Part shown: positions 1 through 64,000 of the stretch, in pieces
Layout of the letters: every line of letters starts with the position of its first letter
How positions within the stretch are numbered: the stretch's first letter is position 1
NCBI GenBank assembly: GCA_016208975.1
Contig: JACQXA010000004.1
Location: 186,001-250,000, forward strand
From: Nitrospinota bacterium
GTDB taxonomy: Bacteria > Nitrospinota_A > UBA7883 > JACRLM01
Direction of reading: 5' to 3'
DNA: 64,000 nucleotides
The notes under the pieces: generated by a model
What the model saw: the letters and a program-made list of their open reading frames with translations, nothing else
The model's database searches: none
Told to the model about the DNA's origin: nothing
Program-made: the position numbers and the translations under genes

Positions 1-123
1 GGCGGGAGAAAAAACGGTTCGATGAGCGCCATATGGCCGGGATGGCTTAAAGCCCCCGCCAGGGCGGGCGGCCATTGCGGGCCTCAGGCTGTTTATTCAA
101 GGATTTTAAGGCTCCGGTTGTTT
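1..123. other. Left-edge non-coding stretch
   Basis: No convincing gene is visible between the window edge and the miniature element. Positions 55-68 form a short GC-rich inverted repeat (CCCGCC facing GGCGGG) without a following T run, so it is not a clear terminator. The last eight bases (116-123, GGTTGTTT) are the left copy of the target duplication of the element at 124-274. The stretch may be the tail of an intergenic region whose gene lies outside the window. Confidence 0.5.
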
Positions 124-274
124 GGTAGTGTCTCAGTTTGAAAGTACAGGGGAGATTCTTCACTTGCGCTCAGAATGACAATATAATAGCCGTTAATAAC
201 ATTGTCATCCTGAGCGAAGCGCAAGCGGAGTGAAGGATCTGTCCATTATTTGAGATTCAAACTGAGACACCACC
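124..274. mobile_element. 151 bp MITE-like element, copy 1
   Basis: A non-coding palindromic element. Its ends, GGTAGTGTCTCAGTTTGAA on the left and the near-perfect complement on the right, form 19 bp terminal inverted repeats with one mismatch. The interior is itself a long imperfect hairpin built around CTCAGAATGACAAT and ATTGTCATCCTGAGCG. It is bounded directly by an 8 bp direct duplication, GGTTGTTT at 116-123 and 275-282, which is the signature of transposition. A second copy of exactly the same length is at 32067-32217. It carries no transposase, so movement would need one supplied in trans. It ends 15 bases before the -35 box of the ribosomal protein promoter. I see the structure directly; the MITE label is inference. 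Confidence 0.88.
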
Positions 275-289
275 GGTTGTTTTTCAATA

Positions 290-318
290 TTGACAACAAC
301 CGGCGTATTGTTTAGACT
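290..318 (+). promoter_or_regulatory. Sigma-70-type promoter for rplM-rpsI
   Basis: A perfect -35 hexamer TTGACA (290-295), a 17 base spacer and a -10 hexamer TAGACT (313-318, four of six consensus bases) lie about 55 bases upstream of rplM. The leader that follows contains a short stem (CTAAC/GTTAG) that is too weak to call a regulator. The miniature element at 124-274 ends just upstream of the -35 box. Confidence 0.6.
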
Positions 319-372
319 TTACGGTTTCTAACGTATTTATTGTTAGTAGGTTCATTTTAAGGTACCGGTTTA

Positions 373-822
373 ATGAAACAGAGCATGAAAACTTACTCGG
401 CCAAACCGGCGGAGTTTACCCCCGACAAGGCGCGGTGGGTTCTGGTGGACGCCGAGGGCAAGACCCTGGGGCGGCTTTGCGTGAAAATAACAGACGCCCT
501 TCGCGGCAAGGACAGGCCCACTTTCACCCCCCATGTGGACACCGGCGCGTTCGTGATTGTCATCAACGCGGACAAGATCAAACTGACCGGATCCAAGCTG
601 GACGACAAAATATACTACCATCACACCGGGTTCTGGGGGCATTTGAAGTCCGCCACCGCCCGGGAGATGCTGGAAAGAAAACCGGAGGAAGTTATCCGCG
701 AAGCGGTTTACGGAATGTTGCCCAAGAACATCCTCAGCCGCTCCATCTTGAAGAAACTCAAGGTGTATGGCGGCTCCGCTCATCCGCATGCGGCTCAACA
801 GCCCGTTCCAATGGAGTTTTAG
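373..822 (+). CDS. rplM: 50S ribosomal protein L13
   Basis: Large-subunit ribosomal protein that binds 23S rRNA early in 50S assembly. The 149-residue product matches the family length, with the typical stretches GKTLGRL, PHVDTGAFVIVINADK and YYHHTGFWG and the C-terminal HAAQQP motif. An AAGG ribosome site about nine bases upstream favours the ATG at 373. A second ATG at 385 gives the MKTYSAKP start that best matches relatives, so the true start is uncertain by four codons. It is the first gene of the rplM-rpsI operon, three bases ahead of rpsI, and follows a good sigma-70 promoter. Confidence 0.97.
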   Translation: MKQSMKTYSAKPAEFTPDKARWVLVDAEGKTLGRLCVKITDALRGKDRPTFTPHVDTGAFVIVINADKIKLTGSKLDDKIYYHHTGFWGHLKSATAREMLERKPEEVIREAVYGMLPKNILSRSILKKLKVYGGSAHPHAAQQPVPMEF

Positions 823-825
823 AGA

Positions 826-1227
826 ATGGCCAACACTGCTGACAATCGCCCTTACGCCACCGGCAGAAGGAAAACCGCCACCGCCCGCGTGTGGTTGACG
901 CCCGGCGAAGGCAAAATAACGGTGAACAAAACCACCGCTAAAGACTATTTCAAGCGCGAGACGCTGGACGCCATGATCGCCAAGCCTTTGGCCTTGGCCG
1001 GGCTGACGGGCAAGATGGATGTTTACAGCACCGTTGTAGGCGGCGGGCTGGCCGGCCAGGCGGGCGCCTTGCGGCACGGCATCGCACGGGCTATCGAGCA
1101 GTACGACGCCGGTCTGCGCGCGCCTCTCAAGAAAGCCGGGTTCATCACCCGTGACCCCAGGGAGAAAGAGCGTAAAAAACCGGGCCGTAAACGGGCTCGT
1201 AAGCGCTTCCAATTCTCCAAGCGTTAG
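826..1227 (+). CDS. rpsI: 30S ribosomal protein S9
   Basis: Small-subunit protein whose basic C-terminal tail reaches the decoding site and contacts P-site tRNA. The 133 residues show the family landmarks: [13 protein letters not shown] near the N-terminus, [18 protein letters not shown] in the middle, and a tail rich in Arg and Lys ending in FSKR. A GGAG ribosome site overlaps the end of rplM. The pair rplM-rpsI is one of the most conserved two-gene operons in bacteria. A strong intrinsic terminator starts 17 bases after the stop codon. Confidence 0.97.
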
Positions 1228-1244
1228 TATTCCGTCTTCATACC

Positions 1245-1277
1245 CCCGCGGATGGAGACATCCGCGGGTTTTTTTTT
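1245..1277 (+). terminator. Intrinsic terminator after rpsI
   Basis: An 8 bp perfect GC-rich stem (CCCGCGGA at 1245-1252 pairing with TCCGCGGG at 1261-1268) around an 8 base loop is followed at once by nine T residues (1269-1277). This closes the ribosomal protein operon and separates it from argC. Confidence 0.92.
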
Positions 1278-1323
1278 GGGCGGTGACATTATTTGGCCAC
1301 CGCCTTTTAAAAAAGGTGTAACG

Positions 1324-2340
1324 ATGATCGATGCAGGCGTTTTCGGGGCCACCGGATACACCGGCCAGGCCCTTCTGGATATATTGCTTTTCCACCCAGG
1401 CGTTAATGTGACGGCTCTGGCCTCCGGCTCTTCCGCTGGAAAAACGCTGGCCGAGGTTTTCCCACAATATTCCGGCTTAAAACCGCTGGTCTTCCAGGAA
1501 CCCAACGCCCCGGCCATGGCCGAAATGGTGGATGTGGTGTTCCTGTGCCTGCCTCACAAGGAGGCCATGGCGGTGGCTCCGGTTTTCCTTGAAGCCGGGA
1601 AGAAGGTTTTCGACCTTTCGGCGGACTTCAGGCTGAAAGACCCCGCCGTGTACGAGCAATGGTACAAAACGCCCCATTCGGCGCCCCGGCTTTTGGAGTC
1701 CGCCGTATATGGCCAGCCGGAGACCAGAAGGGGCCAGATAGCGGCGGCGGATTTGATAGCCGTGCCGGGCTGTTACCCCACGTCGGCCATCCTTGGTCTG
1801 GCCCCGGTGATCGATATGGGCTGGTTGAACAGGAAAACCATCGTGATCAACTCCGTCTCCGGCGTATCCGGCGCCGGGAAGAAGCTGGAATCCCAGTATA
1901 TGCTGTCGGAGCTGGAGGGGAATTTCTTCGCCTACGGAGCCCCAACCCACCGCCACACCCCAGAGATCGAGCAGGAGCTTTCGTTGCTTGCGGGGGAGAA
2001 CGTGATAGTCACGTTTATACCTCATCTTCTACCTACAACCCGGGGGATATATACCACCATCACGGCGGACCTTCTGGCGCCCGTATCGCCCGGTAAAGTG
2101 TTCGAACGGTATGTTGAATATTACCGGGACTGCCGTTTTGTCCATGCCCGGGAAGGGTTCCCGCAAATGAAATGGGCCGTGGGCGGCTCCAACTGTTTCG
2201 TGAGCGCTACCGTGGACGAGCGGGCCAACAGGCTTATTGTCACCTCCACCATAGACAACCTGCTTAAAGGCGCCGCCGGGCAGGCCGTGCAGTGTTTCAA
2301 TATCCGGCACGGGCTGGACGAAGCCGCCGGTTTGCGTTGA
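1324..2340 (+). CDS. argC: N-acetyl-gamma-glutamyl-phosphate reductase
   Basis: Catalyses the NADPH-dependent reduction of N-acetylglutamyl phosphate to the semialdehyde, the third step of arginine synthesis. The N-terminal Rossmann motif GVFGATGYTGQ and the catalytic Cys150 in VPGCYPTS are present, along with HRHTPEIEQ and the C-terminal dimer region. I chose the ATG at 1324, preceded by an AAAGGTG ribosome site. A longer reading from 1252 would begin inside the terminator hairpin and add 24 residues unlike any ArgC. The product of 338 residues is normal. argJ, acting in the same pathway, follows after 66 bases. Confidence 0.95.
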   Translation: MIDAGVFGATGYTGQALLDILLFHPGVNVTALASGSSAGKTLAEVFPQYSGLKPLVFQEPNAPAMAEMVDVVFLCLPHKEAMAVAPVFLEAGKKVFDLSADFRLKDPAVYEQWYKTPHSAPRLLESAVYGQPETRRGQIAAADLIAVPGCYPTSAILGLAPVIDMGWLNRKTIVINSVSGVSGAGKKLESQYMLSELEGNFFAYGAPTHRHTPEIEQELSLLAGENVIVTFIPHLLPTTRGIYTTITADLLAPVSPGKVFERYVEYYRDCRFVHAREGFPQMKWAVGGSNCFVSATVDERANRLIVTSTIDNLLKGAAGQAVQCFNIRHGLDEAAGLR

Positions 2341-2347
2341 CGCTCTC

Positions 2348-2376
2348 CTGATTTTCCGGCGGAACTTCCCTATAAT
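2348..2376 (+). promoter_or_regulatory. Possible promoter for argJ-sfsA
   Basis: A perfect -10 hexamer TATAAT (2371-2376) lies 17 bases downstream of CTGATT (2348-2353), a three-of-six match to the -35 consensus. It sits in the argC-argJ gap, about 30 bases before the argJ start. It would allow argJ-sfsA expression independent of argC. No ARG box was recognised. Confidence 0.45.
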
Positions 2377-2406
2377 ATCCAACATCCTTTTCTTCAGGAG
2401 GGCGTA

Positions 2407-3612
2407 ATGAGCCTTAGGACCGGCGTTACCTTCGCGGAAGGCTACCTTGCGGGCGGAACCCATTGCGGGGTCAAGAAAGACGGCGCATCCAAAGACCTTG
2501 CTATCATATTGTCTGAAAAGCCTGCGGTGGTCTGGGGTGTGTTCACCACCAACCGCATCACGGGCTCTTCGGTGGTATGGAGCCGGGACTGTTTGAAGTC
2601 GCGCAATGTGCAGGCCATAGTTGTAAACTCCGGCAACTCCAACGTACTCACCCGGCAAGGCTACGCCCATACCCAAAGGATGGCCCGGGCCGTTGCTAAA
2701 AAGGCTGGAGTTAAGGAAAGCCAGGTGATTGTGGCCTCCACTGGCGTTATCGGCCAGCCTCTGCCCATAGAGAAGGTGGAGATTGGTATAGAAACGCTAT
2801 TCCCGCAAATCTCCGCCGAAGGCGGGGCTGGGGCGGCTGAAGCCATCATGACCACCGATATCCGGCAAAAGATAATGGACGCCACGCTATCCATCGGCGG
2901 AAAAACCGTAAAGGTGGGCGGGTGCGCCAAGGGGGCCGGGATGATATCCCCATCCATGGCCACCATGCTGGCTTTCGTCACCACCGACGCGGCGCTTACG
3001 AAACCCGTGATAAAAGACCTGACCAGGCGGGCATGCGAGATGTCTTTCAACCGCATCACCGTGGATGGTGACACCTCCACCAGCGATATGTTCGTGATAA
3101 TGGCCAATGGGGCCTCCGGAGCGCCGCTTATCGATAAACCCTCGGGTAAACGGTATGACGAGCTGTTGGGCAAGGTTACCGGGGTGTGTCAGCACCTGGC
3201 CCACGAGATAGTGCGGGACGGTGAGGGGGCCACCAAATTCGCGGTGATAAAAGTTACCGGGGCTGTTACAGGGAAAGCGGCCAAACAGGTGGGCATGAGC
3301 ATCGCCAAATCGCCTCTGGTGAAGACCGCCCTGTTCGGGCAGGACGCCAACTGGGGCAGGATACTTTGCGCCGCAGGTTATTCCGGGGTAAACATGAGCG
3401 CGGAAAAGCTGACGCTGAAAATCGGCGGGATCACCGTATTCGCCAAGGGAGGGCTTGCCAGGGACGACTGGGAGACAATCGTGGCCCCCAAGCTCAAAGA
3501 GCCGAATGTGGAGATCAGCCTGGACCTTGGCATGGGCGGGGCGCAGGCGGAGGTATGGACGTGCGACCTGACATACGACTACATCCGCATCAATGCCGAC
3601 TACAGGACATAA
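2407..3612 (+). CDS. argJ: Bifunctional glutamate N-acetyltransferase / ornithine acetyltransferase
   Basis: Transfers the acetyl group from N-acetylornithine back to glutamate in the cyclic arginine pathway, and in bifunctional members also uses acetyl-CoA. The proenzyme cleaves itself: the motif KGAGMISPSMATMLAF places the cut between Ala185 and Thr186, giving alpha and beta chains with Thr186 as nucleophile. The length of 401 residues and the C-terminal QDANWGRI stretch are typical. A strong AGGAGGG ribosome site lies four bases before the ATG. Whether it is mono- or bifunctional cannot be decided here, and no argA or argB is in the window. Confidence 0.95.
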   Translation: MSLRTGVTFAEGYLAGGTHCGVKKDGASKDLAIILSEKPAVVWGVFTTNRITGSSVVWSRDCLKSRNVQAIVVNSGNSNVLTRQGYAHTQRMARAVAKKAGVKESQVIVASTGVIGQPLPIEKVEIGIETLFPQISAEGGAGAAEAIMTTDIRQKIMDATLSIGGKTVKVGGCAKGAGMISPSMATMLAFVTTDAALTKPVIKDLTRRACEMSFNRITVDGDTSTSDMFVIMANGASGAPLIDKPSGKRYDELLGKVTGVCQHLAHEIVRDGEGATKFAVIKVTGAVTGKAAKQVGMSIAKSPLVKTALFGQDANWGRILCAAGYSGVNMSAEKLTLKIGGITVFAKGGLARDDWETIVAPKLKEPNVEISLDLGMGGAQAEVWTCDLTYDYIRINADYRT

Positions 3613-4308
3613 TTGATATACGCCGACAATCCCGTCACGGGGCGCCTTGTGCGTAAGGTGAACCGGTTCCTGGCGCTGGTGGAGGTAGAGGGGGAAATAG
3701 TAAAGGCCCACATCCCCAACAGCGGCAGGCTTACGGAGCTGATGACCACCGGCCATGAGGCGGCGTTATCCAAAGCGCCGCCCGGCTCCATGCGCAAAAC
3801 CGCGTTCACCCTGCGTTCCGTCCATCACAACGGCCGCTGGGTTTGTGTGGACTCCACCATTCCCAACCGGCTGGCTGAGGAGATGGCCCGTTCGCGGTCC
3901 ATAACGTTGTTTGAGGGGTATGACACTGTCCGGCGGGAAGTAACGGTTGGCCATCACCGGTTCGACCTTATGCTGACTGGCGCCAACCGAAAACCGTTGC
4001 TGGTGGAAGTAAAATCGGTAACGCTGGTTGAAAACGGCGTTGCCATGTTCCCCGACGCGCCCACCCAACGGGGCCGCTCCCATCTGGAAACGCTGACAAG
4101 GCTTTTGGGCGAAGGTTATAACTGCGTCGCGCTTTTTATTGTCCAGCGTGATGACGCTAAAAGTTTTACGCCCAATACCAGGACGGACCCGGAATTTTCG
4201 AAGGCGCTGATGGAAGCTTCATTAGCCGGGGTTTGCGTTAAAGCGTTATGGTGCGAGGTAAACGAGAGGGAGATTACCGCAAAAGGGGAATTGCCGGTTA
4301 ATTTATAG
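3613..4308 (+). CDS. sfsA: SfsA family nuclease-like protein
   Basis: Member of the sugar fermentation stimulation protein A family, now viewed as a nucleic-acid-binding protein with a PD-(D/E)XK-like nuclease fold. Seen are HIPNSGRLTELM near residue 35, the nuclease-like core FDLMLTG with LLVEVKSVTLVENG, and FPDAPTQRGRSHLETL. The length of 231 residues matches the family. The start is a TTG at 3613 that abuts the argJ stop codon exactly, so translation is probably coupled to argJ. Its cellular role is unsettled. Confidence 0.9.
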   Translation: MIYADNPVTGRLVRKVNRFLALVEVEGEIVKAHIPNSGRLTELMTTGHEAALSKAPPGSMRKTAFTLRSVHHNGRWVCVDSTIPNRLAEEMARSRSITLFEGYDTVRREVTVGHHRFDLMLTGANRKPLLVEVKSVTLVENGVAMFPDAPTQRGRSHLETLTRLLGEGYNCVALFIVQRDDAKSFTPNTRTDPEFSKALMEASLAGVCVKALWCEVNEREITAKGELPVNL

Positions 4309-4380
4309 AAACCGTGGTCAGGCGGCCACGGGGAAGCGCTCTGGAGGGCCGGGCGGCCATGGGGAGTGTGTGGAACGCTA

Positions 4381-5505
4381 CTAACCCCGCTTCGGCGCCA
4401 GTTCAGCGTAAATCCTCTCCAGCCGTTCCATTACCAGGTTCATGTCGTACAGGCTCGCGGCTTTTTTGCGGGCGGCTTGCCCGATGTTCTGGCGCAAATC
4501 CGGAGATTTCAGCAGTAATAATGTTTTCTCCGCCAGAGAAGCCGGGGCCTTCGGTTCCGCCAGCAGGCCGCACCGGCCGTTGTCGAGCATTTCAGGGGTT
4601 CCGCCGGAATTTGTCCCCACAATGGCTTTGCCCATGGCCATGGCCTCCAGACAGCCCAGCGAAAATGTTTCATGATGGCTGGGCAGGATATAAACGTCCA
4701 GCCCCGCTAGATATGGCGCCGTATCCTCCGCGGGGCCGGTGAACACCACGGAGCTTTCCAGCCCCAGCTCTTTCACCCTGGCTTCCAGGGTGGGCTTGTA
4801 TTTGCCCGCCAGTTCCGGGGTCTCATCGCCGGTGAGGGCCAGCAGAGCGCCCGGTACGCTCTCCACTATCTTAGGCATGGACTCTATCATTTCCATCTGA
4901 CCCTTCAACGGATCCAGCCGGCTTATAACACCAATAACCGCCCTGTCCGCTTCCACACCCAGCTTTTTGCGTAACCAGCCGCTATCCGTTTTCGCCGGGT
5001 TGAACCGCGCAAGGTCCAGCCCATAAGGCAACACTTCCACCCGGTCACCGGCCACGGGAAGGTTTTTTATGATGTTATTGCGCATTTCCAAAGACGCAGT
5101 CAAGATCCGCCCAACCCTGCCGTACTCTAACCGGTGGTAATAATCTTTCTTCGGGCCGGGCACATACATGTAACTTGAGAACAACAGCCCAACGCCTTTT
5201 ATCCCCAAAAGCGCCGGAACCGCCAGCCCCAAGTCAGCGGAATGATGGACATGGACCACATCCACATTCTCCCGCCTCACGGTTTGCCTGATGAACCGCA
5301 TGGCGCCAACGTCTATGTATTTAACCGGATCCAGGGTGAACGTTTTGATGGACGTAACCTGTGTGAGCGCTTCGGCTGTGGGGGAACCGGTTCGCGCCAG
5401 AAAGATATTTTTATGCCCTTTCGCCGCCATGCGCCGGGCCTGTTCCATGGCGTATCGCTCCAGCCCGCCATAACCGCGGGTGAAAAGGACGTGGAGGATG
5501 TTCAT
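4381..5505 (-). CDS. Glycosyltransferase family 4 protein
   Basis: Probable GT-B fold glycosyltransferase of the GT4 group, acting at the cytoplasmic face on a cell-surface glycan. The N-terminal domain opens with MNILHVLFTRGYGGLERYA, and the C-terminal nucleotide-sugar domain has VISRLDPLKGQ, LPSHHETFSLGCLEAMAMGKAIVGT and the GLL acceptor loop, including the family EX7E-type acid (HETFSLGCLE). Donor and acceptor are unknown. The ATG at 5505 overlaps the dxr stop by four bases (ATGA); a longer reading to 5556 lies inside dxr and was rejected. It is the last gene of the rpsB-dxr operon, at the place where many bacteria carry rseP. Confidence 0.88.
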   Translation of the reverse strand: MNILHVLFTRGYGGLERYAMEQARRMAAKGHKNIFLARTGSPTAEALTQVTSIKTFTLDPVKYIDVGAMRFIRQTVRRENVDVVHVHHSADLGLAVPALLGIKGVGLLFSSYMYVPGPKKDYYHRLEYGRVGRILTASLEMRNNIIKNLPVAGDRVEVLPYGLDLARFNPAKTDSGWLRKKLGVEADRAVIGVISRLDPLKGQMEMIESMPKIVESVPGALLALTGDETPELAGKYKPTLEARVKELGLESSVVFTGPAEDTAPYLAGLDVYILPSHHETFSLGCLEAMAMGKAIVGTNSGGTPEMLDNGRCGLLAEPKAPASLAEKTLLLLKSPDLRQNIGQAARKKAASLYDMNLVMERLERIYAELAPKRG

Positions 5506-6665
5506 TGCCTTGAGGCGCCGTTGGACGCGAATTCCCTGGCTCGGGCCCGCGCCCATTGGTCGGTCAGTAGCGCATCAGCCAGGGTTTTGATAGGGGCCGG
5601 CTTGTGTTCGTTTAGCGTTTTTTCCACAAGCCTTGCGATGTCCAGAAACCCTATGCGCCCGTTTAAAAACGCTTCCACCGCCACCTCGTTGGCCGCGTTG
5701 AGCGCCGCCGGGGCGGAGCCGCCGATTCGCATTGCCTCGTAAGCTAATGCCAGCGCCGGGAACCGGGCAAGGTCCGGTTTTTCAAAAGTGAGCGTTCCCA
5801 TGGTGGCAAGATCCAGGCTGGTCAAATCCAGCTTTGTCCGTTCCGGGTAGCCGAGGGCGAAAGATATTGGTGTCCTCATGTCCGGCAAACCCATTTGGGC
5901 CATCACCGACGAGTCGTGGAACTCCACCATGGAATGGATCACCGACTGCGGATGGGCCACCACGTCTATCTTTTCCGGAGGCAGGTTGAACAGCCACCGC
6001 GCCTCTATTACCTCCAGCCCCTTGTTCATCATGGTGGCCGAGTCCACAGTGATTTTCGGCCCCATGTTCCAGTTTGGATGCTTCAACGCTTGCTCTGGTG
6101 TAACCTTTTCCATATCCGCAATGGCGGCTCGCAGGAAAGGCCCGCCGGAAGAGGTAAGGATAAGCCTGCGCACGGTTTTCATCTTCTCGCCACGCAGGCA
6201 TTGGAATATTGCCGAATGCTCACTGTCCACAGGGATTATCTTCACCTTGCGTTTGCGGGCTTCGCGCATCACCAGGCCGCCCGCCGCCACCAGCGTCTCC
6301 TTGTTGGCCAGCGCTACGTTCTTACCCGCGTAAACCGCCGCCAGCGTTGGGGGCAGGCCCGCCGCGCCCACCATGGCCGATAGCGTCAGGTTGGCGTCTG
6401 GATGGGCGGCGCATTCCATGGCCCCCTCGGCGCCTGCCATGATTTTCGTTTTGCGCCCCACAAGGTCTTTCAACTTCCTGGCGGTGGAAGCGTCCGCCAC
6501 GGAGACCATCTTGGGGCGGAATTTTTCCACCTGCGCCGCCAGCCTGTTGATATTTGTGCCCGCCGCCAGCGCCACCACTTTGAAAAGTTCCGGATTGCGG
6601 GAAATGATGTCCAGCGCCGCCACGCCTATGGAGCCGGTGGAGCCCAGGATGGATATTTTTTTCAT
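5502..6665 (-). CDS. dxr: 1-deoxy-D-xylulose 5-phosphate reductoisomerase
   Basis: Second enzyme of the MEP isoprenoid pathway: converts DXP to 2-C-methyl-D-erythritol 4-phosphate with NADPH and a divalent metal. Visible are the NADPH-binding GSTGSIG at residues 8-14, NKE at 121-123, the metal site DSEH (Asp147, Glu149) and HPNWNMGPKITVDSATM. The 387 residues fit the family. It overlaps cdsA by four bases. The next MEP enzyme, IspD, is encoded at 46890-47594. It probably supplies precursors for the undecaprenyl diphosphate made by UppS in the same operon. Confidence 0.97.
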   Translation of the reverse strand: MKKISILGSTGSIGVAALDIISRNPELFKVVALAAGTNINRLAAQVEKFRPKMVSVADASTARKLKDLVGRKTKIMAGAEGAMECAAHPDANLTLSAMVGAAGLPPTLAAVYAGKNVALANKETLVAAGGLVMREARKRKVKIIPVDSEHSAIFQCLRGEKMKTVRRLILTSSGGPFLRAAIADMEKVTPEQALKHPNWNMGPKITVDSATMMNKGLEVIEARWLFNLPPEKIDVVAHPQSVIHSMVEFHDSSVMAQMGLPDMRTPISFALGYPERTKLDLTSLDLATMGTLTFEKPDLARFPALALAYEAMRIGGSAPAALNAANEVAVEAFLNGRIGFLDIARLVEKTLNEHKPAPIKTLADALLTDQWARARAREFASNGASRQ

Positions 6666-7459
6666 CGGACCCCAGCCACGTAAAGGAGATAAACAAGGAT
6701 AGCAGGGCCCGTGAACATTATGCTGTCAAGCCGGTCCAGCGCGCCGCCATGGCCGGGGATGAGCCTGCCAGAGTCTTTAACCCCCATTTTTCGCTTGATG
6801 GCGGACTCCGCCAAATCCCCCAGCGGCCCCACCACGCCCACAATCAACCCAATCATGGCCACGTTAACTATCCCCAGGCTTTGCAGGAAAAAATGGGCGA
6901 AGCCCAACGCCCCGGCCATGGAGCCTATGAACCCGCCAACAAAACCTTCCACGGTTTTCTTGGGGCTAACCTTGGGCATAAGAGGGGTTTTCCCGATAGC
7001 CCGGCCAGTATAGTAGGCGAAAGTGTCGCAAAACCCGTTGGCCAGCGCCAGCATGATGATCAATAGCGCGCCATCGGGCATTTGCCGGATTAATGGAAGC
7101 GTGGCCAATGTCAGCCCAACATACAAAGCGCCGAACACCGTGTTGGACGCGGAGCGGTAACTGTTATCCACCCCGGAGCATATCACCGCGCATCCGAATA
7201 TCAGCATGATCGTGAGCGGAATGAACGCGGCCATGGATTCATAAAGCCCGAGGCTTGCAAGCGTAAAAACGCCGAGGCCGGTTATAAGGCCCGGCCCGGT
7301 CATGGAAGGCTCGCCACCGGCCTTGAGCATCCCGTAAAACTCCACGAGGCAGGCCATGGCGAAAAACGCGGTGACAGCGGTGAAAAGCGCCGGCGAGCCG
7401 TAAAGCGTTACGCCGATGATAAGGGAGGCCAGCGCCAGGCCGCTTATGAATCTTGTCAT
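6662..7459 (-). CDS. cdsA: Phosphatidate cytidylyltransferase
   Basis: Integral membrane enzyme forming CDP-diacylglycerol from CTP and phosphatidic acid, the branch point of phospholipid synthesis. The 265-residue protein is a string of hydrophobic segments. The CDS signature is seen near the C-terminus: SAIKRKMGVKDSGRLIPGHGGALDRLDS. The stretch FCDTFAYYTGRAIGKTPLMPKVSPKKTVEG is also typical. It begins one base after the uppS stop and overlaps dxr by four bases, so the three genes are cotranslated. Confidence 0.96.
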   Translation of the reverse strand: MTRFISGLALASLIIGVTLYGSPALFTAVTAFFAMACLVEFYGMLKAGGEPSMTGPGLITGLGVFTLASLGLYESMAAFIPLTIMLIFGCAVICSGVDNSYRSASNTVFGALYVGLTLATLPLIRQMPDGALLIIMLALANGFCDTFAYYTGRAIGKTPLMPKVSPKKTVEGFVGGFIGSMAGALGFAHFFLQSLGIVNVAMIGLIVGVVGPLGDLAESAIKRKMGVKDSGRLIPGHGGALDRLDSIMFTGPAILVYLLYVAGVR

Positions 7460-7460
7460 G

Positions 7461-8231
7461 TTATGGAACCTGGCCTTTCCCGCCGGTTACCTGCTCGGTA
7501 GTCTTGCCGAACCTGCGCTCCCGTTTGCCGAAGGCGGCTATGGCTTCCGCCACGTCATCATCGCCGATATCCGGCCACAGCTTATCGGTAAAGAAAAGCT
7601 CGGTGTAAGCGGTTTGCCACAACAGGAAATTGCTCAGGCGAAGCTCGCCGGAGGTGCGTATCAACAAGTCCGGGTCGGGAAGACCAGCGGTGTCCAGATA
7701 GGTGGAGAATGTGTCTTCATTGATAGACTCCGGCTCAAGCCGCCCTTCTTTAACTGCCCTCGCCATGTTGCGGGCGGCCCTTACCATTTCGTCCCGGGAG
7801 CCGTAAGAGAGCGCCAGGGTGAACACCATGCCCTTGTTATCGCGGGTCCGTTCCATGGCCCCCAGCACCGCCTCCCGCGCGAAAGCAGGAAGCGTATCCA
7901 GCGTTCCGATGGCGTTAAAGCGGATATCCTCCCTGAGCATCCTCTCAAGCTCCCTCTCCAGGTATTCTTTAAGGATGTTCATGAGCGCCCCCACCTCATC
8001 GGCGGGCCGTTTCCAGTTTTCGGAGCTGAAGGAATATAAGGTGAGCGCTTCCACGCCGATCTTGCGGCAATAGGTCACCACCCTGTCCACGGCCTTCACC
8101 CCGGCCCTGTGGCCGGCGATGCGGGGGAGGAACCTTTTGCGCGCCCAACGGCCGTTGCCGTCCATGATGATGGCTATGTGCCGGGGAAGGCGGGCGGGAT
8201 CCAGTCCGGCGGTCGGGCCATCTTCTGTCAT
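7461..8231 (-). CDS. uppS: Isoprenyl transferase (undecaprenyl diphosphate synthase)
   Basis: Cis-prenyltransferase that extends farnesyl diphosphate with isopentenyl diphosphate to make the C55 lipid carrier for peptidoglycan and surface glycans. The active-site motif HIAIIMDGNGRWAR with catalytic Asp24 is intact, followed by GHRAG, the flexible loop YSFSSENWKRP, and the C-terminal DLLIRTSGELRLSNFLLWQ with WPD. The length of 256 residues is normal. It lies in the canonical frr-uppS-cdsA-dxr order. Confidence 0.96.
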   Translation of the reverse strand: MTEDGPTAGLDPARLPRHIAIIMDGNGRWARKRFLPRIAGHRAGVKAVDRVVTYCRKIGVEALTLYSFSSENWKRPADEVGALMNILKEYLERELERMLREDIRFNAIGTLDTLPAFAREAVLGAMERTRDNKGMVFTLALSYGSRDEMVRAARNMARAVKEGRLEPESINEDTFSTYLDTAGLPDPDLLIRTSGELRLSNFLLWQTAYTELFFTDKLWPDIGDDDVAEAIAAFGKRERRFGKTTEQVTGGKGQVP

Positions 8232-8251
8232 AAGGATTAGATTACCGGCGG

Positions 8252-8809
8252 CTACCGGTCCATGATCTCCTTTTCCTTGGCGGCCGTCTTCTTGTCCACG
8301 ATGGCGATGTGCTCGTCTATTATTTTCTGCACCTTGTCAGTGGCCTTGCGGGCGTCATCCTCGGAAACGGCCTTGTCTTTCTCCAGCTTTTTAATCTTTT
8401 CCACCCCGTCGCGGCGGATGTTGCGGAGGGCTATCTTGGCCTCTTCGGCCAGTTTCTTCACATGTTTTGTAAGCTCCTTGCGCCGCTCCTCGGTGAGCGA
8501 GGGCATGGAGATGCGGATCACCTTGCCGTCATTGGTGGGCATCAGCCCCAGGTCGGACATCATGATGGCTTTTTCTATGACCGGCACAAGCTTTTGCTCC
8601 CAAGGCTGAATGGCTATGGTGAGCGCGTCGGGCGTGGTGAGCGAGGCCACCTGGTTAAGCAGGCTCATGGTGCCGTAATAATCCACCTTGATACCGTCCA
8701 GCAGGCCCAGGGAGGCCCTTCCCGTCCGGACACCGGCAAGCTCTTTGCCCAGGTGGTCTATAGCGGTGTCCATCTTGCGTTTGACTTCGTCGTACACGTT
8801 GTCGAGCAT
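8252..8809 (-). CDS. frr: Ribosome recycling factor
   Basis: Splits post-termination ribosomes together with EF-G. The ATG at 8809 gives 185 residues, the standard family length, and is preceded by a GGGGGA ribosome site. An upstream ATG at 8824 would add five residues unlike any RRF. The core VRTGRASLGLLDGIKVDYYGT, the hinge TIAIQPWE and the C-terminal coiled-coil stretch rich in Lys and Glu are typical. It sits between pyrH and uppS as in many bacteria. Confidence 0.96.
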   Translation of the reverse strand: MLDNVYDEVKRKMDTAIDHLGKELAGVRTGRASLGLLDGIKVDYYGTMSLLNQVASLTTPDALTIAIQPWEQKLVPVIEKAIMMSDLGLMPTNDGKVIRISMPSLTEERRKELTKHVKKLAEEAKIALRNIRRDGVEKIKKLEKDKAVSEDDARKATDKVQKIIDEHIAIVDKKTAAKEKEIMDR

Positions 8810-8869
8810 CGTACAATCCCCCACTTAAGACAATGCGGCCCCGCCGGACGGCGGCAGGCCATGGATTTT

Positions 8870-9595
8870 TCAGGCCCCTCGGACTATGGTGCCGATACTT
8901 TCGCCTTTTAAGACCCTCGTTATGTTGCCAGGCACGGTCATGTTGAAAACTATTATAGGCACCTGGTTGTCCATGCAAAGGGAAATGGCGGCGGCGTCCA
9001 TAATCTTCAGGTTGTTTTTAAGCACATCTATGAACTTAAGCTCGGTGTACCGGCGGGCTCCGCTAACCTTCATCGGGTCGGCGTCGTAAACCCCGTCCAC
9101 CTTGGTGGCCTTTAGTATCACGTCGGCCTGGATCTCCATGGCCCGCAGGGAGGCCGTGGTGTCCGTTGTGAAATATGGATTGCCGGTGCCTCCGGCGAAG
9201 ATTACCACCCGCCCTTTTTCAAGATGGCGGACGGCCCTCCTGCGCACGTAAGGCTCGGCCAGCTGATGGATGTCTATGGAGGTGAGCATACGGGTCTGGC
9301 AGTCTATCTGCTCCAGCGCGTTCTGCAAAGCCAGGCCGTTTATCATGGTGGCCAACATACCCATGTAGTCCGCCGTAACCCGGTCCATCCCGGCTTCGGA
9401 GGCCACTGAGCCGCGGAAAATGTTTCCACCGCCCACTACCACCGCAATCTGCACGCCAAGATCGGCGGCGTCTTTTATCTCCTGGGCCAGGTGGCGCAGG
9501 GCGTTAACTTCCAAGCCCTGCCGGCCTTTCTCGGCGAACGCTTCACCGGTGACCTTGAGCATTACACGCTTAAACGGCAGACCTCCGTTACCCAT
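8870..9595 (-). CDS. pyrH: UMP kinase
   Basis: Bacterial uridylate kinase of the amino-acid kinase fold: phosphorylates UMP to UDP for RNA, DNA and nucleotide-sugar synthesis. Motifs seen are [11 protein letters not shown] at the N-terminus, [39 protein letters not shown] and [13 protein letters not shown]. The 241 residues match the family. The gap to tsf is short (28 bases), and the operon order tsf-pyrH-frr is conserved. Bacterial UMP kinases are usually regulated by GTP and UTP; nothing in the sequence shows a departure from that. Confidence 0.97.
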
Positions 9596-9623
9596 CTAGA
9601 TGTACGCTCCTCCCCCAGTCCGC

Positions 9624-10493
9624 TTATTCACCCAATTGAAGCCGCGCGAAACGGGCTATGGAAACCTGCCCGCCGAGTTCCTTTGAGGCCGAGGCCAGCA
9701 ACCCGTTTATGGTGACATCCGGGTTTTTCACGAACGCCTGTTCCATAAGACACACTTCCGAATAGTATTTTTTCACCCGGCCCTCAACGATCTTGGGCAG
9801 GATGTTTTCTGGCTTGCCGGATTCCCGCGCCTGGGTCTCGAAAATGGCCCTTTCCCGCTCCAGGGTTTCCGCAGGTACGTCCGCTGAGGTGAGAGCTATC
9901 GGGGAAGATGCGGCGATGTGCATGGCCAGGTCTTTGCAAAGTTCGGCGAACTTGTCTTTCCCGGCGATCCCGGCGGAAGCTGAGGAAACTTCCACCAGGC
10001 ACCCAATGGAGCCAGCGCCATGAATGTAAAGGCCAAACCCGCCGTTACCGGCCAGGTCGAACCTTACTCGCCGCCCGGCTGTGATGTTCTCGCCCAGTTC
10101 GTGGATCTTCGCGTTCACCTCGTCCTGCACGGTTTTACCGGCCAAAGGCTGGGCCAGGAAAGCCTCGTCGCTTCCGGCCACGGGCGAGGCGGCCACATGA
10201 GCGGCCAGGTCGCGCGCCAGTTTCTGGAAAACGTCGTTGCGCGAGACGAAATCGGTCTCGCATTTTATCTCGCAAAGGGCGGCGGTCCCGCCGGATACGA
10301 AGCCAGCTATGGCTCCTTCCTTGGTGGAGCGGTCAGCCTTTTTGGCGGCCTTGGCGGCTCCTTTTTTCCTCAGGAAATCGAGAGCGGCCTCCATATCGCC
10401 GCCGTTTTCGTTGAGGGCCTCTTTGCATTCCATGATCCCGGCGCCGGAACGGGCGCGCAGGTCTTTAACCATGTCTGAAGTGATGACTGCCAT
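9624..10493 (-). CDS. tsf: Elongation factor Ts
   Basis: Guanine nucleotide exchange factor for EF-Tu. The N-terminal UBA-like part TSDMVKDLRARSGAGIMECKEAL and the TDFVSRND motif in the core are unmistakable. The start at 10493 is supported by a GAGGG site upstream and by homology, since family members start close to this Met. The longer reading to 10526 adds 11 residues of intergenic translation. The product of 289 residues is usual for this family. It follows rpsB, with which it is normally cotranscribed. Confidence 0.96.
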   Translation of the reverse strand: MAVITSDMVKDLRARSGAGIMECKEALNENGGDMEAALDFLRKKGAAKAAKKADRSTKEGAIAGFVSGGTAALCEIKCETDFVSRNDVFQKLARDLAAHVAASPVAGSDEAFLAQPLAGKTVQDEVNAKIHELGENITAGRRVRFDLAGNGGFGLYIHGAGSIGCLVEVSSASAGIAGKDKFAELCKDLAMHIAASSPIALTSADVPAETLERERAIFETQARESGKPENILPKIVEGRVKKYYSEVCLMEQAFVKNPDVTINGLLASASKELGGQVSIARFARLQLGE

Positions 10494-10583
10494 TGTAATA
10501 TCCAATCCCTCGCAATATGGCGCCACGGCCTTGATAATGCAGGCCGCGGCGTTAACAATACCTGATAATAGGCCCCAAGGCGG

Positions 10584-11408
10584 TTAGGCCTGGGCCGCCC
10601 CACCCTCGCCAGCCTGCTCCTTGGCCACGGCCGCGTCTTTGTCCTGGGCTCCACCCTTGTTCTGGGGTTCGGCCTGCTTTTTCATGGCCGCCTTTTCCTC
10701 GGCAAGGGCTTTAAGCCGCATCTCGAAGTTGGTCTTACCGGCCATATGGGCTTCGGATATGGCGCCGGTGATGAGCTTTATGGATTTCAGGGCGTCATCG
10801 TTGCCCGGGATTACGAAATCAATGCCGTCCGGATCGCAGTTGGTGTCCACGATGGCGATAACCGGGATGTTGAGCCTCCTGGCTTCGTTCAACGCGATGC
10901 GCTCGTTCTTGGTGTCTATGATGAACATGGCGTCGGGAAGTTTGTCCATGTTCCGGATGCCGCCAAGGTTCTTCACCAGCTTTTCGCGCTCTTTGGCCAG
11001 TTTGACCACCTCTTTTTTGGAGAGGGCTTCGAACGTGCCGTCCTCGGCCATGGCGTCCAGCTCTTTCATGCGCGCCACGGAGCGCCGGATGGTCTCGAAG
11101 TTGGTGAGCATGCCGCCAAGCCAGCGCTCTATCACAAAAGGCGATTTGCACTGCCCGGCGTTTTCCACGATAACGTCTTTGGCCTGGGGTTTTGTTCCCA
11201 GGAACAGGAGGGTACCCCCGTTTGCGCCCAGCTCATGGGCGAATTTCACCGCTTTCTGGAACAGTTTGAGGGACTTCTGAAGGTCTATTATATAAATGCC
11301 GTTACGAGCCCCGAAGATGTAACGTTTCATCTTGGGGTTCCAGCGCTTGGTCTGGTGGCCGAAATGTACGCCGGCCTCCATCATCTCCTGAAGAGTTACT
11401 TCCGCCAT
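10584..11408 (-). CDS. rpsB: 30S ribosomal protein S2
   Basis: Late-assembling small-subunit protein needed for docking of S1. The N-terminus [27 protein letters not shown] and the stretches [18 protein letters not shown] and [21 protein letters not shown] are typical. The ATG at 11408 fits relatives and has AGGA just upstream; the reading to 11462 adds 18 unrelated residues. The C-terminus carries an extra tail of about 40 residues rich in Lys, Ala, Glu and Gln, longer than in E. coli S2. It is the first gene of the eight-gene operon that ends with the glycosyltransferase. Confidence 0.96.
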
Positions 11409-11737
11409 TTTCCTAAAAATCTCCAAATACCCAGGTTGATCCTCTGTTTTCGTCATCTCCATCCCGCGTTAACGGCCTTGCCGCAAGGCCACACCCAAGC
11501 GGGCGGATCGGAAAACATGTGTTTTTGCGCCGCGGTCCCGTAATAAGCTCCACGGCTTGAACATATTATTAAACCATATCATGTGAGGGTTTAGCAACAG
11601 TAGCCAGGAATAAAAATAACAAAATTAACCTACAACCCATGCAGGTTCGGTTACAATTGTCACTTTTACCGGCTCCGTCTGGCTGGGGGCGCGGCAATTC
11701 ATACTTGTAAAATTACGAAGAGGCAACCGTTTAAACA
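11409..11737. other. Divergent intergenic region rpsB / ettA-like
   Basis: 329 bases between two divergently transcribed genes. It is less GC-rich than its surroundings, especially 11560-11650. A possible rpsB promoter on the minus strand is listed separately. No clear promoter was found on the plus strand for the ABC-F gene, and no convincing S2 leader structure could be identified by eye. Confidence 0.6.
11568..11597 (-). promoter_or_regulatory. Possible promoter for the rpsB operon
   Basis: Read on the minus strand, TTGCTA (11597-11592) is followed after 18 bases by TTTAAT (11573-11568). Each hexamer matches consensus at four positions or fewer. The site lies about 160 bases upstream of rpsB in an AT-rich patch, leaving a long leader of the kind often found before rpsB. 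Weak evidence. Confidence 0.35.
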
Positions 11738-13411
11738 ATGGCGGGCGAGTACATTTTCACCATAAGCGGGCTTTCAAAGGCTTATGGGCAGAGAGTAGTT
11801 CTGGACAACATAAACCTCTGCTTCTACCACGGGGCCAAGATTGGCATCGTAGGCGAGAACGGCTCGGGTAAATCCACCCTGCTTAAGATCATGGCGGGGG
11901 TGGAGACCAATTTCAACGGCACAGCCCAGCCTCTCAAGGGGATACAGATAGGTTACCTTCCGCAGGAACCCATGCTGGATCCCTCCAAAAACGTCCGCCA
12001 GAATATCGAGGAGGCTTTCGCCCCCATAAAGACCCTTATAGCCGAGTATGAGGCTTTGAGCGAGAAAATGGGGGAAACCATGGCCGACGACGAGATGGAA
12101 AAGGCCATCGAGAAAATGGGGAGGCTCCAGGACAAGATAGAAGCGCTAAACGGCTGGGAGCTGGACAGGCAGGTGGAACTGGCCATGGACGCGCTGATGT
12201 TACCGCCGGACGACATGGACGTAACCAAACTCTCCGGCGGCGAGCGGCGGCGGGTGGCCTTGTGCCACCTGCTCCTGCAAAAGCCGGACATCCTGTTGCT
12301 GGACGAGCCCACGAACCATCTGGACGCGGAAACGGTGGAATGGCTGGAGGGCGCCCTGCGCGAATACCCGGGCAACGTGATAGTGGTCACCCACGACAGG
12401 TATTTCCTGGACAACATCACCAAGTGGATACTGGAGCTGGACAGCGGCAAGGGGATACCTTTCGAGGGAAACTATTCATCGTGGCTGGAGCAGAAATCCG
12501 CCAGGATGGCGCAGTCGGAAAAACAGTCATCCAGCCTTCGCAAACACATGGTAAAAGAGCTGGAGTGGATTCGCTCCGCCCCTGGCGCCCGCCGGTCCCA
12601 GAACAAGGCCAGGGTAAGGGAATACGAAAAACTGGCCGCCTCCGCCCAGAAGGGGGTGGACGTGAACTCGCTTGACATCCAGATAGCCCCCGGGCCCGCA
12701 TTGGGCGAGCAGGTGGTGGAGTTTAAGGGAGTCTTCAAAGCCTATAACGGCGGGGAGCTTATAAAGGATTTGAGCTTCATCGCCCCCCGTGGCGCCATAG
12801 TGGGCATTATCGGCCCCAACGGCGTGGGCAAGACCACCCTGTTCCGCATGATAGTGGGGCAGGAACAGCCTACGGCTGGCGAGGTCGCCATTGGGCAGAC
12901 CGTGGCGCTTTCGTATGTGGATCAGCACAGGGACGACCTGGATGGCTCCAAGACCGTATATGAAGAGCTGTCGGGCGGGGCGGAGTTCATAGAGATGGCC
13001 GGGCGGCAGATAAACTCCCGCGCATACGCGGCCCGGTTTAACTTCCGCGGGCCGGACCAGCAAAAGAAAGTGGCCAACCTCTCCGGTGGCGAGCGCAACC
13101 GGTTGCATCTGGCGAAGCTTCTGCGTCGCGGCGGCAACACTCTTCTGCTGGACGAGCCCACAAACGACCTGGACGTTGCCACCCTTCGCGCCCTGGAAGA
13201 CGCCATTATGGAGTTTAACGGGTGCGTTTTCGTGATAAGCCATGACCGGTTCTTCCTGGACAGGATTTGCACCCACCTCATCGCCTTCGAGGGGGACTGC
13301 AAAGCCCGATGGTTTGAAGGGTCTTTCCATGAGTACGAGGAAGCCCGGCTAAAGGAGCTGGGTGGCCGGGACGAGAAGAGGCGGAGCAGATACAAAAGGC
13401 TTCCGCTTTAA
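11738..13411 (+). CDS. ettA: ABC-F protein, EttA type (translational throttle)
   Basis: Soluble ABC-F ATPase that binds the ribosomal E site and gates the first steps of elongation according to energy state in E. coli. The 557-residue length matches EttA. Two nucleotide-binding domains are present: Walker A GENGSGKST at 39-47 with LSGGERRR near 164, and GPNGVGKTT near 359 with LSGGERNR near 448. The linker between them has the P-site tRNA-interacting motif region with SAPGARRSQNKAR, typical of EttA. No membrane domain is present. It is monocistronic or leads into kup 39 bases downstream. Confidence 0.92.
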   Translation: MAGEYIFTISGLSKAYGQRVVLDNINLCFYHGAKIGIVGENGSGKSTLLKIMAGVETNFNGTAQPLKGIQIGYLPQEPMLDPSKNVRQNIEEAFAPIKTLIAEYEALSEKMGETMADDEMEKAIEKMGRLQDKIEALNGWELDRQVELAMDALMLPPDDMDVTKLSGGERRRVALCHLLLQKPDILLLDEPTNHLDAETVEWLEGALREYPGNVIVVTHDRYFLDNITKWILELDSGKGIPFEGNYSSWLEQKSARMAQSEKQSSSLRKHMVKELEWIRSAPGARRSQNKARVREYEKLAASAQKGVDVNSLDIQIAPGPALGEQVVEFKGVFKAYNGGELIKDLSFIAPRGAIVGIIGPNGVGKTTLFRMIVGQEQPTAGEVAIGQTVALSYVDQHRDDLDGSKTVYEELSGGAEFIEMAGRQINSRAYAARFNFRGPDQQKKVANLSGGERNRLHLAKLLRRGGNTLLLDEPTNDLDVATLRALEDAIMEFNGCVFVISHDRFFLDRICTHLIAFEGDCKARWFEGSFHEYEEARLKELGGRDEKRRSRYKRLPL

Positions 13412-13450
13412 GACGGGCATGGCGCCTGTCTGCGGCAAGCTGAAGGCTGA

Positions 13451-15250
13451 ATGGCGATGAAAGGTCTTTTGGAGCCTCTTGGGCTGGTGTTCGGGGACAT
13501 CGGCACCAGCCCCATCTACACCCTTACGGTAATATTCCTGCTGTTAAAGCCCACCGAGGCCAACGTGCTGGGTGTGCTTTCTCTTGTTACCTGGACTCTC
13601 ATAATCCTCGTATCCGCCCAATACGCCTGGCTGGCCATGAGCCTTTCAAGGGAGGGCGAGGGTGGCGCCATTGTGCTGAAGGAAATTCTGCTCTCCCACT
13701 TGAAGCCGGGGCGGAGAGCCGTTTTTATCATGATCCTCTCCTGCGTAAGCGTTTCGCTGATGATAGGCGACGGCGTGATAACCCCCGCCATAAGCATTTT
13801 AAGCGCCGTGGAGGGCACGCGGCTTATCCCGGCTTTCAGCGACCTGGGCCAGGACAAGCTGATAATAGCCTCGGCGGCCATAGCGGTAGCGTTATTCCTT
13901 TTCCAGCGGCATGGCACGGAGAAGGTGGCCGGAGCCTTCGGCCCGGTGATGGTGGTGTGGTTCCTGGCCCTTGCCGTGTCTGGAATCGCCTCCATATCCA
14001 CCATGCCCAAGGTGCTTTCCGCGGTAAATCCTTATTACGCGGTAACGTTCTTCGCCAATCACGGCATCGCCGGATTTTTCATTTTGGGCGAAGTTATCCT
14101 TTGCGCAACCGGTGGTGAGGCGCTATACGCGGACATGGGGCATATCGGCGCCAAGCCGATAATAAAGGCCTGGCGGGTGGTATTCTTCGCCCTGCTACTA
14201 AATTATTTCGGGCAGGGGGCATATCTGCTTCAAAACCCCAAGGCCGGGAACATCCTTTTCGAGATGGTTTATTCTCAAGCGGAAGTGGTTTACATCCCAT
14301 TCCTGTTATTAAGCGTCATGGCAACCATCATAGCCTCGCAGGCCATGATAAGCGGCATGTTCTCCATAGTGTTCCAGGGGATCTCCACGAACATATTCCC
14401 CCGGATGAAGGTGGATTTCACCTCCACCCGCCTGCGCTCGCAGATTTACATCGGTTTCGTGAACTGGTTCCTGCTGTTGTCGGTCATTTTCATAATGATG
14501 GAGTTCGGCGAGTCCGCCAAACTGGCCGCCGCCTATGGCATAGCCGTTTCCGGAGCCATGACCGTTACCGGAATAATGATGACCTGGATTTTCATCATGA
14601 GGCGCGCATGGGTGAAGGCCGCGGCGGGCTTTGTGATAATGGTGGTGGACTGGGCTTTCTTTACAGCCTGCATGACCAAGATACCCCACGGTGGCTACTG
14701 GTCGCTCCTCATCGCCTCCGCCCCGCTTACGATGATTCTCATTTACATCTACGGCCAGCGGCGGCTGTACCGCTCCATGCGGCCGGTGGAGATGGGGCTA
14801 TTCCTGGACCAGTTCAAAATGCTGTACTCCGCCAGTAGCAGGATAAAGGGCACCGCGCTTTATTTCATCCGCGACACGGAGAGGATACCCCCGTATATCC
14901 TGCATACCATGTTCAAGAACGGCATTATTTACGAGGACAACCTTTTCGTTTCCGTGAAAACGCTGGAGACCCCGTTCGGCGTGAATTATTTCTTCCGTGG
15001 CGGAATAGCCGACGGGTTGAGGGTGTTCGAGATCAACCTTGGGTACCAGGAGGTGCTGGACCTGGAGAGCATCCTGCGCAAGTCGGGCATCAACGAGAAG
15101 ACAATTTTCTACGGAGTGGAGGACATCGTAACGAAGAACTTCATCTGGAGGATCTTCGCGCTGATGAAAACCCTCTCGCCGGCCTATGTGAAGTTTTACA
15201 AGCTCCCGTCAAACCGCCTGCACGGCGTGGTGACGCGGGTGGATATGTAG
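13451..15250 (+). CDS. kup: KUP-family potassium uptake transporter
   Basis: Proton-coupled potassium importer of the KUP/HAK/KT family in the inner membrane. The defining N-terminal motif GLVFGDIGTSPIYTL is present, followed by about twelve hydrophobic segments up to residue 440 and then a soluble C-terminal domain of about 150 residues. GEGGAIVLKEILL and IGDGVITPAISILSAVEG are family hallmarks. With 599 residues it is slightly shorter than E. coli Kup. The Met at 13457 is an alternative start. A toxin-antitoxin pair follows in the opposite direction. Confidence 0.95.
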   Translation: MAMKGLLEPLGLVFGDIGTSPIYTLTVIFLLLKPTEANVLGVLSLVTWTLIILVSAQYAWLAMSLSREGEGGAIVLKEILLSHLKPGRRAVFIMILSCVSVSLMIGDGVITPAISILSAVEGTRLIPAFSDLGQDKLIIASAAIAVALFLFQRHGTEKVAGAFGPVMVVWFLALAVSGIASISTMPKVLSAVNPYYAVTFFANHGIAGFFILGEVILCATGGEALYADMGHIGAKPIIKAWRVVFFALLLNYFGQGAYLLQNPKAGNILFEMVYSQAEVVYIPFLLLSVMATIIASQAMISGMFSIVFQGISTNIFPRMKVDFTSTRLRSQIYIGFVNWFLLLSVIFIMMEFGESAKLAAAYGIAVSGAMTVTGIMMTWIFIMRRAWVKAAAGFVIMVVDWAFFTACMTKIPHGGYWSLLIASAPLTMILIYIYGQRRLYRSMRPVEMGLFLDQFKMLYSASSRIKGTALYFIRDTERIPPYILHTMFKNGIIYEDNLFVSVKTLETPFGVNYFFRGGIADGLRVFEINLGYQEVLDLESILRKSGINEKTIFYGVEDIVTKNFIWRIFALMKTLSPAYVKFYKLPSNRLHGVVTRVDM

Positions 15251-15300
15251 AGCTGGTTGACACTAGCGGCCCAGGAATATACAAAACAGGATGAAGCTTT

Positions 15301-15672
15301 TCAGCCCAAATCCTTAATCATTTTCCTTATAGTTTCGGCGAGGGGTTTAACTTTATTTGCGCAAATCCAAAAAACCTGTTCGGCGTCAATATCGAAGTAA
15401 TGATGGGCTATTATATCCCGGAAACCAATTGCGCCTTTCCAATCAATTTCAGGATACCTGGAAAGCAAGCTACCCGATGTAATCTTGTCGATATGTTTCA
15501 AAGCCTCACCCATTGCGGCAAACCGCATACAGATGCTGTCCATTTTTTCCTTCCCGGCAGGGGAGTCCGTGAAATCGTTTGCAGCATGAATATGGGCGGA
15601 ACGGTTTTGTATGGTCTCCAGGGCTTCGTCTATTTGCTGGAGAATGGATATAACAAGGCTCCTGTCAAACAT
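15301..15672 (-). CDS. hepT: HepT-like ribonuclease toxin (DUF86)
   Basis: Toxin half of a HepT/MntA (HEPN/MNT) toxin-antitoxin system. The 123-residue all-alpha protein contains the catalytic HEPN motif RX4HXY as RDIIAHHY (Arg85, His90, Tyr92). Known HepT proteins cleave RNA and are silenced when the partner MntA adds AMP residues to the motif tyrosine; that mechanism is family knowledge, not seen here. Its first codons overlap the end of the antitoxin gene by eight bases. Alone among its neighbours it has no housekeeping role, which suggests an acquired module. Confidence 0.92.
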   Translation of the reverse strand: MFDRSLVISILQQIDEALETIQNRSAHIHAANDFTDSPAGKEKMDSICMRFAAMGEALKHIDKITSGSLLSRYPEIDWKGAIGFRDIIAHHYFDIDAEQVFWICANKVKPLAETIRKMIKDLG

Positions 15673-15955
15673 ACAATCCCTCCTGCTCTATCCTTTTTTT
15701 AAGAAAGGGGTTCATCCGGTCACGCACCCGGATAATATCGACATGTTTCCCGACAAGGCTTTCGATATCCTCCTTGATGTGCACCAGCGCAAACGCGTCT
15801 GGAGTACTCGTCTTCACGCAAATGTCCACATCGCTATCAACATGGGCCTCATCCCTGGCGACAGAGCCAAAAACGCCTATCTCAAGAATTCCGTATTTTT
15901 CAGCGTAGCGCCGCTTGTAATCGCGCAGAATATCAAGAATTTCCTCTCTTCCCAT
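15665..15955 (-). CDS. mntA: MntA-like minimal nucleotidyltransferase antitoxin
   Basis: Antitoxin partner of the downstream HepT-like toxin. The 96-residue protein has the MNT signature GSX10DXD: Gly30-Ser31, then ten residues, then Asp42-Val-Asp44 within GSVARDEAHVDSDVDI. The third catalytic acid is probably in VDIIRV. Family members use ATP to AMPylate the toxin. The order antitoxin-toxin with an eight base overlap is characteristic. The pair lies between kup and dtd, transcribed away from dtd's promoter side. Confidence 0.92.
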   Translation of the reverse strand: MGREEILDILRDYKRRYAEKYGILEIGVFGSVARDEAHVDSDVDICVKTSTPDAFALVHIKEDIESLVGKHVDIIRVRDRMNPFLKKRIEQEGLYV

Positions 15956-16020
15956 GTCACGCTCCGATATTGGCCATCAGTAAAGCCATTGTAACGCTTC
16001 AGCTCCGCAGGGTTCTTCTT

Positions 16021-16467
16021 TTATTGAGCCGAGGTATCCATCACGAGCGTCACCGGGCCGTCGTTCACCAGGGCCACTTGCATGTTGGCTCCGAACACGC
16101 CGTTCTTTACGGAAACGCCCAGCTCTGAAAGTTTAGCCGAAAACGTATCCACCATCGCCCTGGCTTCATCGGGCGGGGCGGCTTTGTCGAACCCCGGCCT
16201 TCTCCCCTTCCGCCAGTCGCCCAAAAGGGTGAACTGGCTAACCACAAGCGCCTCGCCATTCACTTCAAGAAGCGACAGGTTCATTTTCCCTTCCCTGTCG
16301 CTGAACACCCGCAGGTTGGCTATTTTGCCAACCAGGTAATCCGCCTGCTCCAGTGAATCCCCTTTGGAGGCGCCAAGCAGTATCAGCAATCCATGACCAA
16401 TGGCGGCCACCTCCTTCCCCTCCACAGATACCGAGGCGGTTGTGACACGCTGGACCACGGCAATCAT
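16021..16467 (-). CDS. dtd: D-aminoacyl-tRNA deacylase
   Basis: Removes mischarged D-amino acids, and glycine from tRNA-Ala, thereby protecting translation. The opening [13 protein letters not shown], the motif SQFTLLGD and the cross-subunit Gly-cisPro region [12 protein letters not shown] are all in place. The 148 residues equal the family length. It overlaps the upstream murJ by four bases and is probably cotranslated with it. Confidence 0.96.
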
Positions 16468-18041
16468 CCCCTGCCCCGTTTAAGTTTGTTGACGATCCGG
16501 TTCTTCACCGCCACGGCTTCCGTGGAGCCCAGCGCCAGCATGGTTCCGTAATAAACCGCCGTGCCCAAAGCCACCGCCACCATCAGGTGCGACGCCCGTT
16601 CCAGCAGGGGCGCGCCGTAGCTGAAAAGATAATGGGCGTATGCGGTTATAACGCCCCCCATCACAGCCGACGCGAGCGCCATCATCGTTAGTGACCGTAC
16701 TATTTTCTTGCCGTCTATGGGGCCGATCTTTTTCCTCAAGAGCCACAGCAGGACGCCCATGTTCACGAACGACGCCAGCGATGTGGCCAGGGCCAGCCCG
16801 CCGTGGGCCAGCGGCCCCATGAAGACAAGACATAAAGCCACGTTGACAACCATGCACCAAGCGCCAATCCTTGTGGGGGTTTTGGTGTCTTTCAACGCGT
16901 AGAAAGCCCCTACCACCACCTTTACTCCGGAGAAGGCAGGAAGCCCTATGGCGTAATAGATAATGGCCAGCATGGTTCCATATCTCGCCGCCGAGTCGAA
17001 CTCACCCCGCTCGAAAAGCACGTTGGCTATTGGCCCTGCCAGCGTCACAAGCCCCACCGTAGCTGGCATTGCTATAAAAAGCGTGAGCCGGAACGCATGG
17101 GACATAAGCTCCACCAGTTTCCCGCCCCCCTTGGCGACGTCGAGGGACATGGCCGGGAGCGACGCCACCCCAACCGCCACCCCAAACACCCCCAACGGGA
17201 ATTGCACCAGACGGTTGCCGTAATATAAGTACGATATGCTCCCCTCCGGCAGAAGGGATGCCAGCAGGGTATCCACGAAAGTGTTTATCTCCGCCACCGC
17301 CATTCCCACGGTGGCCGGGGCCATGAGAAGGCCTATCTTGCGGGTGTCGATATCCTTGAAGTCGAACGAAGGGATGAAGCGCCACCCCATCCTTTTCAGC
17401 TCCCACAACTGCATCCACAGTTGCAGAACGCCCCCAAGCATAACGCCCACGGCCAAGGCTACTGTTGGCTCCTCGAACCAGTCCCGCATCAAAAGGGCGC
17501 AGGAGATTATGCTCACGTTTAGCATGGTGGGCGCGGCGGCTGGGATGAAGAACTTCCCCATGGAGTTTTGCATGGCCATAAGCACCGCCGCAAGGGACAC
17601 GAACAAAAGGTACGGGAACATTATGCGGGTAAGGAGCGTGGTAAGCTCGAAGGTGTGTTGGCTTACCGTAAACCCCGGCGCCATCACCTTCACAACCCAC
17701 GGGGCGGACAAAACCCCGGCCACCGACACCACCGCCAGCGCCACGCCAAGGATGGATACTATGTTGCACGCCAGGGCGAACGCCCGGGGCTTGCCCCCTT
17801 TTTCGTAAACCTCGGTGTAAACCGGCACGAAAGCGGCTGTCATTGCCCCCTCGGCGGTGAGCCTTCGCAGAAGATTGGGAATGCGGAACGCCACGAAAAA
17901 CGCGTCCGCCGCGGTGGTTGCCCCGAAGAGGTGGGCGATGAGCATGTCCCGCGCGTACCCGATAACCCTGGACACAAGGGTGGCGGCGCTCACCACGCCG
18001 GCGGCTTTTATTATCTTTTCTTTTTGGGATTCAGGCGCCAC
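16464..18041 (-). CDS. murJ: Lipid II flippase MurJ
   Basis: Polytopic inner-membrane protein of the MOP superfamily that moves lipid II to the outer face for peptidoglycan synthesis. The N-terminal [24 protein letters not shown] and the following [23 protein letters not shown] are diagnostic. About fourteen hydrophobic segments span the 525 residues. It ends four bases inside dtd and starts 18 bases after ptsI. Its cell-wall role fits with uppS elsewhere in the window. Confidence 0.95.
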
Positions 18042-18059
18042 GCTGACCGCTTAGCGGAA

Positions 18060-19865
18060 TCACTCGGCGCTGTAAGCAAAACCGGCGGCCACGGCGTCGG
18101 GCGCGGCTTTTCGCAAGTGGGCCGTCACGAAATGTTTTATATCCTCGGCGGCGGACATGGTGAGGGCCTGCCGGGCAACCTCCCGGGCATCCGCCACGCT
18201 GATGGAGCGTATGAACTTTTTCATCCGCGGGATGGAGTGCACATCCATGGAAAGCTCCCGTACGCTACCCATTCCCATAAGGAGGAAGGCCGAAATAGGG
18301 TCGCCGGACATCTTGCCGCACACCGACACCGACAGGCCAGCCTTCGCCGCGGCGCTCATGGTCTGCGATAGCATCCTCAGGATAGTCGGGGAGAGGGGCT
18401 GGTATAGATAGGCCACCCGCTCGTTCATCCTGTCTATGGCCATGGTGTATTGGATAAGGTCGTTGGTGCCGATTGAGAAAAAGGAGCAATGCTTGGCCAG
18501 CTCATCGGCGATTATCACCGACGACGGGGTCTCTATCATTATCCCCACCTCTATATCCTTGTCGAAAAGGTGGCCCTGAGCGTTCAGTTCCCCTTTCACC
18601 TCGCCAAGGATATAGTTTGCGTGGATAAGCTCCTCCGGCATGGTGATTAGCGGGTACATTATCTTGAGTTTCCCGAAAGCCGACGCCCGCAGGATAGCCC
18701 TAAGCTGGGTGCGGAACACCTCGGGCTTGCTGAGACAGTAGCGGATGGCGCGCAGGCCCAGGGCCGGGTTGGGCTCCACCTCGAAATAATCGCCGCCTGT
18801 GGCCAGCTTGTCGCCGCCTATGTCCAGCGTCCTTATGATGGCGCAGTGGGGCGCCACGGATTGGGCCACTTTCTTGTAATCCTCGAACTGTTCCTCCTCA
18901 TCCGGCCATTTTGTGCGGTGGATGAAAAGGTATTCCGTGCGATAGAGCCCCACCCCCTCCGCGCCATGCTCGGAAAGATGGGCAAGGTCCTGCGACGATT
19001 CTATGTTGGCCAGCACCTTCACCTTCTCGCCGTCTATGGTGGTGGCGGCAAGATGTTTCTGGGCGTGGAGCTCCTGGTCGAAATACAGATATCTCTGTCT
19101 GCGTTTAGTGTACTTAAGGAACTGGTCCTTGGCGGGCATGTGAACAACCTCGCCCAGGTTCCCGTCCACAATTATCGGGTCGCCCGAGCGCACCCTCTGC
19201 GACAGGGTTTTAAGGCCCACCACCGCCGGAATGTCCATGGAGGAGGCTATTATCCCCGCGTGGGAGGTTTTTCCGCCAACGTCTATGGCGAACCCGATGA
19301 CCTTGGCGGGGTTCAGCTGGATGGTGTCCGCCGGGCTCAAATCGTGCGAAACGATGATAACAGGCTCCGTAAGGCTGGCCAAAGAAACCGTTTCCCCCTG
19401 GATGAGCCTTCTTTGGATCCTTGTGATAACCTGCTCTATGTCGTTGAGCCGTTCGCGGAAATACTGGTCCTTTATCTTCGAGAAACTGGCCTGGTATTTT
19501 TCCAGCAGGCTTTTGAGGGCCCATTCTGCGTTACAGCTTTTGGACTCTATTATCCCCTGCACCTCTTTTAGCATGAGGGGGTCGTTCAATATCTGTATGT
19601 GGGCGTCGAAGATAAGGGTGGGGATGTCCATCTCCGATTCGCTCCGGGCCGTCTCCGCCAGCTCCGAAAGCTCCGCGCGCAACTGATCCACGGCGCTGTG
19701 GAACCTGTCTATCTCGGCGTCCAGCTCATCTTCATGCAGGATATGCTCCAGCACGCATATCATGTGCCGGTCCAGCACATAGGCTTTCCCTATGACTATC
19801 CCGCTGGAAGCCGGGATGCCGAAAAGGACGTTCTCTTCCGCCGGTTTATGCGTATGGCCGTCCAT
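18060..19865 (-). CDS. ptsI: Phosphoenolpyruvate-protein phosphotransferase (EI)
   Basis: First enzyme of the phosphotransferase chain: takes phosphate from phosphoenolpyruvate and passes it to HPr. The phosphorylated His202 lies in GGKTSHAGI. The barrel domain has GVGLYRTEYLF, EVGIMIETPSS and FFSIGTNDLIQYT. The active-site Cys516 sits in VCGKMSGDP, where most EI proteins have CGEMAGD, so the Glu is replaced by Lys. It overlaps the HPr gene by one base (TGATG-like junction). No sugar permease is nearby, so the chain probably serves regulation. Confidence 0.95.
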   Translation of the reverse strand: MDGHTHKPAEENVLFGIPASSGIVIGKAYVLDRHMICVLEHILHEDELDAEIDRFHSAVDQLRAELSELAETARSESEMDIPTLIFDAHIQILNDPLMLKEVQGIIESKSCNAEWALKSLLEKYQASFSKIKDQYFRERLNDIEQVITRIQRRLIQGETVSLASLTEPVIIVSHDLSPADTIQLNPAKVIGFAIDVGGKTSHAGIIASSMDIPAVVGLKTLSQRVRSGDPIIVDGNLGEVVHMPAKDQFLKYTKRRQRYLYFDQELHAQKHLAATTIDGEKVKVLANIESSQDLAHLSEHGAEGVGLYRTEYLFIHRTKWPDEEEQFEDYKKVAQSVAPHCAIIRTLDIGGDKLATGGDYFEVEPNPALGLRAIRYCLSKPEVFRTQLRAILRASAFGKLKIMYPLITMPEELIHANYILGEVKGELNAQGHLFDKDIEVGIMIETPSSVIIADELAKHCSFFSIGTNDLIQYTMAIDRMNERVAYLYQPLSPTILRMLSQTMSAAAKAGLSVSVCGKMSGDPISAFLLMGMGSVRELSMDVHSIPRMKKFIRSISVADAREVARQALTMSAAEDIKHFVTAHLRKAAPDAVAAGFAYSAE

Positions 19866-20149
19866 CAGGTCTCCCCGAAATTGGACTGGATAAGGGAAAC
19901 AATCTCACTCACCGCCGCCTCGCCGTCTTCACCCGTGGCCTGGATGGAAAGTGTGTCGCCGTTCTCGGCGCAAAGCGAAAGCAGTTCGGTTACCTGCCTG
20001 CAATCCGCCGCATCGCCCCCTTTTACAAGCCTTATGTCGCTTGTAAAACGCATGGCTGTCTTGGCTATGGCGAACGCCGGGCGGGCGTGCAAACCCCATT
20101 TGTGGGTAAGCGTCAGGGTCTTTTCCACTTTCGTCTCCGAGCCGGTCAT
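19865..20149 (-). CDS. ptsH: HPr phosphocarrier protein
   Basis: Small carrier that relays phosphate from EI to EIIA proteins. The active histidine is His21 in THKWGLHARPA. The helix that in many HPr proteins carries the regulatory serine (Ser46) reads DCRQVTELL here, and no serine stands at the aligned position. That fits the lack of an HPr kinase gene in this cluster. The product is 94 residues. It overlaps EIIA-Man upstream by four bases and ptsI downstream by one. Confidence 0.93.
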   Translation of the reverse strand: MTGSETKVEKTLTLTHKWGLHARPAFAIAKTAMRFTSDIRLVKGGDAADCRQVTELLSLCAENGDTLSIQATGEDGEAAVSEIVSLIQSNFGET

Positions 20150-20559
20150 CTTCTTCCCGACAAAACCTCCGAAGCCACGAAGATGTTGTTCCTGCCATAG
20201 TCCCGCAAACGCTGGGCCTTTTCCTTCAATGACAGGTTGTCCTCCATGAGCGTGGCGTGGATGAGCAGGGGAAGGTTCACCCCGGCCACGATCTCCATCC
20301 GCTTGTCGTCCATCATGGACATGGCTATGTTGGAGGGAGCCCCGCCGAAAAGGTCGGTCAGCACCACAACGCCCCCGTCCCCATCGCCCATCATTTCATT
20401 TATGGCCTGCTCCACTATCTGCCGGGCCATGTCCACCTCAACGGCGTGGTCCACCGCCACGGCCCGGAACGAAGGCTGGGGCCCGGCGATAAACTCCAGC
20501 GTCCTCAAAAGCTCCGACGCCAGCGCGCCATGGGCTATGAGCAGGTATCCGGTTTTCAT
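20146..20559 (-). CDS. PTS EIIA component, mannose family
   Basis: A 137-residue protein of the EIIA-Man fold. The phosphorylated residue should be His10 in LLIAHGALASELL, and LTDLFGGAPSNIA is the second family signature. It stands alone without the B, C and D parts of a mannose-type permease, as in the regulatory phosphotransferase clusters of deltaproteobacteria-like genomes. Its likely job is sensing or signalling; no target can be read from the sequence. Followed with a four base overlap by ptsH. Confidence 0.9.
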   Translation of the reverse strand: MKTGYLLIAHGALASELLRTLEFIAGPQPSFRAVAVDHAVEVDMARQIVEQAINEMMGDGDGGVVVLTDLFGGAPSNIAMSMMDDKRMEIVAGVNLPLLIHATLMEDNLSLKEKAQRLRDYGRNNIFVASEVLSGRR

Positions 20560-20598
20560 GACGGCTCCCCTCCGTTCATTCCGAGGTTTAGTGGCGTC

Positions 20599-21063
20599 TT
20601 AACCCAGGTTCTCATCTTCTTCCGCCAGGATGGGGTAAATTAGCGAAGGGTCTTGCGCCTCTTCCATCCTGCTCCGGAACCGCTCGCTCTTAAGTAGCCT
20701 GGAAACCCGCGCCAAAGCCTTTAAATGGGCCCCCGTGGAGTTTTCCGGCGCCAGCAGTAAAAACACCAGCTTCACCGGCTTGTCGTCCACGGAGAAATAC
20801 TCCACCCCTTCTTTGGACACGCCAAAAGCCCCGGTTAACTCCTTTACCCCGGCGGTCTTGGCGTGAGGTATGGCCACCTCGTCCCCTATCCCGGTGGAGC
20901 CCAGCTTCTCCCGCGCCAGAACGGCCGCAAGCGCTTCTTCGCCGCCGGAGATAGCGCCGCTTTCCGCCACCAGGGCGCACAATTCCCCCAATATTTTTTC
21001 CTTCCCGCCGGAAAGGAAACCCCGCAGGCAGTTTCCTTCCGGGAGAAAATCCGTTATCCGCAT
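20599..21063 (-). CDS. ptsN: PTS EIIA component, nitrogen regulatory type
   Basis: EIIA-Ntr/fructose family regulator that accepts phosphate from HPr. The site is His67 in the motif GDEVAIPHAKT. The remaining family marks are LLAPENSTGAHLKALARVSRLL. With 154 residues it matches PtsN. Its position after rpoN and hpf is the classical one, and EIIA-Ntr proteins adjust potassium transport and sigma-54-linked functions in proteobacteria. A Kup-type potassium transporter is encoded at 13451-15250, but a regulatory link is only speculation. Confidence 0.93.
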   Translation of the reverse strand: MRITDFLPEGNCLRGFLSGGKEKILGELCALVAESGAISGGEEALAAVLAREKLGSTGIGDEVAIPHAKTAGVKELTGAFGVSKEGVEYFSVDDKPVKLVFLLLAPENSTGAHLKALARVSRLLKSERFRSRMEEAQDPSLIYPILAEEDENLG

Positions 21064-21089
21064 CCGCCCGGCTTGCCGCTACAGGTTTG

Positions 21090-21419
21090 TCAGGCTTCGG
21101 TGGCCCTGATCCGCTCTTCGCCGGCGCCCCGTTTTTTGTCCTGAACCTTGCCTTTGAACTTGTTGGCCTGACGGTCTATCTTGTCCATCACGCTGTCTAT
21201 GGCCGCGTACATGTTCTCGTTGCGGTCCTCCCCATGCAGATCCACCCCGTTGGCGTGAATGGTTACCTCGGCTATTTGCGAAAGCTTCTCCACCTTCAAA
21301 ATAACGTGGGCGTTGATCGTGGTGTTAAGATATCGCCGGACCCGGTTCACCTTCTCCTCGGTGTACTCCCTCAGGGCGGGGGTTATCTCTATGTTGTGTC
21401 CAGTTATGGTTATCTGCAT
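21090..21419 (-). CDS. hpf: Ribosome hibernation promoting factor (short form)
   Basis: Binds the decoding centre of idle ribosomes during stationary phase. The 109 residues hold the single beta-alpha-beta-beta-beta-alpha domain: MQITITGHNIEITPALREYTEEKV, then the AEVTIHANG strand and NMYAAIDSVMDKIDRQ helix. The C-terminus is a short charged tail and lacks the dimerisation domain of long HPF, so it should act as a short-type factor. It sits 24 bases after rpoN, as in proteobacteria. Confidence 0.94.
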   Translation of the reverse strand: MQITITGHNIEITPALREYTEEKVNRVRRYLNTTINAHVILKVEKLSQIAEVTIHANGVDLHGEDRNENMYAAIDSVMDKIDRQANKFKGKVQDKKRGAGEERIRATEA

Positions 21420-21443
21420 GACTTCGCTCCAATTCTCGAAAAG

Positions 21444-22934
21444 TTAAAGGAACAGCTTCTTCCGCTTGGAAGTGGACGGTATCATCAGTTCCTTGCGGTA
21501 TTTGGTCACCGTCCGCCTAGCTATTTTCACGTCCCTGCTCTGAAGCAACTTGACCAACTGATCGTCCGTGTAGGGTTTGGACGAATCCTCCTCCTTCACT
21601 ATCTTTTTTATCATTTCCTTCACCCGGACGGAAGACATGTCGTTACCTAAATAAGAGCCGACCGCCGAGTGGAAAAAGAACTTGAGTTCAAACAGCCCCT
21701 GCGGGGTGTGAATGTACTTGTTGGTGGTGACGCGGCTTATGGTGGATTCGTGCATCCCTATGTCGTCGGCCACATCCTTGAGTATCAATGGCTTGAGATA
21801 GTTCATGCCCTTGTCCAGAAACTCCCGCTGGAACTTCACCAGGGAGCGCCCCACCTTCAGCATGGTCTGCCTTCTCTGTTCGATGCTCTTGATAAGCCAA
21901 ATGGCCGAACGGAATTTATTTTCCACATAATCCCTGGTGGACCGGTTATCCTCGCTCTTGTTTTTGAGGATGGACTGGTAATACTGGTTGATGTGGAGCT
22001 TGGGGATACCCTCGTCGTTCAGGAACACCTGGTAATCCTCATCAACCTTCACAACGAAAAGGTCCGGGGTGATGTAATGGGTCTCCTCCGGGTTGTATTG
22101 AAGGCCGGGCTTGGGATCCATCTCGCGGATGGTCCGCACCGCGTCCACCACGTCGTCAACTTCCGCATCCTCGGCTTTGGCTATTTTGGGGAAATTTCGC
22201 TCATCCAGCGCGGAGAGGTATTTGAGCACCAGCGTTTCCACCAGCGTGCCTTTCAGCCGGTTGCTGTACACCTGCAGAAGCAGACATTCCTTCAGATCCC
22301 GGGCCGCTACGCCAGGAGGGTCGAAACTCTGAACCAGGATAAGCGCGTCCTCAATCTCATCCACCGAAACGCCCGCCTCCTGGGCCAAAGCCTCCAAGGG
22401 CTCTTCCAGATACCCTTCGTTGCTTATGTTGCCAATTATGAGGTCCCCCAGCCGTTTTTCCTCCTCCGATACTGCGGAGCAGTTCAACTGCCATATAAGG
22501 TGCTCTTCAAGGCTTTCTTTCTGGCGGAGGGTGTTTTCAAGGCTGGGACGCTCAACGAAACCGTCCCCGGAGCCCCCTTCGTAAAGGTCGGACTGCATGT
22601 AAGCGTCCCACTCTATGTCATCCTGGGCTTTTTGGGGAGCGGCGTCTTCCAGCGAAGCCTGTTCCTCATAAACCTTGTCCGCCTGGCCGGGAAGGGGCGA
22701 TTCCTGGTCCACAACCGGCTCTAACGGCTCTTCCCCGGCGGCGGCCCGCGCCTCTTCCTGTTCCTCCTCGGTTTCCTGTAACTCCTCCAGAAGCGGATTC
22801 TCTTCCAACTCCGCCCGGATGGCCTGCAGAAGCTCCAGCCTGGTCATGGGCAAAAGCTTGATGGCCTGTTGCAACATCGGTGTCATCACCAGACGTTGCG
22901 CCATGCGCATCTGGAGCTTCATTTCAATACCCAT
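21444..22934 (-). CDS. rpoN: RNA polymerase sigma-54 factor
   Basis: Alternative sigma factor that recognises -24/-12 promoters and needs an ATPase activator. The N-terminal Gln- and Leu-rich region I (LQMRMAQRLVMTPMLQQAIKLL), an acidic region II (about 60-110), the core-binding region, and the C-terminal RpoN box ARRTVTKYRK at 472-481 are all present. The 496 residues are normal. Met5 at 22922 is an alternative start. A TTGACA-like hexamer stands upstream at 22964-22969 but with a poor -10. Two further genes in the window encode partners of this system: ptsN and the NtrC-type regulator at 37459. Confidence 0.96.
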   Translation of the reverse strand: MGIEMKLQMRMAQRLVMTPMLQQAIKLLPMTRLELLQAIRAELEENPLLEELQETEEEQEEARAAAGEEPLEPVVDQESPLPGQADKVYEEQASLEDAAPQKAQDDIEWDAYMQSDLYEGGSGDGFVERPSLENTLRQKESLEEHLIWQLNCSAVSEEEKRLGDLIIGNISNEGYLEEPLEALAQEAGVSVDEIEDALILVQSFDPPGVAARDLKECLLLQVYSNRLKGTLVETLVLKYLSALDERNFPKIAKAEDAEVDDVVDAVRTIREMDPKPGLQYNPEETHYITPDLFVVKVDEDYQVFLNDEGIPKLHINQYYQSILKNKSEDNRSTRDYVENKFRSAIWLIKSIEQRRQTMLKVGRSLVKFQREFLDKGMNYLKPLILKDVADDIGMHESTISRVTTNKYIHTPQGLFELKFFFHSAVGSYLGNDMSSVRVKEMIKKIVKEEDSSKPYTDDQLVKLLQSRDVKIARRTVTKYRKELMIPSTSKRKKLFL

Positions 22935-23107
22935 AGGGTCTTAATCAACCTTTAAGTCTGTTGTGTCAAAAAGCGGCAATATTGCTGAAACCTGATGGCG
23001 CCAGACAGCTTAACCAAAAATTATGCCACAGGCGGTAGTTTGGCTTCGGAACGTTTCTTGCCAGCCGGTAATGCTGAAAAAACAAAACCCCGTTATTTCA
23101 GCCAGTT

Positions 23108-23848
23108 CTATTTTAGCGAAAAATTCTGGCCAAGGTAGATATTTCTTGCCCTTTCGCTTTGCGCGATCTGGGTTGGAGCCCCCTCTTCGATGATTTTACC
23201 TTCGCTTAAAATATAGGCCCGGTCGGTGATGCAGAGGGTGTCCCTAACGTTGTGGTCGGTAATTAGAATGCCTATACCCTTTTCCCTCAGTTTCAGCACC
23301 AGCCCCTGTATGTCGGCCACGGCTATGGGGTCAATCCCGGCGAATGGCTCGTCCAGAAGGATAAACGAAGGGTCGGGACAGAGGGCGCGGGCTATCTCCA
23401 GCCGCCGCCGCTCGCCGCCGGAAAGCGACAGGGCGATATGGTCCGAAAGGTGGAGGATGCCGAACTCGTCCAGCAGGCTCCGGGCTTTCTCTTCCCGCTC
23501 CCTGCGGGAGAAGGGAAGGTTTTCCAGGATGGCCATTAGGTTTTCATAAACCGTAAGCTTCCTGAAAATGGAGGGTTCCTGTGGCAGATAACCTATACCT
23601 ATCCTCGCCCGGGCGTACATGGGCATATGGGTGATGTCTTCACCATTGTAGGTAACCTTCCCCTTGTCGGCCCTGGCCAGCCCCACCACCATGTAAAAAG
23701 TGGTGGTCTTGCCAGCCCCGTTGGGGCCTAGAAGACCGACTATCTCCTGGTTGGTCATGGAGATGGAGACGTCGTCCACCACTTTTCTGCCCCGGTAAAC
23801 CTTGGAGAGGTTCTCGGCGCTCAATGTTTTTTCAGCCGGTTCGCTCAT
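23108..23848 (-). CDS. lptB: Lipopolysaccharide export ATPase LptB
   Basis: ATPase of the LptB2FGC transporter that pulls lipopolysaccharide out of the inner membrane. Walker A GPNGAGKTT is at 41-49. LSGGERRRLEIARAL is the signature, FILLDEPFAGIDP the Walker B region, and ITDHNVRDTL the switch His with the LptB-typical NVRDTL. The length of 246 residues is standard. It overlaps lptA by four bases. lptF and lptG are not in the window. Confidence 0.96.
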   Translation of the reverse strand: MSEPAEKTLSAENLSKVYRGRKVVDDVSISMTNQEIVGLLGPNGAGKTTTFYMVVGLARADKGKVTYNGEDITHMPMYARARIGIGYLPQEPSIFRKLTVYENLMAILENLPFSRREREEKARSLLDEFGILHLSDHIALSLSGGERRRLEIARALCPDPSFILLDEPFAGIDPIAVADIQGLVLKLREKGIGILITDHNVRDTLCITDRAYILSEGKIIEEGAPTQIAQSERARNIYLGQNFSLK

Positions 23849-24459
23849 TTCTTCCCGGAGCCTTGCGACGCTTGAGCGGGCTTTTCGGAGGGTTTGGCCT
23901 GACCAGCGGGTTTTTGTTCCTCTTTCTGGTACAGGATAACTTTGGCCGGGGCGCCCTGGCCGCTGATTATCTCCATGTCTTCCCTGTCGAAATAATAAAT
24001 CACCTTCTCGCCGGTGGCCGTGTTCTTCCCCTGGGTCAGAACCGGGTCCCCGGTGAGCACAACCGTGCGGCTGTCATCGAAATAGTTGGCCTTTTTGCCG
24101 GTGGCCACTTTGTCTTTATGGGTTATTTTAACCGAACCCAAGGCTTCCATTTCCCTAAGTTCGTTCTGGGCGTCGTCGGAAAAAACGTGCATCTCTTCCG
24201 ACTCCACCACAAGCTTCCCCTTCACCGCCACCACATCGCCGAAAAACGATATCTTGTTGCTCTTGCTGTCGGACACCATACGCTGGGATGTGATTTGAAG
24301 CGGGGCCTTCTTGTCTTCCTGGTCATCCTGAAAAACCCCGGCCGCCCCTTTTTTGCCCTTTGGCTCTTCCTTTACAGCGCCAGCCGCCAAAGCGTTCAAA
24401 GGATATAGGCCGCCCCAGGCCATTAGTAAGGACAGCGCCGCAACTACGATAAATCTCAT
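23845..24459 (-). CDS. lptA: Periplasmic LPS transport protein LptA
   Basis: Forms the periplasmic bridge that carries lipopolysaccharide between LptC and LptD. The first 26 residues are a Sec signal peptide ending near LNALAAG. The OstA-like beta-jellyroll follows, with ITSQRMVSDSKSNKISFFGDVVAVKGKLVVESEEMHVF as its clearest part. The C-terminal tail is Gln-, Pro- and Lys-rich and probably disordered. It sits between lptC and lptB with four base overlaps on both sides. Confidence 0.92.
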   Translation of the reverse strand: MRFIVVAALSLLMAWGGLYPLNALAAGAVKEEPKGKKGAAGVFQDDQEDKKAPLQITSQRMVSDSKSNKISFFGDVVAVKGKLVVESEEMHVFSDDAQNELREMEALGSVKITHKDKVATGKKANYFDDSRTVVLTGDPVLTQGKNTATGEKVIYYFDREDMEIISGQGAPAKVILYQKEEQKPAGQAKPSEKPAQASQGSGKK

Positions 24460-25004
24460 TTATTCTCCGGGAAGAACACCGCGTTCACGTCGTTTAATAT
24501 CTCCACGGTCTTGTCATCCATTTTAGCCGTCATGCCTTTTCCGGTAAGGGTGAACCGCTCACCGAATACCCTCACCTGGTCATCGGTGTGGATTTCCCTG
24601 GAAGCGTTTATCCATTGGGCGTTCTCAGTTATCAGCGCATTGCCGGATCCGTCCCGCGCCAGCACGCCGCCAGTGGCGTATATGTCTTTCTCGGGGTTCT
24701 TCAGGGTTCCCCGGCGGGCGGTAATAATCACCGTGCCATACTCGCCGGAATACGAGACCACGGTAAAATTCTCCATATCAATGCGGGACTCGTCCAGAGC
24801 CACCGACGCGGTTTCCGCCACCAGCTCCAGGTCCTCCTTGTTCTTCATTTTCTGGGTCAGCCGCACACCGCGCAATGTCATGGCCTCTTCGGTCAAAACC
24901 AGCGGGGACTTTTTCGACAATAATCCGCCGGACACCCCAAGAAACAGCCAGCCCGCATAACCAGCCGCCAAAATGACGATGGCGGTAACAATTAATTTAA
25001 TCAT
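24456..25004 (-). CDS. lptC: LPS export protein LptC
   Basis: Bitopic inner-membrane protein that receives lipopolysaccharide from LptB2FG and hands it to LptA. Residues 5-28 form a single N-terminal membrane anchor (VTAIVILAAGYAGWLFLGV). The rest is a periplasmic beta-jellyroll with MENFTVVSYSGEYGTVIITARRG and the repeated strand pattern shared with LptA. Sequence similarity in this family is low, so the call leans on the lptA-lptB neighbourhood. It overlaps lptA by four bases. Confidence 0.88.
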   Translation of the reverse strand: MIKLIVTAIVILAAGYAGWLFLGVSGGLLSKKSPLVLTEEAMTLRGVRLTQKMKNKEDLELVAETASVALDESRIDMENFTVVSYSGEYGTVIITARRGTLKNPEKDIYATGGVLARDGSGNALITENAQWINASREIHTDDQVRVFGERFTLTGKGMTAKMDDKTVEILNDVNAVFFPENK

Positions 25005-25033
25005 GCCCGCCAGCCCGGTCCGCCTACCATCCG

Positions 25034-25537
25034 TCAGCTGGCCAGGCGGCCATGGATTCCCGCCGATTCAAAAAGACGGCTTGCGATTTCAATGAACTCC
25101 ACCCTGGCAGTAATGGTAAGTAGCCGCTGGGTCTCTTCCAAATCCTCGATCTTCACCCGGATGAATTCCAGGGATTCCACGTAAGTGAGCCGCTCGGCCC
25201 ATTCCACAATGGTAACCCGGGCTCCGGAATCCTCGAAAAGCCCGATTGTCTCAATTTCCTCATCGCTTTTCAAGCGATACAGGTCCGCATGGCGGATGGG
25301 CGGCGTATGGGGATAGTCATTAATCAGGGTGAATGTGGGGGAACGCACTATGACCGCCTTCGGCAACCCAAGCCCACGGCAAACGCCTTGGGTGAGTACG
25401 GTCTTACCCGCCCCCAAATCCCCTTCCAGCAAAACTATATCGCCGGTTTTCAAAACGTTACCCATCAGCTCACCTATTTTTCCGGTCGTCTGCGGGCTGG
25501 TGGAAAGGAGGGAAAGCGCCCCGGTTTTGTTCGTCAC
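25034..25537 (-). CDS. tsaE: tRNA t6A synthesis ATPase TsaE
   Basis: ATPase that recycles the TsaB-TsaD complex when it adds threonylcarbamoyl to A37 of ANN-decoding tRNAs. The P-loop is EGDLGAGKT (38-46), followed by the family segment RSPTFTLINDY and HADLYRL, and then VEWAERL. The length of 167 residues is usual. It lies seven bases after the sensor kinase gene and 29 bases before lptC. The YciO-like protein at 43778-44386 belongs to the same broad YrdC fold that makes the t6A precursor. Confidence 0.93.
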   Translation of the reverse strand: MTNKTGALSLLSTSPQTTGKIGELMGNVLKTGDIVLLEGDLGAGKTVLTQGVCRGLGLPKAVIVRSPTFTLINDYPHTPPIRHADLYRLKSDEEIETIGLFEDSGARVTIVEWAERLTYVESLEFIRVKIEDLEETQRLLTITARVEFIEIASRLFESAGIHGRLAS

Positions 25538-25544
25538 AGCAGGT

Positions 25545-27182
25545 TTAACCCTGGGTTCCAGCCGGTAGGACGGCGAGGGTAGTGGGGAGGATTATGGTGA
25601 ATGTGGAGCCTTTTCCAAGCTGGCTCTCCACGGTAATAGCGCCGCCATGGGCCTCCACCGCCATTTTGCAAAAGGTAAGCCCCAAGCCGGATGAAAACCT
25701 CTTACGCCGGTCGCCACCTTGGTAAAACTTGTCGAAAACCCTCTCAAGGTTATCCTTATCCATCCCTACACCGGTATCCGCCACGGAGAGAACCACTTTG
25801 TCCTTTCCTTCACTTCGGACCGATACTGTTATCCGCCCCCCCTCGCCCGTATGGTTATTGGCGTTAGCTATCAGGTTCCAGATTACCCGCCCCAGTACAG
25901 CCTCGTCCACCATGGCAAGAAGCGATTCCCCGGCGGTTTCAAAAACCACTTTCTTATTCTCCCGGGCGGCCATACCCGAGGCTTTTTCCGTCCGGTTTTT
26001 CGCCAAGGCCACCACGTCTTTTGATTCCTGTTGCAGGCGGAACCGCCCTTCTTCCATCTTGCTGATGTCCAGGATGTCCATGATCATCCCCATCAATTCA
26101 CCGGCGGCGATGTCTATTGTTTCCATCAGTTCCTGGCCAAACTCGTCAAAAGCCCTGTCTTTCAGGATGGATAGATTCCCGGTAATCTCCATCACAGGCC
26201 CTTTTAAGTCGTGCACCAGCATGTTGGTCATGGTTTCCTTGAAACCCTGCAATTCAACAAGTTTGGCATTCAACTGTTGAAGGTTGTTCCGGTCTTTCTG
26301 CACTTCGGAGGTAAGTAGGGCGGTTACTATTATCCCTGAGATGGTGGATAGCAGGAACTCGTCGTCATCCGAGAAACTGCTCAGATCAGGTTTGTCGGTG
26401 ACGTTGATGACGCCGATGGCCTCGCCCTGGAAATTTATGGGCAGGGTAAGGAAATGAGAGCCTTTATATTCCTGCCGGTCGCCCTGGTGGCTTTCCCGCC
26501 GCGCTCCCAGGTTTTCCACCAATATGGGCCTGTGTTCCCGTACGGCGATAGAGGCTACCGCCTGGGCCGTTAAAGGCTGGGTTACACCTATCAGGGAATG
26601 GTTCGTGGCGGCCCGCACCACCAGCGTGTTCCCCTCCAAGAGCATTATGGAGCCGCGTTCGGCCCCCACGGCCGCCAAAGCCATTTGAAGGACATGGTTC
26701 AGGTTCGTCTCCAGGCTTTCGCCGGTGGAGGCTATCTGCCGGGCCGCCTGGGCCACGGTTTCAAGAAGCCGCACCCTCTTTTCATAGGCATGCTTCCGCA
26801 GATGATCCATCGCCATTTCCGCCAGCATGGGGAAAAGCTGGGATCCGCCGGCAGTCCGTTCTTTTGGCATCACCAGCGCGTCGCCAGGTTTTACCTTTTG
26901 CGCCACGTCCACGGATAAGGGACTGAAGAAACATATGGTAAACGGCCGGGCCATGGCCGGGATCTCCCCCATGGCGTAAAGGTAACGCCCAGCCTCGGCG
27001 TGATCCATGTCCAGTATCAGCAAGGCGGCGCCGTCCGGATTGTCCACCATCGCCGAATTCTCCGGGCTTGTAACCGGAGAGACACGCCAGCCGATGCGCG
27101 CAAGCCCGGAACTGACTATGAGCGAGAAACTCTCGTCCCCGGTCAAAAGCGCCGCGTGGCGTTCCGCTGAAATTTGAGTCAT
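25545..27182 (-). CDS. GAF-domain sensor histidine kinase
   Basis: Soluble sensor kinase of 545 residues with no membrane segment. Residues 10-130 look like a receiver-type domain: LLILDMD at 55-60 offers a possible phosphoacceptor Asp58, but the paired acids near the N-terminus are incomplete. A GAF domain spans about 140-292. The HisKA box has His324 in MLVHDLKGP. The ATPase domain has the N box NLIANANNHTGEGG, with one residue between the usual Asn pair, the G1 box ADTGVGM and the G2 box SGLGLTF. It precedes tsaE by seven bases. No response regulator is adjacent, so its partner is unknown. Confidence 0.9.
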   Translation of the reverse strand: MTQISAERHAALLTGDESFSLIVSSGLARIGWRVSPVTSPENSAMVDNPDGAALLILDMDHAEAGRYLYAMGEIPAMARPFTICFFSPLSVDVAQKVKPGDALVMPKERTAGGSQLFPMLAEMAMDHLRKHAYEKRVRLLETVAQAARQIASTGESLETNLNHVLQMALAAVGAERGSIMLLEGNTLVVRAATNHSLIGVTQPLTAQAVASIAVREHRPILVENLGARRESHQGDRQEYKGSHFLTLPINFQGEAIGVINVTDKPDLSSFSDDDEFLLSTISGIIVTALLTSEVQKDRNNLQQLNAKLVELQGFKETMTNMLVHDLKGPVMEITGNLSILKDRAFDEFGQELMETIDIAAGELMGMIMDILDISKMEEGRFRLQQESKDVVALAKNRTEKASGMAARENKKVVFETAGESLLAMVDEAVLGRVIWNLIANANNHTGEGGRITVSVRSEGKDKVVLSVADTGVGMDKDNLERVFDKFYQGGDRRKRFSSGLGLTFCKMAVEAHGGAITVESQLGKGSTFTIILPTTLAVLPAGTQG

Positions 27183-27242
27183 GATCTAATATATGCGCAA
27201 GCCGTGTCCGGGCGGGTAATTTTAATTTATTAAAGGATTTTA

Positions 27243-27830
27243 ATGGCTATCCCTTCGCCGCTCAACGTTATTTTAATCCGCCATGGCCAAACCACCGGCA
27301 ACCGTGACGGTGTGGCCCAAGGGCAAACAGACACCCCTTTAACGCCTGAAGGGGTAAACTCCACACTTATAAAGGCAGGTAAGGTTGGAAATATGGCCTT
27401 CGATAAAATGTACTCCAGCGACCTTAAAAGGGCCGTGGAGACGGTGGAAATCCTGCGGGGCGTCCTGCCCGGTTTGCCCCAGGTGGAATATGACCCGGAT
27501 TTGCGGGAAATAGATTTCGGCGACCTTTCCGGCAAACCAAAAGAAGAGATAATGCCGCAAATCCTTCTCCACAAGGCCTATCCCGGGTTGCGATATCCGG
27601 GCGGTGAATGTGGGGATGATCTTTGGCGGCGGGCCACACGATTCTTCAACAAACTGGCAAACGGTGGCTCATCCGGCCCGGCGCTGGTGGTTACCCATTA
27701 CGGGATAATGGAGACCGCCGCGAGAATATTTAATCTTGTTCTTCCGGACGCGCCCGTTCACGTTGGAGATGAGGATGTATGGAAGATAACGCTCCACGGG
27801 AACTTTTCAGCGCGGCTGGAGGTTTTATAG
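27243..27830 (+). CDS. Histidine phosphatase family protein
   Basis: Phosphoglycerate-mutase-like phosphatase. The catalytic motif is LIRHGQTTGN with nucleophile His14, and the second catalytic His is in VVTHYGIM. The acid DLREIDFGDLSGK is also typical. Substrates of such 195-residue proteins vary (sugar phosphates, cobalamin intermediates, phosphoproteins) and cannot be settled here. It has a short gap to the downstream HD-GYP gene and points the same way. Confidence 0.88.
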   Translation: MAIPSPLNVILIRHGQTTGNRDGVAQGQTDTPLTPEGVNSTLIKAGKVGNMAFDKMYSSDLKRAVETVEILRGVLPGLPQVEYDPDLREIDFGDLSGKPKEEIMPQILLHKAYPGLRYPGGECGDDLWRRATRFFNKLANGGSSGPALVVTHYGIMETAARIFNLVLPDAPVHVGDEDVWKITLHGNFSARLEVL

Positions 27831-27889
27831 ACAGGAAGCGGATACGGGCTGAAAAATAGCTAAGAAACCGTCATCTTTCCCGGGCGCAT

Positions 27890-28696
27890 GTGATGAATCA
27901 TCAGTTGTTGCTGATTCTGTTCTACATAACGCTTGCCATATTTTTCCTTGCCGCCATGCTCATGGCCGTTCACCAATGGCGCCAGGCGCGCAGGCGCGAG
28001 GAACTGTTGATGGGTGTGATCATCGCCCTCAACGAACTCATGGAGCTCAAAGACGGCTATACTGAGGGGCACTGCGCCCGCGTAAAGCGGTGGGCGCGGG
28101 ATGTTGGAGGCGCTCTGGGCTTAAAACGCGGGGAGATTGATGAAATCGCCATCGCCGCCATGATTCATGATATTGGTAAAATTGGGGCGCCGGACGAGAT
28201 CCTGCGCAAACCTTCCCCCCTCACTGAAGGAGAATACGCGGTAATTAAAACCCACCCCGCGCTTGGAGCCAAGGCGTTACACTCCCTGCAGTGGTTTGTG
28301 CCGATGGCCCGGATAATAAAACACCATCACGAGCGTTATGACGGCGCGGGATATCCCGATGGCCTGCAAGGAGAGGGAATTCCCGTTGGAGCGCGCATTG
28401 TGGCGTTATTGGACGCCTATGATGCTATGACTTCCAACCGCTCATACCGCCCAGCCATGGAGAGGAAAAAGGCTTTGGCCTTCATCCGTGAAGGGCGCGG
28501 AACGCAATTCGACCCGAAAATAACCGACATATTCCTTGCCATCCTGGAAAATGGGGGGAAATTGAGCCATGATCCTGTTTGCGGAATGGCGGTTAAAGAA
28601 GATATCTCCATTGTTTACAAGGGCCGTAGCTACTATTTTTGTTCCAGGACCTGCCGGGAGGAGTTTGAAAATAAACCTGAAAAATATGGACGGTGA
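27890..28696 (+). CDS. HD-GYP phosphodiesterase with C-terminal YHS domain
   Basis: A probable cyclic-di-GMP phosphodiesterase anchored by one N-terminal membrane helix (residues 5-27). The HD-GYP domain covers about 45-222 with His93-Asp94 in MIHDIGKIG, the HHE triad at 146-148 and DGAGYPDG at 151-158. Residues 228-266 form a YHS domain, DPVCGMAV with Cys231, then YYFCSRTCREEF with Cys251 and Cys255, which in other proteins binds metal. This combination is uncommon. The start is GTG at 27890 or ATG at 27893. The metal domain could gate the phosphodiesterase, but that is inference. Confidence 0.9.
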   Translation: MMNHQLLLILFYITLAIFFLAAMLMAVHQWRQARRREELLMGVIIALNELMELKDGYTEGHCARVKRWARDVGGALGLKRGEIDEIAIAAMIHDIGKIGAPDEILRKPSPLTEGEYAVIKTHPALGAKALHSLQWFVPMARIIKHHHERYDGAGYPDGLQGEGIPVGARIVALLDAYDAMTSNRSYRPAMERKKALAFIREGRGTQFDPKITDIFLAILENGGKLSHDPVCGMAVKEDISIVYKGRSYYFCSRTCREEFENKPEKYGR

Positions 28697-28752
28697 AATA
28701 ACCGGAATGACACCAGACTATTCCTCCGTTTTAGGATCTGCCGCTGGCGGCC

Positions 28753-29562
28753 CTATTTTTTAAAATAGAGTTTGTATATCAGATGGCATCTGCTTTTGGC
28801 GCCAGCTTTGCGCATTATGGATGCAATGTGTGTCTTAGCCGTCTTCTCGCTAATAAAAAGCTTTTCGCCGATTTCACGGTTGGACAATCCCATCAATGTG
28901 AGGCGGGCGATCTGCCCCTCTCTGGCGGTGAGGGAGTATTTGCTGGTCATTGGAAACGCGCCATTGTCCTCCGCGCCCGGCGCCTTTGCCCGCAAAACAA
29001 CGCCGGCAAACGCGCTGGCGATGGCCGGTGCAACCAAAGTGAGCGCCGCTTTCTCCATCCGGGTATAGTCACTGGCGCCCGGCGGCCTGTGAAACGCCAC
29101 CGTGCCTGTGGTTTGGCCGTGAAACACCGCGTTCAAAACCATGGTTTGGCACAGACCCATCGGCTTGAAAAAATCCTGATAATACTCGCTGTCGAGGAAC
29201 GACGATTTTTTGACCACATCGTTTTCCGAAAATCCAATATTGTTAAAGCGCGGATCGCCCACAGTATTCAATACAGGGCTCACGCTGAAATAGCGTTCGT
29301 TATACCGCTTGATATTTTCAGCGCTGTCGCCGATATTTTTTGTGGCGAAAAAGTCCGGCAGGGGGGCAAGGGTTAAAGGGTCCTGGGCGTACAGCGCCGC
29401 CGTTTCGTGGGGAACAATGGAGCCCGCCTGTTTGAAAATCACCTCCGTCAGATCATCCATGGTCCTGGTTTCCGACAGATCATTGGCCAAACGCCAGGCC
29501 TTCCTTAACGTTGCGGCGGGCAGCTTGCGGATCGTTTGCCTGATATTCATTACACTATCCAT
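28753..29562 (-). CDS. LuxR-family transcriptional regulator
   Basis: A 269-residue regulator. The C-terminal 65 residues form a LuxR/GerE helix-turn-helix: LTAREGQIARLTLMGLSNREIGEKLFISEKTAKTHIASIMRKAG. The N-terminal 190 residues look like a GAF or autoinducer-type sensor without a receiver Asp motif, and no ligand can be read from them. An in-frame ATG at 29550 is an alternative start. It is divergent from the secreted beta-helix gene across a 230 base AT-rich region and may control it. Base composition is lower in GC than the housekeeping neighbours. Confidence 0.85.
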   Translation of the reverse strand: MDSVMNIRQTIRKLPAATLRKAWRLANDLSETRTMDDLTEVIFKQAGSIVPHETAALYAQDPLTLAPLPDFFATKNIGDSAENIKRYNERYFSVSPVLNTVGDPRFNNIGFSENDVVKKSSFLDSEYYQDFFKPMGLCQTMVLNAVFHGQTTGTVAFHRPPGASDYTRMEKAALTLVAPAIASAFAGVVLRAKAPGAEDNGAFPMTSKYSLTAREGQIARLTLMGLSNREIGEKLFISEKTAKTHIASIMRKAGAKSRCHLIYKLYFKK

Positions 29563-29792
29563 CCGGGTGGATAAGCATAATTTAAACTATTTTTTGATAA
29601 ATACAAGCTGAATTATTTCAAAAGAATAGAGCCTGAAACAAAGATAAATCGTCAAAAAATACAACTTTCGGCGTATTCATTTTATTGATTGGATTGAATA
29701 AATTAACAGCGACGGTAAATCCCATTGCCGGGGCATTGCGGAATTAATAAGCGGATATTTCTTGTCATTGCGCTGTGTACGCAGGGGGCTAT
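29563..29792. other. AT-rich divergent intergenic region
   Basis: 230 bases between the LuxR-type gene and the secreted protein gene. Most of 29575-29705 is clearly richer in A and T than the window average. Several weak hexamers resembling promoter boxes can be found, none convincing. A binding site for the adjacent regulator could lie here, but no symmetric operator stands out. Confidence 0.45.
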
Positions 29793-31787
29793 ATGAAAGT
29801 CGAATTGGCGCTTTCCAAGGGTATCAGATGTCTGGCGATATTGTCATTGGCGTTGGCTTTGACAGTGGCCCCTGCCCACGCCACCACCTTTACCGTCAAT
29901 GACACAGGCGACGCCCATGACGCCAACCCCGGCGACAACATCTGCGCCACAGCCACCTCGGTGTGCACCTTGCGCGCCGCGATTGATGAAGTGAACATGG
30001 CCGCAGGCGGCCACACCATCGTTATCCCCTCCGGCACATACACTATCACCGGCGCTTTAGGCGACGACCTTAACGTTAGCGGAGACTACGACATAAGGGA
30101 TAGCGTCACCATCACTGGCGTTGGCGGGCCAATATTGGATGGCGGAGCTTTGGATAGGGTGTTTCACATCACCGGAGCCTATGTTGTGTCCATCACAGGG
30201 GTTACGATCCAAAACGGCAATTCTGGAACCGGTGGTGGCATATACAACCCCAGCGGGACAGTGACAATTTCCTCATCCACCATCAGCGGTAATACCGCCG
30301 CTGGTATCTGGAATAGTGGGACAGCCACTATTTCCTCATCCACCATCACCGGCAATAACGGCTCTGGAATCTACAACAGCGGAACCATGACATTGACCAA
30401 CGCCACCATCAGCGGCAACCAGTACACGGTGTCCAACGGCGGCGGCGTGATCGCCTCAGCGGGCTCCATTACTTTCACCAATTGCACCATAACCAACAAC
30501 AGCTCCATAACCGCCGACGATGGAGTTTACAGGACAGGCGGAAACATTACGTTTAATAACACCATCATTGCCAATAACGGAGATGGTAACGATTGCACCG
30601 GCATCCCCGGCGGTTCGTCCACCGGGTACAACCTGGACAGCGACAACACTTGCAACCTTACAGCAGGGACGGACATCCCCGGTTCGGCGCTGGCCAACCT
30701 TGGCGCTCTTGCCGATAACGGCGGTTCTACGCAGACCCATGCGCTCCTCACAGGCAGCGCGGCAATAGACGCTGGTGATTGCAACGGCGGGGCTGTCACA
30801 ACCGACCAGCGCGCCGCGCCAAGGCCATATGGATCAGCTTGCGACATCGGGGCGTATGAGTATGGAGCTGTGGCTTCGGCGAGTGGTTCTTCATCGTCTG
30901 CTTCCCCCACCGCCGGTTGCACCGACTATCACGCCACAAACTTTAATCCCGCCGTTTCCATTGATGACGGGTCTTGCATATTCCCCGATCCTGATCTGGG
31001 CGATGTCTCGCAATCGGTAAGTTTTGGCCCGGTGGCGATGACCAGAAGCTCGACGCAGACCATCGTCATAGAGAACGGCGGCCCCATATCCACATACATC
31101 TACGGCGTGGACATATCGGGAAGCGGGTTCACGATTGTCAGCGACACTTGCACCAACCAGCCGGTGATACCGGGCCGGTCATGTGAAATCGTTGTCTCTT
31201 TCAATCCCGGCGCCGAGGGTGGTTTCACAGGATCGCTGGAGGTTTGGACGAACAACGCAAAATATTATCCGTTGACCATCGCGTTGAGCGGTTCCAGCTC
31301 TGGACTTCCGCCCACAGAGCCAGCGCTGATGGCGCCAGGCGACGGCGAGACCATTACAGGGACATCGGTGACGTTGCAATGGACTCCCGGCCAGGCGCCT
31401 GACGGCGGCCCGGTGACCAACAAGGTTTATATTTGCGAATCGGCGGACTTTACCGGATGTTCAGAACCAGCGGCGACTGCGCGGTCATCTGGCGCGGCGG
31501 TTCCAGCGGCGTTTGTGGTGGTGATGGGGCTTCTGGCGCCGTTGGGGATGCGGACACGGCGGGGGCGGACATTGATGATTGCGTTCATGCTTGTAGCGGG
31601 ATCCGCGTTTGCATCCTGCGGCGGCGGATCGTCCAAACCTTCCGAAACGCCCAGTTCGTCCGGCTCCATGCAATACACTGCCAAAGGGCTCAAGGCGAAT
31701 ACAACCTACTATTGGAAAGTGGCGACGGAAAGCCAGGAGGGCGCTTCTTCCGAAAGCGCCGTTTACAGCTTCACCACAGGTGGATGA
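29793..31787 (+). CDS. Secreted right-handed beta-helix surface protein
   Basis: Large exported protein of 664 residues. A Sec signal peptide (1-30) ends at AHA. Then comes a CSLREXLXRD-like start (CTLRAAIDEVN at 58-68) and a parallel beta-helix rich in Asn, Thr and Ser with repeated TISSSTISGN units. After a Ser- and Ala-rich linker there is a beta-sandwich of the choice-of-anchor D/ASH kind, with SFGPVAMTRSSTQTIVIENGG. The last part is a fibronectin-III-like domain ending in YYWKVATESQEG and YSFTTGG. Inside that domain a membrane helix with an RTRRGR cluster and a lipobox-like AFASC are embedded (31475-31670). The ATG at 29793 has a GGGGG site upstream. Function unknown; adhesion or glycan binding is plausible. 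Confidence 0.8.
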   Translation: MKVELALSKGIRCLAILSLALALTVAPAHATTFTVNDTGDAHDANPGDNICATATSVCTLRAAIDEVNMAAGGHTIVIPSGTYTITGALGDDLNVSGDYDIRDSVTITGVGGPILDGGALDRVFHITGAYVVSITGVTIQNGNSGTGGGIYNPSGTVTISSSTISGNTAAGIWNSGTATISSSTITGNNGSGIYNSGTMTLTNATISGNQYTVSNGGGVIASAGSITFTNCTITNNSSITADDGVYRTGGNITFNNTIIANNGDGNDCTGIPGGSSTGYNLDSDNTCNLTAGTDIPGSALANLGALADNGGSTQTHALLTGSAAIDAGDCNGGAVTTDQRAAPRPYGSACDIGAYEYGAVASASGSSSSASPTAGCTDYHATNFNPAVSIDDGSCIFPDPDLGDVSQSVSFGPVAMTRSSTQTIVIENGGPISTYIYGVDISGSGFTIVSDTCTNQPVIPGRSCEIVVSFNPGAEGGFTGSLEVWTNNAKYYPLTIALSGSSSGLPPTEPALMAPGDGETITGTSVTLQWTPGQAPDGGPVTNKVYICESADFTGCSEPAATARSSGAAVPAAFVVVMGLLAPLGMRTRRGRTLMIAFMLVAGSAFASCGGGSSKPSETPSSSGSMQYTAKGLKANTTYYWKVATESQEGASSESAVYSFTTGG

Positions 31788-31998
31788 GAGGAAGAGACGC
31801 GCCGGAGAGATTCCCGCGCGGTATGCGGAGGGTAATCATGACACACCACTTCAGGTTCTGCTTGATCCACTTGAAGAACAGCTCGACTGCCCTGTCAAAA
31901 TGAAATCTCGGAGCGAGTTTTATCAGTTCCGAGAACACGGTTCCTATTTTGGTCTGGCCTGATCCTACTTTTCTGGCAATGGGTCTACTCAAACTCAT
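31771..31998 (-). pseudogene. Decayed IS4-family transposase remnant
   Basis: The open frame joins two separated pieces of an IS4-type transposase. Residues 15-35 (KIGTVFSELIKLAPRFHFD) are like the N-terminus. Residues 36-50 (RAVELFFKWIKQNLK) are like the C-terminal catalytic helix region, which normally lies about 300 residues later. The junction near 31893 therefore marks a large internal deletion. After residue 50 the frame runs into unrelated sequence, so the right end is lost too. The left end may survive as CACTACTGTCCGG read from 32055 on the minus strand. It cannot be functional. It lies between the beta-helix gene and hgcA. Confidence 0.78.
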
Positions 31999-32066
31999 TA
32001 TCCGGTAGAAAAAGCGCTTCAGGCCAGACCAGCTAAACTTTTACCGGACAGTAGTGATCTAAATTA

Positions 32067-32217
32067 GGTAGTGTCTCAGTTTGAAAGTACTGGGGAGACT
32101 CTTCACTTACACTCAGAATGACAATATAAAAGCCTTTGAAAACATTGTCATCCTGAGCGAAGCGCAAGCGGAGTGAAGGATCTGTCTGTTATTTGAGATT
32201 CAAACTGGAACACCACC
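32067..32217. mobile_element. 151 bp MITE-like element, copy 2
   Basis: Second copy of the element at 124-274, in the same orientation and of identical length, with scattered substitutions. The terminal repeats are GGTAGTGTCTCAGTTTGAA on the left and TTCAAACTGGAACACCACC on the right, the latter with two extra changes. It is flanked directly by the 8 bp duplication CTAAATTA at 32059-32066 and 32218-32225. It inserted next to the relic left end of the IS4-type element and only about 55-70 bases upstream of hgcA. The right end could contribute a -35 box for hgcA. Confidence 0.88.
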
Positions 32218-32233
32218 CTAAATTAAATATGAT
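32205..32233 (+). promoter_or_regulatory. Possible hybrid promoter for hgcAB
   Basis: TATGAT (32228-32233, five of six consensus -10 bases) lies 17 bases after CTGGAA (32205-32210, three of six -35 bases). The -35 part is inside the right terminal repeat of the miniature element, and the -10 part is in host DNA at the target duplication. If real, the insertion created or altered hgcAB expression. Weak -35, so tentative. Confidence 0.3.
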
Positions 32234-32271
32234 GTTTTCTCGTGATGCCTTAAAATGATGATGGGAATAAT

Positions 32272-33339
32272 TTGGCGCAAAGTGACATGACTAGCGATAA
32301 ACTGGCCGCGAACACACAGACGACCCCGGGCATGACCATGTCGTTGTTCGCCGTGGCGGAACATGGCGTTAAAATTTCCCCGCCCATGAAAACCACCAGC
32401 CTGATAGGTTTTGGAAACCGGCTGGATCATTTCCAGGCCCGCATAGGCTGGCGGCGGGAAGGCCACAGGGTTGCGCCGGGGCTGTATGAACTGGGGGCGC
32501 CTGGGAAAGAGTCGCCGGTGTTTGTCACCGCCAACTACACTTTGAGCTTCGACGCTTTGCGCTCCTCCCTTTCCGGGATGGACGCTTACATACTTGTACT
32601 GGACACCAAAGGGATAAACGTTTGGTGCGCGGCGGGCAAGGGAACTTTCGGCACGGAAGAGCTTGTCCATCGGGTGAAAGCCGCGGGTCTTAAAGCGTTG
32701 GTAAACCATCGCAAACTGATACTCCCCCAGCTTGGCGCCGTGGGGGTGGCGGCCCATGTGGCGAAAAAGAACTGCGGATTCAAGGTGGAATACGGCCCTG
32801 TCCGCGCAAAGGACATAAAGGATTATCTGGAAAACGGGGCGGCGCCGGAGATGCGCCGGGTCAATTTCGGATTGATTGACAGGCTCACGCTTATCCCCGT
32901 GGAGTTCAAGCATTTCTTCATCCCCATGGTTATCGCCTCGGCGGTAATGTTCGCCCTGGCGGGAACCACCGGCGTTTTGGCGGCGCTTACGGCGTTCACC
33001 GGCGGACTGGCGCTGTTCCCGGCGCTACTGCCTCACCTGCCATTCAAAAACTTTTCTTTGAAAGGTTTTGTATTGGGCGTCGCGCTGGCTTTGCCATTTA
33101 CTGTAATGGCTTTGATGAACGAAACAGACGCGCTGACCGGCGCCGGATGGGCATTGGGTTATCTTCTGGCCATGCCACCGGTGACGGCGTATCTGGCTCT
33201 GAATTTCACAGGCTCCACCACCTTCACGTCTGTGACCGGCGTTAAAAAGGAGATTTCCATCTACACGCCCATTCTGGCCAAGCTGGCCGGGGCTGGCACG
33301 GTTATGATGGCGATATTGGCCGTGTCGAGGTATTTATGA
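32272..33339 (+). CDS. hgcA: HgcA, corrinoid protein of mercury methylation
   Basis: Membrane-anchored cobamide protein that donates a methyl group to inorganic mercury. The soluble corrinoid-binding domain (about 45-215) contains the diagnostic cap-helix motif NVWCAAGK at 116-123 with Cys119 as the predicted lower-axial cobalt ligand, preceded by YILVLDTKGI. Residues from about 230 onward form several membrane helices (HFFIPMVIASAVMFAL and others), as in known HgcA and unlike the related CFeSP of the acetyl-CoA pathway. Starts at TTG 32272 (GGGA nearby) or ATG 32287 are both possible, giving 355 or 350 residues. The stop overlaps hgcB by four bases. No regulator gene is adjacent. Confidence 0.95.
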   Translation: MAQSDMTSDKLAANTQTTPGMTMSLFAVAEHGVKISPPMKTTSLIGFGNRLDHFQARIGWRREGHRVAPGLYELGAPGKESPVFVTANYTLSFDALRSSLSGMDAYILVLDTKGINVWCAAGKGTFGTEELVHRVKAAGLKALVNHRKLILPQLGAVGVAAHVAKKNCGFKVEYGPVRAKDIKDYLENGAAPEMRRVNFGLIDRLTLIPVEFKHFFIPMVIASAVMFALAGTTGVLAALTAFTGGLALFPALLPHLPFKNFSLKGFVLGVALALPFTVMALMNETDALTGAGWALGYLLAMPPVTAYLALNFTGSTTFTSVTGVKKEISIYTPILAKLAGAGTVMMAILAVSRYL

Positions 33340-33644
33340 CCACGCTTTTTAACAGTTACTATATCGAGAACACGCTGGAGTTCAACGCGGACAAATGCGT
33401 CAATTGCGGCGTATGCGTAATAGTATGCCCCCATGCCGTTTTCGCGGAAAACGGGGGTGTTGTAAGCGTGTCTAAAAAATCCGCGTGCATGGAGTGCGGC
33501 GCCTGTATGAAAAACTGCCCCGTGGACGCAATAAAAGTGGACGCGGGGGTTGGATGCGCCAGCGCCATGATATACGCGGCCATTTACGGAGGCGAACCCA
33601 CCTGCGGTTGCGACAGCGAAGGGAACCAGGCGGGGTGTTGCTGA
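33336..33644 (+). CDS. hgcB: HgcB, ferredoxin of mercury methylation
   Basis: Electron donor for HgcA, required with it for methylation of mercury. Two 4Fe-4S motifs are seen: Cys21, 24, 27, 31 (CVNCGVCVIVCP) and Cys51, 54, 57, 61 (CMECGACMKNCP). Cys74 in GVGCASAM is the extra family-specific cysteine, and the chain ends in a vicinal pair, Cys101-Cys102. Two further cysteines, 90 and 92, form CGC in the tail. The 102 residues are near the usual length. Translation is coupled to hgcA through an ATGA overlap. The stop lies two bases from the convergent rsmA stop. Confidence 0.95.
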   Translation: MTTLFNSYYIENTLEFNADKCVNCGVCVIVCPHAVFAENGGVVSVSKKSACMECGACMKNCPVDAIKVDAGVGCASAMIYAAIYGGEPTCGCDSEGNQAGCC

Positions 33645-33646
33645 TC

Positions 33647-34441
33647 CTACCCTAAGCAGGCGTACAACGCGGCGTACCGCTCAATCGAAACATCCTCGGG
33701 CCTTATGGAAGGCGCAACGCCAGCCTTTTCACAGGCAGTTTCAAACTCCTCCGCATCGGGCCACAGGTTCTTCAGATTATTCCTCAACGTCTTCCGGCGA
33801 TGGACGAACGCCTTGCCCACAAACTCGAAAAACGCATCCTCATCTTTCACGTCCACCGGTGGCGATTGGCGCGGAACCAGCCGTATCACCGCCGAGTCCA
33901 CTTTGGGGCGGGGCCTGAAAGAGTCCGGAGGAACCTGAAACATAAACCGGCGTTCGCAATGATATTCCAGGTATATGGAAAGGGAGCCGTAATGAGGGTC
34001 GCCCGGCCCGGCGGTTAGCCTTTCGGCCACCTCTTTTTGGGTCATCAGCGTCATGGAGGTGATGCGCTTTTTATTTTCGATGAACTTTTTTATAAGTGGC
34101 ACGGAGACGGAATAAGGAAGGTTTGACACAACGCGATATGGAGATTCCACGGAGCCGTAATCGAAATAAATGGCGTTACCCCTGATAATGACAAGATTGG
34201 GGCGGGCGCCCATTTCCTGTTTCAGCCCGTCGTAAAGCTCCACGTCCAGCTCCACGGCGGTAACATGCGCCCCGGTGTTCAATAATCCCTCGGTCAATAT
34301 CCCCCGGCCAGGCCCCACCTCCAACACTCTGCTGTGCGGGACTACTCCCGATTCGGACACTATCCGGGCCACAACGGAACCGTCCACCAGGAAACATTGC
34401 CCCAGTTTTTTTTGTTTGTGCGCGTACCGCCGCATGGGCAT
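33647..34441 (-). CDS. rsmA: 16S rRNA dimethyladenosine transferase
   Basis: Methylates two adjacent adenosines in helix 45 of 16S rRNA (KsgA/RsmA). The N-terminus KKLGQCFLVD resembles the family KKxLGQNFL with Cys in place of Asn. SAM-binding EVGPGRGILTE is at 41-51, the acidic loop follows in AVELD, and the catalytic motif is NLPYSVS. The C-terminal FVHRRKTLRNNL is typical. With 264 residues it is complete. It shares one base with pdxA and is convergent with hgcB. Confidence 0.95.
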   Translation of the reverse strand: MPMRRYAHKQKKLGQCFLVDGSVVARIVSESGVVPHSRVLEVGPGRGILTEGLLNTGAHVTAVELDVELYDGLKQEMGARPNLVIIRGNAIYFDYGSVESPYRVVSNLPYSVSVPLIKKFIENKKRITSMTLMTQKEVAERLTAGPGDPHYGSLSIYLEYHCERRFMFQVPPDSFRPRPKVDSAVIRLVPRQSPPVDVKDEDAFFEFVGKAFVHRRKTLRNNLKNLWPDAEEFETACEKAGVAPSIRPEDVSIERYAALYACLG

Positions 34442-35427
34442 TAAAACCGCCCGCGCAAAATGGAAATGGCGGTCATGATGGCATGGGCCATGGGCGCGCC
34501 ATCGGCCAGGTTTTTCCCGGCGATGTCGAACGCGGCGCCATGATCCACCGACACCCGCAGGATTGGCAGGCCCAGGGTTATGTTAACCGTCTTGCCAAAC
34601 CCCAGCGCCTTTACGGGAATCAACCCCTGGTCATGATACATGGCCAGCGCCACGTCGTATTTCTCCAGCGCCCTGGGGGTGAACATGGTATCCGCCGGAT
34701 ATGGGCCGGAAACTTTCATGCCTTTGCGTTTTGCAATGGTTATAGCGGGAGCGATTATCCTTTTCTCCTCATCGCCGAACAGCCCCTGGTCGGAAGCGTG
34801 GGGATTCAAACCGCAAACGGCTATTGTCGGGCGTTTGCCGGTCATGCGTTTCATGGAACCGTCTATTATCGTCATGAGGCCCGCCAGCTTGGCGGAATCC
34901 AGCGCCCCGGGCACATCCTTTACAGCAACATGGGTTGTTGCAACCACCACTTTTAAGTTTGGGGAGGCCAGCATCATGGCCACTGGAATATCGCCGCACA
35001 TTTCCGCCAGGAACTCGGTGTGGCCGGGGATGTGGTAACCGGCGAGGTTTACCGCTTTCTTGTGGATCGGCGGGGTTATCAGCGCATCGTATTCCCCGTC
35101 CAGCGTGGCCGCCGCCGCCACCTCCAGCGACACCATGGCCGCCGCCCCCATCTTTTTGCTCACTTTGCCGAAATCCTGGCGTTTAAATCCCATCTCCAGA
35201 AGCGGCAACACCCGAAGCCCGTCATCGGCCCGTTTTGCGGCGCGGGAATCGATCACCCTCACGCCGGAGCCGGTAGAACGGTTGAGTTCCTCGAAATAGG
35301 CAAGGTCACCGAACACGGTAAGGCAGTTGCGCGCCGGTTTCGGAAGGAGGCGAAAGGCTTTTAGAACCACCTCCGGGCCTATGCCCGCAGGGTCGCCCAA
35401 AGACACGGCCAGCTTGATATTTTTCAT
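34441..35427 (-). CDS. pdxA: 4-hydroxythreonine-4-phosphate dehydrogenase
   Basis: Oxidises 4-phosphohydroxy-L-threonine in the DXP-dependent route to pyridoxal phosphate. Landmarks are AVSLGDPAGIGPEVV at the N-terminus, TPPIHKKAVNLAGYHIPGHTEFLAE, GLNPHASDQGLFGDEE and the C-terminal YHDQGLIPVKALGF with HGAAFDIAGK. The 328 residues are normal. The pdxA-rsmA pairing is a widely conserved operon. Its substrate pathway needs DXP, the same metabolite used by Dxr in this window. Confidence 0.96.
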   Translation of the reverse strand: MKNIKLAVSLGDPAGIGPEVVLKAFRLLPKPARNCLTVFGDLAYFEELNRSTGSGVRVIDSRAAKRADDGLRVLPLLEMGFKRQDFGKVSKKMGAAAMVSLEVAAAATLDGEYDALITPPIHKKAVNLAGYHIPGHTEFLAEMCGDIPVAMMLASPNLKVVVATTHVAVKDVPGALDSAKLAGLMTIIDGSMKRMTGKRPTIAVCGLNPHASDQGLFGDEEKRIIAPAITIAKRKGMKVSGPYPADTMFTPRALEKYDVALAMYHDQGLIPVKALGFGKTVNITLGLPILRVSVDHGAAFDIAGKNLADGAPMAHAIMTAISILRGRF

Positions 35428-35569
35428 AATTTACGTTTTGGAACGGGCGCGTCACAGCAAGGTAACGCGCAAAAAAGATAAATGTTTCCCTGTCATTTTA
35501 CCACTGCTGGAAAAGTTAAGGCCACTTTATGGTTACAGCTGGGTCATTCTTGTAATATATTTTCACTTG

Positions 35570-37339
35570 ATGACTGATACACAAAACACAAATTTGGCCG
35601 CCCCATCCCCTGCGCCGTATCATAACTCGGTTACGGCAATCAACCGGGCTTGTGACGACCACTCGCTGACCGAAGCGGCGAAGACGGTGGCCCACCAGTC
35701 GCTTTTCATTACAGGCCACGACCTGGCCGTCATCAGGATACATTCCCCTTCCGGAGCCGGTGTGGCCTGCGAGGCGGACGTTAACGGGGCCGTCCTTTGT
35801 TTCAGCGGGCTCAATGCGCCCGCCGGTTGCGCCTGCGGCGACGCCTTACGGGGTGAGCAGACATTCTTTGACGGCTGGGCCCTATCCAGCCATTGCAAGG
35901 AAAGGGGGCTGGATAATGTTCTTGTAACCCCCGTCATGGCTGGGTCCGAAACAGCCGGGTTGCTTCTGACGGCCGGGAAAACCGGAAAACCAATTTCGGC
36001 GGAACAACGAGAGGTTGTAAAGAACGTCTGCAACCTGCTGGGTGACGCGATAGACAGAATAAAAAGCCACAAGCTGGACAAAAACCGGGCCGCGGACCTG
36101 GAAACACTCAACCACATAGGCCGTTTGATAGTGTCCCGGCTGACCCTAAAAGAGATGGTCCGGGAAATCGTGGCCGACCTGGGGCATGTGCTGGAGACCG
36201 ACGAAGTTAACGTCATCCGGTACGATTCCAAAAAACTGGAGCTGAGCTTTCTGGCCAGTTTTTTCGCCGACGGCTCAAACCTTTCCCGTCCGGAGGTTTA
36301 TCCCCTGTCCGACGGGATGAACAGCTGGATTATAAAAAACCGCAAACCGCTTCTTATAGGCTCCGGCACTGTGGAGGAATGCGAGAAGCTGGGTATCCGC
36401 CATGGTGGAAGGCCTGCCCGGTCCTGGCTTGGGGTCCCCATTTTCTATAAGGATGACATTGTTGGTGTGCTTTCTGTTCAAAGCTACAACAAGGATAACC
36501 TGTACGACAGCCGCTCCACCGACCTATTATCGGCGGTAGCCGCCCAGTGCGCCGTGGCCATGGAAAACGCCAGATTGTACGAAGAAGCGCTGGAGCGCGA
36601 ACTGGAGAAGGAGCGGCTTTACTTCTCCCTTACCCACGACCTGCTCTCGCTGGTGAATCCGGTAGCGGGATTCGCCAAGCTTCTTGCCACCTTGCCGCCC
36701 GACGAGCCTTTGGAAAGCGTCCGTAAACTGGCAGGCTCGGTGATAAAGTCTTCCGAGCGGATAACACGGTTCGTAGAGGACATACTGGTTTACGCCAAGA
36801 TGAAGTCCGGCAAGCTGGCGCTGAACATAGAGCGCCGCGACGTTATCTCAACGCTGACGCTGGTGGTTGCCAGCCTGATGCCAGAAGCGCGGTTCCGCAA
36901 ATTGATGCTTAGCGTTAACGGACACGAAGTTGCCGATGGGCGAATACCAGCCCTGGAGCCTATAGAGGCGGACTTCGACGCGGGCCAGATGGAACGGGTT
37001 TTCTTTAACCTGCTGGGCAACGCCGTAAAATACGCGGCTTCCAGCATTTCCATGGAAGTGGCGGCTGAGGATACCAGGGTGACATGCCGGTTTTCCAATG
37101 ACGGGGACGGGGTGGATGAAAACCAGGTGTCATGTTTGTTTGATGAGTATTACCAGGGAAGCTCCAGAAATAAAGGAGTTGGGCTAGGACTTCCTACCGT
37201 GAAAAGGATTTTGGAGATGCATGGCGGGCAGATAGGAGCCGAATCGGGTAAAGGCAAGGGTTTCACTATCCAGTTTGAATGGCCACGCACATTGTCGGAC
37301 AGGCAAAACCTGAAACAGCCCAGCCCCAGGGCGCTGTAG
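35570..37339 (+). CDS. Double-GAF sensor histidine kinase
   Basis: Cytoplasmic sensor kinase. From the ATG at 35570 the product is 589 residues; the longer frame to 35327 lies inside pdxA and was rejected. Two GAF-like domains cover about 20-165 and 175-335, the first with several Cys residues (CFSGLNAPAGCACG) that might bind a cofactor. The HisKA site is His356 in FSLTHDLLSLV. The ATPase domain has NLLGNAVKYAA, a weak G1 box (SNDGDGVDEN) and GVGLGLPTVKRILEMHGG. An NtrC-type regulator follows after 119 bases, its probable partner. Confidence 0.88.
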   Translation: MTDTQNTNLAAPSPAPYHNSVTAINRACDDHSLTEAAKTVAHQSLFITGHDLAVIRIHSPSGAGVACEADVNGAVLCFSGLNAPAGCACGDALRGEQTFFDGWALSSHCKERGLDNVLVTPVMAGSETAGLLLTAGKTGKPISAEQREVVKNVCNLLGDAIDRIKSHKLDKNRAADLETLNHIGRLIVSRLTLKEMVREIVADLGHVLETDEVNVIRYDSKKLELSFLASFFADGSNLSRPEVYPLSDGMNSWIIKNRKPLLIGSGTVEECEKLGIRHGGRPARSWLGVPIFYKDDIVGVLSVQSYNKDNLYDSRSTDLLSAVAAQCAVAMENARLYEEALERELEKERLYFSLTHDLLSLVNPVAGFAKLLATLPPDEPLESVRKLAGSVIKSSERITRFVEDILVYAKMKSGKLALNIERRDVISTLTLVVASLMPEARFRKLMLSVNGHEVADGRIPALEPIEADFDAGQMERVFFNLLGNAVKYAASSISMEVAAEDTRVTCRFSNDGDGVDENQVSCLFDEYYQGSSRNKGVGLGLPTVKRILEMHGGQIGAESGKGKGFTIQFEWPRTLSDRQNLKQPSPRAL

Positions 37340-37366
37340 CGCGGAATGGCGGGTGTGGCCATAAGT

Positions 37367-37391
37367 CCTTTATCGCCGTGGCGGATAAAGG
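37367..37391. other. Hairpin between kinase and regulator genes
   Basis: A perfect 8 bp stem, CCTTTATC (37367-37374) against GATAAAGG (37384-37391), encloses a 9 base loop. No T run follows on either strand, so it is not a standard terminator. It may weaken read-through from the kinase gene or stabilise the transcript. Confidence 0.45.
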
Positions 37392-37458
37392 TAAAATGGC
37401 GCAGTTCCATGCGGGCGTGATCGCCGCCCGGTTTTAACCGCATTATCTCTGAGGGACA

Positions 37459-38853
37459 GTGAAAGACAGCATCCTGGTGGTGGACGACGACCTGGGCTCG
37501 CTCCAGATGGTGGAGCAGTTTCTAAAACTCAAGAAATACGAGCCGGTCTGTTGCCTTACCTACCGCGACGCCAAGAAGGAGCTTTCGGAAGAAAGCAAGT
37601 TCTCCGCCGTGGTGCTGGATTATTTCCTGCCGGACATCACGGGGCTTGAAATGATGAAAGATATCCACCAGGCGGAACCGGAACTGCCCGTGATAATCCT
37701 CACCGGCTCCCGTGAGGTGAAAACCGCCGTGGAATGCGTGAAACATGGCGCGTTCCATTACCTGGTAAAACCCGTGGATCCGGACGAGCTTTACCACGCC
37801 GTGGAAAGCGCCATAAGGACCCAGGAGCTCATCCGCGAAAACCGGCGGCTGAAAAACGATCTGCGCGCCCGGTACAAGTTTGACACCATCGTTGGCGCCT
37901 CCGGCCCCATGGTGGAGGTGTTCGACCTCATCAACCGCGCCGCAAAAGTGCGCTCCACCGTGCTCATTACCGGTGAGACCGGTTGCGGCAAGGAGCTTGT
38001 GGCCCGCGCCATCCATTACAATTCCGACCGGGCCGAAAAACCGTTCATCAAGGTGAACTGCGCGGCGGTTCCGGAAACGTTGCTGGAGGCGGAGCTCTTC
38101 GGCATAGACAAGAACGTGGCCACCGGGGTGGATGCGCGCATCGGCAAGTTTGAGGCGGCCAACGGCGGAACGATATTTTTGGACGAGATAGGCGACATGG
38201 CCCTGGCCACCCAGGCCAAGGTTTTACGCGCCATGCAGGAGAGGGAAATAGAACGGGTGGGAAGCCATTCTCCCCGCAAGGTGGATATACGCATCATCGC
38301 CGCCACTAATCGGGATTTGGCCGTAGCCATAGAGGAAAAACAGTTCCGGCTGGACCTTTTTTACCGGCTGAACGTGCTGGTGATTGCCCTGCCGCCGCTC
38401 CGGGAACGTTGGGAAGATGTCCCTCCGCTGGTGGACCATTTTGTAAAAAAGTTCTGTTCCGAAAACAACATTCCAGTAAAGACCATGGATCCTGAGGCTA
38501 TGGACCGGCTATTAATCTACTCCTGGCCGGGCAACGTGAGGGAGCTGGAGAACACCATTGAACGGGCCGTGGTGATGGCCGACGGGCCGGTTATAGAGGA
38601 GAGGCATCTGCCCCCGGTCATATCCAGACAGGGGCCGCCAATCGCATTCGAGCCGGAGCCGGACAAACCCGTGCGCGACCTGGAAAAAGCCGTGGCCGAT
38701 TACGAGCGGAGGATAATCGTATCCTCCCTGGAGCGGTGCGGGTGGCGTCAGAACAAGGCCGCCGCCGAGCTTGGCGTTACCGAACGGAGCATGTGGTACA
38801 AGATAAAGAAGCTGGGGATAGAGGTAAAGAAAAGCGCCGAAAATGGCGATTAA
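37459..38853 (+). CDS. NtrC-family response regulator with altered GAFTGA loop
   Basis: Three-domain regulator of 464 residues, starting at GTG 37459 behind a GAGGGA site. The receiver domain (3-118) has acids at Asp10-Asp11, phosphoacceptor Asp54 and Lys104. The AAA+ domain (about 142-370) has Walker A GETGCGKE (172-179) and Walker B TIFLDEIGD. A C-terminal Fis-type helix-turn-helix reads NKAAAELGVTERSMWYKIKKLG. Loop 1, which contacts sigma-54 and reads GAFTGA in canonical activators, is NVATGV (219-224) here and lacks the key Phe. Probably paired with the upstream kinase. Confidence 0.93.
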   Translation: MKDSILVVDDDLGSLQMVEQFLKLKKYEPVCCLTYRDAKKELSEESKFSAVVLDYFLPDITGLEMMKDIHQAEPELPVIILTGSREVKTAVECVKHGAFHYLVKPVDPDELYHAVESAIRTQELIRENRRLKNDLRARYKFDTIVGASGPMVEVFDLINRAAKVRSTVLITGETGCGKELVARAIHYNSDRAEKPFIKVNCAAVPETLLEAELFGIDKNVATGVDARIGKFEAANGGTIFLDEIGDMALATQAKVLRAMQEREIERVGSHSPRKVDIRIIAATNRDLAVAIEEKQFRLDLFYRLNVLVIALPPLRERWEDVPPLVDHFVKKFCSENNIPVKTMDPEAMDRLLIYSWPGNVRELENTIERAVVMADGPVIEERHLPPVISRQGPPIAFEPEPDKPVRDLEKAVADYERRIIVSSLERCGWRQNKAAAELGVTERSMWYKIKKLGIEVKKSAENGD

Positions 38854-38856
38854 CCG

Positions 38857-39657
38857 CTAGTACAGCAGTTGACCTTCCCATACGATAACCGCGTGCCCGG
38901 TTAGAAGAACCCGGTTCCCTGAAATCTCCACGAAAAGCTCGCCGCCCCGTTTGGACACCTGCCTGGCGTTGAACGCGGTCTTCCCCAGTTTGCCAGCCCA
39001 ATAAGGCGCCAGCGCGCAATGGGCCGAGCCTGTGACCGGATCTTCGTTTATCCCGGCGGCGGGCCCAAAGAAGCGTGACACGAAATCCACCCCCGGCTCC
39101 TCCCCCATGGCGGTGACTATAACGCCGCGCATGGGTATTTTCGAGAGGGCCGAAAAATCGGGATTGGCCGATTTCACGTCCGGAGCGCAGCAGAGCTCCA
39201 CCAGGTAATCCGGCCCGGCTTTCACAATAGCCATGGGGGAAAGGACGCCCAGAGCCTCCACAAGTTTCGGTTGGAGCTCGCATGGCTCCGGCGTTATCAG
39301 CGGGAAATCCAGGGTTATCCCCCTTTCGGACATGCTGGCTTTCAGATTGCCGCTTCTGGTGTTAAATATTATCGGCGCGCCCTTGTCCGCGTATCCCTTC
39401 TCCCATAGCGCATGGGCGGAAGCCAGCGTGGCGTGGCCGCAAAGGTCAACCTCCACCGTGGGGGTGAACCAGCGCAGGTTGAATTCGTTATCGCCGGTTT
39501 TTATCAAAAACGCGGTTTCCGAAAGGTTCATCTCCGCCGCAACGGCGCTCATCCATTCATCCGGCGCGGGTTTTTGAAGGGGGCACACCGCCGCCGGATT
39601 GCCCGAGAACGGCTTGGTGGCGAAAGCGTCTACGCAGAGAATGGGAATTGCCTGCAT
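38857..39657 (-). CDS. PhzF-family isomerase
   Basis: Diaminopimelate-epimerase-like fold protein. The PhzF features are VDAFATKPFSGNPAAVC at the N-terminus, NLSETAF with the catalytic Glu47, TPTVEVDLCGHATLA, and DPVTGSAHCALAPYW in the second lobe. The 266 residues are family length. In phenazine makers PhzF isomerises DHHA, but most relatives have unknown substrates and no phz genes are nearby. The first 65 bases are partly repeated at 40891-40955 as part of a chimeric remnant. Confidence 0.9.
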   Translation of the reverse strand: MQAIPILCVDAFATKPFSGNPAAVCPLQKPAPDEWMSAVAAEMNLSETAFLIKTGDNEFNLRWFTPTVEVDLCGHATLASAHALWEKGYADKGAPIIFNTRSGNLKASMSERGITLDFPLITPEPCELQPKLVEALGVLSPMAIVKAGPDYLVELCCAPDVKSANPDFSALSKIPMRGVIVTAMGEEPGVDFVSRFFGPAAGINEDPVTGSAHCALAPYWAGKLGKTAFNARQVSKRGGELFVEISGNRVLLTGHAVIVWEGQLLY

Positions 39658-39677
39658 AATAAAAACCTTTTAAAAAA

Positions 39678-40682
39678 TCATCCCAGTTTTTCCTTCAGCC
39701 TCTCCCTGGTTTCCTTCCCCATGTTATCAAACCCGCGTTTGATATGCTTTTCCCATCGGCGTTTCAGCAACGCTTCATAGGCGATGTTTATATCGCCAGG
39801 CCGGGTTTCCAATAATACGCTGAACAGGCTTTCGGCTTGAAGCAGGTCTTTTTTTGCTTTTACTTGCGAGGACACATCGCGCCGATCGGCCAATATCAGC
39901 TTGTGGAAAGCGAATCGCGCCGGATTCGGAACCCGCACGGCCACCGCTGTTGACGATAAGATTGCGGCTTGAACCGAATCGTCCAACAGATAATCCAGGA
40001 AACGAAGCGGCATGGCGCTCACGCCGCATCCAGGAAGGCTTTTTGGATGGGGAACTGGACGGCCGGTTTCCGGAGTTAGTATGTCTATTATTATCCGCTT
40101 CTTCCTGTGAATGTACGATGTGGGAGGATATTTGGGATTTAATCCGGGGATAGGTGAATAGCCCATTTCTTCTATCACCTTGCCGATTCCCGGTTTTGTG
40201 GCTATAGCTATGCGGTCCGGAGCCGCCATGTCCACATCTCTTGTTTTAAGCGCCTCTTTTTCCCACTTAACCCCCAGTATGTTGCCTAATGCGGCAAAAG
40301 CATGGGATCCCACTAAAACTCCGCCCCCCCGAAACCAGCCGCTTTCAGAGAAACGCATCATCACCGCCTCGGAGCCTGGATCGCTTCTCAAACAGCCTCC
40401 CGCTAGAGCCATTGCGGTCAGCCGTTCAAGTTCCCGCCCCATGCTCCGCCAGGTCTCCACCAGTTCCACCAGCTCGCCAGCCGCCTCGCCCAGATAGAAC
40501 TGCTTCTGCTTTCCGTCAACGGAGTATTGATGATACAGGTATGAATGCCCCTTGACCCCTTTCTTAACAAAAGAACCGTACATCATACCTGCGGGATACG
40601 CCCACAACGTCTCTACTATCTGCGCGTAAAGCGTTTGGGATTCGACAATCTGCCGACGGATCATGCCAACCTTGGTTATCAT
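39678..40682 (-). CDS. Nucleotidyltransferase-fold protein (GSU2403-like)
   Basis: A 334-residue protein with a central nucleotidyltransferase fold of the NTP_transf_8 kind. Residues 122-151 read VLVGSHAFAALGN followed by TRDVDMA, giving Gly-Ser and the two acids Asp149 and Asp151. The N-terminal part contains a conserved-looking helix pair and YLYHQYSVDGKQKQFYLG. Such proteins resemble antitoxin or abortive-infection nucleotidyltransferases, but the true role is unknown. It lies between phzF and the yajQ/phzF chimeric remnant, and so may be a cargo gene. Met7 at 40664 is an alternative start. Confidence 0.8.
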   Translation of the reverse strand: MITKVGMIRRQIVESQTLYAQIVETLWAYPAGMMYGSFVKKGVKGHSYLYHQYSVDGKQKQFYLGEAAGELVELVETWRSMGRELERLTAMALAGGCLRSDPGSEAVMMRFSESGWFRGGGVLVGSHAFAALGNILGVKWEKEALKTRDVDMAAPDRIAIATKPGIGKVIEEMGYSPIPGLNPKYPPTSYIHRKKRIIIDILTPETGRPVPHPKSLPGCGVSAMPLRFLDYLLDDSVQAAILSSTAVAVRVPNPARFAFHKLILADRRDVSSQVKAKKDLLQAESLFSVLLETRPGDINIAYEALLKRRWEKHIKRGFDNMGKETRERLKEKLG

Positions 40683-40820
40683 TATTTATTATGTTTAATG
40701 ATAACCGGGAATCCGGAATCAGGCAAGGTCCGATATATGGCAGGAAGCAGAACAAGAATACAGAGTAAATGACCAAGGCATAAATTATTTATTTTATTAC
40801 TACCAGCAGTTCATTTTTCC
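40683..40820. other. AT-rich gap upstream of the nucleotidyltransferase gene
   Basis: 138 bases rich in A and T, notably TTATTTATTTTATTAC near 40785-40803. Probably holds the promoter of the minus-strand nucleotidyltransferase gene, but no pair of hexamers is convincing. The composition is unlike the GC-rich neighbours, in line with recent arrival. Confidence 0.4.
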
Positions 40821-40878
40821 TCACCTGTAATTGGTGAACTGCATGTCTATTCCCAAATCCTCCTTCTTCACGGCGGCG
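40819..40878. repeat. Duplicate of the yajQ 3' end
   Basis: 60 bases that match 41449-41508, the end of the intact yajQ gene, at 59 positions. Same orientation. The only difference is T40851 in place of C41481. Such near-identity points to a recent duplication. Confidence 0.93.
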
Positions 40879-40958
40879 CTATCCGTAAAGCACACAGCCG
40901 CCTGGTTGCCCGAGAACGGCTTGGTGGCGAAAGCGTCAACGCAGAGGATGGGAATCAT
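40821..40958 (-). pseudogene. phzF'-'yajQ chimeric remnant
   Basis: A 45-codon open frame made of two fused gene ends. It starts with the PhzF N-terminus (MIPILCVDAFATKPFSGNQ, then AAVC) and, after a short junction (FTDSA), continues in frame into the YajQ C-terminus (AVKKEDLGIDMQFTNYR) and its stop. Intact phzF and yajQ both exist nearby at 38857-39657 and 41451-41948. The remnant is best explained as scar tissue from a duplication followed by deletion. It is too short to have either function, though it could still be translated. Confidence 0.85.
40891..40955. repeat. Duplicate of the phzF 5' end
   Basis: 65 bases matching 39584-39648, the start of the intact phzF gene, at 60 positions and in the same orientation. 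It is the other half of the chimeric remnant. It is less similar than the yajQ half, so the two duplicated pieces may differ in age or in selective history. Confidence 0.9.
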
Positions 40959-40965
40959 TATTTAG

Positions 40966-41184
40966 TTACATGTACCGCATGAATTCTTCAACGGTAAATC
41001 CGCTTTTACGAATTAATCCACGAAGCAGACCGGGAGCTAATTCTTTGTGATTAGGTACCGAAAGGGTGGCCCTTGAGTCGTGAATGATAATCATGTGACT
41101 TCCAGTCTGATGGTCGAGTTTATATCCCAGTTTGGCGAAAGCCTTTAGAGCGTCCTTACCGGAAATATTGGCGAGGAGCCCCAT
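40966..41184 (-). CDS. hicA: HicA-family toxin
   Basis: Small mRNA interferase with a double-stranded-RNA-binding-like fold. The 72 residues include GKDALKAFAKLGYKLDHQTGSH, with catalytic His30, then MIII and a C-terminal KSGFTVEEF. That is the complete YcfA/HicA pattern. It starts directly after the last base of hicB, so the two are coupled. The gene order antitoxin then toxin is the less usual one but is well known for this family. Confidence 0.93.
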   Translation of the reverse strand: MGLLANISGKDALKAFAKLGYKLDHQTGSHMIIIHDSRATLSVPNHKELAPGLLRGLIRKSGFTVEEFMRYM

Positions 41185-41403
41185 TCACACCGTAACCTCG
41201 CCAAGGAAGATGTCAGAGAACTCCTGCCGCTCGATGTTTCCTTTTTTCTCTTCGGCGGTCAACCAACCCTTAATCGCGTCCTTTATGTTCTCCAGAGCCT
41301 CATCCATGGTTTTCCCCTGGCTCATGCACCCGGGGAGCTCGGGAACATCCACGACATAGCCGCCGTATTCAGGATCGCTCATTATTATCACTTTGTATCG
41401 CAT
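41185..41403 (-). CDS. hicB: HicB-family antitoxin
   Basis: Antitoxin with a partial RNase H-like fold: YKVIIMSDPEYGGYVVDVPELPGCMSQGKTMDEALENIKDAIKGWL. The ATG at 41403 follows a GGAGG site; the frame extending to 41454 runs into the yajQ stop codon and was not used. With 72 residues it lacks the C-terminal DNA-binding domain of long HicB proteins, so it may not repress its own promoter by that route. It is followed directly by hicA. Confidence 0.9.
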   Translation of the reverse strand: MRYKVIIMSDPEYGGYVVDVPELPGCMSQGKTMDEALENIKDAIKGWLTAEEKKGNIERQEFSDIFLGEVTV

Positions 41404-41450
41404 TCCCGAGCCTCCATTTACGATTATTATATCGCTGGCCGCAATCTCCC

Positions 41451-41948
41451 TCACCTGTAATTGGTGAACTGCATGTCTATCCCCAAATCCTCCTTCTTCA
41501 CGGCGGCGATGACGGTTTGCAGGTCGTCCCGGCTTTTGGCGGTAACGCGAACCTGCTCGTCCTGGATGGAGGCGTTCACCTTGAGTTTCAGGTTCTTGAT
41601 CAGCTTCACTATCTCCTTGGCCTTTTCCGTGGGTATGCCCTGCTGGAGCTTTATTTTCTGCCGCACGGTGTCGCCCCCGGCTGGCTCCACATCCCCGTAT
41701 TCCAGCGCCTTTAACGATATGCCGCGTTTTACCAGCTTGGACTGCAAAATGTCCGTAACGCTTCTAAGCCTGGTCTCGCTCTCGGCGGACAATGCCAGCG
41801 AGTTCTCCTTCTGGTCCAGCTTCACCTCGGCGTTGGAGCCTTTAAAATCGAACCTCTGTTTGATCTCCGCCATGGTCTGGTTAACGGCGTTGGTCACTTC
41901 CATAAGGTCGGTCTTGCAGACGATGTCGAAAGAACTGTCCTTGGACAT
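41451..41948 (-). CDS. yajQ: YajQ-family nucleotide-binding protein
   Basis: Member of the UPF0234/YajQ family of 165 residues with two ferredoxin-like halves. It begins SFDIVCKTDLMEVTNAVNQTMAEIKQRFDFKGS and ends VKKEDLGIDMQFTNYR, both family signatures. Some homologues bind cyclic-di-GMP and regulate transcription, and others have unknown function. Its last 60 bases are repeated at 40819-40878. It is six bases downstream of thrS and likely shares its transcript. The window also encodes HD-GYP and PilZ proteins of cyclic-di-GMP signalling. Confidence 0.93.
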   Translation of the reverse strand: MSKDSSFDIVCKTDLMEVTNAVNQTMAEIKQRFDFKGSNAEVKLDQKENSLALSAESETRLRSVTDILQSKLVKRGISLKALEYGDVEPAGGDTVRQKIKLQQGIPTEKAKEIVKLIKNLKLKVNASIQDEQVRVTAKSRDDLQTVIAAVKKEDLGIDMQFTNYR

Positions 41949-41954
41949 ATTTTC

Positions 41955-43697
41955 CTACTCCTCCAATCCGGCCCAAAGCTCATTGGCCCGCGCCATCTCC
42001 ACGGCGCGCAGGCCTTCTATAAACTTTTCCAGCGGCATGGCGCCCAAATCTTTCCCGGTCCGCAAACGGACGGCCACGGCGCCGCTTTCGGCCTCCCGTC
42101 CGCCCACCACCAGCATGTAGGGGATCTTCATAAGCTGGGCGCTCCGGATTTTTTTCTGCACCCGCTCGGCGGAATCGTCCACCTCGGCGCGAACCCCCGC
42201 GGCTATTAACCTGTCCTTCAAACCTCTGGAGTATTCGTTCTGCCCGTCGGTGATGGGCAAAACGATGGCCTGCGTCGGAGCCAGCCACGCGGGGAAGGCG
42301 CCCATGGTGTGTTCTATGAGTATGCCGATGAACCGCTCCAGCGAGCCGAATATGGCGCGGTGAACCATGGCGGGCCGTTGCATGCTCCCGTCCGGCGCCA
42401 CATATTCCAGCCCGAACCGCTCCGGCAGGAAAAAGTCCACCTGCGCCGTGCCCAACTGCCACTGGCGGCCGATGCAGTCTTTCACGTTGAACTCTATCTT
42501 CGGCCCGTAGAAAGCGCCTTCCTTGTCTTTTATCTTGTAGGCCAGCCCTTTTTCATCCAGCGACTCCTTCAGCACCTCTGTCGCCATGTCCCACACCGCC
42601 GGGTCGCCAATGGCCTTGTCCGGCCTGGTGGCGATGTATATGACATACTCGTTGAAGCCGAAATCGCGATAGACCTCTATGGTGTAGTCCACGATATCTT
42701 TAATCTCGGCTTTCAGGTCATCCATCGAACAATAAACATGGGCGTCGTCCTGGGTGAAGGCGCGCACCCGGAACAGGCCGTGTAGCACGCCGGAGAGCTC
42801 ATGCCTATGCACCAGGCCGAATTCCGCCACGCGCATGGGCAGGTCGCGGTAGGAGCGCAGTTCTTCTTTGTAAAGCAACATGGCGCCGGGGCAGTTCATG
42901 GGCTTTATGGCGAACTGCCGCTCGTCCACCGTGGAGAAATACATGTTCTCCCGGTAATACTCCGCATGACCGGAGGTATGCCACAGGTCTTCCACCAGCA
43001 TTTGCGGGGTGGATACCTCCACATAACTCCGGGCGGCGTTTTTCTTGCGGTTATAGTCTATTAGCAGGTTGAAAATGGTCTTGCCCGAAGGGAGCATGAA
43101 GGGGAACCCCGGCCCCTCGTCGCGCCAGGTGAACAGTTTTAGCTGTTTGGCCAGCAGGCGGTGATCCCGTTTCTTGGCCTCCTCCATCATTTTCTCGTAG
43201 GCGTCCAGCTCCGCTTGGGTGGGGAAACAAAGGCCGTACACCCGCTGGAGCGGCTCGTTTTTCGCGTCCCCCAGCCAATAGCTTCCGGACACCTTGTTCA
43301 ACCTGAACGCGCCGATATCCCTGGTATTCTCCACGTGGGGGCCACGGCACAGGTCCAAAAACCCGGCCTGACGGTAGATAGACACGCTCTTCTCGTCCTT
43401 GAGCATGGTTTCAAGGGTGATGGCCTTGAATTTCTGCCCCGCGAACATCTTCAGCGCCTCCTCGCGGGCGGTCTCCTCCCGCGTGAACGGATGTCCCCCT
43501 TTGGCTATCTCCTTCATCACCTTTTCTATCTTTGGCAGGTCCGCCTCGGTAAGGGAGTGGGATGGTATTTTGACGTCGTAATAGAAACCGTCCTCAGTCT
43601 CCGGCCCGTAGGCGAACTGGGCGTCGGGATAAAGCCTCTGAATGGCTTCGGCCATCACGTGCGCCGCCGAATGGCGCATGGCGTGAACATCGGTCAT
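41955..43697 (-). CDS. thrS: Threonyl-tRNA synthetase lacking the TGS domain
   Basis: Charges tRNA-Thr. The 580-residue chain begins at the editing domain: HSAAHVM gives His9 and His13. The class II catalytic core includes MLVEDLWHTSGHAEYYRENMY, KPMNCPGAML, the motif 2 stretch FRVRAFTQDDAH and motif 3 REAESGAVAVRLR-like C-terminal anticodon part. Typical enzymes are about 640 residues and carry an extra N-terminal TGS domain of about 60 residues. Here a TAG stop stands directly before the ATG, with AGGAG upstream, so the absence is real, not a start error. Editing residues are intact. Confidence 0.95.
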   Translation of the reverse strand: MTDVHAMRHSAAHVMAEAIQRLYPDAQFAYGPETEDGFYYDVKIPSHSLTEADLPKIEKVMKEIAKGGHPFTREETAREEALKMFAGQKFKAITLETMLKDEKSVSIYRQAGFLDLCRGPHVENTRDIGAFRLNKVSGSYWLGDAKNEPLQRVYGLCFPTQAELDAYEKMMEEAKKRDHRLLAKQLKLFTWRDEGPGFPFMLPSGKTIFNLLIDYNRKKNAARSYVEVSTPQMLVEDLWHTSGHAEYYRENMYFSTVDERQFAIKPMNCPGAMLLYKEELRSYRDLPMRVAEFGLVHRHELSGVLHGLFRVRAFTQDDAHVYCSMDDLKAEIKDIVDYTIEVYRDFGFNEYVIYIATRPDKAIGDPAVWDMATEVLKESLDEKGLAYKIKDKEGAFYGPKIEFNVKDCIGRQWQLGTAQVDFFLPERFGLEYVAPDGSMQRPAMVHRAIFGSLERFIGILIEHTMGAFPAWLAPTQAIVLPITDGQNEYSRGLKDRLIAAGVRAEVDDSAERVQKKIRSAQLMKIPYMLVVGGREAESGAVAVRLRTGKDLGAMPLEKFIEGLRAVEMARANELWAGLEE

Positions 43698-43732
43698 CTA
43701 ACGCAAAGCTCCTAATCTTGTTTAAGGGGACT

Positions 43733-43738
43733 ATTATA
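43733..43738 (-). promoter_or_regulatory. -10 element upstream of thrS
   Basis: On the minus strand a perfect TATAAT stands about 35 bases before the thrS start. No good -35 hexamer is found at the proper distance, so it is only a candidate. No T-box-like leader structure is visible. Confidence 0.35.
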
Positions 43739-43777
43739 AATGACAGACGCCCCAACCGGGAGCCTAAGGCGCGAAAA

Positions 43778-44386
43778 TTACCAGATAGCTTCCCCTTTAC
43801 CCTGCCGGATAAGCTGGGGCTCCGCCCGGGTAAGGTCCAGCACTGTGGAGGGTTCGGAGCTCAACGGCCCCACGGAAAGGGCCAGATCCACCGCCGACGA
43901 GAAATTTACAGGCAGGTCGGCCGGGTCTGTAATAGGCTCGTCCCCGGAAAAGTTCACAGAGGTGGTTACTATGGGCCTGCCCACAAGCCCCACAAGCTTT
44001 GAGCATATGGCGTTGCCTGGGATACGCACCCCCACGGTGTTGCGCTTGCTGGTGATTTTTTTTGGAAGGCCGGTTTTGCGCGCCTCAAGTATGAAAGTGT
44101 ACGGCCCTGGCAACAGCCTGTTCATAAGGCGATAGGCCCAGTTGGACACGAAGGCGAACTCGCTTATCTGCGCCACATTTTCGCAGATGAACGAAAAGGG
44201 TTTTCCCGGCTCCCTTTCTTTTATCCTGGCCAGTTTTTCAATGGCGGTCTTGGAGTAAACGTCGCATCCCAGGCCGTATATGGTATCGGTTGGGTAGATG
44301 ATGGTTCCGCCAGCCAACACCATATCCGCCGCTTCCTTCAGCGATGAGTAGTCGGGCCTGTCCGGGCGCATGTGCAAAGTTTTCAT
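43778..44386 (-). CDS. YciO/Sua5/YrdC-family protein
   Basis: A 202-residue protein with the YrdC fold. It opens with MKTLHMRPDRPDY and AGGTIIYPTDTIYGLGCD, continues with FSFICENVAQISEFAFV and NRLLPGPYTFIL, and ends with STVLDLTRAEPQLIRQGKG. The pattern is closer to E. coli YciO than to TsaC, so it may be the paralogue instead of the t6A threonylcarbamoyl-AMP synthase. TsaE (25034-25537) shows that the t6A pathway exists here. It is transcribed toward thrS. Confidence 0.88.
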   Translation of the reverse strand: MKTLHMRPDRPDYSSLKEAADMVLAGGTIIYPTDTIYGLGCDVYSKTAIEKLARIKEREPGKPFSFICENVAQISEFAFVSNWAYRLMNRLLPGPYTFILEARKTGLPKKITSKRNTVGVRIPGNAICSKLVGLVGRPIVTTSVNFSGDEPITDPADLPVNFSSAVDLALSVGPLSSEPSTVLDLTRAEPQLIRQGKGEAIW

Positions 44387-44483
44387 CGTGCCAGCGTAAA
44401 TAGCCTGTGTGATTCAAGATGGTACGGCAGAGCGGGCCGGATGTCAAAACCGTAGTTACGAATTGTAACAATTTATTTACCTG

Positions 44484-45695
44484 TTACCGCCCCTCCCGTA
44501 TGAACCTCGCTTCCACTTTCGACCCACCGGCTATCTCCGTAACTCCCACCGGAACCTTTATCAACCCGTTGGCGGCGGTAAGCGCATGAAAATGGCCAGA
44601 CCCCTGGTAACGCACCTTTTCGGCAATAAACCCCCCATCCCGCCACACAAGGTTTACAGGAACATACTCCTCCCTCTCCCCTTTCTTCCGCTTGAAGTTG
44701 AAAAATAGCGTGGTCTCCACTTGTAATCTACCTGCGGGAGTATCGCCCTCGAATAACGCCAGGGCGTTGCGGATGAACAGCTCAAAGATCACCGCTGTTG
44801 ATACTGGATTGCCCGGCAGTCCGAACACATATTTTCCATCATCGGCGGCGCCGAAGGTGAGCGGCTTGCCCGGCCGGACCCGGACGTTGCGGAAAAGTAT
44901 TTTATAGCCAGCTTTATCCAGGGCCTCAGGCACATAATCCCTATCCCCTTCCGAAACGCCACCGGAGATAAGCAGGAAATCGTGTTTCTTGCCTTCGGCC
45001 ATTTTTTGCGCCAAATCGTCCCGCTCGTCTTTGGCTATGCCAAGCAGGCTTGGGGTGATTCCCACGGCCTTCAACTGGGCGGCCAGCGAGTACTGGTTGC
45101 TATCCCTTATCTTGCCGGGTTGAGGTTTAACCGATGGCGGCACAAGTTCATCCCCTGTGGCCAGCACAGCAACCGATGGAAGGCGGAACACCGGTACAGG
45201 CTCGGCCCCTACTGCCGCCAGAGCGGATATCTCAGGGAACTCCAGCCTTGTACCCGCCGGAAGTACCAAGTCACCCTTGCGCAGATCCTCACCCATTTTT
45301 GCGACGTTTAACCCGGACGCCGATTTTTCGAGGATTTGCGCCATTTTGCCCACTTCCACAAACCCGCCGGTTTTTTCCACCTGGATAACCGCGTCGGCCC
45401 CTTCAGGCAGAGGGGCTCCGGTCATCACCCGGCTCACTTTCCCGGCTGTGAGGGCAACTTTTGGGAACGCGCCCGCGGGCACATATTCGCAAACTTCGTA
45501 TTTCCCCGGCCCGTCGGAGGAAACAATGGCGTATCCATCCATGGTCACCCGGTTGAAGGGTGGGATGTCCACATCAGACAACACCGGCGCCGCCAAAACC
45601 CTTCCAGCCGCTTGCGACAGCGGTACATTTTCCACCGCGCTGGTGGGTTTTACAGCCCCTGCGATTATTTCCCGCGCCTGCTCAACAGTAATCAT
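44484..45695 (-). CDS. moeA: Molybdopterin molybdenumtransferase
   Basis: Inserts molybdate (or tungstate) into adenylylated molybdopterin to complete the cofactor. Features are VPLSQAAGRVLA, DIPPFNRVTMDGYA, VMTGAPLPEGADAVIQVE, VAVLATGDELV, the catalytic region ISGGVSEGDRDYVPEAL and LPGNPVSTAVIFELF. The length of 403 residues is standard. The start shares one base with the end of the methyltransferase gene (TAATG), so they are coupled. Other mo genes are not in the window, but molybdoenzymes must be made by the cell. Confidence 0.95.
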   Translation of the reverse strand: MITVEQAREIIAGAVKPTSAVENVPLSQAAGRVLAAPVLSDVDIPPFNRVTMDGYAIVSSDGPGKYEVCEYVPAGAFPKVALTAGKVSRVMTGAPLPEGADAVIQVEKTGGFVEVGKMAQILEKSASGLNVAKMGEDLRKGDLVLPAGTRLEFPEISALAAVGAEPVPVFRLPSVAVLATGDELVPPSVKPQPGKIRDSNQYSLAAQLKAVGITPSLLGIAKDERDDLAQKMAEGKKHDFLLISGGVSEGDRDYVPEALDKAGYKILFRNVRVRPGKPLTFGAADDGKYVFGLPGNPVSTAVIFELFIRNALALFEGDTPAGRLQVETTLFFNFKRKKGEREEYVPVNLVWRDGGFIAEKVRYQGSGHFHALTAANGLIKVPVGVTEIAGGSKVEARFIREGR

Positions 45696-46435
45696 TATTT
45701 GCCCCTTAATGCCATGAGAGCGGTCATGCCCTTCACGATTTCCCTTCGAACCACCGCAAATCCGGTGGTTTTCAACATTCGTTCCACTTCATCAGCAGAA
45801 AACCGGAGTTTGTGATAGTTACTTTTGCTTAACAGCCACCCGGCTGGCGTCCTTAAATACAGTAGATCGTAAACATTTACCCGACTTGGCTCGTACTCCA
45901 GAAAGCAGGTTAAAATACGGTCGGCATCGGCCTGTACCGGGATGAACCGTTGTTCGCCAAAACGCTCCACCGACAGGTCCCTGTAAGTTATCAGAAACTT
46001 TCCGTTTGGCGAAAGCGCGTTGTAAATATTTTTAAACAGCTCCCTCGCCGACTCAAGGGAGGGAAGATGCGTGAGAGTGTCCCCCATCAGCGTTACAAGC
46101 TCCACCGGGTGGCCGCCAAAGTTTTCAGGCTCGAGGATGTCGCCATGAACTATGGTCACAAGGGCGTTCCCGGCGTTGGCGCGAAACTCCTCCAGAAGTT
46201 TTTCGCACAAATCCACCGCCCTTACGCTAAAACCCCTTCGGGATAGCGCAATGGAACCGAATCCCGGGCCTGCTCCCAGATCCAGCGCCTGGCCCTTCTG
46301 TTTCGGCGATATGTCCCAGGCGTCAAAAAATTCCAGGTTTTCGGCGATTTTGTTTTCCCGCCCGCCGCTCATCCATGTATAGTGGCTGGCGAGAAAATTG
46401 TTATAGTGGGCTGACACGCCGGACATCTTGGCCAA
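45695..46435 (-). CDS. Class I SAM-dependent methyltransferase
   Basis: A 246-residue methyltransferase of the Rossmann type. Motif I is ALDLGAGPGFGSIALSRRG, the acid after strand 2 is AVDLCEKLLEEF, and motif IV is LVTLMGDTLTHLPSLE. The middle and end (YRDLSVERFGEQRFIP; YHKLRFSADEVERMLKTTGF) are typical of small-molecule methyltransferases with broad annotation. The substrate is unknown. It is coupled to moeA, which hints at but does not prove a functional tie. Confidence 0.8.
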   Translation of the reverse strand: MAKMSGVSAHYNNFLASHYTWMSGGRENKIAENLEFFDAWDISPKQKGQALDLGAGPGFGSIALSRRGFSVRAVDLCEKLLEEFRANAGNALVTIVHGDILEPENFGGHPVELVTLMGDTLTHLPSLESARELFKNIYNALSPNGKFLITYRDLSVERFGEQRFIPVQADADRILTCFLEYEPSRVNVYDLLYLRTPAGWLLSKSNYHKLRFSADEVERMLKTTGFAVVRREIVKGMTALMALRGK

Positions 46436-46510
46436 GGCCTTTCTTAAAGATAACTAATTAAAAACCAATATCTCCTTGCGGGATTATATTAAAGATAGGG
46501 GGGTTTGTAT

Positions 46511-46858
46511 ATGAAGGCTACCATGGAAGGGCCGAAGCGGCTTCGAGCCCATTCGAGGGTGCCGAGCGTAAAGCTCACCGCTATTGATATGCTGGGTGAA
46601 TTCGGCGAAGTGGCCGAATCCACCATGGGCCGAACCCTTAACATATCCGAAGGCGGCATGATGCTGGAACTCACCCGCCCCCTGCCCCTGCTGTCGGAAG
46701 TCACGCTAAACGTGGCTTTCGAGAAGGACATTATCCCGTTGTCAGGCCAGATAGTGCATCTGAAGGTCAACGACGAGGGGCGTATAGAGGCGGGCATCCG
46801 GTTTACCAGGATGGACGAAATCGCCCGGGAAAAATTGCGGAGGAACATCAGGCATTAG
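46511..46858 (+). CDS. PilZ-domain protein
   Basis: Stand-alone PilZ domain of 115 residues, a cyclic-di-GMP receptor. The two binding motifs are present: RxxxR as RAHSR (12-16) and the (D/N)xSxxG type as NISEGG. The ATG at 46511 follows a run of G residues; a TTG two codons earlier is possible. Targets are unknown; PilZ proteins often control motility, pili or exopolysaccharide. The HD-GYP protein at 27890 would destroy its ligand. It is convergent with ispD, with a short gap. Confidence 0.85.
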   Translation: MKATMEGPKRLRAHSRVPSVKLTAIDMLGEFGEVAESTMGRTLNISEGGMMLELTRPLPLLSEVTLNVAFEKDIIPLSGQIVHLKVNDEGRIEAGIRFTRMDEIAREKLRRNIRH

Positions 46859-46889
46859 GCGCCTGAGGGGGGTTTTAAAGCGCGGCGGA

Positions 46890-47594
46890 TTACTGCGCCA
46901 AGATCGGCAGAAGGGCGGCCGCCACGCGCAAATCATCGGGGGTGGTGATTTTTATATTTGTCTCCGCCCCTTCAACGATGCAGGTTTTTATCCCAGCCCG
47001 TTCGGTGAGTGAAGACTCGTCGGAACCGGTGAACCCGTCCCTCGCCGCCGCTTCAAACGCCTGTTTCAACACATTGTAATCAAAGGCTTGGGGGGTTTGT
47101 ATCCTCACCACATCTTCCCGGTCCACGCTTCCGGTTATGATCCCGTTCCGCGCCTGTTTCAACGTGTCCTTTACCTTTATGGCCACGGTGGCGGCGCCAT
47201 GTTCATGGGCGGCGGCCAGGGTTTGGGCCACCATTTCGATGGTGATAAAGGGCCGTACCCCGTCGTGGATTAGCACCAGCCCGGTGTCCACCGAAAGCGC
47301 GTTGAAACCGAGGCGGACAGAATCCTGCCGGGCCGCGCCGCCCGCCACGATATTTGAAACTTTCTGGAACCCGAGGTTTTCAACAATCTCCCTGCGGCAA
47401 AACTCCAGGTTTTCAACGGGAGCCACCAATATGATCTCGTCCACCAGCGGAGAGGATTCAAGCACAGCAAGAGGGTAATAAACAATGGGTTTGCCGTTGA
47501 GCGACAGGAACTGCTTGAGTCCTCCCATCCCCATGCGGGTTCCAGCGCCGCCCGCAGGCACAATGGCCGCCACTTTTCGGTTCTCGAAAGGCAT
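46890..47594 (-). CDS. ispD: 2-C-methyl-D-erythritol 4-phosphate cytidylyltransferase
   Basis: Third enzyme of the MEP pathway, forming CDP-methylerythritol from the product of Dxr. The nucleotide-binding start AAIVPAGGAGTRMGMGGLKQFL, the motif VLIHDGVRPF, KVKDTLKQ and the C-terminal RIQTPQAFDYNVL are diagnostic. The 234 residues match the family. It starts one base after the stop of the large helicase gene and ends that operon. ispF is not visible here. Confidence 0.95.
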   Translation of the reverse strand: MPFENRKVAAIVPAGGAGTRMGMGGLKQFLSLNGKPIVYYPLAVLESSPLVDEIILVAPVENLEFCRREIVENLGFQKVSNIVAGGAARQDSVRLGFNALSVDTGLVLIHDGVRPFITIEMVAQTLAAAHEHGAATVAIKVKDTLKQARNGIITGSVDREDVVRIQTPQAFDYNVLKQAFEAAARDGFTGSDESSLTERAGIKTCIVEGAETNIKITTPDDLRVAAALLPILAQ

Positions 47595-47595
47595 T

Positions 47596-50550
47596 TTAGA
47601 ACTTTATCTTCCTTTGTGGAGCCGTCTTGGCCTGTTGGGCCGCTGAGGCGATTATCTTGTCCAAATCCCACTCCAGTTGGAGCCGCACGGCCTCGCCGCT
47701 TTTCATACGGTATATCAAATGCTGGTTCTCCAGCCCGAACTCGAACAGCGTTTTGGTAACCTCCACGTCAGACTCGCAATACACGGCCACCATCTCGTGC
47801 TCGCCATCGGCCCACCATTTCAGCGACTGCAATCCATCGGCGGTCTTGCCCCGGTTCAGCGTTGCCGTGGCCAGATGGTCCAGGCTAAGCCTGTGCCCCA
47901 GCCGGTTCCACACGTCCAGCATTATGTCGAAATTTTTCGTTTCGCGTTTTAAGTCCGCCTTTGTGTATGCGGCCAGAACCCCATAGTCGAACCTCACATG
48001 GTTGAATCCCACCACCAGGTCCGCCTCGATAAGTTTTTCAATCAGCCCAGGCGCGTCTTTCTCCCAGTAGCGGATGTACTTTTTTTCGATGGAATCGTAC
48101 ACCACGCCAACGGCCAGCCTCATGGCGTCCAGCTTGTCCCAACCGCCCACCTCGTTGGCGCCTTTCTGGGTCTCCAGGTCGAAAAACACTATGCGCTTGT
48201 CAGGCGCCGGGTTGTAGTACACGGTTTCTTCCTTCACTGATGGAGTGGTTAACGGGGCGGTAACGGTTATGTCCGGCCCCGCCCGCTCTCCCGACGGTTT
48301 TTTAATTCCGCAGATATATTCCAGTATCAACTTCGCCCCCCGTTTGTCCAGCGGCTTGTTGCCGGAGCCGCATTTTGGTGAGTGGATGCACGAGGGGCAC
48401 CCTTCGTCGCACGGGCATTCCGAAACCAACTTTAAAGTATCCCGCCAAAGGTCTTCGGCTTGGTTGAACCCTGCCTCGGACAACCCTACCCCGCCCGGAT
48501 AACCGTCGTAGAAGAATATGGCCGGTTTGCCGATCCCCGGATAGTGCGGATATGAAATGCCGCCGATATCGTCCCTGTCGCACAGGGCAAACAGGGGGAA
48601 CAGGGCTATGGAGGCGTGTTCGAAGGCGTGGATGCCCCCCATAAAACCGTACCCGCGCCGTTCCACCTCTTCACGGGTGGCGTCGTCCAGCTCTATCCAG
48701 AACCCCACGGTTTCAAACTCGGTTAAGGGCATGGAAAGGTCGAACACACCCAGCGATTCCTGACCGAAGATGGAGCGTTTCTCATAACCTGTCACCTGTT
48801 CGGTAACTTTCAGCCTGCCCAGGCTAACCTTGTAGCCGCCCACCTGTTTGACGTTTAAAGTTTCCAGTATCTCCGTCTCTTTCTCGCTCCTGGGCCGGGT
48901 GTAGTATCGTTCGTCCATGGGGGCAACGTGGATGGCCTTCTTCTCCAAATCCAGCTTTTTGACGATGTATTGCCTTCCCATGTGGAGATACACCGCCCCC
49001 TCATGCCCCTCGGAATAGACCCGGGAGCCGGATATTTTGCCGATAACGGTTTTTCCGTCGGGGCCGAAAATGGCGAAAGTCTCCCCGGCGGAACGGATGT
49101 CCACATCCCTCCAAGGGCGCAATCTGCGGGAGAGCCAGCGGCTGTTTTCGATGGATAACGCCAGTTTTCCTTCCCCTTCCATTTCCGCGAAAAGCGTTTT
49201 GAACGTTGTTGGGTTGAACTGTTTATCCTCCGGTGTTATGGGAAGCTCCGCCGCGGCGCAGGCGATGTGGGCTTTTAGAATGTTCACGTTGCCCGGATCC
49301 AAAATGGCCGCCTCGAAACCCCGGTTGAAAAAATCGTCCGGGTTCTTAATGAAATGCTGGTCCAGCGCGTCGGGCTGGGCCACCATGATTATCAGGAACT
49401 CCCGGTCGCCCCGGCCCACGCGGCCGCCCCTCTGCCAGGTGTTTATGATGGAGCCGGGGTATCCCACAAGAACGCACACGTCCAGCCCGCCGATGTCCAC
49501 CCCCATCTCCAGCGCCGAGGTGGTTATAACCCCGTCCATCTTGCCGGTGAACAGGTCGTTCTCTATTTTCCGGCGCTCCTCGGGCAGGAACCCGGCGCGA
49601 TAGTTGCCTATCCGCCCCGCCAGCTCCGGCTCGGCCTGGATGGACCAGGTGTATATAAGCTCCGTTATCTTCCGCGCCTTGGTGAACGCTATCGTCTTGA
49701 ACCCGGCGTTCACCGAATAGCGGAACAGCCGGGAAGCGTCGGTGTATGGGCTACCCTCGGTGTTGTAGAAAATAAAATGCCCGCCGGGACGCGGCGCGCC
49801 GGAATTGTCCACCACCGTGAACATTTTTCCTGTGAGGGTTTCGGCGAAGGATCCGGGATTTTTTATGGTGGCCGAGCAGGCGATGAACGACGGGTTGGAG
49901 CGGTAACTTTCGGTGATCCGCGCCAGGCGGCGGAACACCTGCGCCACGTGGGAGCCGAACACGCCCCGGTATGTATGCGCCTCGTCCACCACGATGTACT
50001 TGAGCCGCTTGAAAAACTCCTCCCATTTGCCGTGGCCGGGGAGCATGGACAGGTGAAGCATGTCCGGATTGGTGAAGATCACCCTGGGCACGGAGGTCAT
50101 TATCCTCTTGCGGACGTGGGGCCGCACGTCCCCGTCAAAAACTTCCGCCTGGATTCCCTGGGGCAGTCCGTAGCAAAGCTCGTTGAACGATTTTAGCTGG
50201 TCCCGCGCCAGAGCCTTCAACGGGAACAGGAAAAGCGCCGTGGAGTTTTTATCGTTGAGGATTTCGTTTATGACCGGAACGGTGTAACACAGGGTTTTCC
50301 CCGAAGCGGTGGGAGTGGCCACGATGACGTTCTCCCCCCGGATGGCGGACTCAATAGCCTGGGCCTGATGGCTATACACCCTGGAAAGGCCCATACCAGA
50401 CAGCTTTTGCCTTAGCGCCGGATGGATGTTTTCGGGCAGATCGGCGTAATCGGGAGTTTTTCCGGGGATGGCTCGGTGATGGATTATGTTGGCGCCGATC
50501 TCCCGGCGCCGCTTCAGTTCCTCGATAAAGTCGGAAACGGCGAAGGCCAT
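47596..50550 (-). CDS. MrfA-type helicase fused to a DEDD exonuclease-like domain
   Basis: A 984-residue protein. The N-terminal half is a superfamily 2 helicase: TASGKT at 81-86, DEAH at 189-192 (VVDEAH), then the second RecA lobe with ITTSALEMGVDIGGLDV and QRGGRVGRGD. The middle part is of DUF1998 type with four Cys in CPCDEGCPSCIHSPKC, which is found in MrfA/YprA and may bind metal. Residues 781-984 form an exonuclease-like domain with acids Asp791 and Glu793 (FFDLET), Asp855 (FNHVRFDYG) and Asp928 (YCESDV). In Bacillus the two activities are separate proteins, MrfA and MrfB, that repair mitomycin damage. It starts directly after aroC. Confidence 0.88.
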   Translation of the reverse strand: MAFAVSDFIEELKRRREIGANIIHHRAIPGKTPDYADLPENIHPALRQKLSGMGLSRVYSHQAQAIESAIRGENVIVATPTASGKTLCYTVPVINEILNDKNSTALFLFPLKALARDQLKSFNELCYGLPQGIQAEVFDGDVRPHVRKRIMTSVPRVIFTNPDMLHLSMLPGHGKWEEFFKRLKYIVVDEAHTYRGVFGSHVAQVFRRLARITESYRSNPSFIACSATIKNPGSFAETLTGKMFTVVDNSGAPRPGGHFIFYNTEGSPYTDASRLFRYSVNAGFKTIAFTKARKITELIYTWSIQAEPELAGRIGNYRAGFLPEERRKIENDLFTGKMDGVITTSALEMGVDIGGLDVCVLVGYPGSIINTWQRGGRVGRGDREFLIIMVAQPDALDQHFIKNPDDFFNRGFEAAILDPGNVNILKAHIACAAAELPITPEDKQFNPTTFKTLFAEMEGEGKLALSIENSRWLSRRLRPWRDVDIRSAGETFAIFGPDGKTVIGKISGSRVYSEGHEGAVYLHMGRQYIVKKLDLEKKAIHVAPMDERYYTRPRSEKETEILETLNVKQVGGYKVSLGRLKVTEQVTGYEKRSIFGQESLGVFDLSMPLTEFETVGFWIELDDATREEVERRGYGFMGGIHAFEHASIALFPLFALCDRDDIGGISYPHYPGIGKPAIFFYDGYPGGVGLSEAGFNQAEDLWRDTLKLVSECPCDEGCPSCIHSPKCGSGNKPLDKRGAKLILEYICGIKKPSGERAGPDITVTAPLTTPSVKEETVYYNPAPDKRIVFFDLETQKGANEVGGWDKLDAMRLAVGVVYDSIEKKYIRYWEKDAPGLIEKLIEADLVVGFNHVRFDYGVLAAYTKADLKRETKNFDIMLDVWNRLGHRLSLDHLATATLNRGKTADGLQSLKWWADGEHEMVAVYCESDVEVTKTLFEFGLENQHLIYRMKSGEAVRLQLEWDLDKIIASAAQQAKTAPQRKIKF

Positions 50551-50551
50551 T

Positions 50552-51619
50552 CTAAGCCCTGGCCGACCTGTTTCTTAAAAAATGGTCGGCTATTACTAAC
50601 CATGTCATGGCTTCGGCCACGGGAACGGCGCGGGGGCATACGCATGGGTCGTGCCTGCCTTCCACGCTTACGGTGGTGTCTTTCCCGTCCACTGTGACGG
50701 TCTGCTGTTCCTCCAATATCGAAGGGGTCGGTTTCACGGCTATACGGGCAACTATGGCGTTCCCGTTGGTGATGCCGCCATCTATACCGCCGCTGTTGTT
50801 GGTGAGGAACGAGGGTTTCCCATCTTTCATCCGCATGTTGTCGTTGTTTTCGGAGCCGTATTTTTCCACGGCGGAGAACCCTGCGCCTATCTCCACCCCT
50901 TTCACTGCGTTGATGGACATGAGCGCCCGGGCCAGCTCCGCGTCGAACCTATCAAACACCGGCTCCCCCAATCCGGCGGGAACGTTCAGCGCCACCACCT
51001 CTATAACGCCGCCTACCGAATCGTGCTTGTCCCGCGCTTCAAGTATCCGTGACACCATCCTCGCCGCCGCTTCCGTATCGGCGCAACGGACCTCGTTCTT
51101 TTCGATAGCTCCCCGGTCGAATTTTTCCGCGGTCACGTCATGGACTTTTACAACGTGGGCGTAAACATCCATACCGTAACGGGAAAGGAACGCCCTGGCC
51201 ACCGCTCCGCCCGCTACCCGGCAAGCCGTCTCCCGCGCCGAGGACCTGCCGCCGCCGCGATAGTCCCTCAATCCATATTTTTGGGTGTAGGCGTAATCGG
51301 CATGGCCGGGCCTGTAAAGGTTCTTGATGGCGTCGTATGAAGACGACCGGGAGTCTTTGTTCTGTATCTCGATGTGAATGGGCGCGCCGGTGGTTACCCC
51401 CTCGAACACTCCGGACAGGATTCTACCCGCGTCCGGCTCGTTGCGTTGCGACGTTATCCTGCTCTGCCCCACCCGGCGCCGGTCCAGCTGGGTCTGTATC
51501 ATCTCCTCCGTCAGGGACACGCCTGAGGGGCATCCGTCCACCACAACCCCCACCGCCGGGCCGTGAGACTCCCCCCAGGTGGTTATCCTGAACTGAACGC
51601 CGAATGAGTTTCCAGCCAT
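50552..51619 (-). CDS. aroC: Chorismate synthase
   Basis: Last enzyme of the shikimate pathway, making chorismate with reduced flavin. The N-terminus MAGNSFGVQFRITTWGESHGPA, the phosphate-binding stretch SRITSQRNEPD, YRPGHADYAYTQKYGLRDYRGGGRSSARET and the C-terminal RHDPCVCPRAVPVAEAM are all family marks. The ATG at 51619 follows AGGGA; the frame to 51727 overlaps aroK and was not used. The product has 355 residues. It sits between aroK and the helicase gene; PheA and TyrA, which use its product, are encoded at 57-59 kb. Confidence 0.97.
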   Translation of the reverse strand: MAGNSFGVQFRITTWGESHGPAVGVVVDGCPSGVSLTEEMIQTQLDRRRVGQSRITSQRNEPDAGRILSGVFEGVTTGAPIHIEIQNKDSRSSSYDAIKNLYRPGHADYAYTQKYGLRDYRGGGRSSARETACRVAGGAVARAFLSRYGMDVYAHVVKVHDVTAEKFDRGAIEKNEVRCADTEAAARMVSRILEARDKHDSVGGVIEVVALNVPAGLGEPVFDRFDAELARALMSINAVKGVEIGAGFSAVEKYGSENNDNMRMKDGKPSFLTNNSGGIDGGITNGNAIVARIAVKPTPSILEEQQTVTVDGKDTTVSVEGRHDPCVCPRAVPVAEAMTWLVIADHFLRNRSARA

Positions 51620-51630
51620 GTTAGTTCCCT

Positions 51631-52212
51631 TTACTCCCCGGGCTCCAGCTGAACCCCGGCGCCCAGCGCTGTCCTTATCTTGCCCAGTTCGGTTATGACG
51701 TTCTCCACAGCTTCCTCCACCGGACACGACGTGTTTTCCACGGTAATATGGGCATGCCGTTCATACACCGGCGCGCGTTCGGCGAATTGTTTTTCAAAGG
51801 ATGCGCTGGGATTGGCCGGGTCGAAAAACGCCGGAACCCCGTCGCGCATTATCCGCTGGAACAACTCCTCTTTTTCCACCTTCAGGTAAACGAAGACTGC
51901 GCCGGAAAAATCCACCCCCGCCGACTCGGCGTTTACAAGGGAGCCTCCGCCGAACGATACCACGCTGTACTGGTTGTTCTTTAACGATTCCTTAACCGCC
52001 TCCAGCTCCAGCTTGCGGAAATAATCCCCGCCACGCTTTTTATAAATCTCGCGGCAGTTCAACTGCTCCCCCTCGAAGATAGTATAAAGCCCTTCGATGA
52101 TGGCGTCGGTGTCGGTATATTCAAGGTTCAGGCGCGCCGCCAGCATGCGGCCAATGGTGGATTTGCCGCTGGCCTTGAACCCTATGAGGACTACCGGTTT
52201 GGAGATGTTCAT
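51631..52212 (-). CDS. aroK: Shikimate kinase
   Basis: Phosphorylates shikimate at the 3-hydroxyl. The P-loop GFKASGKSTIGR lies at 11-22, followed by YTDTDAIIE (shikimate-binding Asp), the motif FRKLELEAVK and FGGGSL. The length of 193 residues is slightly above the usual 170-180 because of an extended C-terminus. It is eleven bases ahead of aroC and obviously part of the same operon. Confidence 0.93.
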   Translation of the reverse strand: MNISKPVVLIGFKASGKSTIGRMLAARLNLEYTDTDAIIEGLYTIFEGEQLNCREIYKKRGGDYFRKLELEAVKESLKNNQYSVVSFGGGSLVNAESAGVDFSGAVFVYLKVEKEELFQRIMRDGVPAFFDPANPSASFEKQFAERAPVYERHAHITVENTSCPVEEAVENVITELGKIRTALGAGVQLEPGE

Positions 52213-52245
52213 GCGCGTTATTTTAGGGGTTTTGTAGCGCCCGCG

Positions 52246-53718
52246 CTATATCTTTACGAGGCCGCCCTTGTAATTGTAGCATCTGTAAAATGAAAATTCC
52301 CGGATTAGCTCCCCGTGGCGTTCGATCCGTAATACACCTGCTGGTTCCACCTTGCGGAAATAGCCTTTGATGGCGTTGAGATCCACCCGCCCGGTCTCCT
52401 CCACATAAAGGACGTTCTTGCCCTTCAAATGATCCACGGAGCCAAGATAGCCGAACCGTCCCTCGCCTGCCATCATGTAAGCCTCTGGCCTGCCGGGGGC
52501 GTAATATCCCAACAACGAGGATATCTGGTACCTGCCGGTGAGCATGAAAGCCCCGGAGCCCATGGGTTTTAGCAACCGGGCGGACTCCTCCCCCAAAACC
52601 TTCCAGCCATAGATCCTTCTGCTTATCTCACGTTTCTGCGGCATGGGAAGGATGGGATCCACAATCTGAATGTGCGCGTATATTATAAGTAGCGCCGAAA
52701 CCGCCACCGACGCCGCAAAACCCCGGAACAGCCAATCCTTTTTCCAGCCAGCGCCCCGCTCCCGCATGCGGGCGTAAAATATTGGCGCGGCGATGACGGC
52801 GGCGACATACGCCATGGCGCTCCAGTTCCCCTCCATCCGCGCCCGCAGGCTGTTGATAACGAAGAAAAGCAGGACAGGGGCGGACATGAGGGATAGATAC
52901 AGATAATCGTCCCGGCGACCGCGCAGGCCAAGCTTGCCGATACCCACGGAGGCCGCCACAATAAAGAAAAACAGGAACAGCCCGTAAAGAGCCACCTGCC
53001 CGCCCCAGAACTCGGCGGCCATCCGGAGGTTATCCACAACGGGATCCATTCCATGGCTAAACTGGAACTTGAACGAGGCCCAGTCATGGGTATAGTTCCA
53101 GTAAACCACCGGGGAGAAAACGGCCATTCCTAAAATAAACGCCAAATATGGAGTCCACCGGAACAGCCAATGCCGGTTCTCCGGCGAGGCCATCAGGAAT
53201 ATCAGGAACGCGGGGCCGAAGAACACCGCCGTGTACTTTGAAAGCATTGCCAGCCCATAGCAAAGCCCTGTGGCGTAGAACCAGCGGGGCTTTTGGGTGT
53301 CTATGGCGCGGTATCCGCAATATAGCGCCGCCGACCAGAACAATAATAGAGGCGAGTCCGGCGTGGTTATCAGTCCGCCAACCGAAAACATAGGAATCGC
53401 CAGCGTCAGCAACGCCGCCCAAATACCCACGCGCATGCTGTTGGCCACGCCTGAGGCGATGGCGTAGCTGAACGCTGTAACCCCCGTCATGCACAATATG
53501 GCTGGCAGTCTTATAAACCTCTCGGAATCACCCAGTAAACCGGCGGCGTATATGAAATAGGCCACCATGGGCGGGTGGTCGTAATAGCTCAATTGGGGGT
53601 ATAGCGACCAAAGCCAGTAATATGGTTCGTCCAGGGAAAGCTCGAACAGCCCGGCGTAATATATCCTCGCCGCGGTGGCGGCGAAAAGAATGGCCAGTAT
53701 GGGTAAATGGCGTTTCAC
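52246..53718 (-). CDS. Glycosyltransferase family 39 membrane protein
   Basis: Polyprenyl-phosphate-dependent glycosyltransferase of the ArnT/PMT type, likely modifying lipid A, a glycan or protein on the periplasmic side. The first loop has the catalytic acid region LSLDEPYYWLW and SYYDHPPMVAYF, followed by about ten or more membrane helices and a soluble C-terminal part of about 120 residues. The start is the GTG at 53718, one base after the sppA stop. A longer frame to 53790 lies inside sppA. The product has 490 residues. Donor and acceptor are unknown. Confidence 0.85.
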   Translation of the reverse strand: MKRHLPILAILFAATAARIYYAGLFELSLDEPYYWLWSLYPQLSYYDHPPMVAYFIYAAGLLGDSERFIRLPAILCMTGVTAFSYAIASGVANSMRVGIWAALLTLAIPMFSVGGLITTPDSPLLLFWSAALYCGYRAIDTQKPRWFYATGLCYGLAMLSKYTAVFFGPAFLIFLMASPENRHWLFRWTPYLAFILGMAVFSPVVYWNYTHDWASFKFQFSHGMDPVVDNLRMAAEFWGGQVALYGLFLFFFIVAASVGIGKLGLRGRRDDYLYLSLMSAPVLLFFVINSLRARMEGNWSAMAYVAAVIAAPIFYARMRERGAGWKKDWLFRGFAASVAVSALLIIYAHIQIVDPILPMPQKREISRRIYGWKVLGEESARLLKPMGSGAFMLTGRYQISSLLGYYAPGRPEAYMMAGEGRFGYLGSVDHLKGKNVLYVEETGRVDLNAIKGYFRKVEPAGVLRIERHGELIREFSFYRCYNYKGGLVKI

Positions 53719-53719
53719 G

Positions 53720-54628
53720 CTACCAGGCGGCTGGCCATAGGTAGTAAATGCCCGTGGGAAGAAGGAAACGGAAAGGAAGCGAGACCTCATCCCCCTCCTC
53801 TTCTCCGAAAAGGACGCCCATCAAGCCTTTACTGGTGGTTTTCTCCACGGTCTCCGGCTCCCCCTCTATGCCTCCCAGCCTGGCGGCCAGCTCTACGGCG
53901 TCTTCCATGTCTCCCAACTGGTCAACGAGCTTGGTTTTGAACGCCTGCCTGCCGGACATCACCCGGCCGTCGGCCACTTGGCGCGCCTTTTCCACGGGCA
54001 TTTTGCGCCCATCGGCCACGGCTTGCAGGAACTGGTCGTAAGTGTCGTCCACAACCCCCTGCATCAGCTCCCGGTCCTCTTCGGTAAATGGGCGGTGGGG
54101 TGAGCCTGTGTCTTTGAATTTACCGCTTTTCACAACCACGGCGCCAAGCCCTATCTTGCTCATTAGGTCATAGGTTGTGGAAAACATCATGATGACGCCG
54201 ATGGAACCCGTGATGGTTCCCGGGTTGGCCACGATCTTGGAGCAGGGCGCGGCCACGTAATAGCCGCCGGAAGCCGCCACGGCGCCCATGGAAGCCACCA
54301 CCGGCTTCTCCTTTACCGCCCGTTTAACGGCGGAGTGGATTTCCTGCGACGGCGCCACCATGCCGCCGGGGCTGACGATATGAAGAACGATGGCTTTCAC
54401 CGAATCGTCTTCGGCCCAATCCCGAAGTTGCTCTTTTACTTCCTTCCCGTCAACGATAACACCGTGAAGTTTCACGATCGCCACTTTGCCCGGGGAGAGC
54501 AGGTTTGCCTGGATTCCGGCTTTTTCATGCCCCCCGGGGCGGGCCATGATGTAAAAGACAAGGCCGGTGATGGCGAAAAAAATGGCCACAGCCAGGAATG
54601 GATTGAACTTTCCCCGCTGTGGCCCCAT
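53720..54628 (-). CDS. sppA: Signal peptide peptidase SppA
   Basis: Membrane-bound serine protease that clears cleaved signal peptides. One N-terminal helix is at about 10-28. The single-domain form (302 residues) has the nucleophile Ser120 in GAVAASGGYYVA and the general base Lys172 in SGKFKDTGSP, with GSIGVI between them. A stretch of about 50 residues after the protease domain is unlike short SppA proteins elsewhere. It follows rpsA by 49 bases, an arrangement common in Gram-negative genomes. Confidence 0.94.
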   Translation of the reverse strand: MGPQRGKFNPFLAVAIFFAITGLVFYIMARPGGHEKAGIQANLLSPGKVAIVKLHGVIVDGKEVKEQLRDWAEDDSVKAIVLHIVSPGGMVAPSQEIHSAVKRAVKEKPVVASMGAVAASGGYYVAAPCSKIVANPGTITGSIGVIMMFSTTYDLMSKIGLGAVVVKSGKFKDTGSPHRPFTEEDRELMQGVVDDTYDQFLQAVADGRKMPVEKARQVADGRVMSGRQAFKTKLVDQLGDMEDAVELAARLGGIEGEPETVEKTTSKGLMGVLFGEEEGDEVSLPFRFLLPTGIYYLWPAAW

Positions 54629-54677
54629 TTTCAGATTCTTCCCTTAAAGGAGGATATCAGCCGATTAAAACCTGGCG

Positions 54678-56459
54678 CTAGCCCTGGTTATCGCTCCCTT
54701 CGCCAGCGTCCGCCATGGTCTCTTCGGAATCAATATCCTCTTCGCCGCCAGCCGCCGCCTCTTCCATTGCCTTAAGCTCGCGCTCCACCTCTTCGGGCGA
54801 CAACCCTTCGAGGAACGCCTTGATGGAAAGGCCTATCCTGCGGTTGGGCACGTCCACCTTTATCACCTTGGCGGTAACCTCCTGCCCGACCTTCACTGCC
54901 TTGCGGGGGTTGGCCACCCGGTTCGTGGAGAATTGCGACACATGGATGAGCCCCTCAACCCCGGTCTCCAGCTCCGCGAATGCGCCGAAGTTGGTGACCT
55001 TGGTGACAATGCATTTCACCTCGGCGCCCAGCATGTAGCGTTCTTCAACGCTGTCCCACGGGTCTTTCTCCAGCTGTTTCAAGCCCAGAGAAAGCCGCTC
55101 GTTCTCCCTGTCCACGGAAAGGACCTGGCAACGGACCTTGTCCCGCTTCTTCAGGACCTCGGAAGGATGTTTCACCTTCTGGCTCCAGCTCATGTCGGAT
55201 ATGTGTATAAGGCCGTCCACCCCGTCTTCCAGCTCCACGAAGGCTCCGAAATCCGCCAGGTTGCGAACGCGGCCTTCCACGATGGAGCCCACAGGGTAGC
55301 GCTCCTCGATGGTGTCCCAAGGGTTGGCCTCGGTCTGCTTCATGCCCAGGGAGATGCGTTTTTTCTCCCTGTCCAGGGCCAGCACAACCGCCTCCACCGC
55401 ATCGCCTATGTTCACAAGCTTGGCGGGATGGCGGATGTGTTTGTTCCAGGTCATCTCGGAGATGTGGACCAGGCCCTCTATCCCCTCTTCCAGCTCTATG
55501 AAAGCGCCGTAATCGGCGATGGATACCACCTTGCCGAAAACCTTGGCGCCAACCTTGTATTTGTCTTCGGCGTTCATCCACGGATCCGGAGTCATCTGCT
55601 TTAAGCCCAGGGAGACCCGTTCGGTGTCTTTGTCGAACTTGAGCACCATCACCTTCACGGAATCGCCGATGGAGAACATCTCGGAAGGATGGTTCACGCG
55701 GCCCCAGGACATGTCGGTGATATGGAGCAGGCCGTCTATGCCGCCCAGGTCTATAAATGCGCCGTAGTCGGTGATGTTCTTCACTATACCTTCCACCACC
55801 TTGCCCTCGGCAAGCTGGCTGAGCGCGTTCTCCTTGGAGATCTTGCGCTCTTCCTCGAGCATCACGCGGCGGGACAAAACGATGTTCCCCCGCTTTTTGT
55901 TCATCTTTATTATCTTGAACTTGTACCGCTCGCCGATGAGCCTGTCCAGGTTCTTTATGGGGCGCAAATCTATCTGGGAGCCGGGCAGGAAGGCTTTCAG
56001 GCCTATGTCCACGGTCAGTCCGCCTTTTATCTTGGAGGTGACAACACCTTCCACCACGCCATCGGCTTCGCACACCTTGGCCATTTCGTCCCAAACCCGG
56101 ATCTTGTTGGCCTTGTCTTTGGAGAGGATTACGTTGCCCTCGGCGTCTTCGGAACTTTCCAGGAGGACTTCCACCGTGTCGCCAACTTTAAGGGAGGCGC
56201 CCTGGATCCCGAACTCGCTTATCGGTATCGCGCCTTCGCTCTTGAGCCCGCCGTCCACCACTATGTGGGTGGCGGTTTTGCGCACCACCGTGCCGGTGAC
56301 CAGCTGGCCCTCGCGGTAGGCGAGCATGCTCTGCTCTATGAAATCCCCCAAGGAGCCGGCGGCGGCCCCTTCCAGTTCGAAATCCACCCCGATGCCGGAA
56401 GCGTCGGCGTAGTCTTCGTCCTTTACTCTTTTTATGATGCCCTTTTGACCTGCGGCCAT
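54678..56459 (-). CDS. rpsA: 30S ribosomal protein S1
   Basis: Large mRNA-binding ribosomal protein with six S1 repeats, seen as successive copies of a pattern such as GFGAFVELEDGVDGLIHISDMSW separated by about 85 residues. The final four repeats are best conserved, and the first two, which bind the ribosome through S2, are more divergent, as expected. The 593 residues are slightly longer than E. coli S1 because of an acidic, Ala- and Glu-rich tail. It follows cmk, the classic neighbour. Confidence 0.96.
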   Translation of the reverse strand: MAAGQKGIIKRVKDEDYADASGIGVDFELEGAAAGSLGDFIEQSMLAYREGQLVTGTVVRKTATHIVVDGGLKSEGAIPISEFGIQGASLKVGDTVEVLLESSEDAEGNVILSKDKANKIRVWDEMAKVCEADGVVEGVVTSKIKGGLTVDIGLKAFLPGSQIDLRPIKNLDRLIGERYKFKIIKMNKKRGNIVLSRRVMLEEERKISKENALSQLAEGKVVEGIVKNITDYGAFIDLGGIDGLLHITDMSWGRVNHPSEMFSIGDSVKVMVLKFDKDTERVSLGLKQMTPDPWMNAEDKYKVGAKVFGKVVSIADYGAFIELEEGIEGLVHISEMTWNKHIRHPAKLVNIGDAVEAVVLALDREKKRISLGMKQTEANPWDTIEERYPVGSIVEGRVRNLADFGAFVELEDGVDGLIHISDMSWSQKVKHPSEVLKKRDKVRCQVLSVDRENERLSLGLKQLEKDPWDSVEERYMLGAEVKCIVTKVTNFGAFAELETGVEGLIHVSQFSTNRVANPRKAVKVGQEVTAKVIKVDVPNRRIGLSIKAFLEGLSPEEVERELKAMEEAAAGGEEDIDSEETMADAGEGSDNQG

Positions 56460-56520
56460 ACTGATTTAAAAGTCCTCTCTTTCATCCGTTTTTACGGCCA
56501 ACAAGGGCCGCTCCCAAGCC

Positions 56521-57225
56521 TTATGCAAGCCGGGGAAACATCCTTTCTAACATTTTGGCGAGAACTTCGTCAATAGACAAATGGGTTGTGTCTATCTCTA
56601 TGGCGCCGGGGGCCTTCACAAGGGGTGAGGCCTCCCGCTGGCTGTCCAGCCTGTCCCGCTCGCCGATGTTGGCCTTCACCTCATCGTGGGAGGCGGTTAT
56701 GCCCTGGCCCTCCAGGTCTTTCACCCTGCGGACGGCCCGGGCGGAATTGTCCGCCACCAGATAAAACTTGAAGTCCGCGTCCGGGAAAACGTGGGAGCCT
56801 ATGTCCCGCCCTTCCATCACCACCCGGCCGTTTTTCCCCATTTTCCGCTGGAGCGCCACCATTTTCTCCCGCACGGCTGGCTGGGCGGCGACGATGGAAA
56901 CGGCGGCGTTCACGTCAGGCATCCTTATCCTTGTGGTGTAATCGGCCCCGTCGGCGAATGTTTTTTGAGCCCCGCCCTCCCTGGAGAATGTTATGGATAT
57001 GGCCGAGGCCACGCGGCCCACGGCCTCGGTGTCGTTCACATTTATGCCCATGTCCAGCGCCTTGGCGGTGACGGAGCGGTACATGGCGCCGGTGTCTATG
57101 TTAACGCAGTCCAGCTTTGCGGCCAGAAGCTTGGCCATGGTGGATTTGCCTGATCCCGCAGGCCCGTCTATGGCGATGACCAGGCGGGAGGGGAGGCGCG
57201 AAGTATCATTACTGTTGGATGTCAT
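56521..57225 (-). CDS. cmk: Cytidylate kinase
   Basis: Phosphorylates CMP and dCMP. The P-loop GPAGSGKST lies at 21-29; the family stretch DTGAMYRSVTAKAL, the motif VVMEGRDIGSHVFPDADFKFYL and DRLDSQREASPL follow. The 234 residues are normal. It has a short N-terminal lead of 14 residues that may be removed by a later start, since the conserved part begins at Leu15. It is located between tyrA and rpsA, as in many bacteria. Confidence 0.95.
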   Translation of the reverse strand: MTSNSNDTSRLPSRLVIAIDGPAGSGKSTMAKLLAAKLDCVNIDTGAMYRSVTAKALDMGINVNDTEAVGRVASAISITFSREGGAQKTFADGADYTTRIRMPDVNAAVSIVAAQPAVREKMVALQRKMGKNGRVVMEGRDIGSHVFPDADFKFYLVADNSARAVRRVKDLEGQGITASHDEVKANIGERDRLDSQREASPLVKAPGAIEIDTTHLSIDEVLAKMLERMFPRLA

Positions 57226-57263
57226 TTTTCTCCTGAAGCCGAGTAGGGAGATAAACTAGCCGG

Positions 57264-58145
57264 TTATTTTGCAGAATTGCCGGAGTTTTCCATTTCCTTG
57301 CGGTTAACGGATATACTTTCCAGCGTCCTCTCCAAATCCTCAAACCGCCCCTCGGATATCATGTATTTCAATTCCCCCAGGCTTTTCTCAAACGCTTCCA
57401 CGGCGTTCAACACCTGGCGGCGGTTCATCGAAAATATGTCCCGCCACATGGCCGGATGGCTGGCGGCGATGCGTGTTGTGTCCTTGAAACCCCCGGCCAC
57501 ATATCGGCGGATGGTTTTATCCGGATCGGCGGCGTTGAGCGCGTCCACCAGGGCGAATGCGGCGATGTGCGGCAAATGGCTTATCATCGCCAGAGCCGCG
57601 TCGTGCTCTTCCGGTGTCATTTCCACCACAATTGAACCCACTTTCTCCCACATTTCGCGCGCGGCGGAAAGCGCCCGGGTATCCGTGGCCTGTGTCGGGG
57701 TGAGTATGGTGTACCGGTTGTCGAACAATGTGGAAAACGCCGCGGAAGGGCCGGATTTCTCCGTACCGGCTATGGGGTGCCCCCCAACGAAACGCCCCGG
57801 GTTGGGTAGCAACCGTTCCATATCCTCCACTATTCTTCCCTTCACGGAGCCGCCGTCGGTCATGACGCACGATTCCGGAAGATGCGCTCCGGCGTTTACG
57901 CAAAGGCTCACTATGGATTCCACCGGCGTGGCGGCGAAGAAAAGGTCCGCCCCGGCGCAGGCTTTTTCAAGCTCCGTATGGGCTTCGTCTATAAGACCCA
58001 GCTCCAGGGCTTTCTTGAGTGTATTCTCGTTTCTGCCGAAGCCTGCGACTGTTTTAAAAACGCCCCTCTGTTTGCCCGCCAGGCCCAGCGACCCGCCGAT
58101 AAGCCCCACGCCGGCTATGACCGCCCGGTTGAAAAGAAAACTCAA
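57264..58145 (-). CDS. tyrA: Prephenate dehydrogenase
   Basis: Oxidises prephenate to 4-hydroxyphenylpyruvate in tyrosine synthesis. The NAD-binding start is VIAGVGLIGGSLGLAGK; then GGHPIAGTEKSGP with the substrate-binding His, and LPHIAAFALVDAL. The length of 293 residues is that of the monofunctional dehydrogenase. It lies 18 bases after pheA. aroA, which often sits between tyrA and cmk, is absent here. Confidence 0.94.
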   Translation of the reverse strand: MSFLFNRAVIAGVGLIGGSLGLAGKQRGVFKTVAGFGRNENTLKKALELGLIDEAHTELEKACAGADLFFAATPVESIVSLCVNAGAHLPESCVMTDGGSVKGRIVEDMERLLPNPGRFVGGHPIAGTEKSGPSAAFSTLFDNRYTILTPTQATDTRALSAAREMWEKVGSIVVEMTPEEHDAALAMISHLPHIAAFALVDALNAADPDKTIRRYVAGGFKDTTRIAASHPAMWRDIFSMNRRQVLNAVEAFEKSLGELKYMISEGRFEDLERTLESISVNRKEMENSGNSAK

Positions 58146-58163
58146 TTTAGCGCTCCCGGCAGG

Positions 58164-59234
58164 TTACGTTCTGGCGTTGGGGTAAGAGCCCAGCGCCTTG
58201 AAAAACTGCGTTTGCCCTTTCACTCGGTTCAAGGCCCATTGCACCCCGGGGTCGCCCAGGTTCCCCTCGAAATCCACGAAGAAGAGATATTCCCAGTCCG
58301 GGGTTTTGGTGGGGCGGGACTGTATTTTTGAAAGGTTCAGCCCTTTGGAAGCGAAAGGCCGCAAAATGCGGTGGAGCGCCCCCGAAGAATCCTTGATGGA
58401 GAACACTATGGAAGTCTTGTCTTTGGAACTGGGGGGGGCCTTGTCCAGCGAGATAACAAAGAACCGGGTCTGGTTACCGGGCCTGTCCTCTATCTTCCCG
58501 GCAAGGATGGGCAGGCCATAGATGGCCCCGGCCTCCGCCGCCCCTATGGCGCCGCCGGTTTTGTCTTTCTGCGCGCGGATGGCCGCCTCCGAAGATGAGG
58601 ATGTCTCTATTATCCTCACGTCCGGCAGGTTCCGCGCCAGCCAGCCCCGGCACTGGCCCAACGGCATGAATTGGGTATAGATGGTCTTGATGTTTTTCAG
58701 CGACGCGGCCTTTGACAGTATGTTGTGATGAACGTCGAAATAGGTTTCGCCATAGATGTTCACCCGGCCTTCGGTCAAAAGGTCCATGGTCTGGCCGATG
58801 GCCCCTTCAATGGTGTTTTCGACCGGAACTATCCCGAAATCCGCCTTGCCGTTCTCCACCGCCTTGAATACCGATTCAATGCCAGACTCCAGAGCGTATT
58901 TTGACGACGCCCCGAACAGCCGCATGGCCGCAAGATGCGAAAACGTGCCCGCCGGGCCCAGGCAGGCCACCAGTATTTCCTTTTCCACAGACCGGGTGGC
59001 GGAGAATATTTCCCTGAAAACGCCTTTAAGGGCTTCGCTAGAGAGCGGCCCCCGGTTGTTTTCCGCCACCCTCTTTAAAATCTCGTTTTCCCTGGACTGG
59101 ACGTAGACCGGGGAATTCTTTTGTTTTTTCAGCTCCGCAATTTTTCTGGCCAGCCCTGCGCGCCGGTTTAACAGCTTTACAAGGTCGTCGTCTATGCGGT
59201 CTATCATCGCGCGGATGGCGCCCAGGTCGTCCAT
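58164..59234 (-). CDS. pheA: Bifunctional chorismate mutase / prephenate dehydratase
   Basis: P-protein of phenylalanine synthesis. The N-terminal AroQ mutase domain (about 1-85) begins MDDLGAIRAMIDRIDDDLVKLLNRRAGL. The dehydratase domain has FGIVPVENTIEGAIGQTMDLL with its catalytic Thr-Ile-Glu-like region, followed by an ACT domain with SGALHRILRPFASKGLNLSKIQSRP that should bind phenylalanine and give feedback inhibition. I chose the ATG at 59234, which has GGGG upstream and gives 356 residues. Earlier starts at 59267 and 59300 extend into divergent promoter DNA. Confidence 0.94.
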   Translation of the reverse strand: MDDLGAIRAMIDRIDDDLVKLLNRRAGLARKIAELKKQKNSPVYVQSRENEILKRVAENNRGPLSSEALKGVFREIFSATRSVEKEILVACLGPAGTFSHLAAMRLFGASSKYALESGIESVFKAVENGKADFGIVPVENTIEGAIGQTMDLLTEGRVNIYGETYFDVHHNILSKAASLKNIKTIYTQFMPLGQCRGWLARNLPDVRIIETSSSSEAAIRAQKDKTGGAIGAAEAGAIYGLPILAGKIEDRPGNQTRFFVISLDKAPPSSKDKTSIVFSIKDSSGALHRILRPFASKGLNLSKIQSRPTKTPDWEYLFFVDFEGNLGDPGVQWALNRVKGQTQFFKALGSYPNART

Positions 59235-59441
59235 AAAGGAATTGCCCCATTGGTTCAGTATCGACATGCGAATCGTAAACCAAACGTGGCGCGCGTTCAA
59301 CAGGCAAAACGCCCCTGCGGGATGGTATGGTATATTTGCATGATAAGGATATCGCGCCCCAACGCGGCGCGCGCGGCCTGGATGTAGCGCCGCCGGATTT
59401 TATGCGGCGCTCAATACCCCCGGTTAACCTGGAATTTAAAC
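59235..59441. other. Divergent region between pheA and a membrane protein gene
   Basis: About 200 bases that should hold the pheA operon promoter on the minus strand and that of the membrane protein on the plus strand. No clear hexamer pair or attenuator could be identified by eye. Near 59366-59374 the sequence GCGGCGCGCG is a GC-rich block of no evident role. Confidence 0.4.
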
Positions 59442-60017
59442 GTGAGCGTTTGGCTACTTGCTATTTGCGGTGTCAGCATGTTTCTGGTGCTGTTGTCCTG
59501 GCCCTCGGCGTGGCTGTCCTCGGCCGAATTAATACCATTTGGCATCCATGTCATTTGGGGCGTATTCGCCTGTTTTATCGTCATGTTAATGCTGTTCCTC
59601 ACCATGTTTTATTTTATCGTCACAGGCAACGCCGTTACAAAGCTGGCCATGAGCGAGGAAGGAAGCTCCAAGTTCCACTACCGGAGCAAGCGGATAAAAA
59701 GAAGGCTGTTCATATGGATGCTGGTGAGCATGGGGGTCATTATGGCCGCCCCGATCTCTGGCGTCTCCCATTATTTGCTGGTGATCCCCAAATGGGAACA
59801 CACTCTGGCGGCGGTGCTGGCTCTGGTATTCCAGGTAATCACGACGGCCCGGATTTACCACATGATGGCGGAGAACGCCCTTATAATAAAAGAGGCCTTC
59901 AAAGACATTGGGGCGTATGAAAGAAACCACTACCGGGATTACTGGGGCAAACTTACCGAAGAAGATCTGAAAGCCAGGGGAATTAGGGGGGGAATAAGGC
60001 CTTTAAAAAAAGGTTAG
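59442..60017 (+). CDS. Four-helix membrane protein of unknown function
   Basis: An inner-membrane protein of 191 residues, which I do not recognise. Hydrophobic segments run at about 3-25, 33-58, 88-108 and 118-140. Between the second and third is a basic loop (RSKRIKRR), and the C-terminal 50 residues are soluble and charged. The start is a GTG at 59442. Its last four bases overlap the end of the converging sensor kinase gene. It could be a small component of a redox or transport complex, but no motif supports this. Confidence 0.7.
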   Translation: MSVWLLAICGVSMFLVLLSWPSAWLSSAELIPFGIHVIWGVFACFIVMLMLFLTMFYFIVTGNAVTKLAMSEEGSSKFHYRSKRIKRRLFIWMLVSMGVIMAAPISGVSHYLLVIPKWEHTLAAVLALVFQVITTARIYHMMAENALIIKEAFKDIGAYERNHYRDYWGKLTEEDLKARGIRGGIRPLKKG

Positions 60018-62194
60018 GCCTCCGCTTCTCCATTTTTCCCGCCGGAGAGAAGTCTTCCGGCGATCTCCTTGAAAAGTTCACCGCTTTTTTCGCCTGGCTC
60101 GGGTTTGGCCACAAACCCATCAGCTTGCGCCGCCGCGTCGAAAATCCCCCCTACCACCAGCGCCGGAACCGGGAAGGATCCAAGATTTTCCCTCGCCTGC
60201 CTGATGAACCGCCCCTCATGAGCTTTTGCGATGGAGGATTCCACAACCAAGAGCGCTGGTGCCGGGAATTTTCGCAAATATCCATCAGCCTCCACGATAT
60301 TTTCCGCGGTTACTGACTCCACGCCTATTTCCGCTAAAAGCTCCGCAGTGGTTTCCCTGCTTTTTTCAACCGGATCCACAACCAGGGCATACGCCCCGGC
60401 CGGGGGCAGGCTCAAATAAAACACCGTCCCCTCCCCTTTGACCGATTCCACCGATATGGAGCCGCCATGGGCTTCCATCAGGTCCCGGCAATATGGCAGG
60501 CCCAGCCCTGTGCCCTTCTCCCCCCTGGAGCCCAAAGTGGTGGTCTTCACCTCGTGTTTGAAAAGGTCGGGCAGTATTTTCGGGTCTATTCCCGGACCGC
60601 TGTCTTTTATCGCGACAACATCGCTTTTGCCCTCCGGGATAAAGAAAACCACAGAATCCCCGGAATCCAGAAATTTTAAAGCGTTGGACAGCAGGTTCCT
60701 TATCACCTCGCCGTAAAGGCCCATGTCCGCAAAGATCATTGTCCCTTCCGGCGTCCGGTTTTCCACATTTATGTTTTTCATATCGGAGGCGTAAGCCATG
60801 CTGGCAATGTGCATGTCTATCAGCGGTTTGGCGTCGAGGAAAATCTTTTTGGCCCTTATCCTGCCCGTCTGGAGCCTGCTTATGTCCAGCAACTTGTCTA
60901 TCATGGACAGCAGTCCGTCCCCGGCGGCCATGGCGCGGCGCAGGGGATCCAGTTCCAATACGCCCCCCTTTTGACCCACCTCCGACTCCATCAGGCGCAA
61001 CATGCCTATGATGGAACCCAGCGGCGCCCGCAAATCGTGGGATACCAGCGACACAAACTTGTCTTTCAGCGCCGTGGCGTCTTCCGCGCGCTCCTTGGCC
61101 AGCTTCAGGGCTTCTTCATCCTTCATCCTGCGCGTCACGTCGCGGGCGATACCCTCCAGCGCCACCACCTCACCCCATGAGCCATAAACCAGCGAGTTGG
61201 AAAGCTCCATCCATACCGTTTCGCCGTCCTTGGACTCAAGCCGCAAAGTGACCGCGCGCTCCACGTCGCTGGCCATGTTGATGATGTCGCTCATCACATG
61301 GCGGTCGTCCTCATGGATGCATTCCAGCCAGAGCCTGTGGTTTTCGTAGTATTCCTCCGGCGTATATCCCAGCACGGCCACAATGGAGGGGGACACGTAC
61401 TCCAGCCGGATGGACGGAGTAAGGCTGAACCGGTAAATGATGTCCCGTGCGTTCTCCACCAGCAGGCGGAACCGCCGTTCCTCCTCCACAAGCCTCATTT
61501 CCGCCTGCCGCCTCTTGCCTGCCATATACCCGATGGCGACAACCACCCCGGCGATGGACATTAACCACGCGGCCACAATCTGGTAGAACACCTTTTTGAC
61601 GTGCGCCAGGTCCGTCCGCTGATGGTACGCGGCCCGCTCACCGGCGTTTTTCAGCTGGAGCATGGCTATGTTGTACATGGCGTCGAACCGGCGCATGGCC
61701 TGTTCGCCGGACGGGCCTGTTATTTCAGCCAGGTTGTTCCGGGTGAACCGCTCCAGGTCTTCTAAAAGCCGGGTGGTGTTCCGGAGCTTCTCCTTGATTA
61801 CCGGGTCGCCCGTGTCCGGCGCCAGCCTTATGCTCTCGGCCATGGATTGGCTTGTTTCGGCGAAAATGGCATCCAGCTTTTCCATGTCCGGCTCATAAGC
61901 GGCCATGGAGGCCTCGTCCAGCCAAAGATGCCCCTCGGTAAGGAGTAGCTCCACATTCCTGATATGGCTGTGCAGAGCCACCTCTTTTTGCACGAGGCGT
62001 TCCCACACGAGGTTGCTGTATATGATGAGGCCCACGGCCGCCAGACCCACGAAGGCCACCGCGGCGATGGCGGGCCTGCCCGCTTTCCATCCGCCGCCCA
62101 AAAGCCGCCGGATGGCCCGGAGCGCCCGCCGGACAGGAGCCTTCCGCCGCTCCTGTCCGCCACGGAGCGGCCCGGCGCTCATACTTCGGCTCAT
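60014..62194 (-). CDS. Membrane sensor histidine kinase with C-terminal pseudo-receiver
   Basis: Membrane-bound kinase of 726 residues. Two helices (about 42-62 and 203-225) enclose a mostly helical periplasmic domain of about 140 residues. A PAS domain covers about 240-355, the HisKA site is His386 in LVSHDLRAPLG, and the ATPase part has NLLSNALKFL, DSGPGID and GTGLGLPYCRDLMEAHGG. Residues 601-726 resemble a receiver (VVDP with Asp607, Lys697 in FVAKPE), but the phosphoacceptor position is Glu652 in VVESS. Such a domain may mimic the phosphorylated state. It follows proS by 18 bases. The signal is unknown. Confidence 0.9.
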   Translation of the reverse strand: MSRSMSAGPLRGGQERRKAPVRRALRAIRRLLGGGWKAGRPAIAAVAFVGLAAVGLIIYSNLVWERLVQKEVALHSHIRNVELLLTEGHLWLDEASMAAYEPDMEKLDAIFAETSQSMAESIRLAPDTGDPVIKEKLRNTTRLLEDLERFTRNNLAEITGPSGEQAMRRFDAMYNIAMLQLKNAGERAAYHQRTDLAHVKKVFYQIVAAWLMSIAGVVVAIGYMAGKRRQAEMRLVEEERRFRLLVENARDIIYRFSLTPSIRLEYVSPSIVAVLGYTPEEYYENHRLWLECIHEDDRHVMSDIINMASDVERAVTLRLESKDGETVWMELSNSLVYGSWGEVVALEGIARDVTRRMKDEEALKLAKERAEDATALKDKFVSLVSHDLRAPLGSIIGMLRLMESEVGQKGGVLELDPLRRAMAAGDGLLSMIDKLLDISRLQTGRIRAKKIFLDAKPLIDMHIASMAYASDMKNINVENRTPEGTMIFADMGLYGEVIRNLLSNALKFLDSGDSVVFFIPEGKSDVVAIKDSGPGIDPKILPDLFKHEVKTTTLGSRGEKGTGLGLPYCRDLMEAHGGSISVESVKGEGTVFYLSLPPAGAYALVVDPVEKSRETTAELLAEIGVESVTAENIVEADGYLRKFPAPALLVVESSIAKAHEGRFIRQARENLGSFPVPALVVGGIFDAAAQADGFVAKPEPGEKSGELFKEIAGRLLSGGKNGEAEA

Positions 62195-62212
62195 AATCCC
62201 TTAAAGATAAGG

Positions 62213-63937
62213 TTAAACCCCGGCTGTGGAAAGCGTCGCCAGCAGAGCCTTGGCCTCGGCGGGAATGGCGCCCGGCTCCACCAGCCTCTTTTCGCCGGTC
62301 TTGCGCGTCTTAAGCTCCACTTTCCCCTCTGCCAAACCTTTTTTGCCGACCACCACCTGCAACGGGAACCCGATGAGGTCGGCGTCGTTGAATTTCACGC
62401 CGGAACGCACGTCCCGGTCGTCCAGTATGGGGTCGAACCCAGCGTCCATCAGGGCCTGGTATATCCCCTCCGCCGTTTTCACCACCTCGGCGTCATCCAT
62501 GTTCAGGGGAACCACCGCCACGTCGAAAGGGGCGATGGCCGGGGGCCAGATAATCCCCTTGTCGTCGTGGTTCTGCTCTATGGCGGCGGCGGCGCTCCTG
62601 CCCACACCGATGCCGTAACAGCCCATTATCATGGGTTTGTCCTGTCCGGAAGCGTCCAGAAAAGTGGCTTTCATGGATTCGGAATACTTCACGCCCAGCT
62701 TGAAGATGTGCCCCACCTCTATGCCTTTGGCCAGCTTCATGGCGCCATCCCGGCACCGGGGGCAAGCGTCGCCCGCTATCACATTCCTGATATCGGCGTA
62801 AGTTGTAACGTTAAAATCTCGGTCCGGATTAACATTCACCAGATGGGTGTCCGCCTTGTTGGCTCCGGTGGCGGCGCCGCTCATCACTTTCACGGCGTTG
62901 TCGGCCACTATCCTGATTTTCATGCCGACAGGGCCCAGGAACCCGGCTGGGGCTCCGGTGGCGGCGGTAATCTCCTCATCGGCGGCCAGGGCCACTTCCA
63001 CGGCTCCAAGTGCCCGGGCCAGTTTCACGTGGTTCACCTCGTGGTCGCCCCGGCAAAGGGCCGCCACTATCTCGCCGCCGTCTGTGCGGTAGATAAGGGT
63101 TTTAATGAGCATGGCGGGCTCCAACCCCAGGAAGGCGGAAACTTCCTCTATGCTCTTTTTACCCGGCGTGGGCGTATAGGCCATGGGTTTTTGCTCCGGC
63201 GCGCCGGATTGAGCAGGCGCGGATATTTCCACCTTCTCCACGTTGGCCGCATATTCACACTTGTCGCAATAGGCTATGGTGTCCTCGCCGGACTCGGCCA
63301 GCACCATGAACTCGTGGGAGAACGACCCGCCAATCTGCCCCGTATCCGCCTCCACCGCCCGGAACGAAAGGCCGAGCCTGCGGAATATGGCGTTATAAGC
63401 CCCGCGCATGGCCTCGTAATTTTTATTGGCCCCGTCGTCGTCCATGTCGAAACTGTACGCGTCTTTCATGGAAAACTCGCGGCCCCGCATCACGCCGAAC
63501 CGGGGGCGGATTTCGTCCCGGAACTTGGTCTGTATCTGGTACAGGTTCACCGGCAGGTCGCGGTATGAGCGCACGTCACGCCGCACCAGGTCTGTCACCA
63601 CCTCCTCGTGGGTGGGGCCGTAACAGAACTCCCGGTCGTGCCGGTCTTTCAGCCTCAACAATTCCTTGCCGTAAACGTCCCACCGGCCCGATTCCTTCCA
63701 CAGCTCCGCGGGCTGTATGGAAGGCATGAACACCTCCATGGCCCCGGCGCGGTCCATCTCCTCTCGCACGATGTTCTCTATTTTGCGCACGGTCTTAAGC
63801 CCCAGCGGCAGAAGGGAGTAAACCCCGGCGGCCAGTTTTCTTATCATGCCGGCCCGCATCATAAGCCTGTGGCTGGCCACTTCGGCCTCGGAAGGAGCTT
63901 CTTTAAGCGTGGGAGCGTAGTATCTGGTAAATCTCAT
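62213..63937 (-). CDS. proS: Prolyl-tRNA synthetase
   Basis: Class II synthetase that charges tRNA-Pro. The bacterial type is shown by the insertion domain (about 220-400) between motifs 2 and 3, which removes alanine wrongly attached to tRNA-Pro. Core landmarks are [60 protein letters not shown] and motif 3 with [19 protein letters not shown]. The 574 residues match the family. A Cys pair at PRCRDG in the insertion is unusual but harmless. The upstream promoter region reaches the window edge. Confidence 0.96.
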
Positions 63938-64000
63938 CCTGTGTGCCGCCTGAAAAATCGTTATTGTCTTATCGGGACATATTAGGTGAAAGGTTCCACC
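63938..64000. other. Upstream edge of proS
   Basis: 63 bases to the window edge, probably the proS leader. No feature can be supported. Confidence 0.4.

Follow-up and report, generated by a model that had tools for sequence, protein, structure and literature searches.

The window, i.e. the whole stretch of 64,000 nucleotides analysed here, covers bases 186001-250000 of contig C4 (2.2 Mb) in G000, the genome that contains it, which consists of four contigs (2.97 Mb) and is rated 100% complete and 0% contaminated. It carries hgcA and hgcB, adjacent and on the same strand, together with the following features:

hgcA, 32272..33339, + strand: TTG start, 355 aa; corrinoid protein with an N-terminal cobamide-binding domain and a C-terminal membrane domain
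hgcB, 33336..33644, + strand: 102 aa; dicluster 4Fe-4S ferredoxin with Cys74 and C-terminal cysteines 90, 92, 101, 102
intergenic stretch upstream of hgcA, 31788..32271, + strand: 484 bp; holds a 40-bp repeat at 32147-32186
rsmA (ksgA), 33647..34441, - strand: TIGR00755, 261 bits; convergent, two bases past hgcB
ispD, 46890..47594, - strand: TIGR00453, 220.7 bits; about 13 kb from hgcAB

When the two proteins were compared with curated equivalog models, each with its own cut-off, HgcA scored 410.7 bits (NF040863, cut-off 275, E = 4e-123) and HgcB 109.7 bits (NF040864, cut-off 99), which, for sequence matches, is far past chance. HgcA contains the cap motif NVWCAAGK, the cysteine of which is residue 119 counted from the TTG and occupies an invariant column in an alignment of 34 sequences. 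In HgcB, cysteines 21, 24, 27, 31 and 51, 54, 57, 61 form two CxxCxxCxxxCP motifs, CMECGA is also present, and further cysteines are found at 74, 90, 92, 101 and 102. The genes overlap by four bases (ATGA). Thus, with both genes above the curated cut-offs and all diagnostic residues there, positions 32272-33644 are, on sequence grounds, a complete, intact and ordinary hgcA-hgcB pair, in agreement with an earlier sequence-only reading of this DNA; the cap motif with Cys119, the two 4Fe-4S motifs, Cys74, the terminal cysteine pair and the four-base overlap that it described were all recovered, along with two more tail cysteines (90 and 92). The TTG has no clear ribosome-binding site in front of it, alternative ATGs lie at 32287, 32332 and 32386, and the first 31 residues are disordered in the structure model (pLDDT <50 for residues 1-31); the cysteine number 119 may shift with the true hgcA start, the motif being unaffected.

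The AlphaFold2 model of HgcA, built from a 34-row alignment and cofactor-free, has a mean pLDDT of 85.2 and a pTM of 0.75. The C-terminal membrane domain claimed from the sequence appears in it as long helices (208-255, 261-283, 287-315 and 321-354), and the protein matches over its whole length the published HgcA model 9a0b, the best PDB match in Foldseek (E = 6.6e-21, 332 columns, 39% identity). CFeSP structures come next in the ranking, at much weaker E-values, and can share only the cobamide domain with HgcA. Superposition on 9a0b gave a TMq of 0.50 and an rmsd of 7.6, suggestive of a differing domain orientation, not a differing fold. In the cofactor-free model, the cap segment (residues 111-127) is coil, with block pLDDT values of 66-73. 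The membrane domain of HgcA from ND132 (Pseudodesulfovibrio mercurii; 9a0b model, PMC7305189) has five TM helices, and the ND132 HgcAB is like the window's pair in domain order, cap motif cysteine, the two CxxCxxCxxxCP motifs, the terminal CC and the adjacency of the genes, the extra HgcB cysteine being residue 73 in ND132 and 74 here. In contrast, identity between the two is 39% over the 332 columns of the fold alignment, the window's pair lacks an ArsR-like gene upstream, and its host, unlike ND132, has heme-copper oxidases.

The Pfam label for HgcA is CdhD, because the domain family, with its cobamide domain, is common to HgcA and CFeSP. Together with the homology of the cobamide domain to that of CFeSP, this label is what could be held to indicate that the first gene encodes a CFeSP (CdhD/AcsC-type) or an HgcAB-like fusion relative rather than HgcA, an assignment that is hardly credible given the 410.7 bits to NF040863. 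The CFeSP gamma subunit model (NF003195) reaches 78.2 bits against a cut-off of 306, matching the C-terminal 125 positions only, and the HgcAB-like fusion model (NF043039) 208 bits against a cut-off of 285, the genes being separate here. A CFeSP identity was thus ruled out by the curated model scores. The C-terminal membrane domain and the separate hgcB likewise argue for HgcA, as does a tree rooted on the HgcAB-like fusion proteins, where these fall outside and the window's protein lies inside HgcA. The CFeSP large subunit (2h9a, 4djd) has the same cobamide-binding domain fold as HgcA but lacks the membrane domain and the cap cysteine and belongs to another pathway. A separate HgcAB-like fusion protein (L098, on contig C38 of the phylum genome G005; 374.7 bits, cut-off 285) occurs beside true hgcAB in its genome.

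The pair is flanked upstream by a gene for a beta-helix surface-type protein and downstream by convergent rsmA-pdxA. The earlier reading noted the absence of an adjacent regulator, and indeed none lies in the 484-bp stretch before hgcA or beside the pair, the nearest being a LuxR-type gene (28753-29562) and a two-component pair (35.3-38.9 kb). No clear sigma-70 promoter was found on the hgcA strand in 31788..32271 by scans that are weak for such elements, the promoter and terminator scan gave nothing beyond chance level, no RNA elements or tRNAs were found in the 64-kb window, and no mercury or arsenic genes were recognised next to the pair. A common rsmA-hgcAB neighbourhood was considered and rejected: relatives with an assembled rsmA carry rsmA and hgcA on separate contigs. 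The 40-bp repeat (GTCATCCTGAGCGAAGCGCAAGCGGAGTGAAGGATCTGTC) is perfect and occurs at 204-243 and 32147-32186, the second copy stopping some 85 bases short of the start of hgcA. Three genes before hgcA, at 27890-28696, is a gene for an HD-domain protein (HD_5) whose C-terminus carries a YHS metal-binding domain.

Taken as a whole, the sequence evidence is best explained by a pair that very probably encodes a working HgcAB mercury methyltransferase. This function is supported here by gene identity, diagnostic residues, the two-domain fold and intact frames and, on the side of the host, by cobamide-synthesis genes, a MetH-like protein and the fact that CFeSP was undetected; from these we infer activity and expression of the pair. 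SAM was published in 2024 as the methyl donor for HgcAB (PMC11588087), and HgcAB cysteine mutants have been reported (PMC11588087, PMC7305189). Because of the published work on Pseudodesulfovibrio mercurii ND132, a mechanism can be proposed whereby the two clusters of HgcB would pass low-potential electrons that reduce the HgcA-bound cobamide to Co(I), and SAM would methylate Co(I) to methyl-Co(III), the lower ligand being Cys119. Hg(II) would be delivered by the tail cysteines of HgcB, the methyl group would then move to mercury, and Cys74 together with the tail cysteines may assist the release of CH3Hg+. Methylation would be expected to occur when the facultative host meets low oxygen.

An intact HgcAB could also have a main natural reaction other than Hg methylation (e.g. 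with another metal or metalloid), Hg being a side substrate, an interpretation that overlaps with the one above instead of excluding it and that we consider possible though unlikely. What HgcAB does in the cell is a matter of debate, and other genomes have arsenic-linked regulators near it (PMC7438021, PMC10349881); the lack of recognised mercury or arsenic genes beside the window's pair and of MerB in G000 is compatible with such a role. However, it is established that all characterised members with these residues methylate Hg (PMC7305189), and the window's sequence departs nowhere from the diagnostic residue set.

A working mercury methyltransferase would have to operate in a host that respires oxygen. 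The heme-copper oxidase family was matched in all 24 genomes of the phylum examined, and G000 encodes several such oxidases, one of them a cbb3 enzyme with ccoN, ccoO and ccoP above cut-off. HgcAB is O2-sensitive, and the presence of several O2 reductases in the host counts against a working HgcAB. The genome also encodes dsrA, dsrB, dsrC and dsrO, which pass curated cut-offs, with DsrP-like, TusD/DsrE-type and TusC/DsrF-type genes nearby. The cobamide genes of G000 comprise CobS, CobD, CbiB, BluB and CobB as well as a CbiM-type cobalt transporter component; judging from these synthesis and transport genes, the host is predicted to supply HgcAB with its cobamide. The BluB reaction needs O2. 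A MetH-like homologue of 807-826 aa scores under the full-length MetH cut-off. A search of G000 gave no second, CFeSP-like match, although the same model detects CFeSP in numerous genomes of another phylum; this result is compatible with SAM as the donor (PMC11588087) and with methylation that does not depend on the Wood-Ljungdahl pathway. The sole MerB match among the 24 phylum genomes is in G010 (L148, L252), the carrier of a truncated hgcA. The DsrA of G000 (L213:9836-12499; contig C4, 411.8-414.5 kb) scores 572 bits and those of G019 and G014 score 569 and 547, above most relatives (about 500); the phylum may contain two types of dsrAB.

Strict anaerobes are regarded as the main producers of methylmercury, and hgcAB together with O2 respiration and sulfur metabolism in one genome, from a small and little-known phylum, is less usual. 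Earlier work has described hgcA from numerous phyla, its extensive transfer and its ArsR-like neighbours (PMC7438021), as well as hgcA carriers with terminal oxidases (PMC8163782). The proposal that the carrier extends knowledge of who makes methylmercury is borne out in that the carrier is genuine, but its type is already partly known: Nitrospinota UBA7883 with hgcA were described from rice paddies in 2023 (PMC10349881) and, like G000, combine dissimilatory sulfur genes, a cbb3 oxidase and a facultative profile. Traits of UBA7883 genomes have been described as well (PMC10839748), and the GC of G000 (56%) fits the values of 54-63 in the genome names there, which apparently denote GC; on this profile, G000 is somewhat more likely than not to be UBA7883-like. 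What is new is the context, namely O2 respiration with sulfur genes, a double gain and the lexA linkage described below, i.e. a modestly new evolutionary and regulatory setting. A near-complete genome with hgcAB, cbb3, dsr and an O2-requiring cobamide step makes a good reference point for methylation where oxic and anoxic zones meet.

With a GC of 0.569 and a GC3 of 0.69 for hgcA, both genes of the pair resemble the genes around them in these measures, which argues against an assembly contaminant or a recent functionless foreign insertion. This origin appears very improbable also because the pair lies on a single 2.2-Mb contig of a genome with the completeness and contamination ratings given above, because the same HgcA type occurs in three other genomes of the order, and because the best identity to the window's HgcA is about 60% among the matches listed, so that the gene is not recent from any sampled source. 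Pointing the other way, HgcA groups with archaeal and distant bacterial sequences, the nearest relative examined (G001, same family, 86% complete) shows no hgcA, and the 40-bp repeat lies upstream of hgcA.

Among the 24 genomes of the phylum examined, seven have hgcA over the cut-off (G000, G002, G005, G009, G016, G020 and G022), and G010 has a truncated hgcA covering the first 86 model positions only. A match in G003 (21 bits, two stops) was dismissed as chance, running on the minus strand across a purine-phosphorylase-like gene beside hemL. In a maximum-likelihood tree of 57 sequences, the window's HgcA and those of G002, G005 and G009, from the same order, belong to a clade of 36 with 100/100 support, together with methanogens, ANME and Methanoperedens archaea, WOR-3, Marinimicrobia, Chloroflexota, Gemmatimonadota and Eisenbacteria, a clade whose sampling is biased, its loci having been picked for likeness to the query. 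The HgcA of G016, G020 and G022 (another family of the same class) fall apart from these, in a second 100/100 clade that they share with two genomes of G062's phylum (Thermodesulfobacteriota by record) and G034. A single clade of all seven HgcA of the phylum was rejected (AU p = 3.2e-6), and thus the phylum gained hgcAB at least twice; a single clade of the four HgcA of the order was unrecovered yet not rejected (p = 0.18). Within the clade of 36, archaeal-type HgcA (Methanoregula, Methanolobus and Methanoperedens, with WOR-3, Marinimicrobia and Chloroflexota) share about 51-60% identity with the window's protein. Unlike them, the window's pair has a bacterial host and lacks a directly upstream gene fit to be the PrlF/AbrB-like antitoxin reported for archaeal hgcA loci (PMC10349881). 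Probably, hgcAB entered the ancestor of the window's order from the archaeal-type HgcA pool, apart from the sister-order copy. In one small phylum, hgcAB was gained at least two times from clearly different sources and mostly lost at least one time; given such repeated gain and loss, taxonomy cannot predict the presence of hgcAB. The earlier statement that few lineages have the pair understated its spread, with at least 557 relatives in one scan of species genomes. The HgcA of several relatives (L087, L088 and L090) have N-terminal extensions rich in cysteine pairs (SCCSPAE, SCCG), possibly a metal-binding tail, which are absent from the window's protein.

In the sister families represented by G002 and G005, hgcA and hgcB come right after lexA, and a convergent ispD is the next gene, with lexA and ispD confirmed by curated models and gaps of 23 and 144 bases between lexA and hgcAB (L142:571-2634, L143:2482-4584). 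In G010 (L148:4019-5538), lexA is followed by a short gene that reads as DUF202-like, the truncated hgcA and, further on, ispD. Among about 130 loci, lexA was found upstream of hgcA only in G002 and G005, plus the G010 relic, a lower bound since many flanks are short. The motif TTTCG-N7-TTCGCYTA lies just upstream of lexA in eleven examined lexA loci of the order; no exact copy of it occurs in 197 kb of G000 sequence surrounding other genes. The lexA of G000 is on contig C1 and its ispD in the window, both away from hgcAB; a LexA-type motif before the window's hgcA was also considered and is absent from the upstream stretch. The shared gene order and promoter motif could reflect a LexA-controlled SOS-type unit (lexA-hgcA-hgcB) to which the hgcAB of the order once belonged and which the window's copy has since left, a speculative scenario that we rate as improbable. 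If true, Hg methylation in O2-respiring bacteria could be tied to DNA damage or oxidative stress. No publication describing hgcA together with lexA was found in the literature searched, and the linkage offers a testable candidate regulator of hgcAB. In G022, an ArsR-like gene, assigned from its sequence without an NCBIfam match, lies 26 bases upstream of hgcA.
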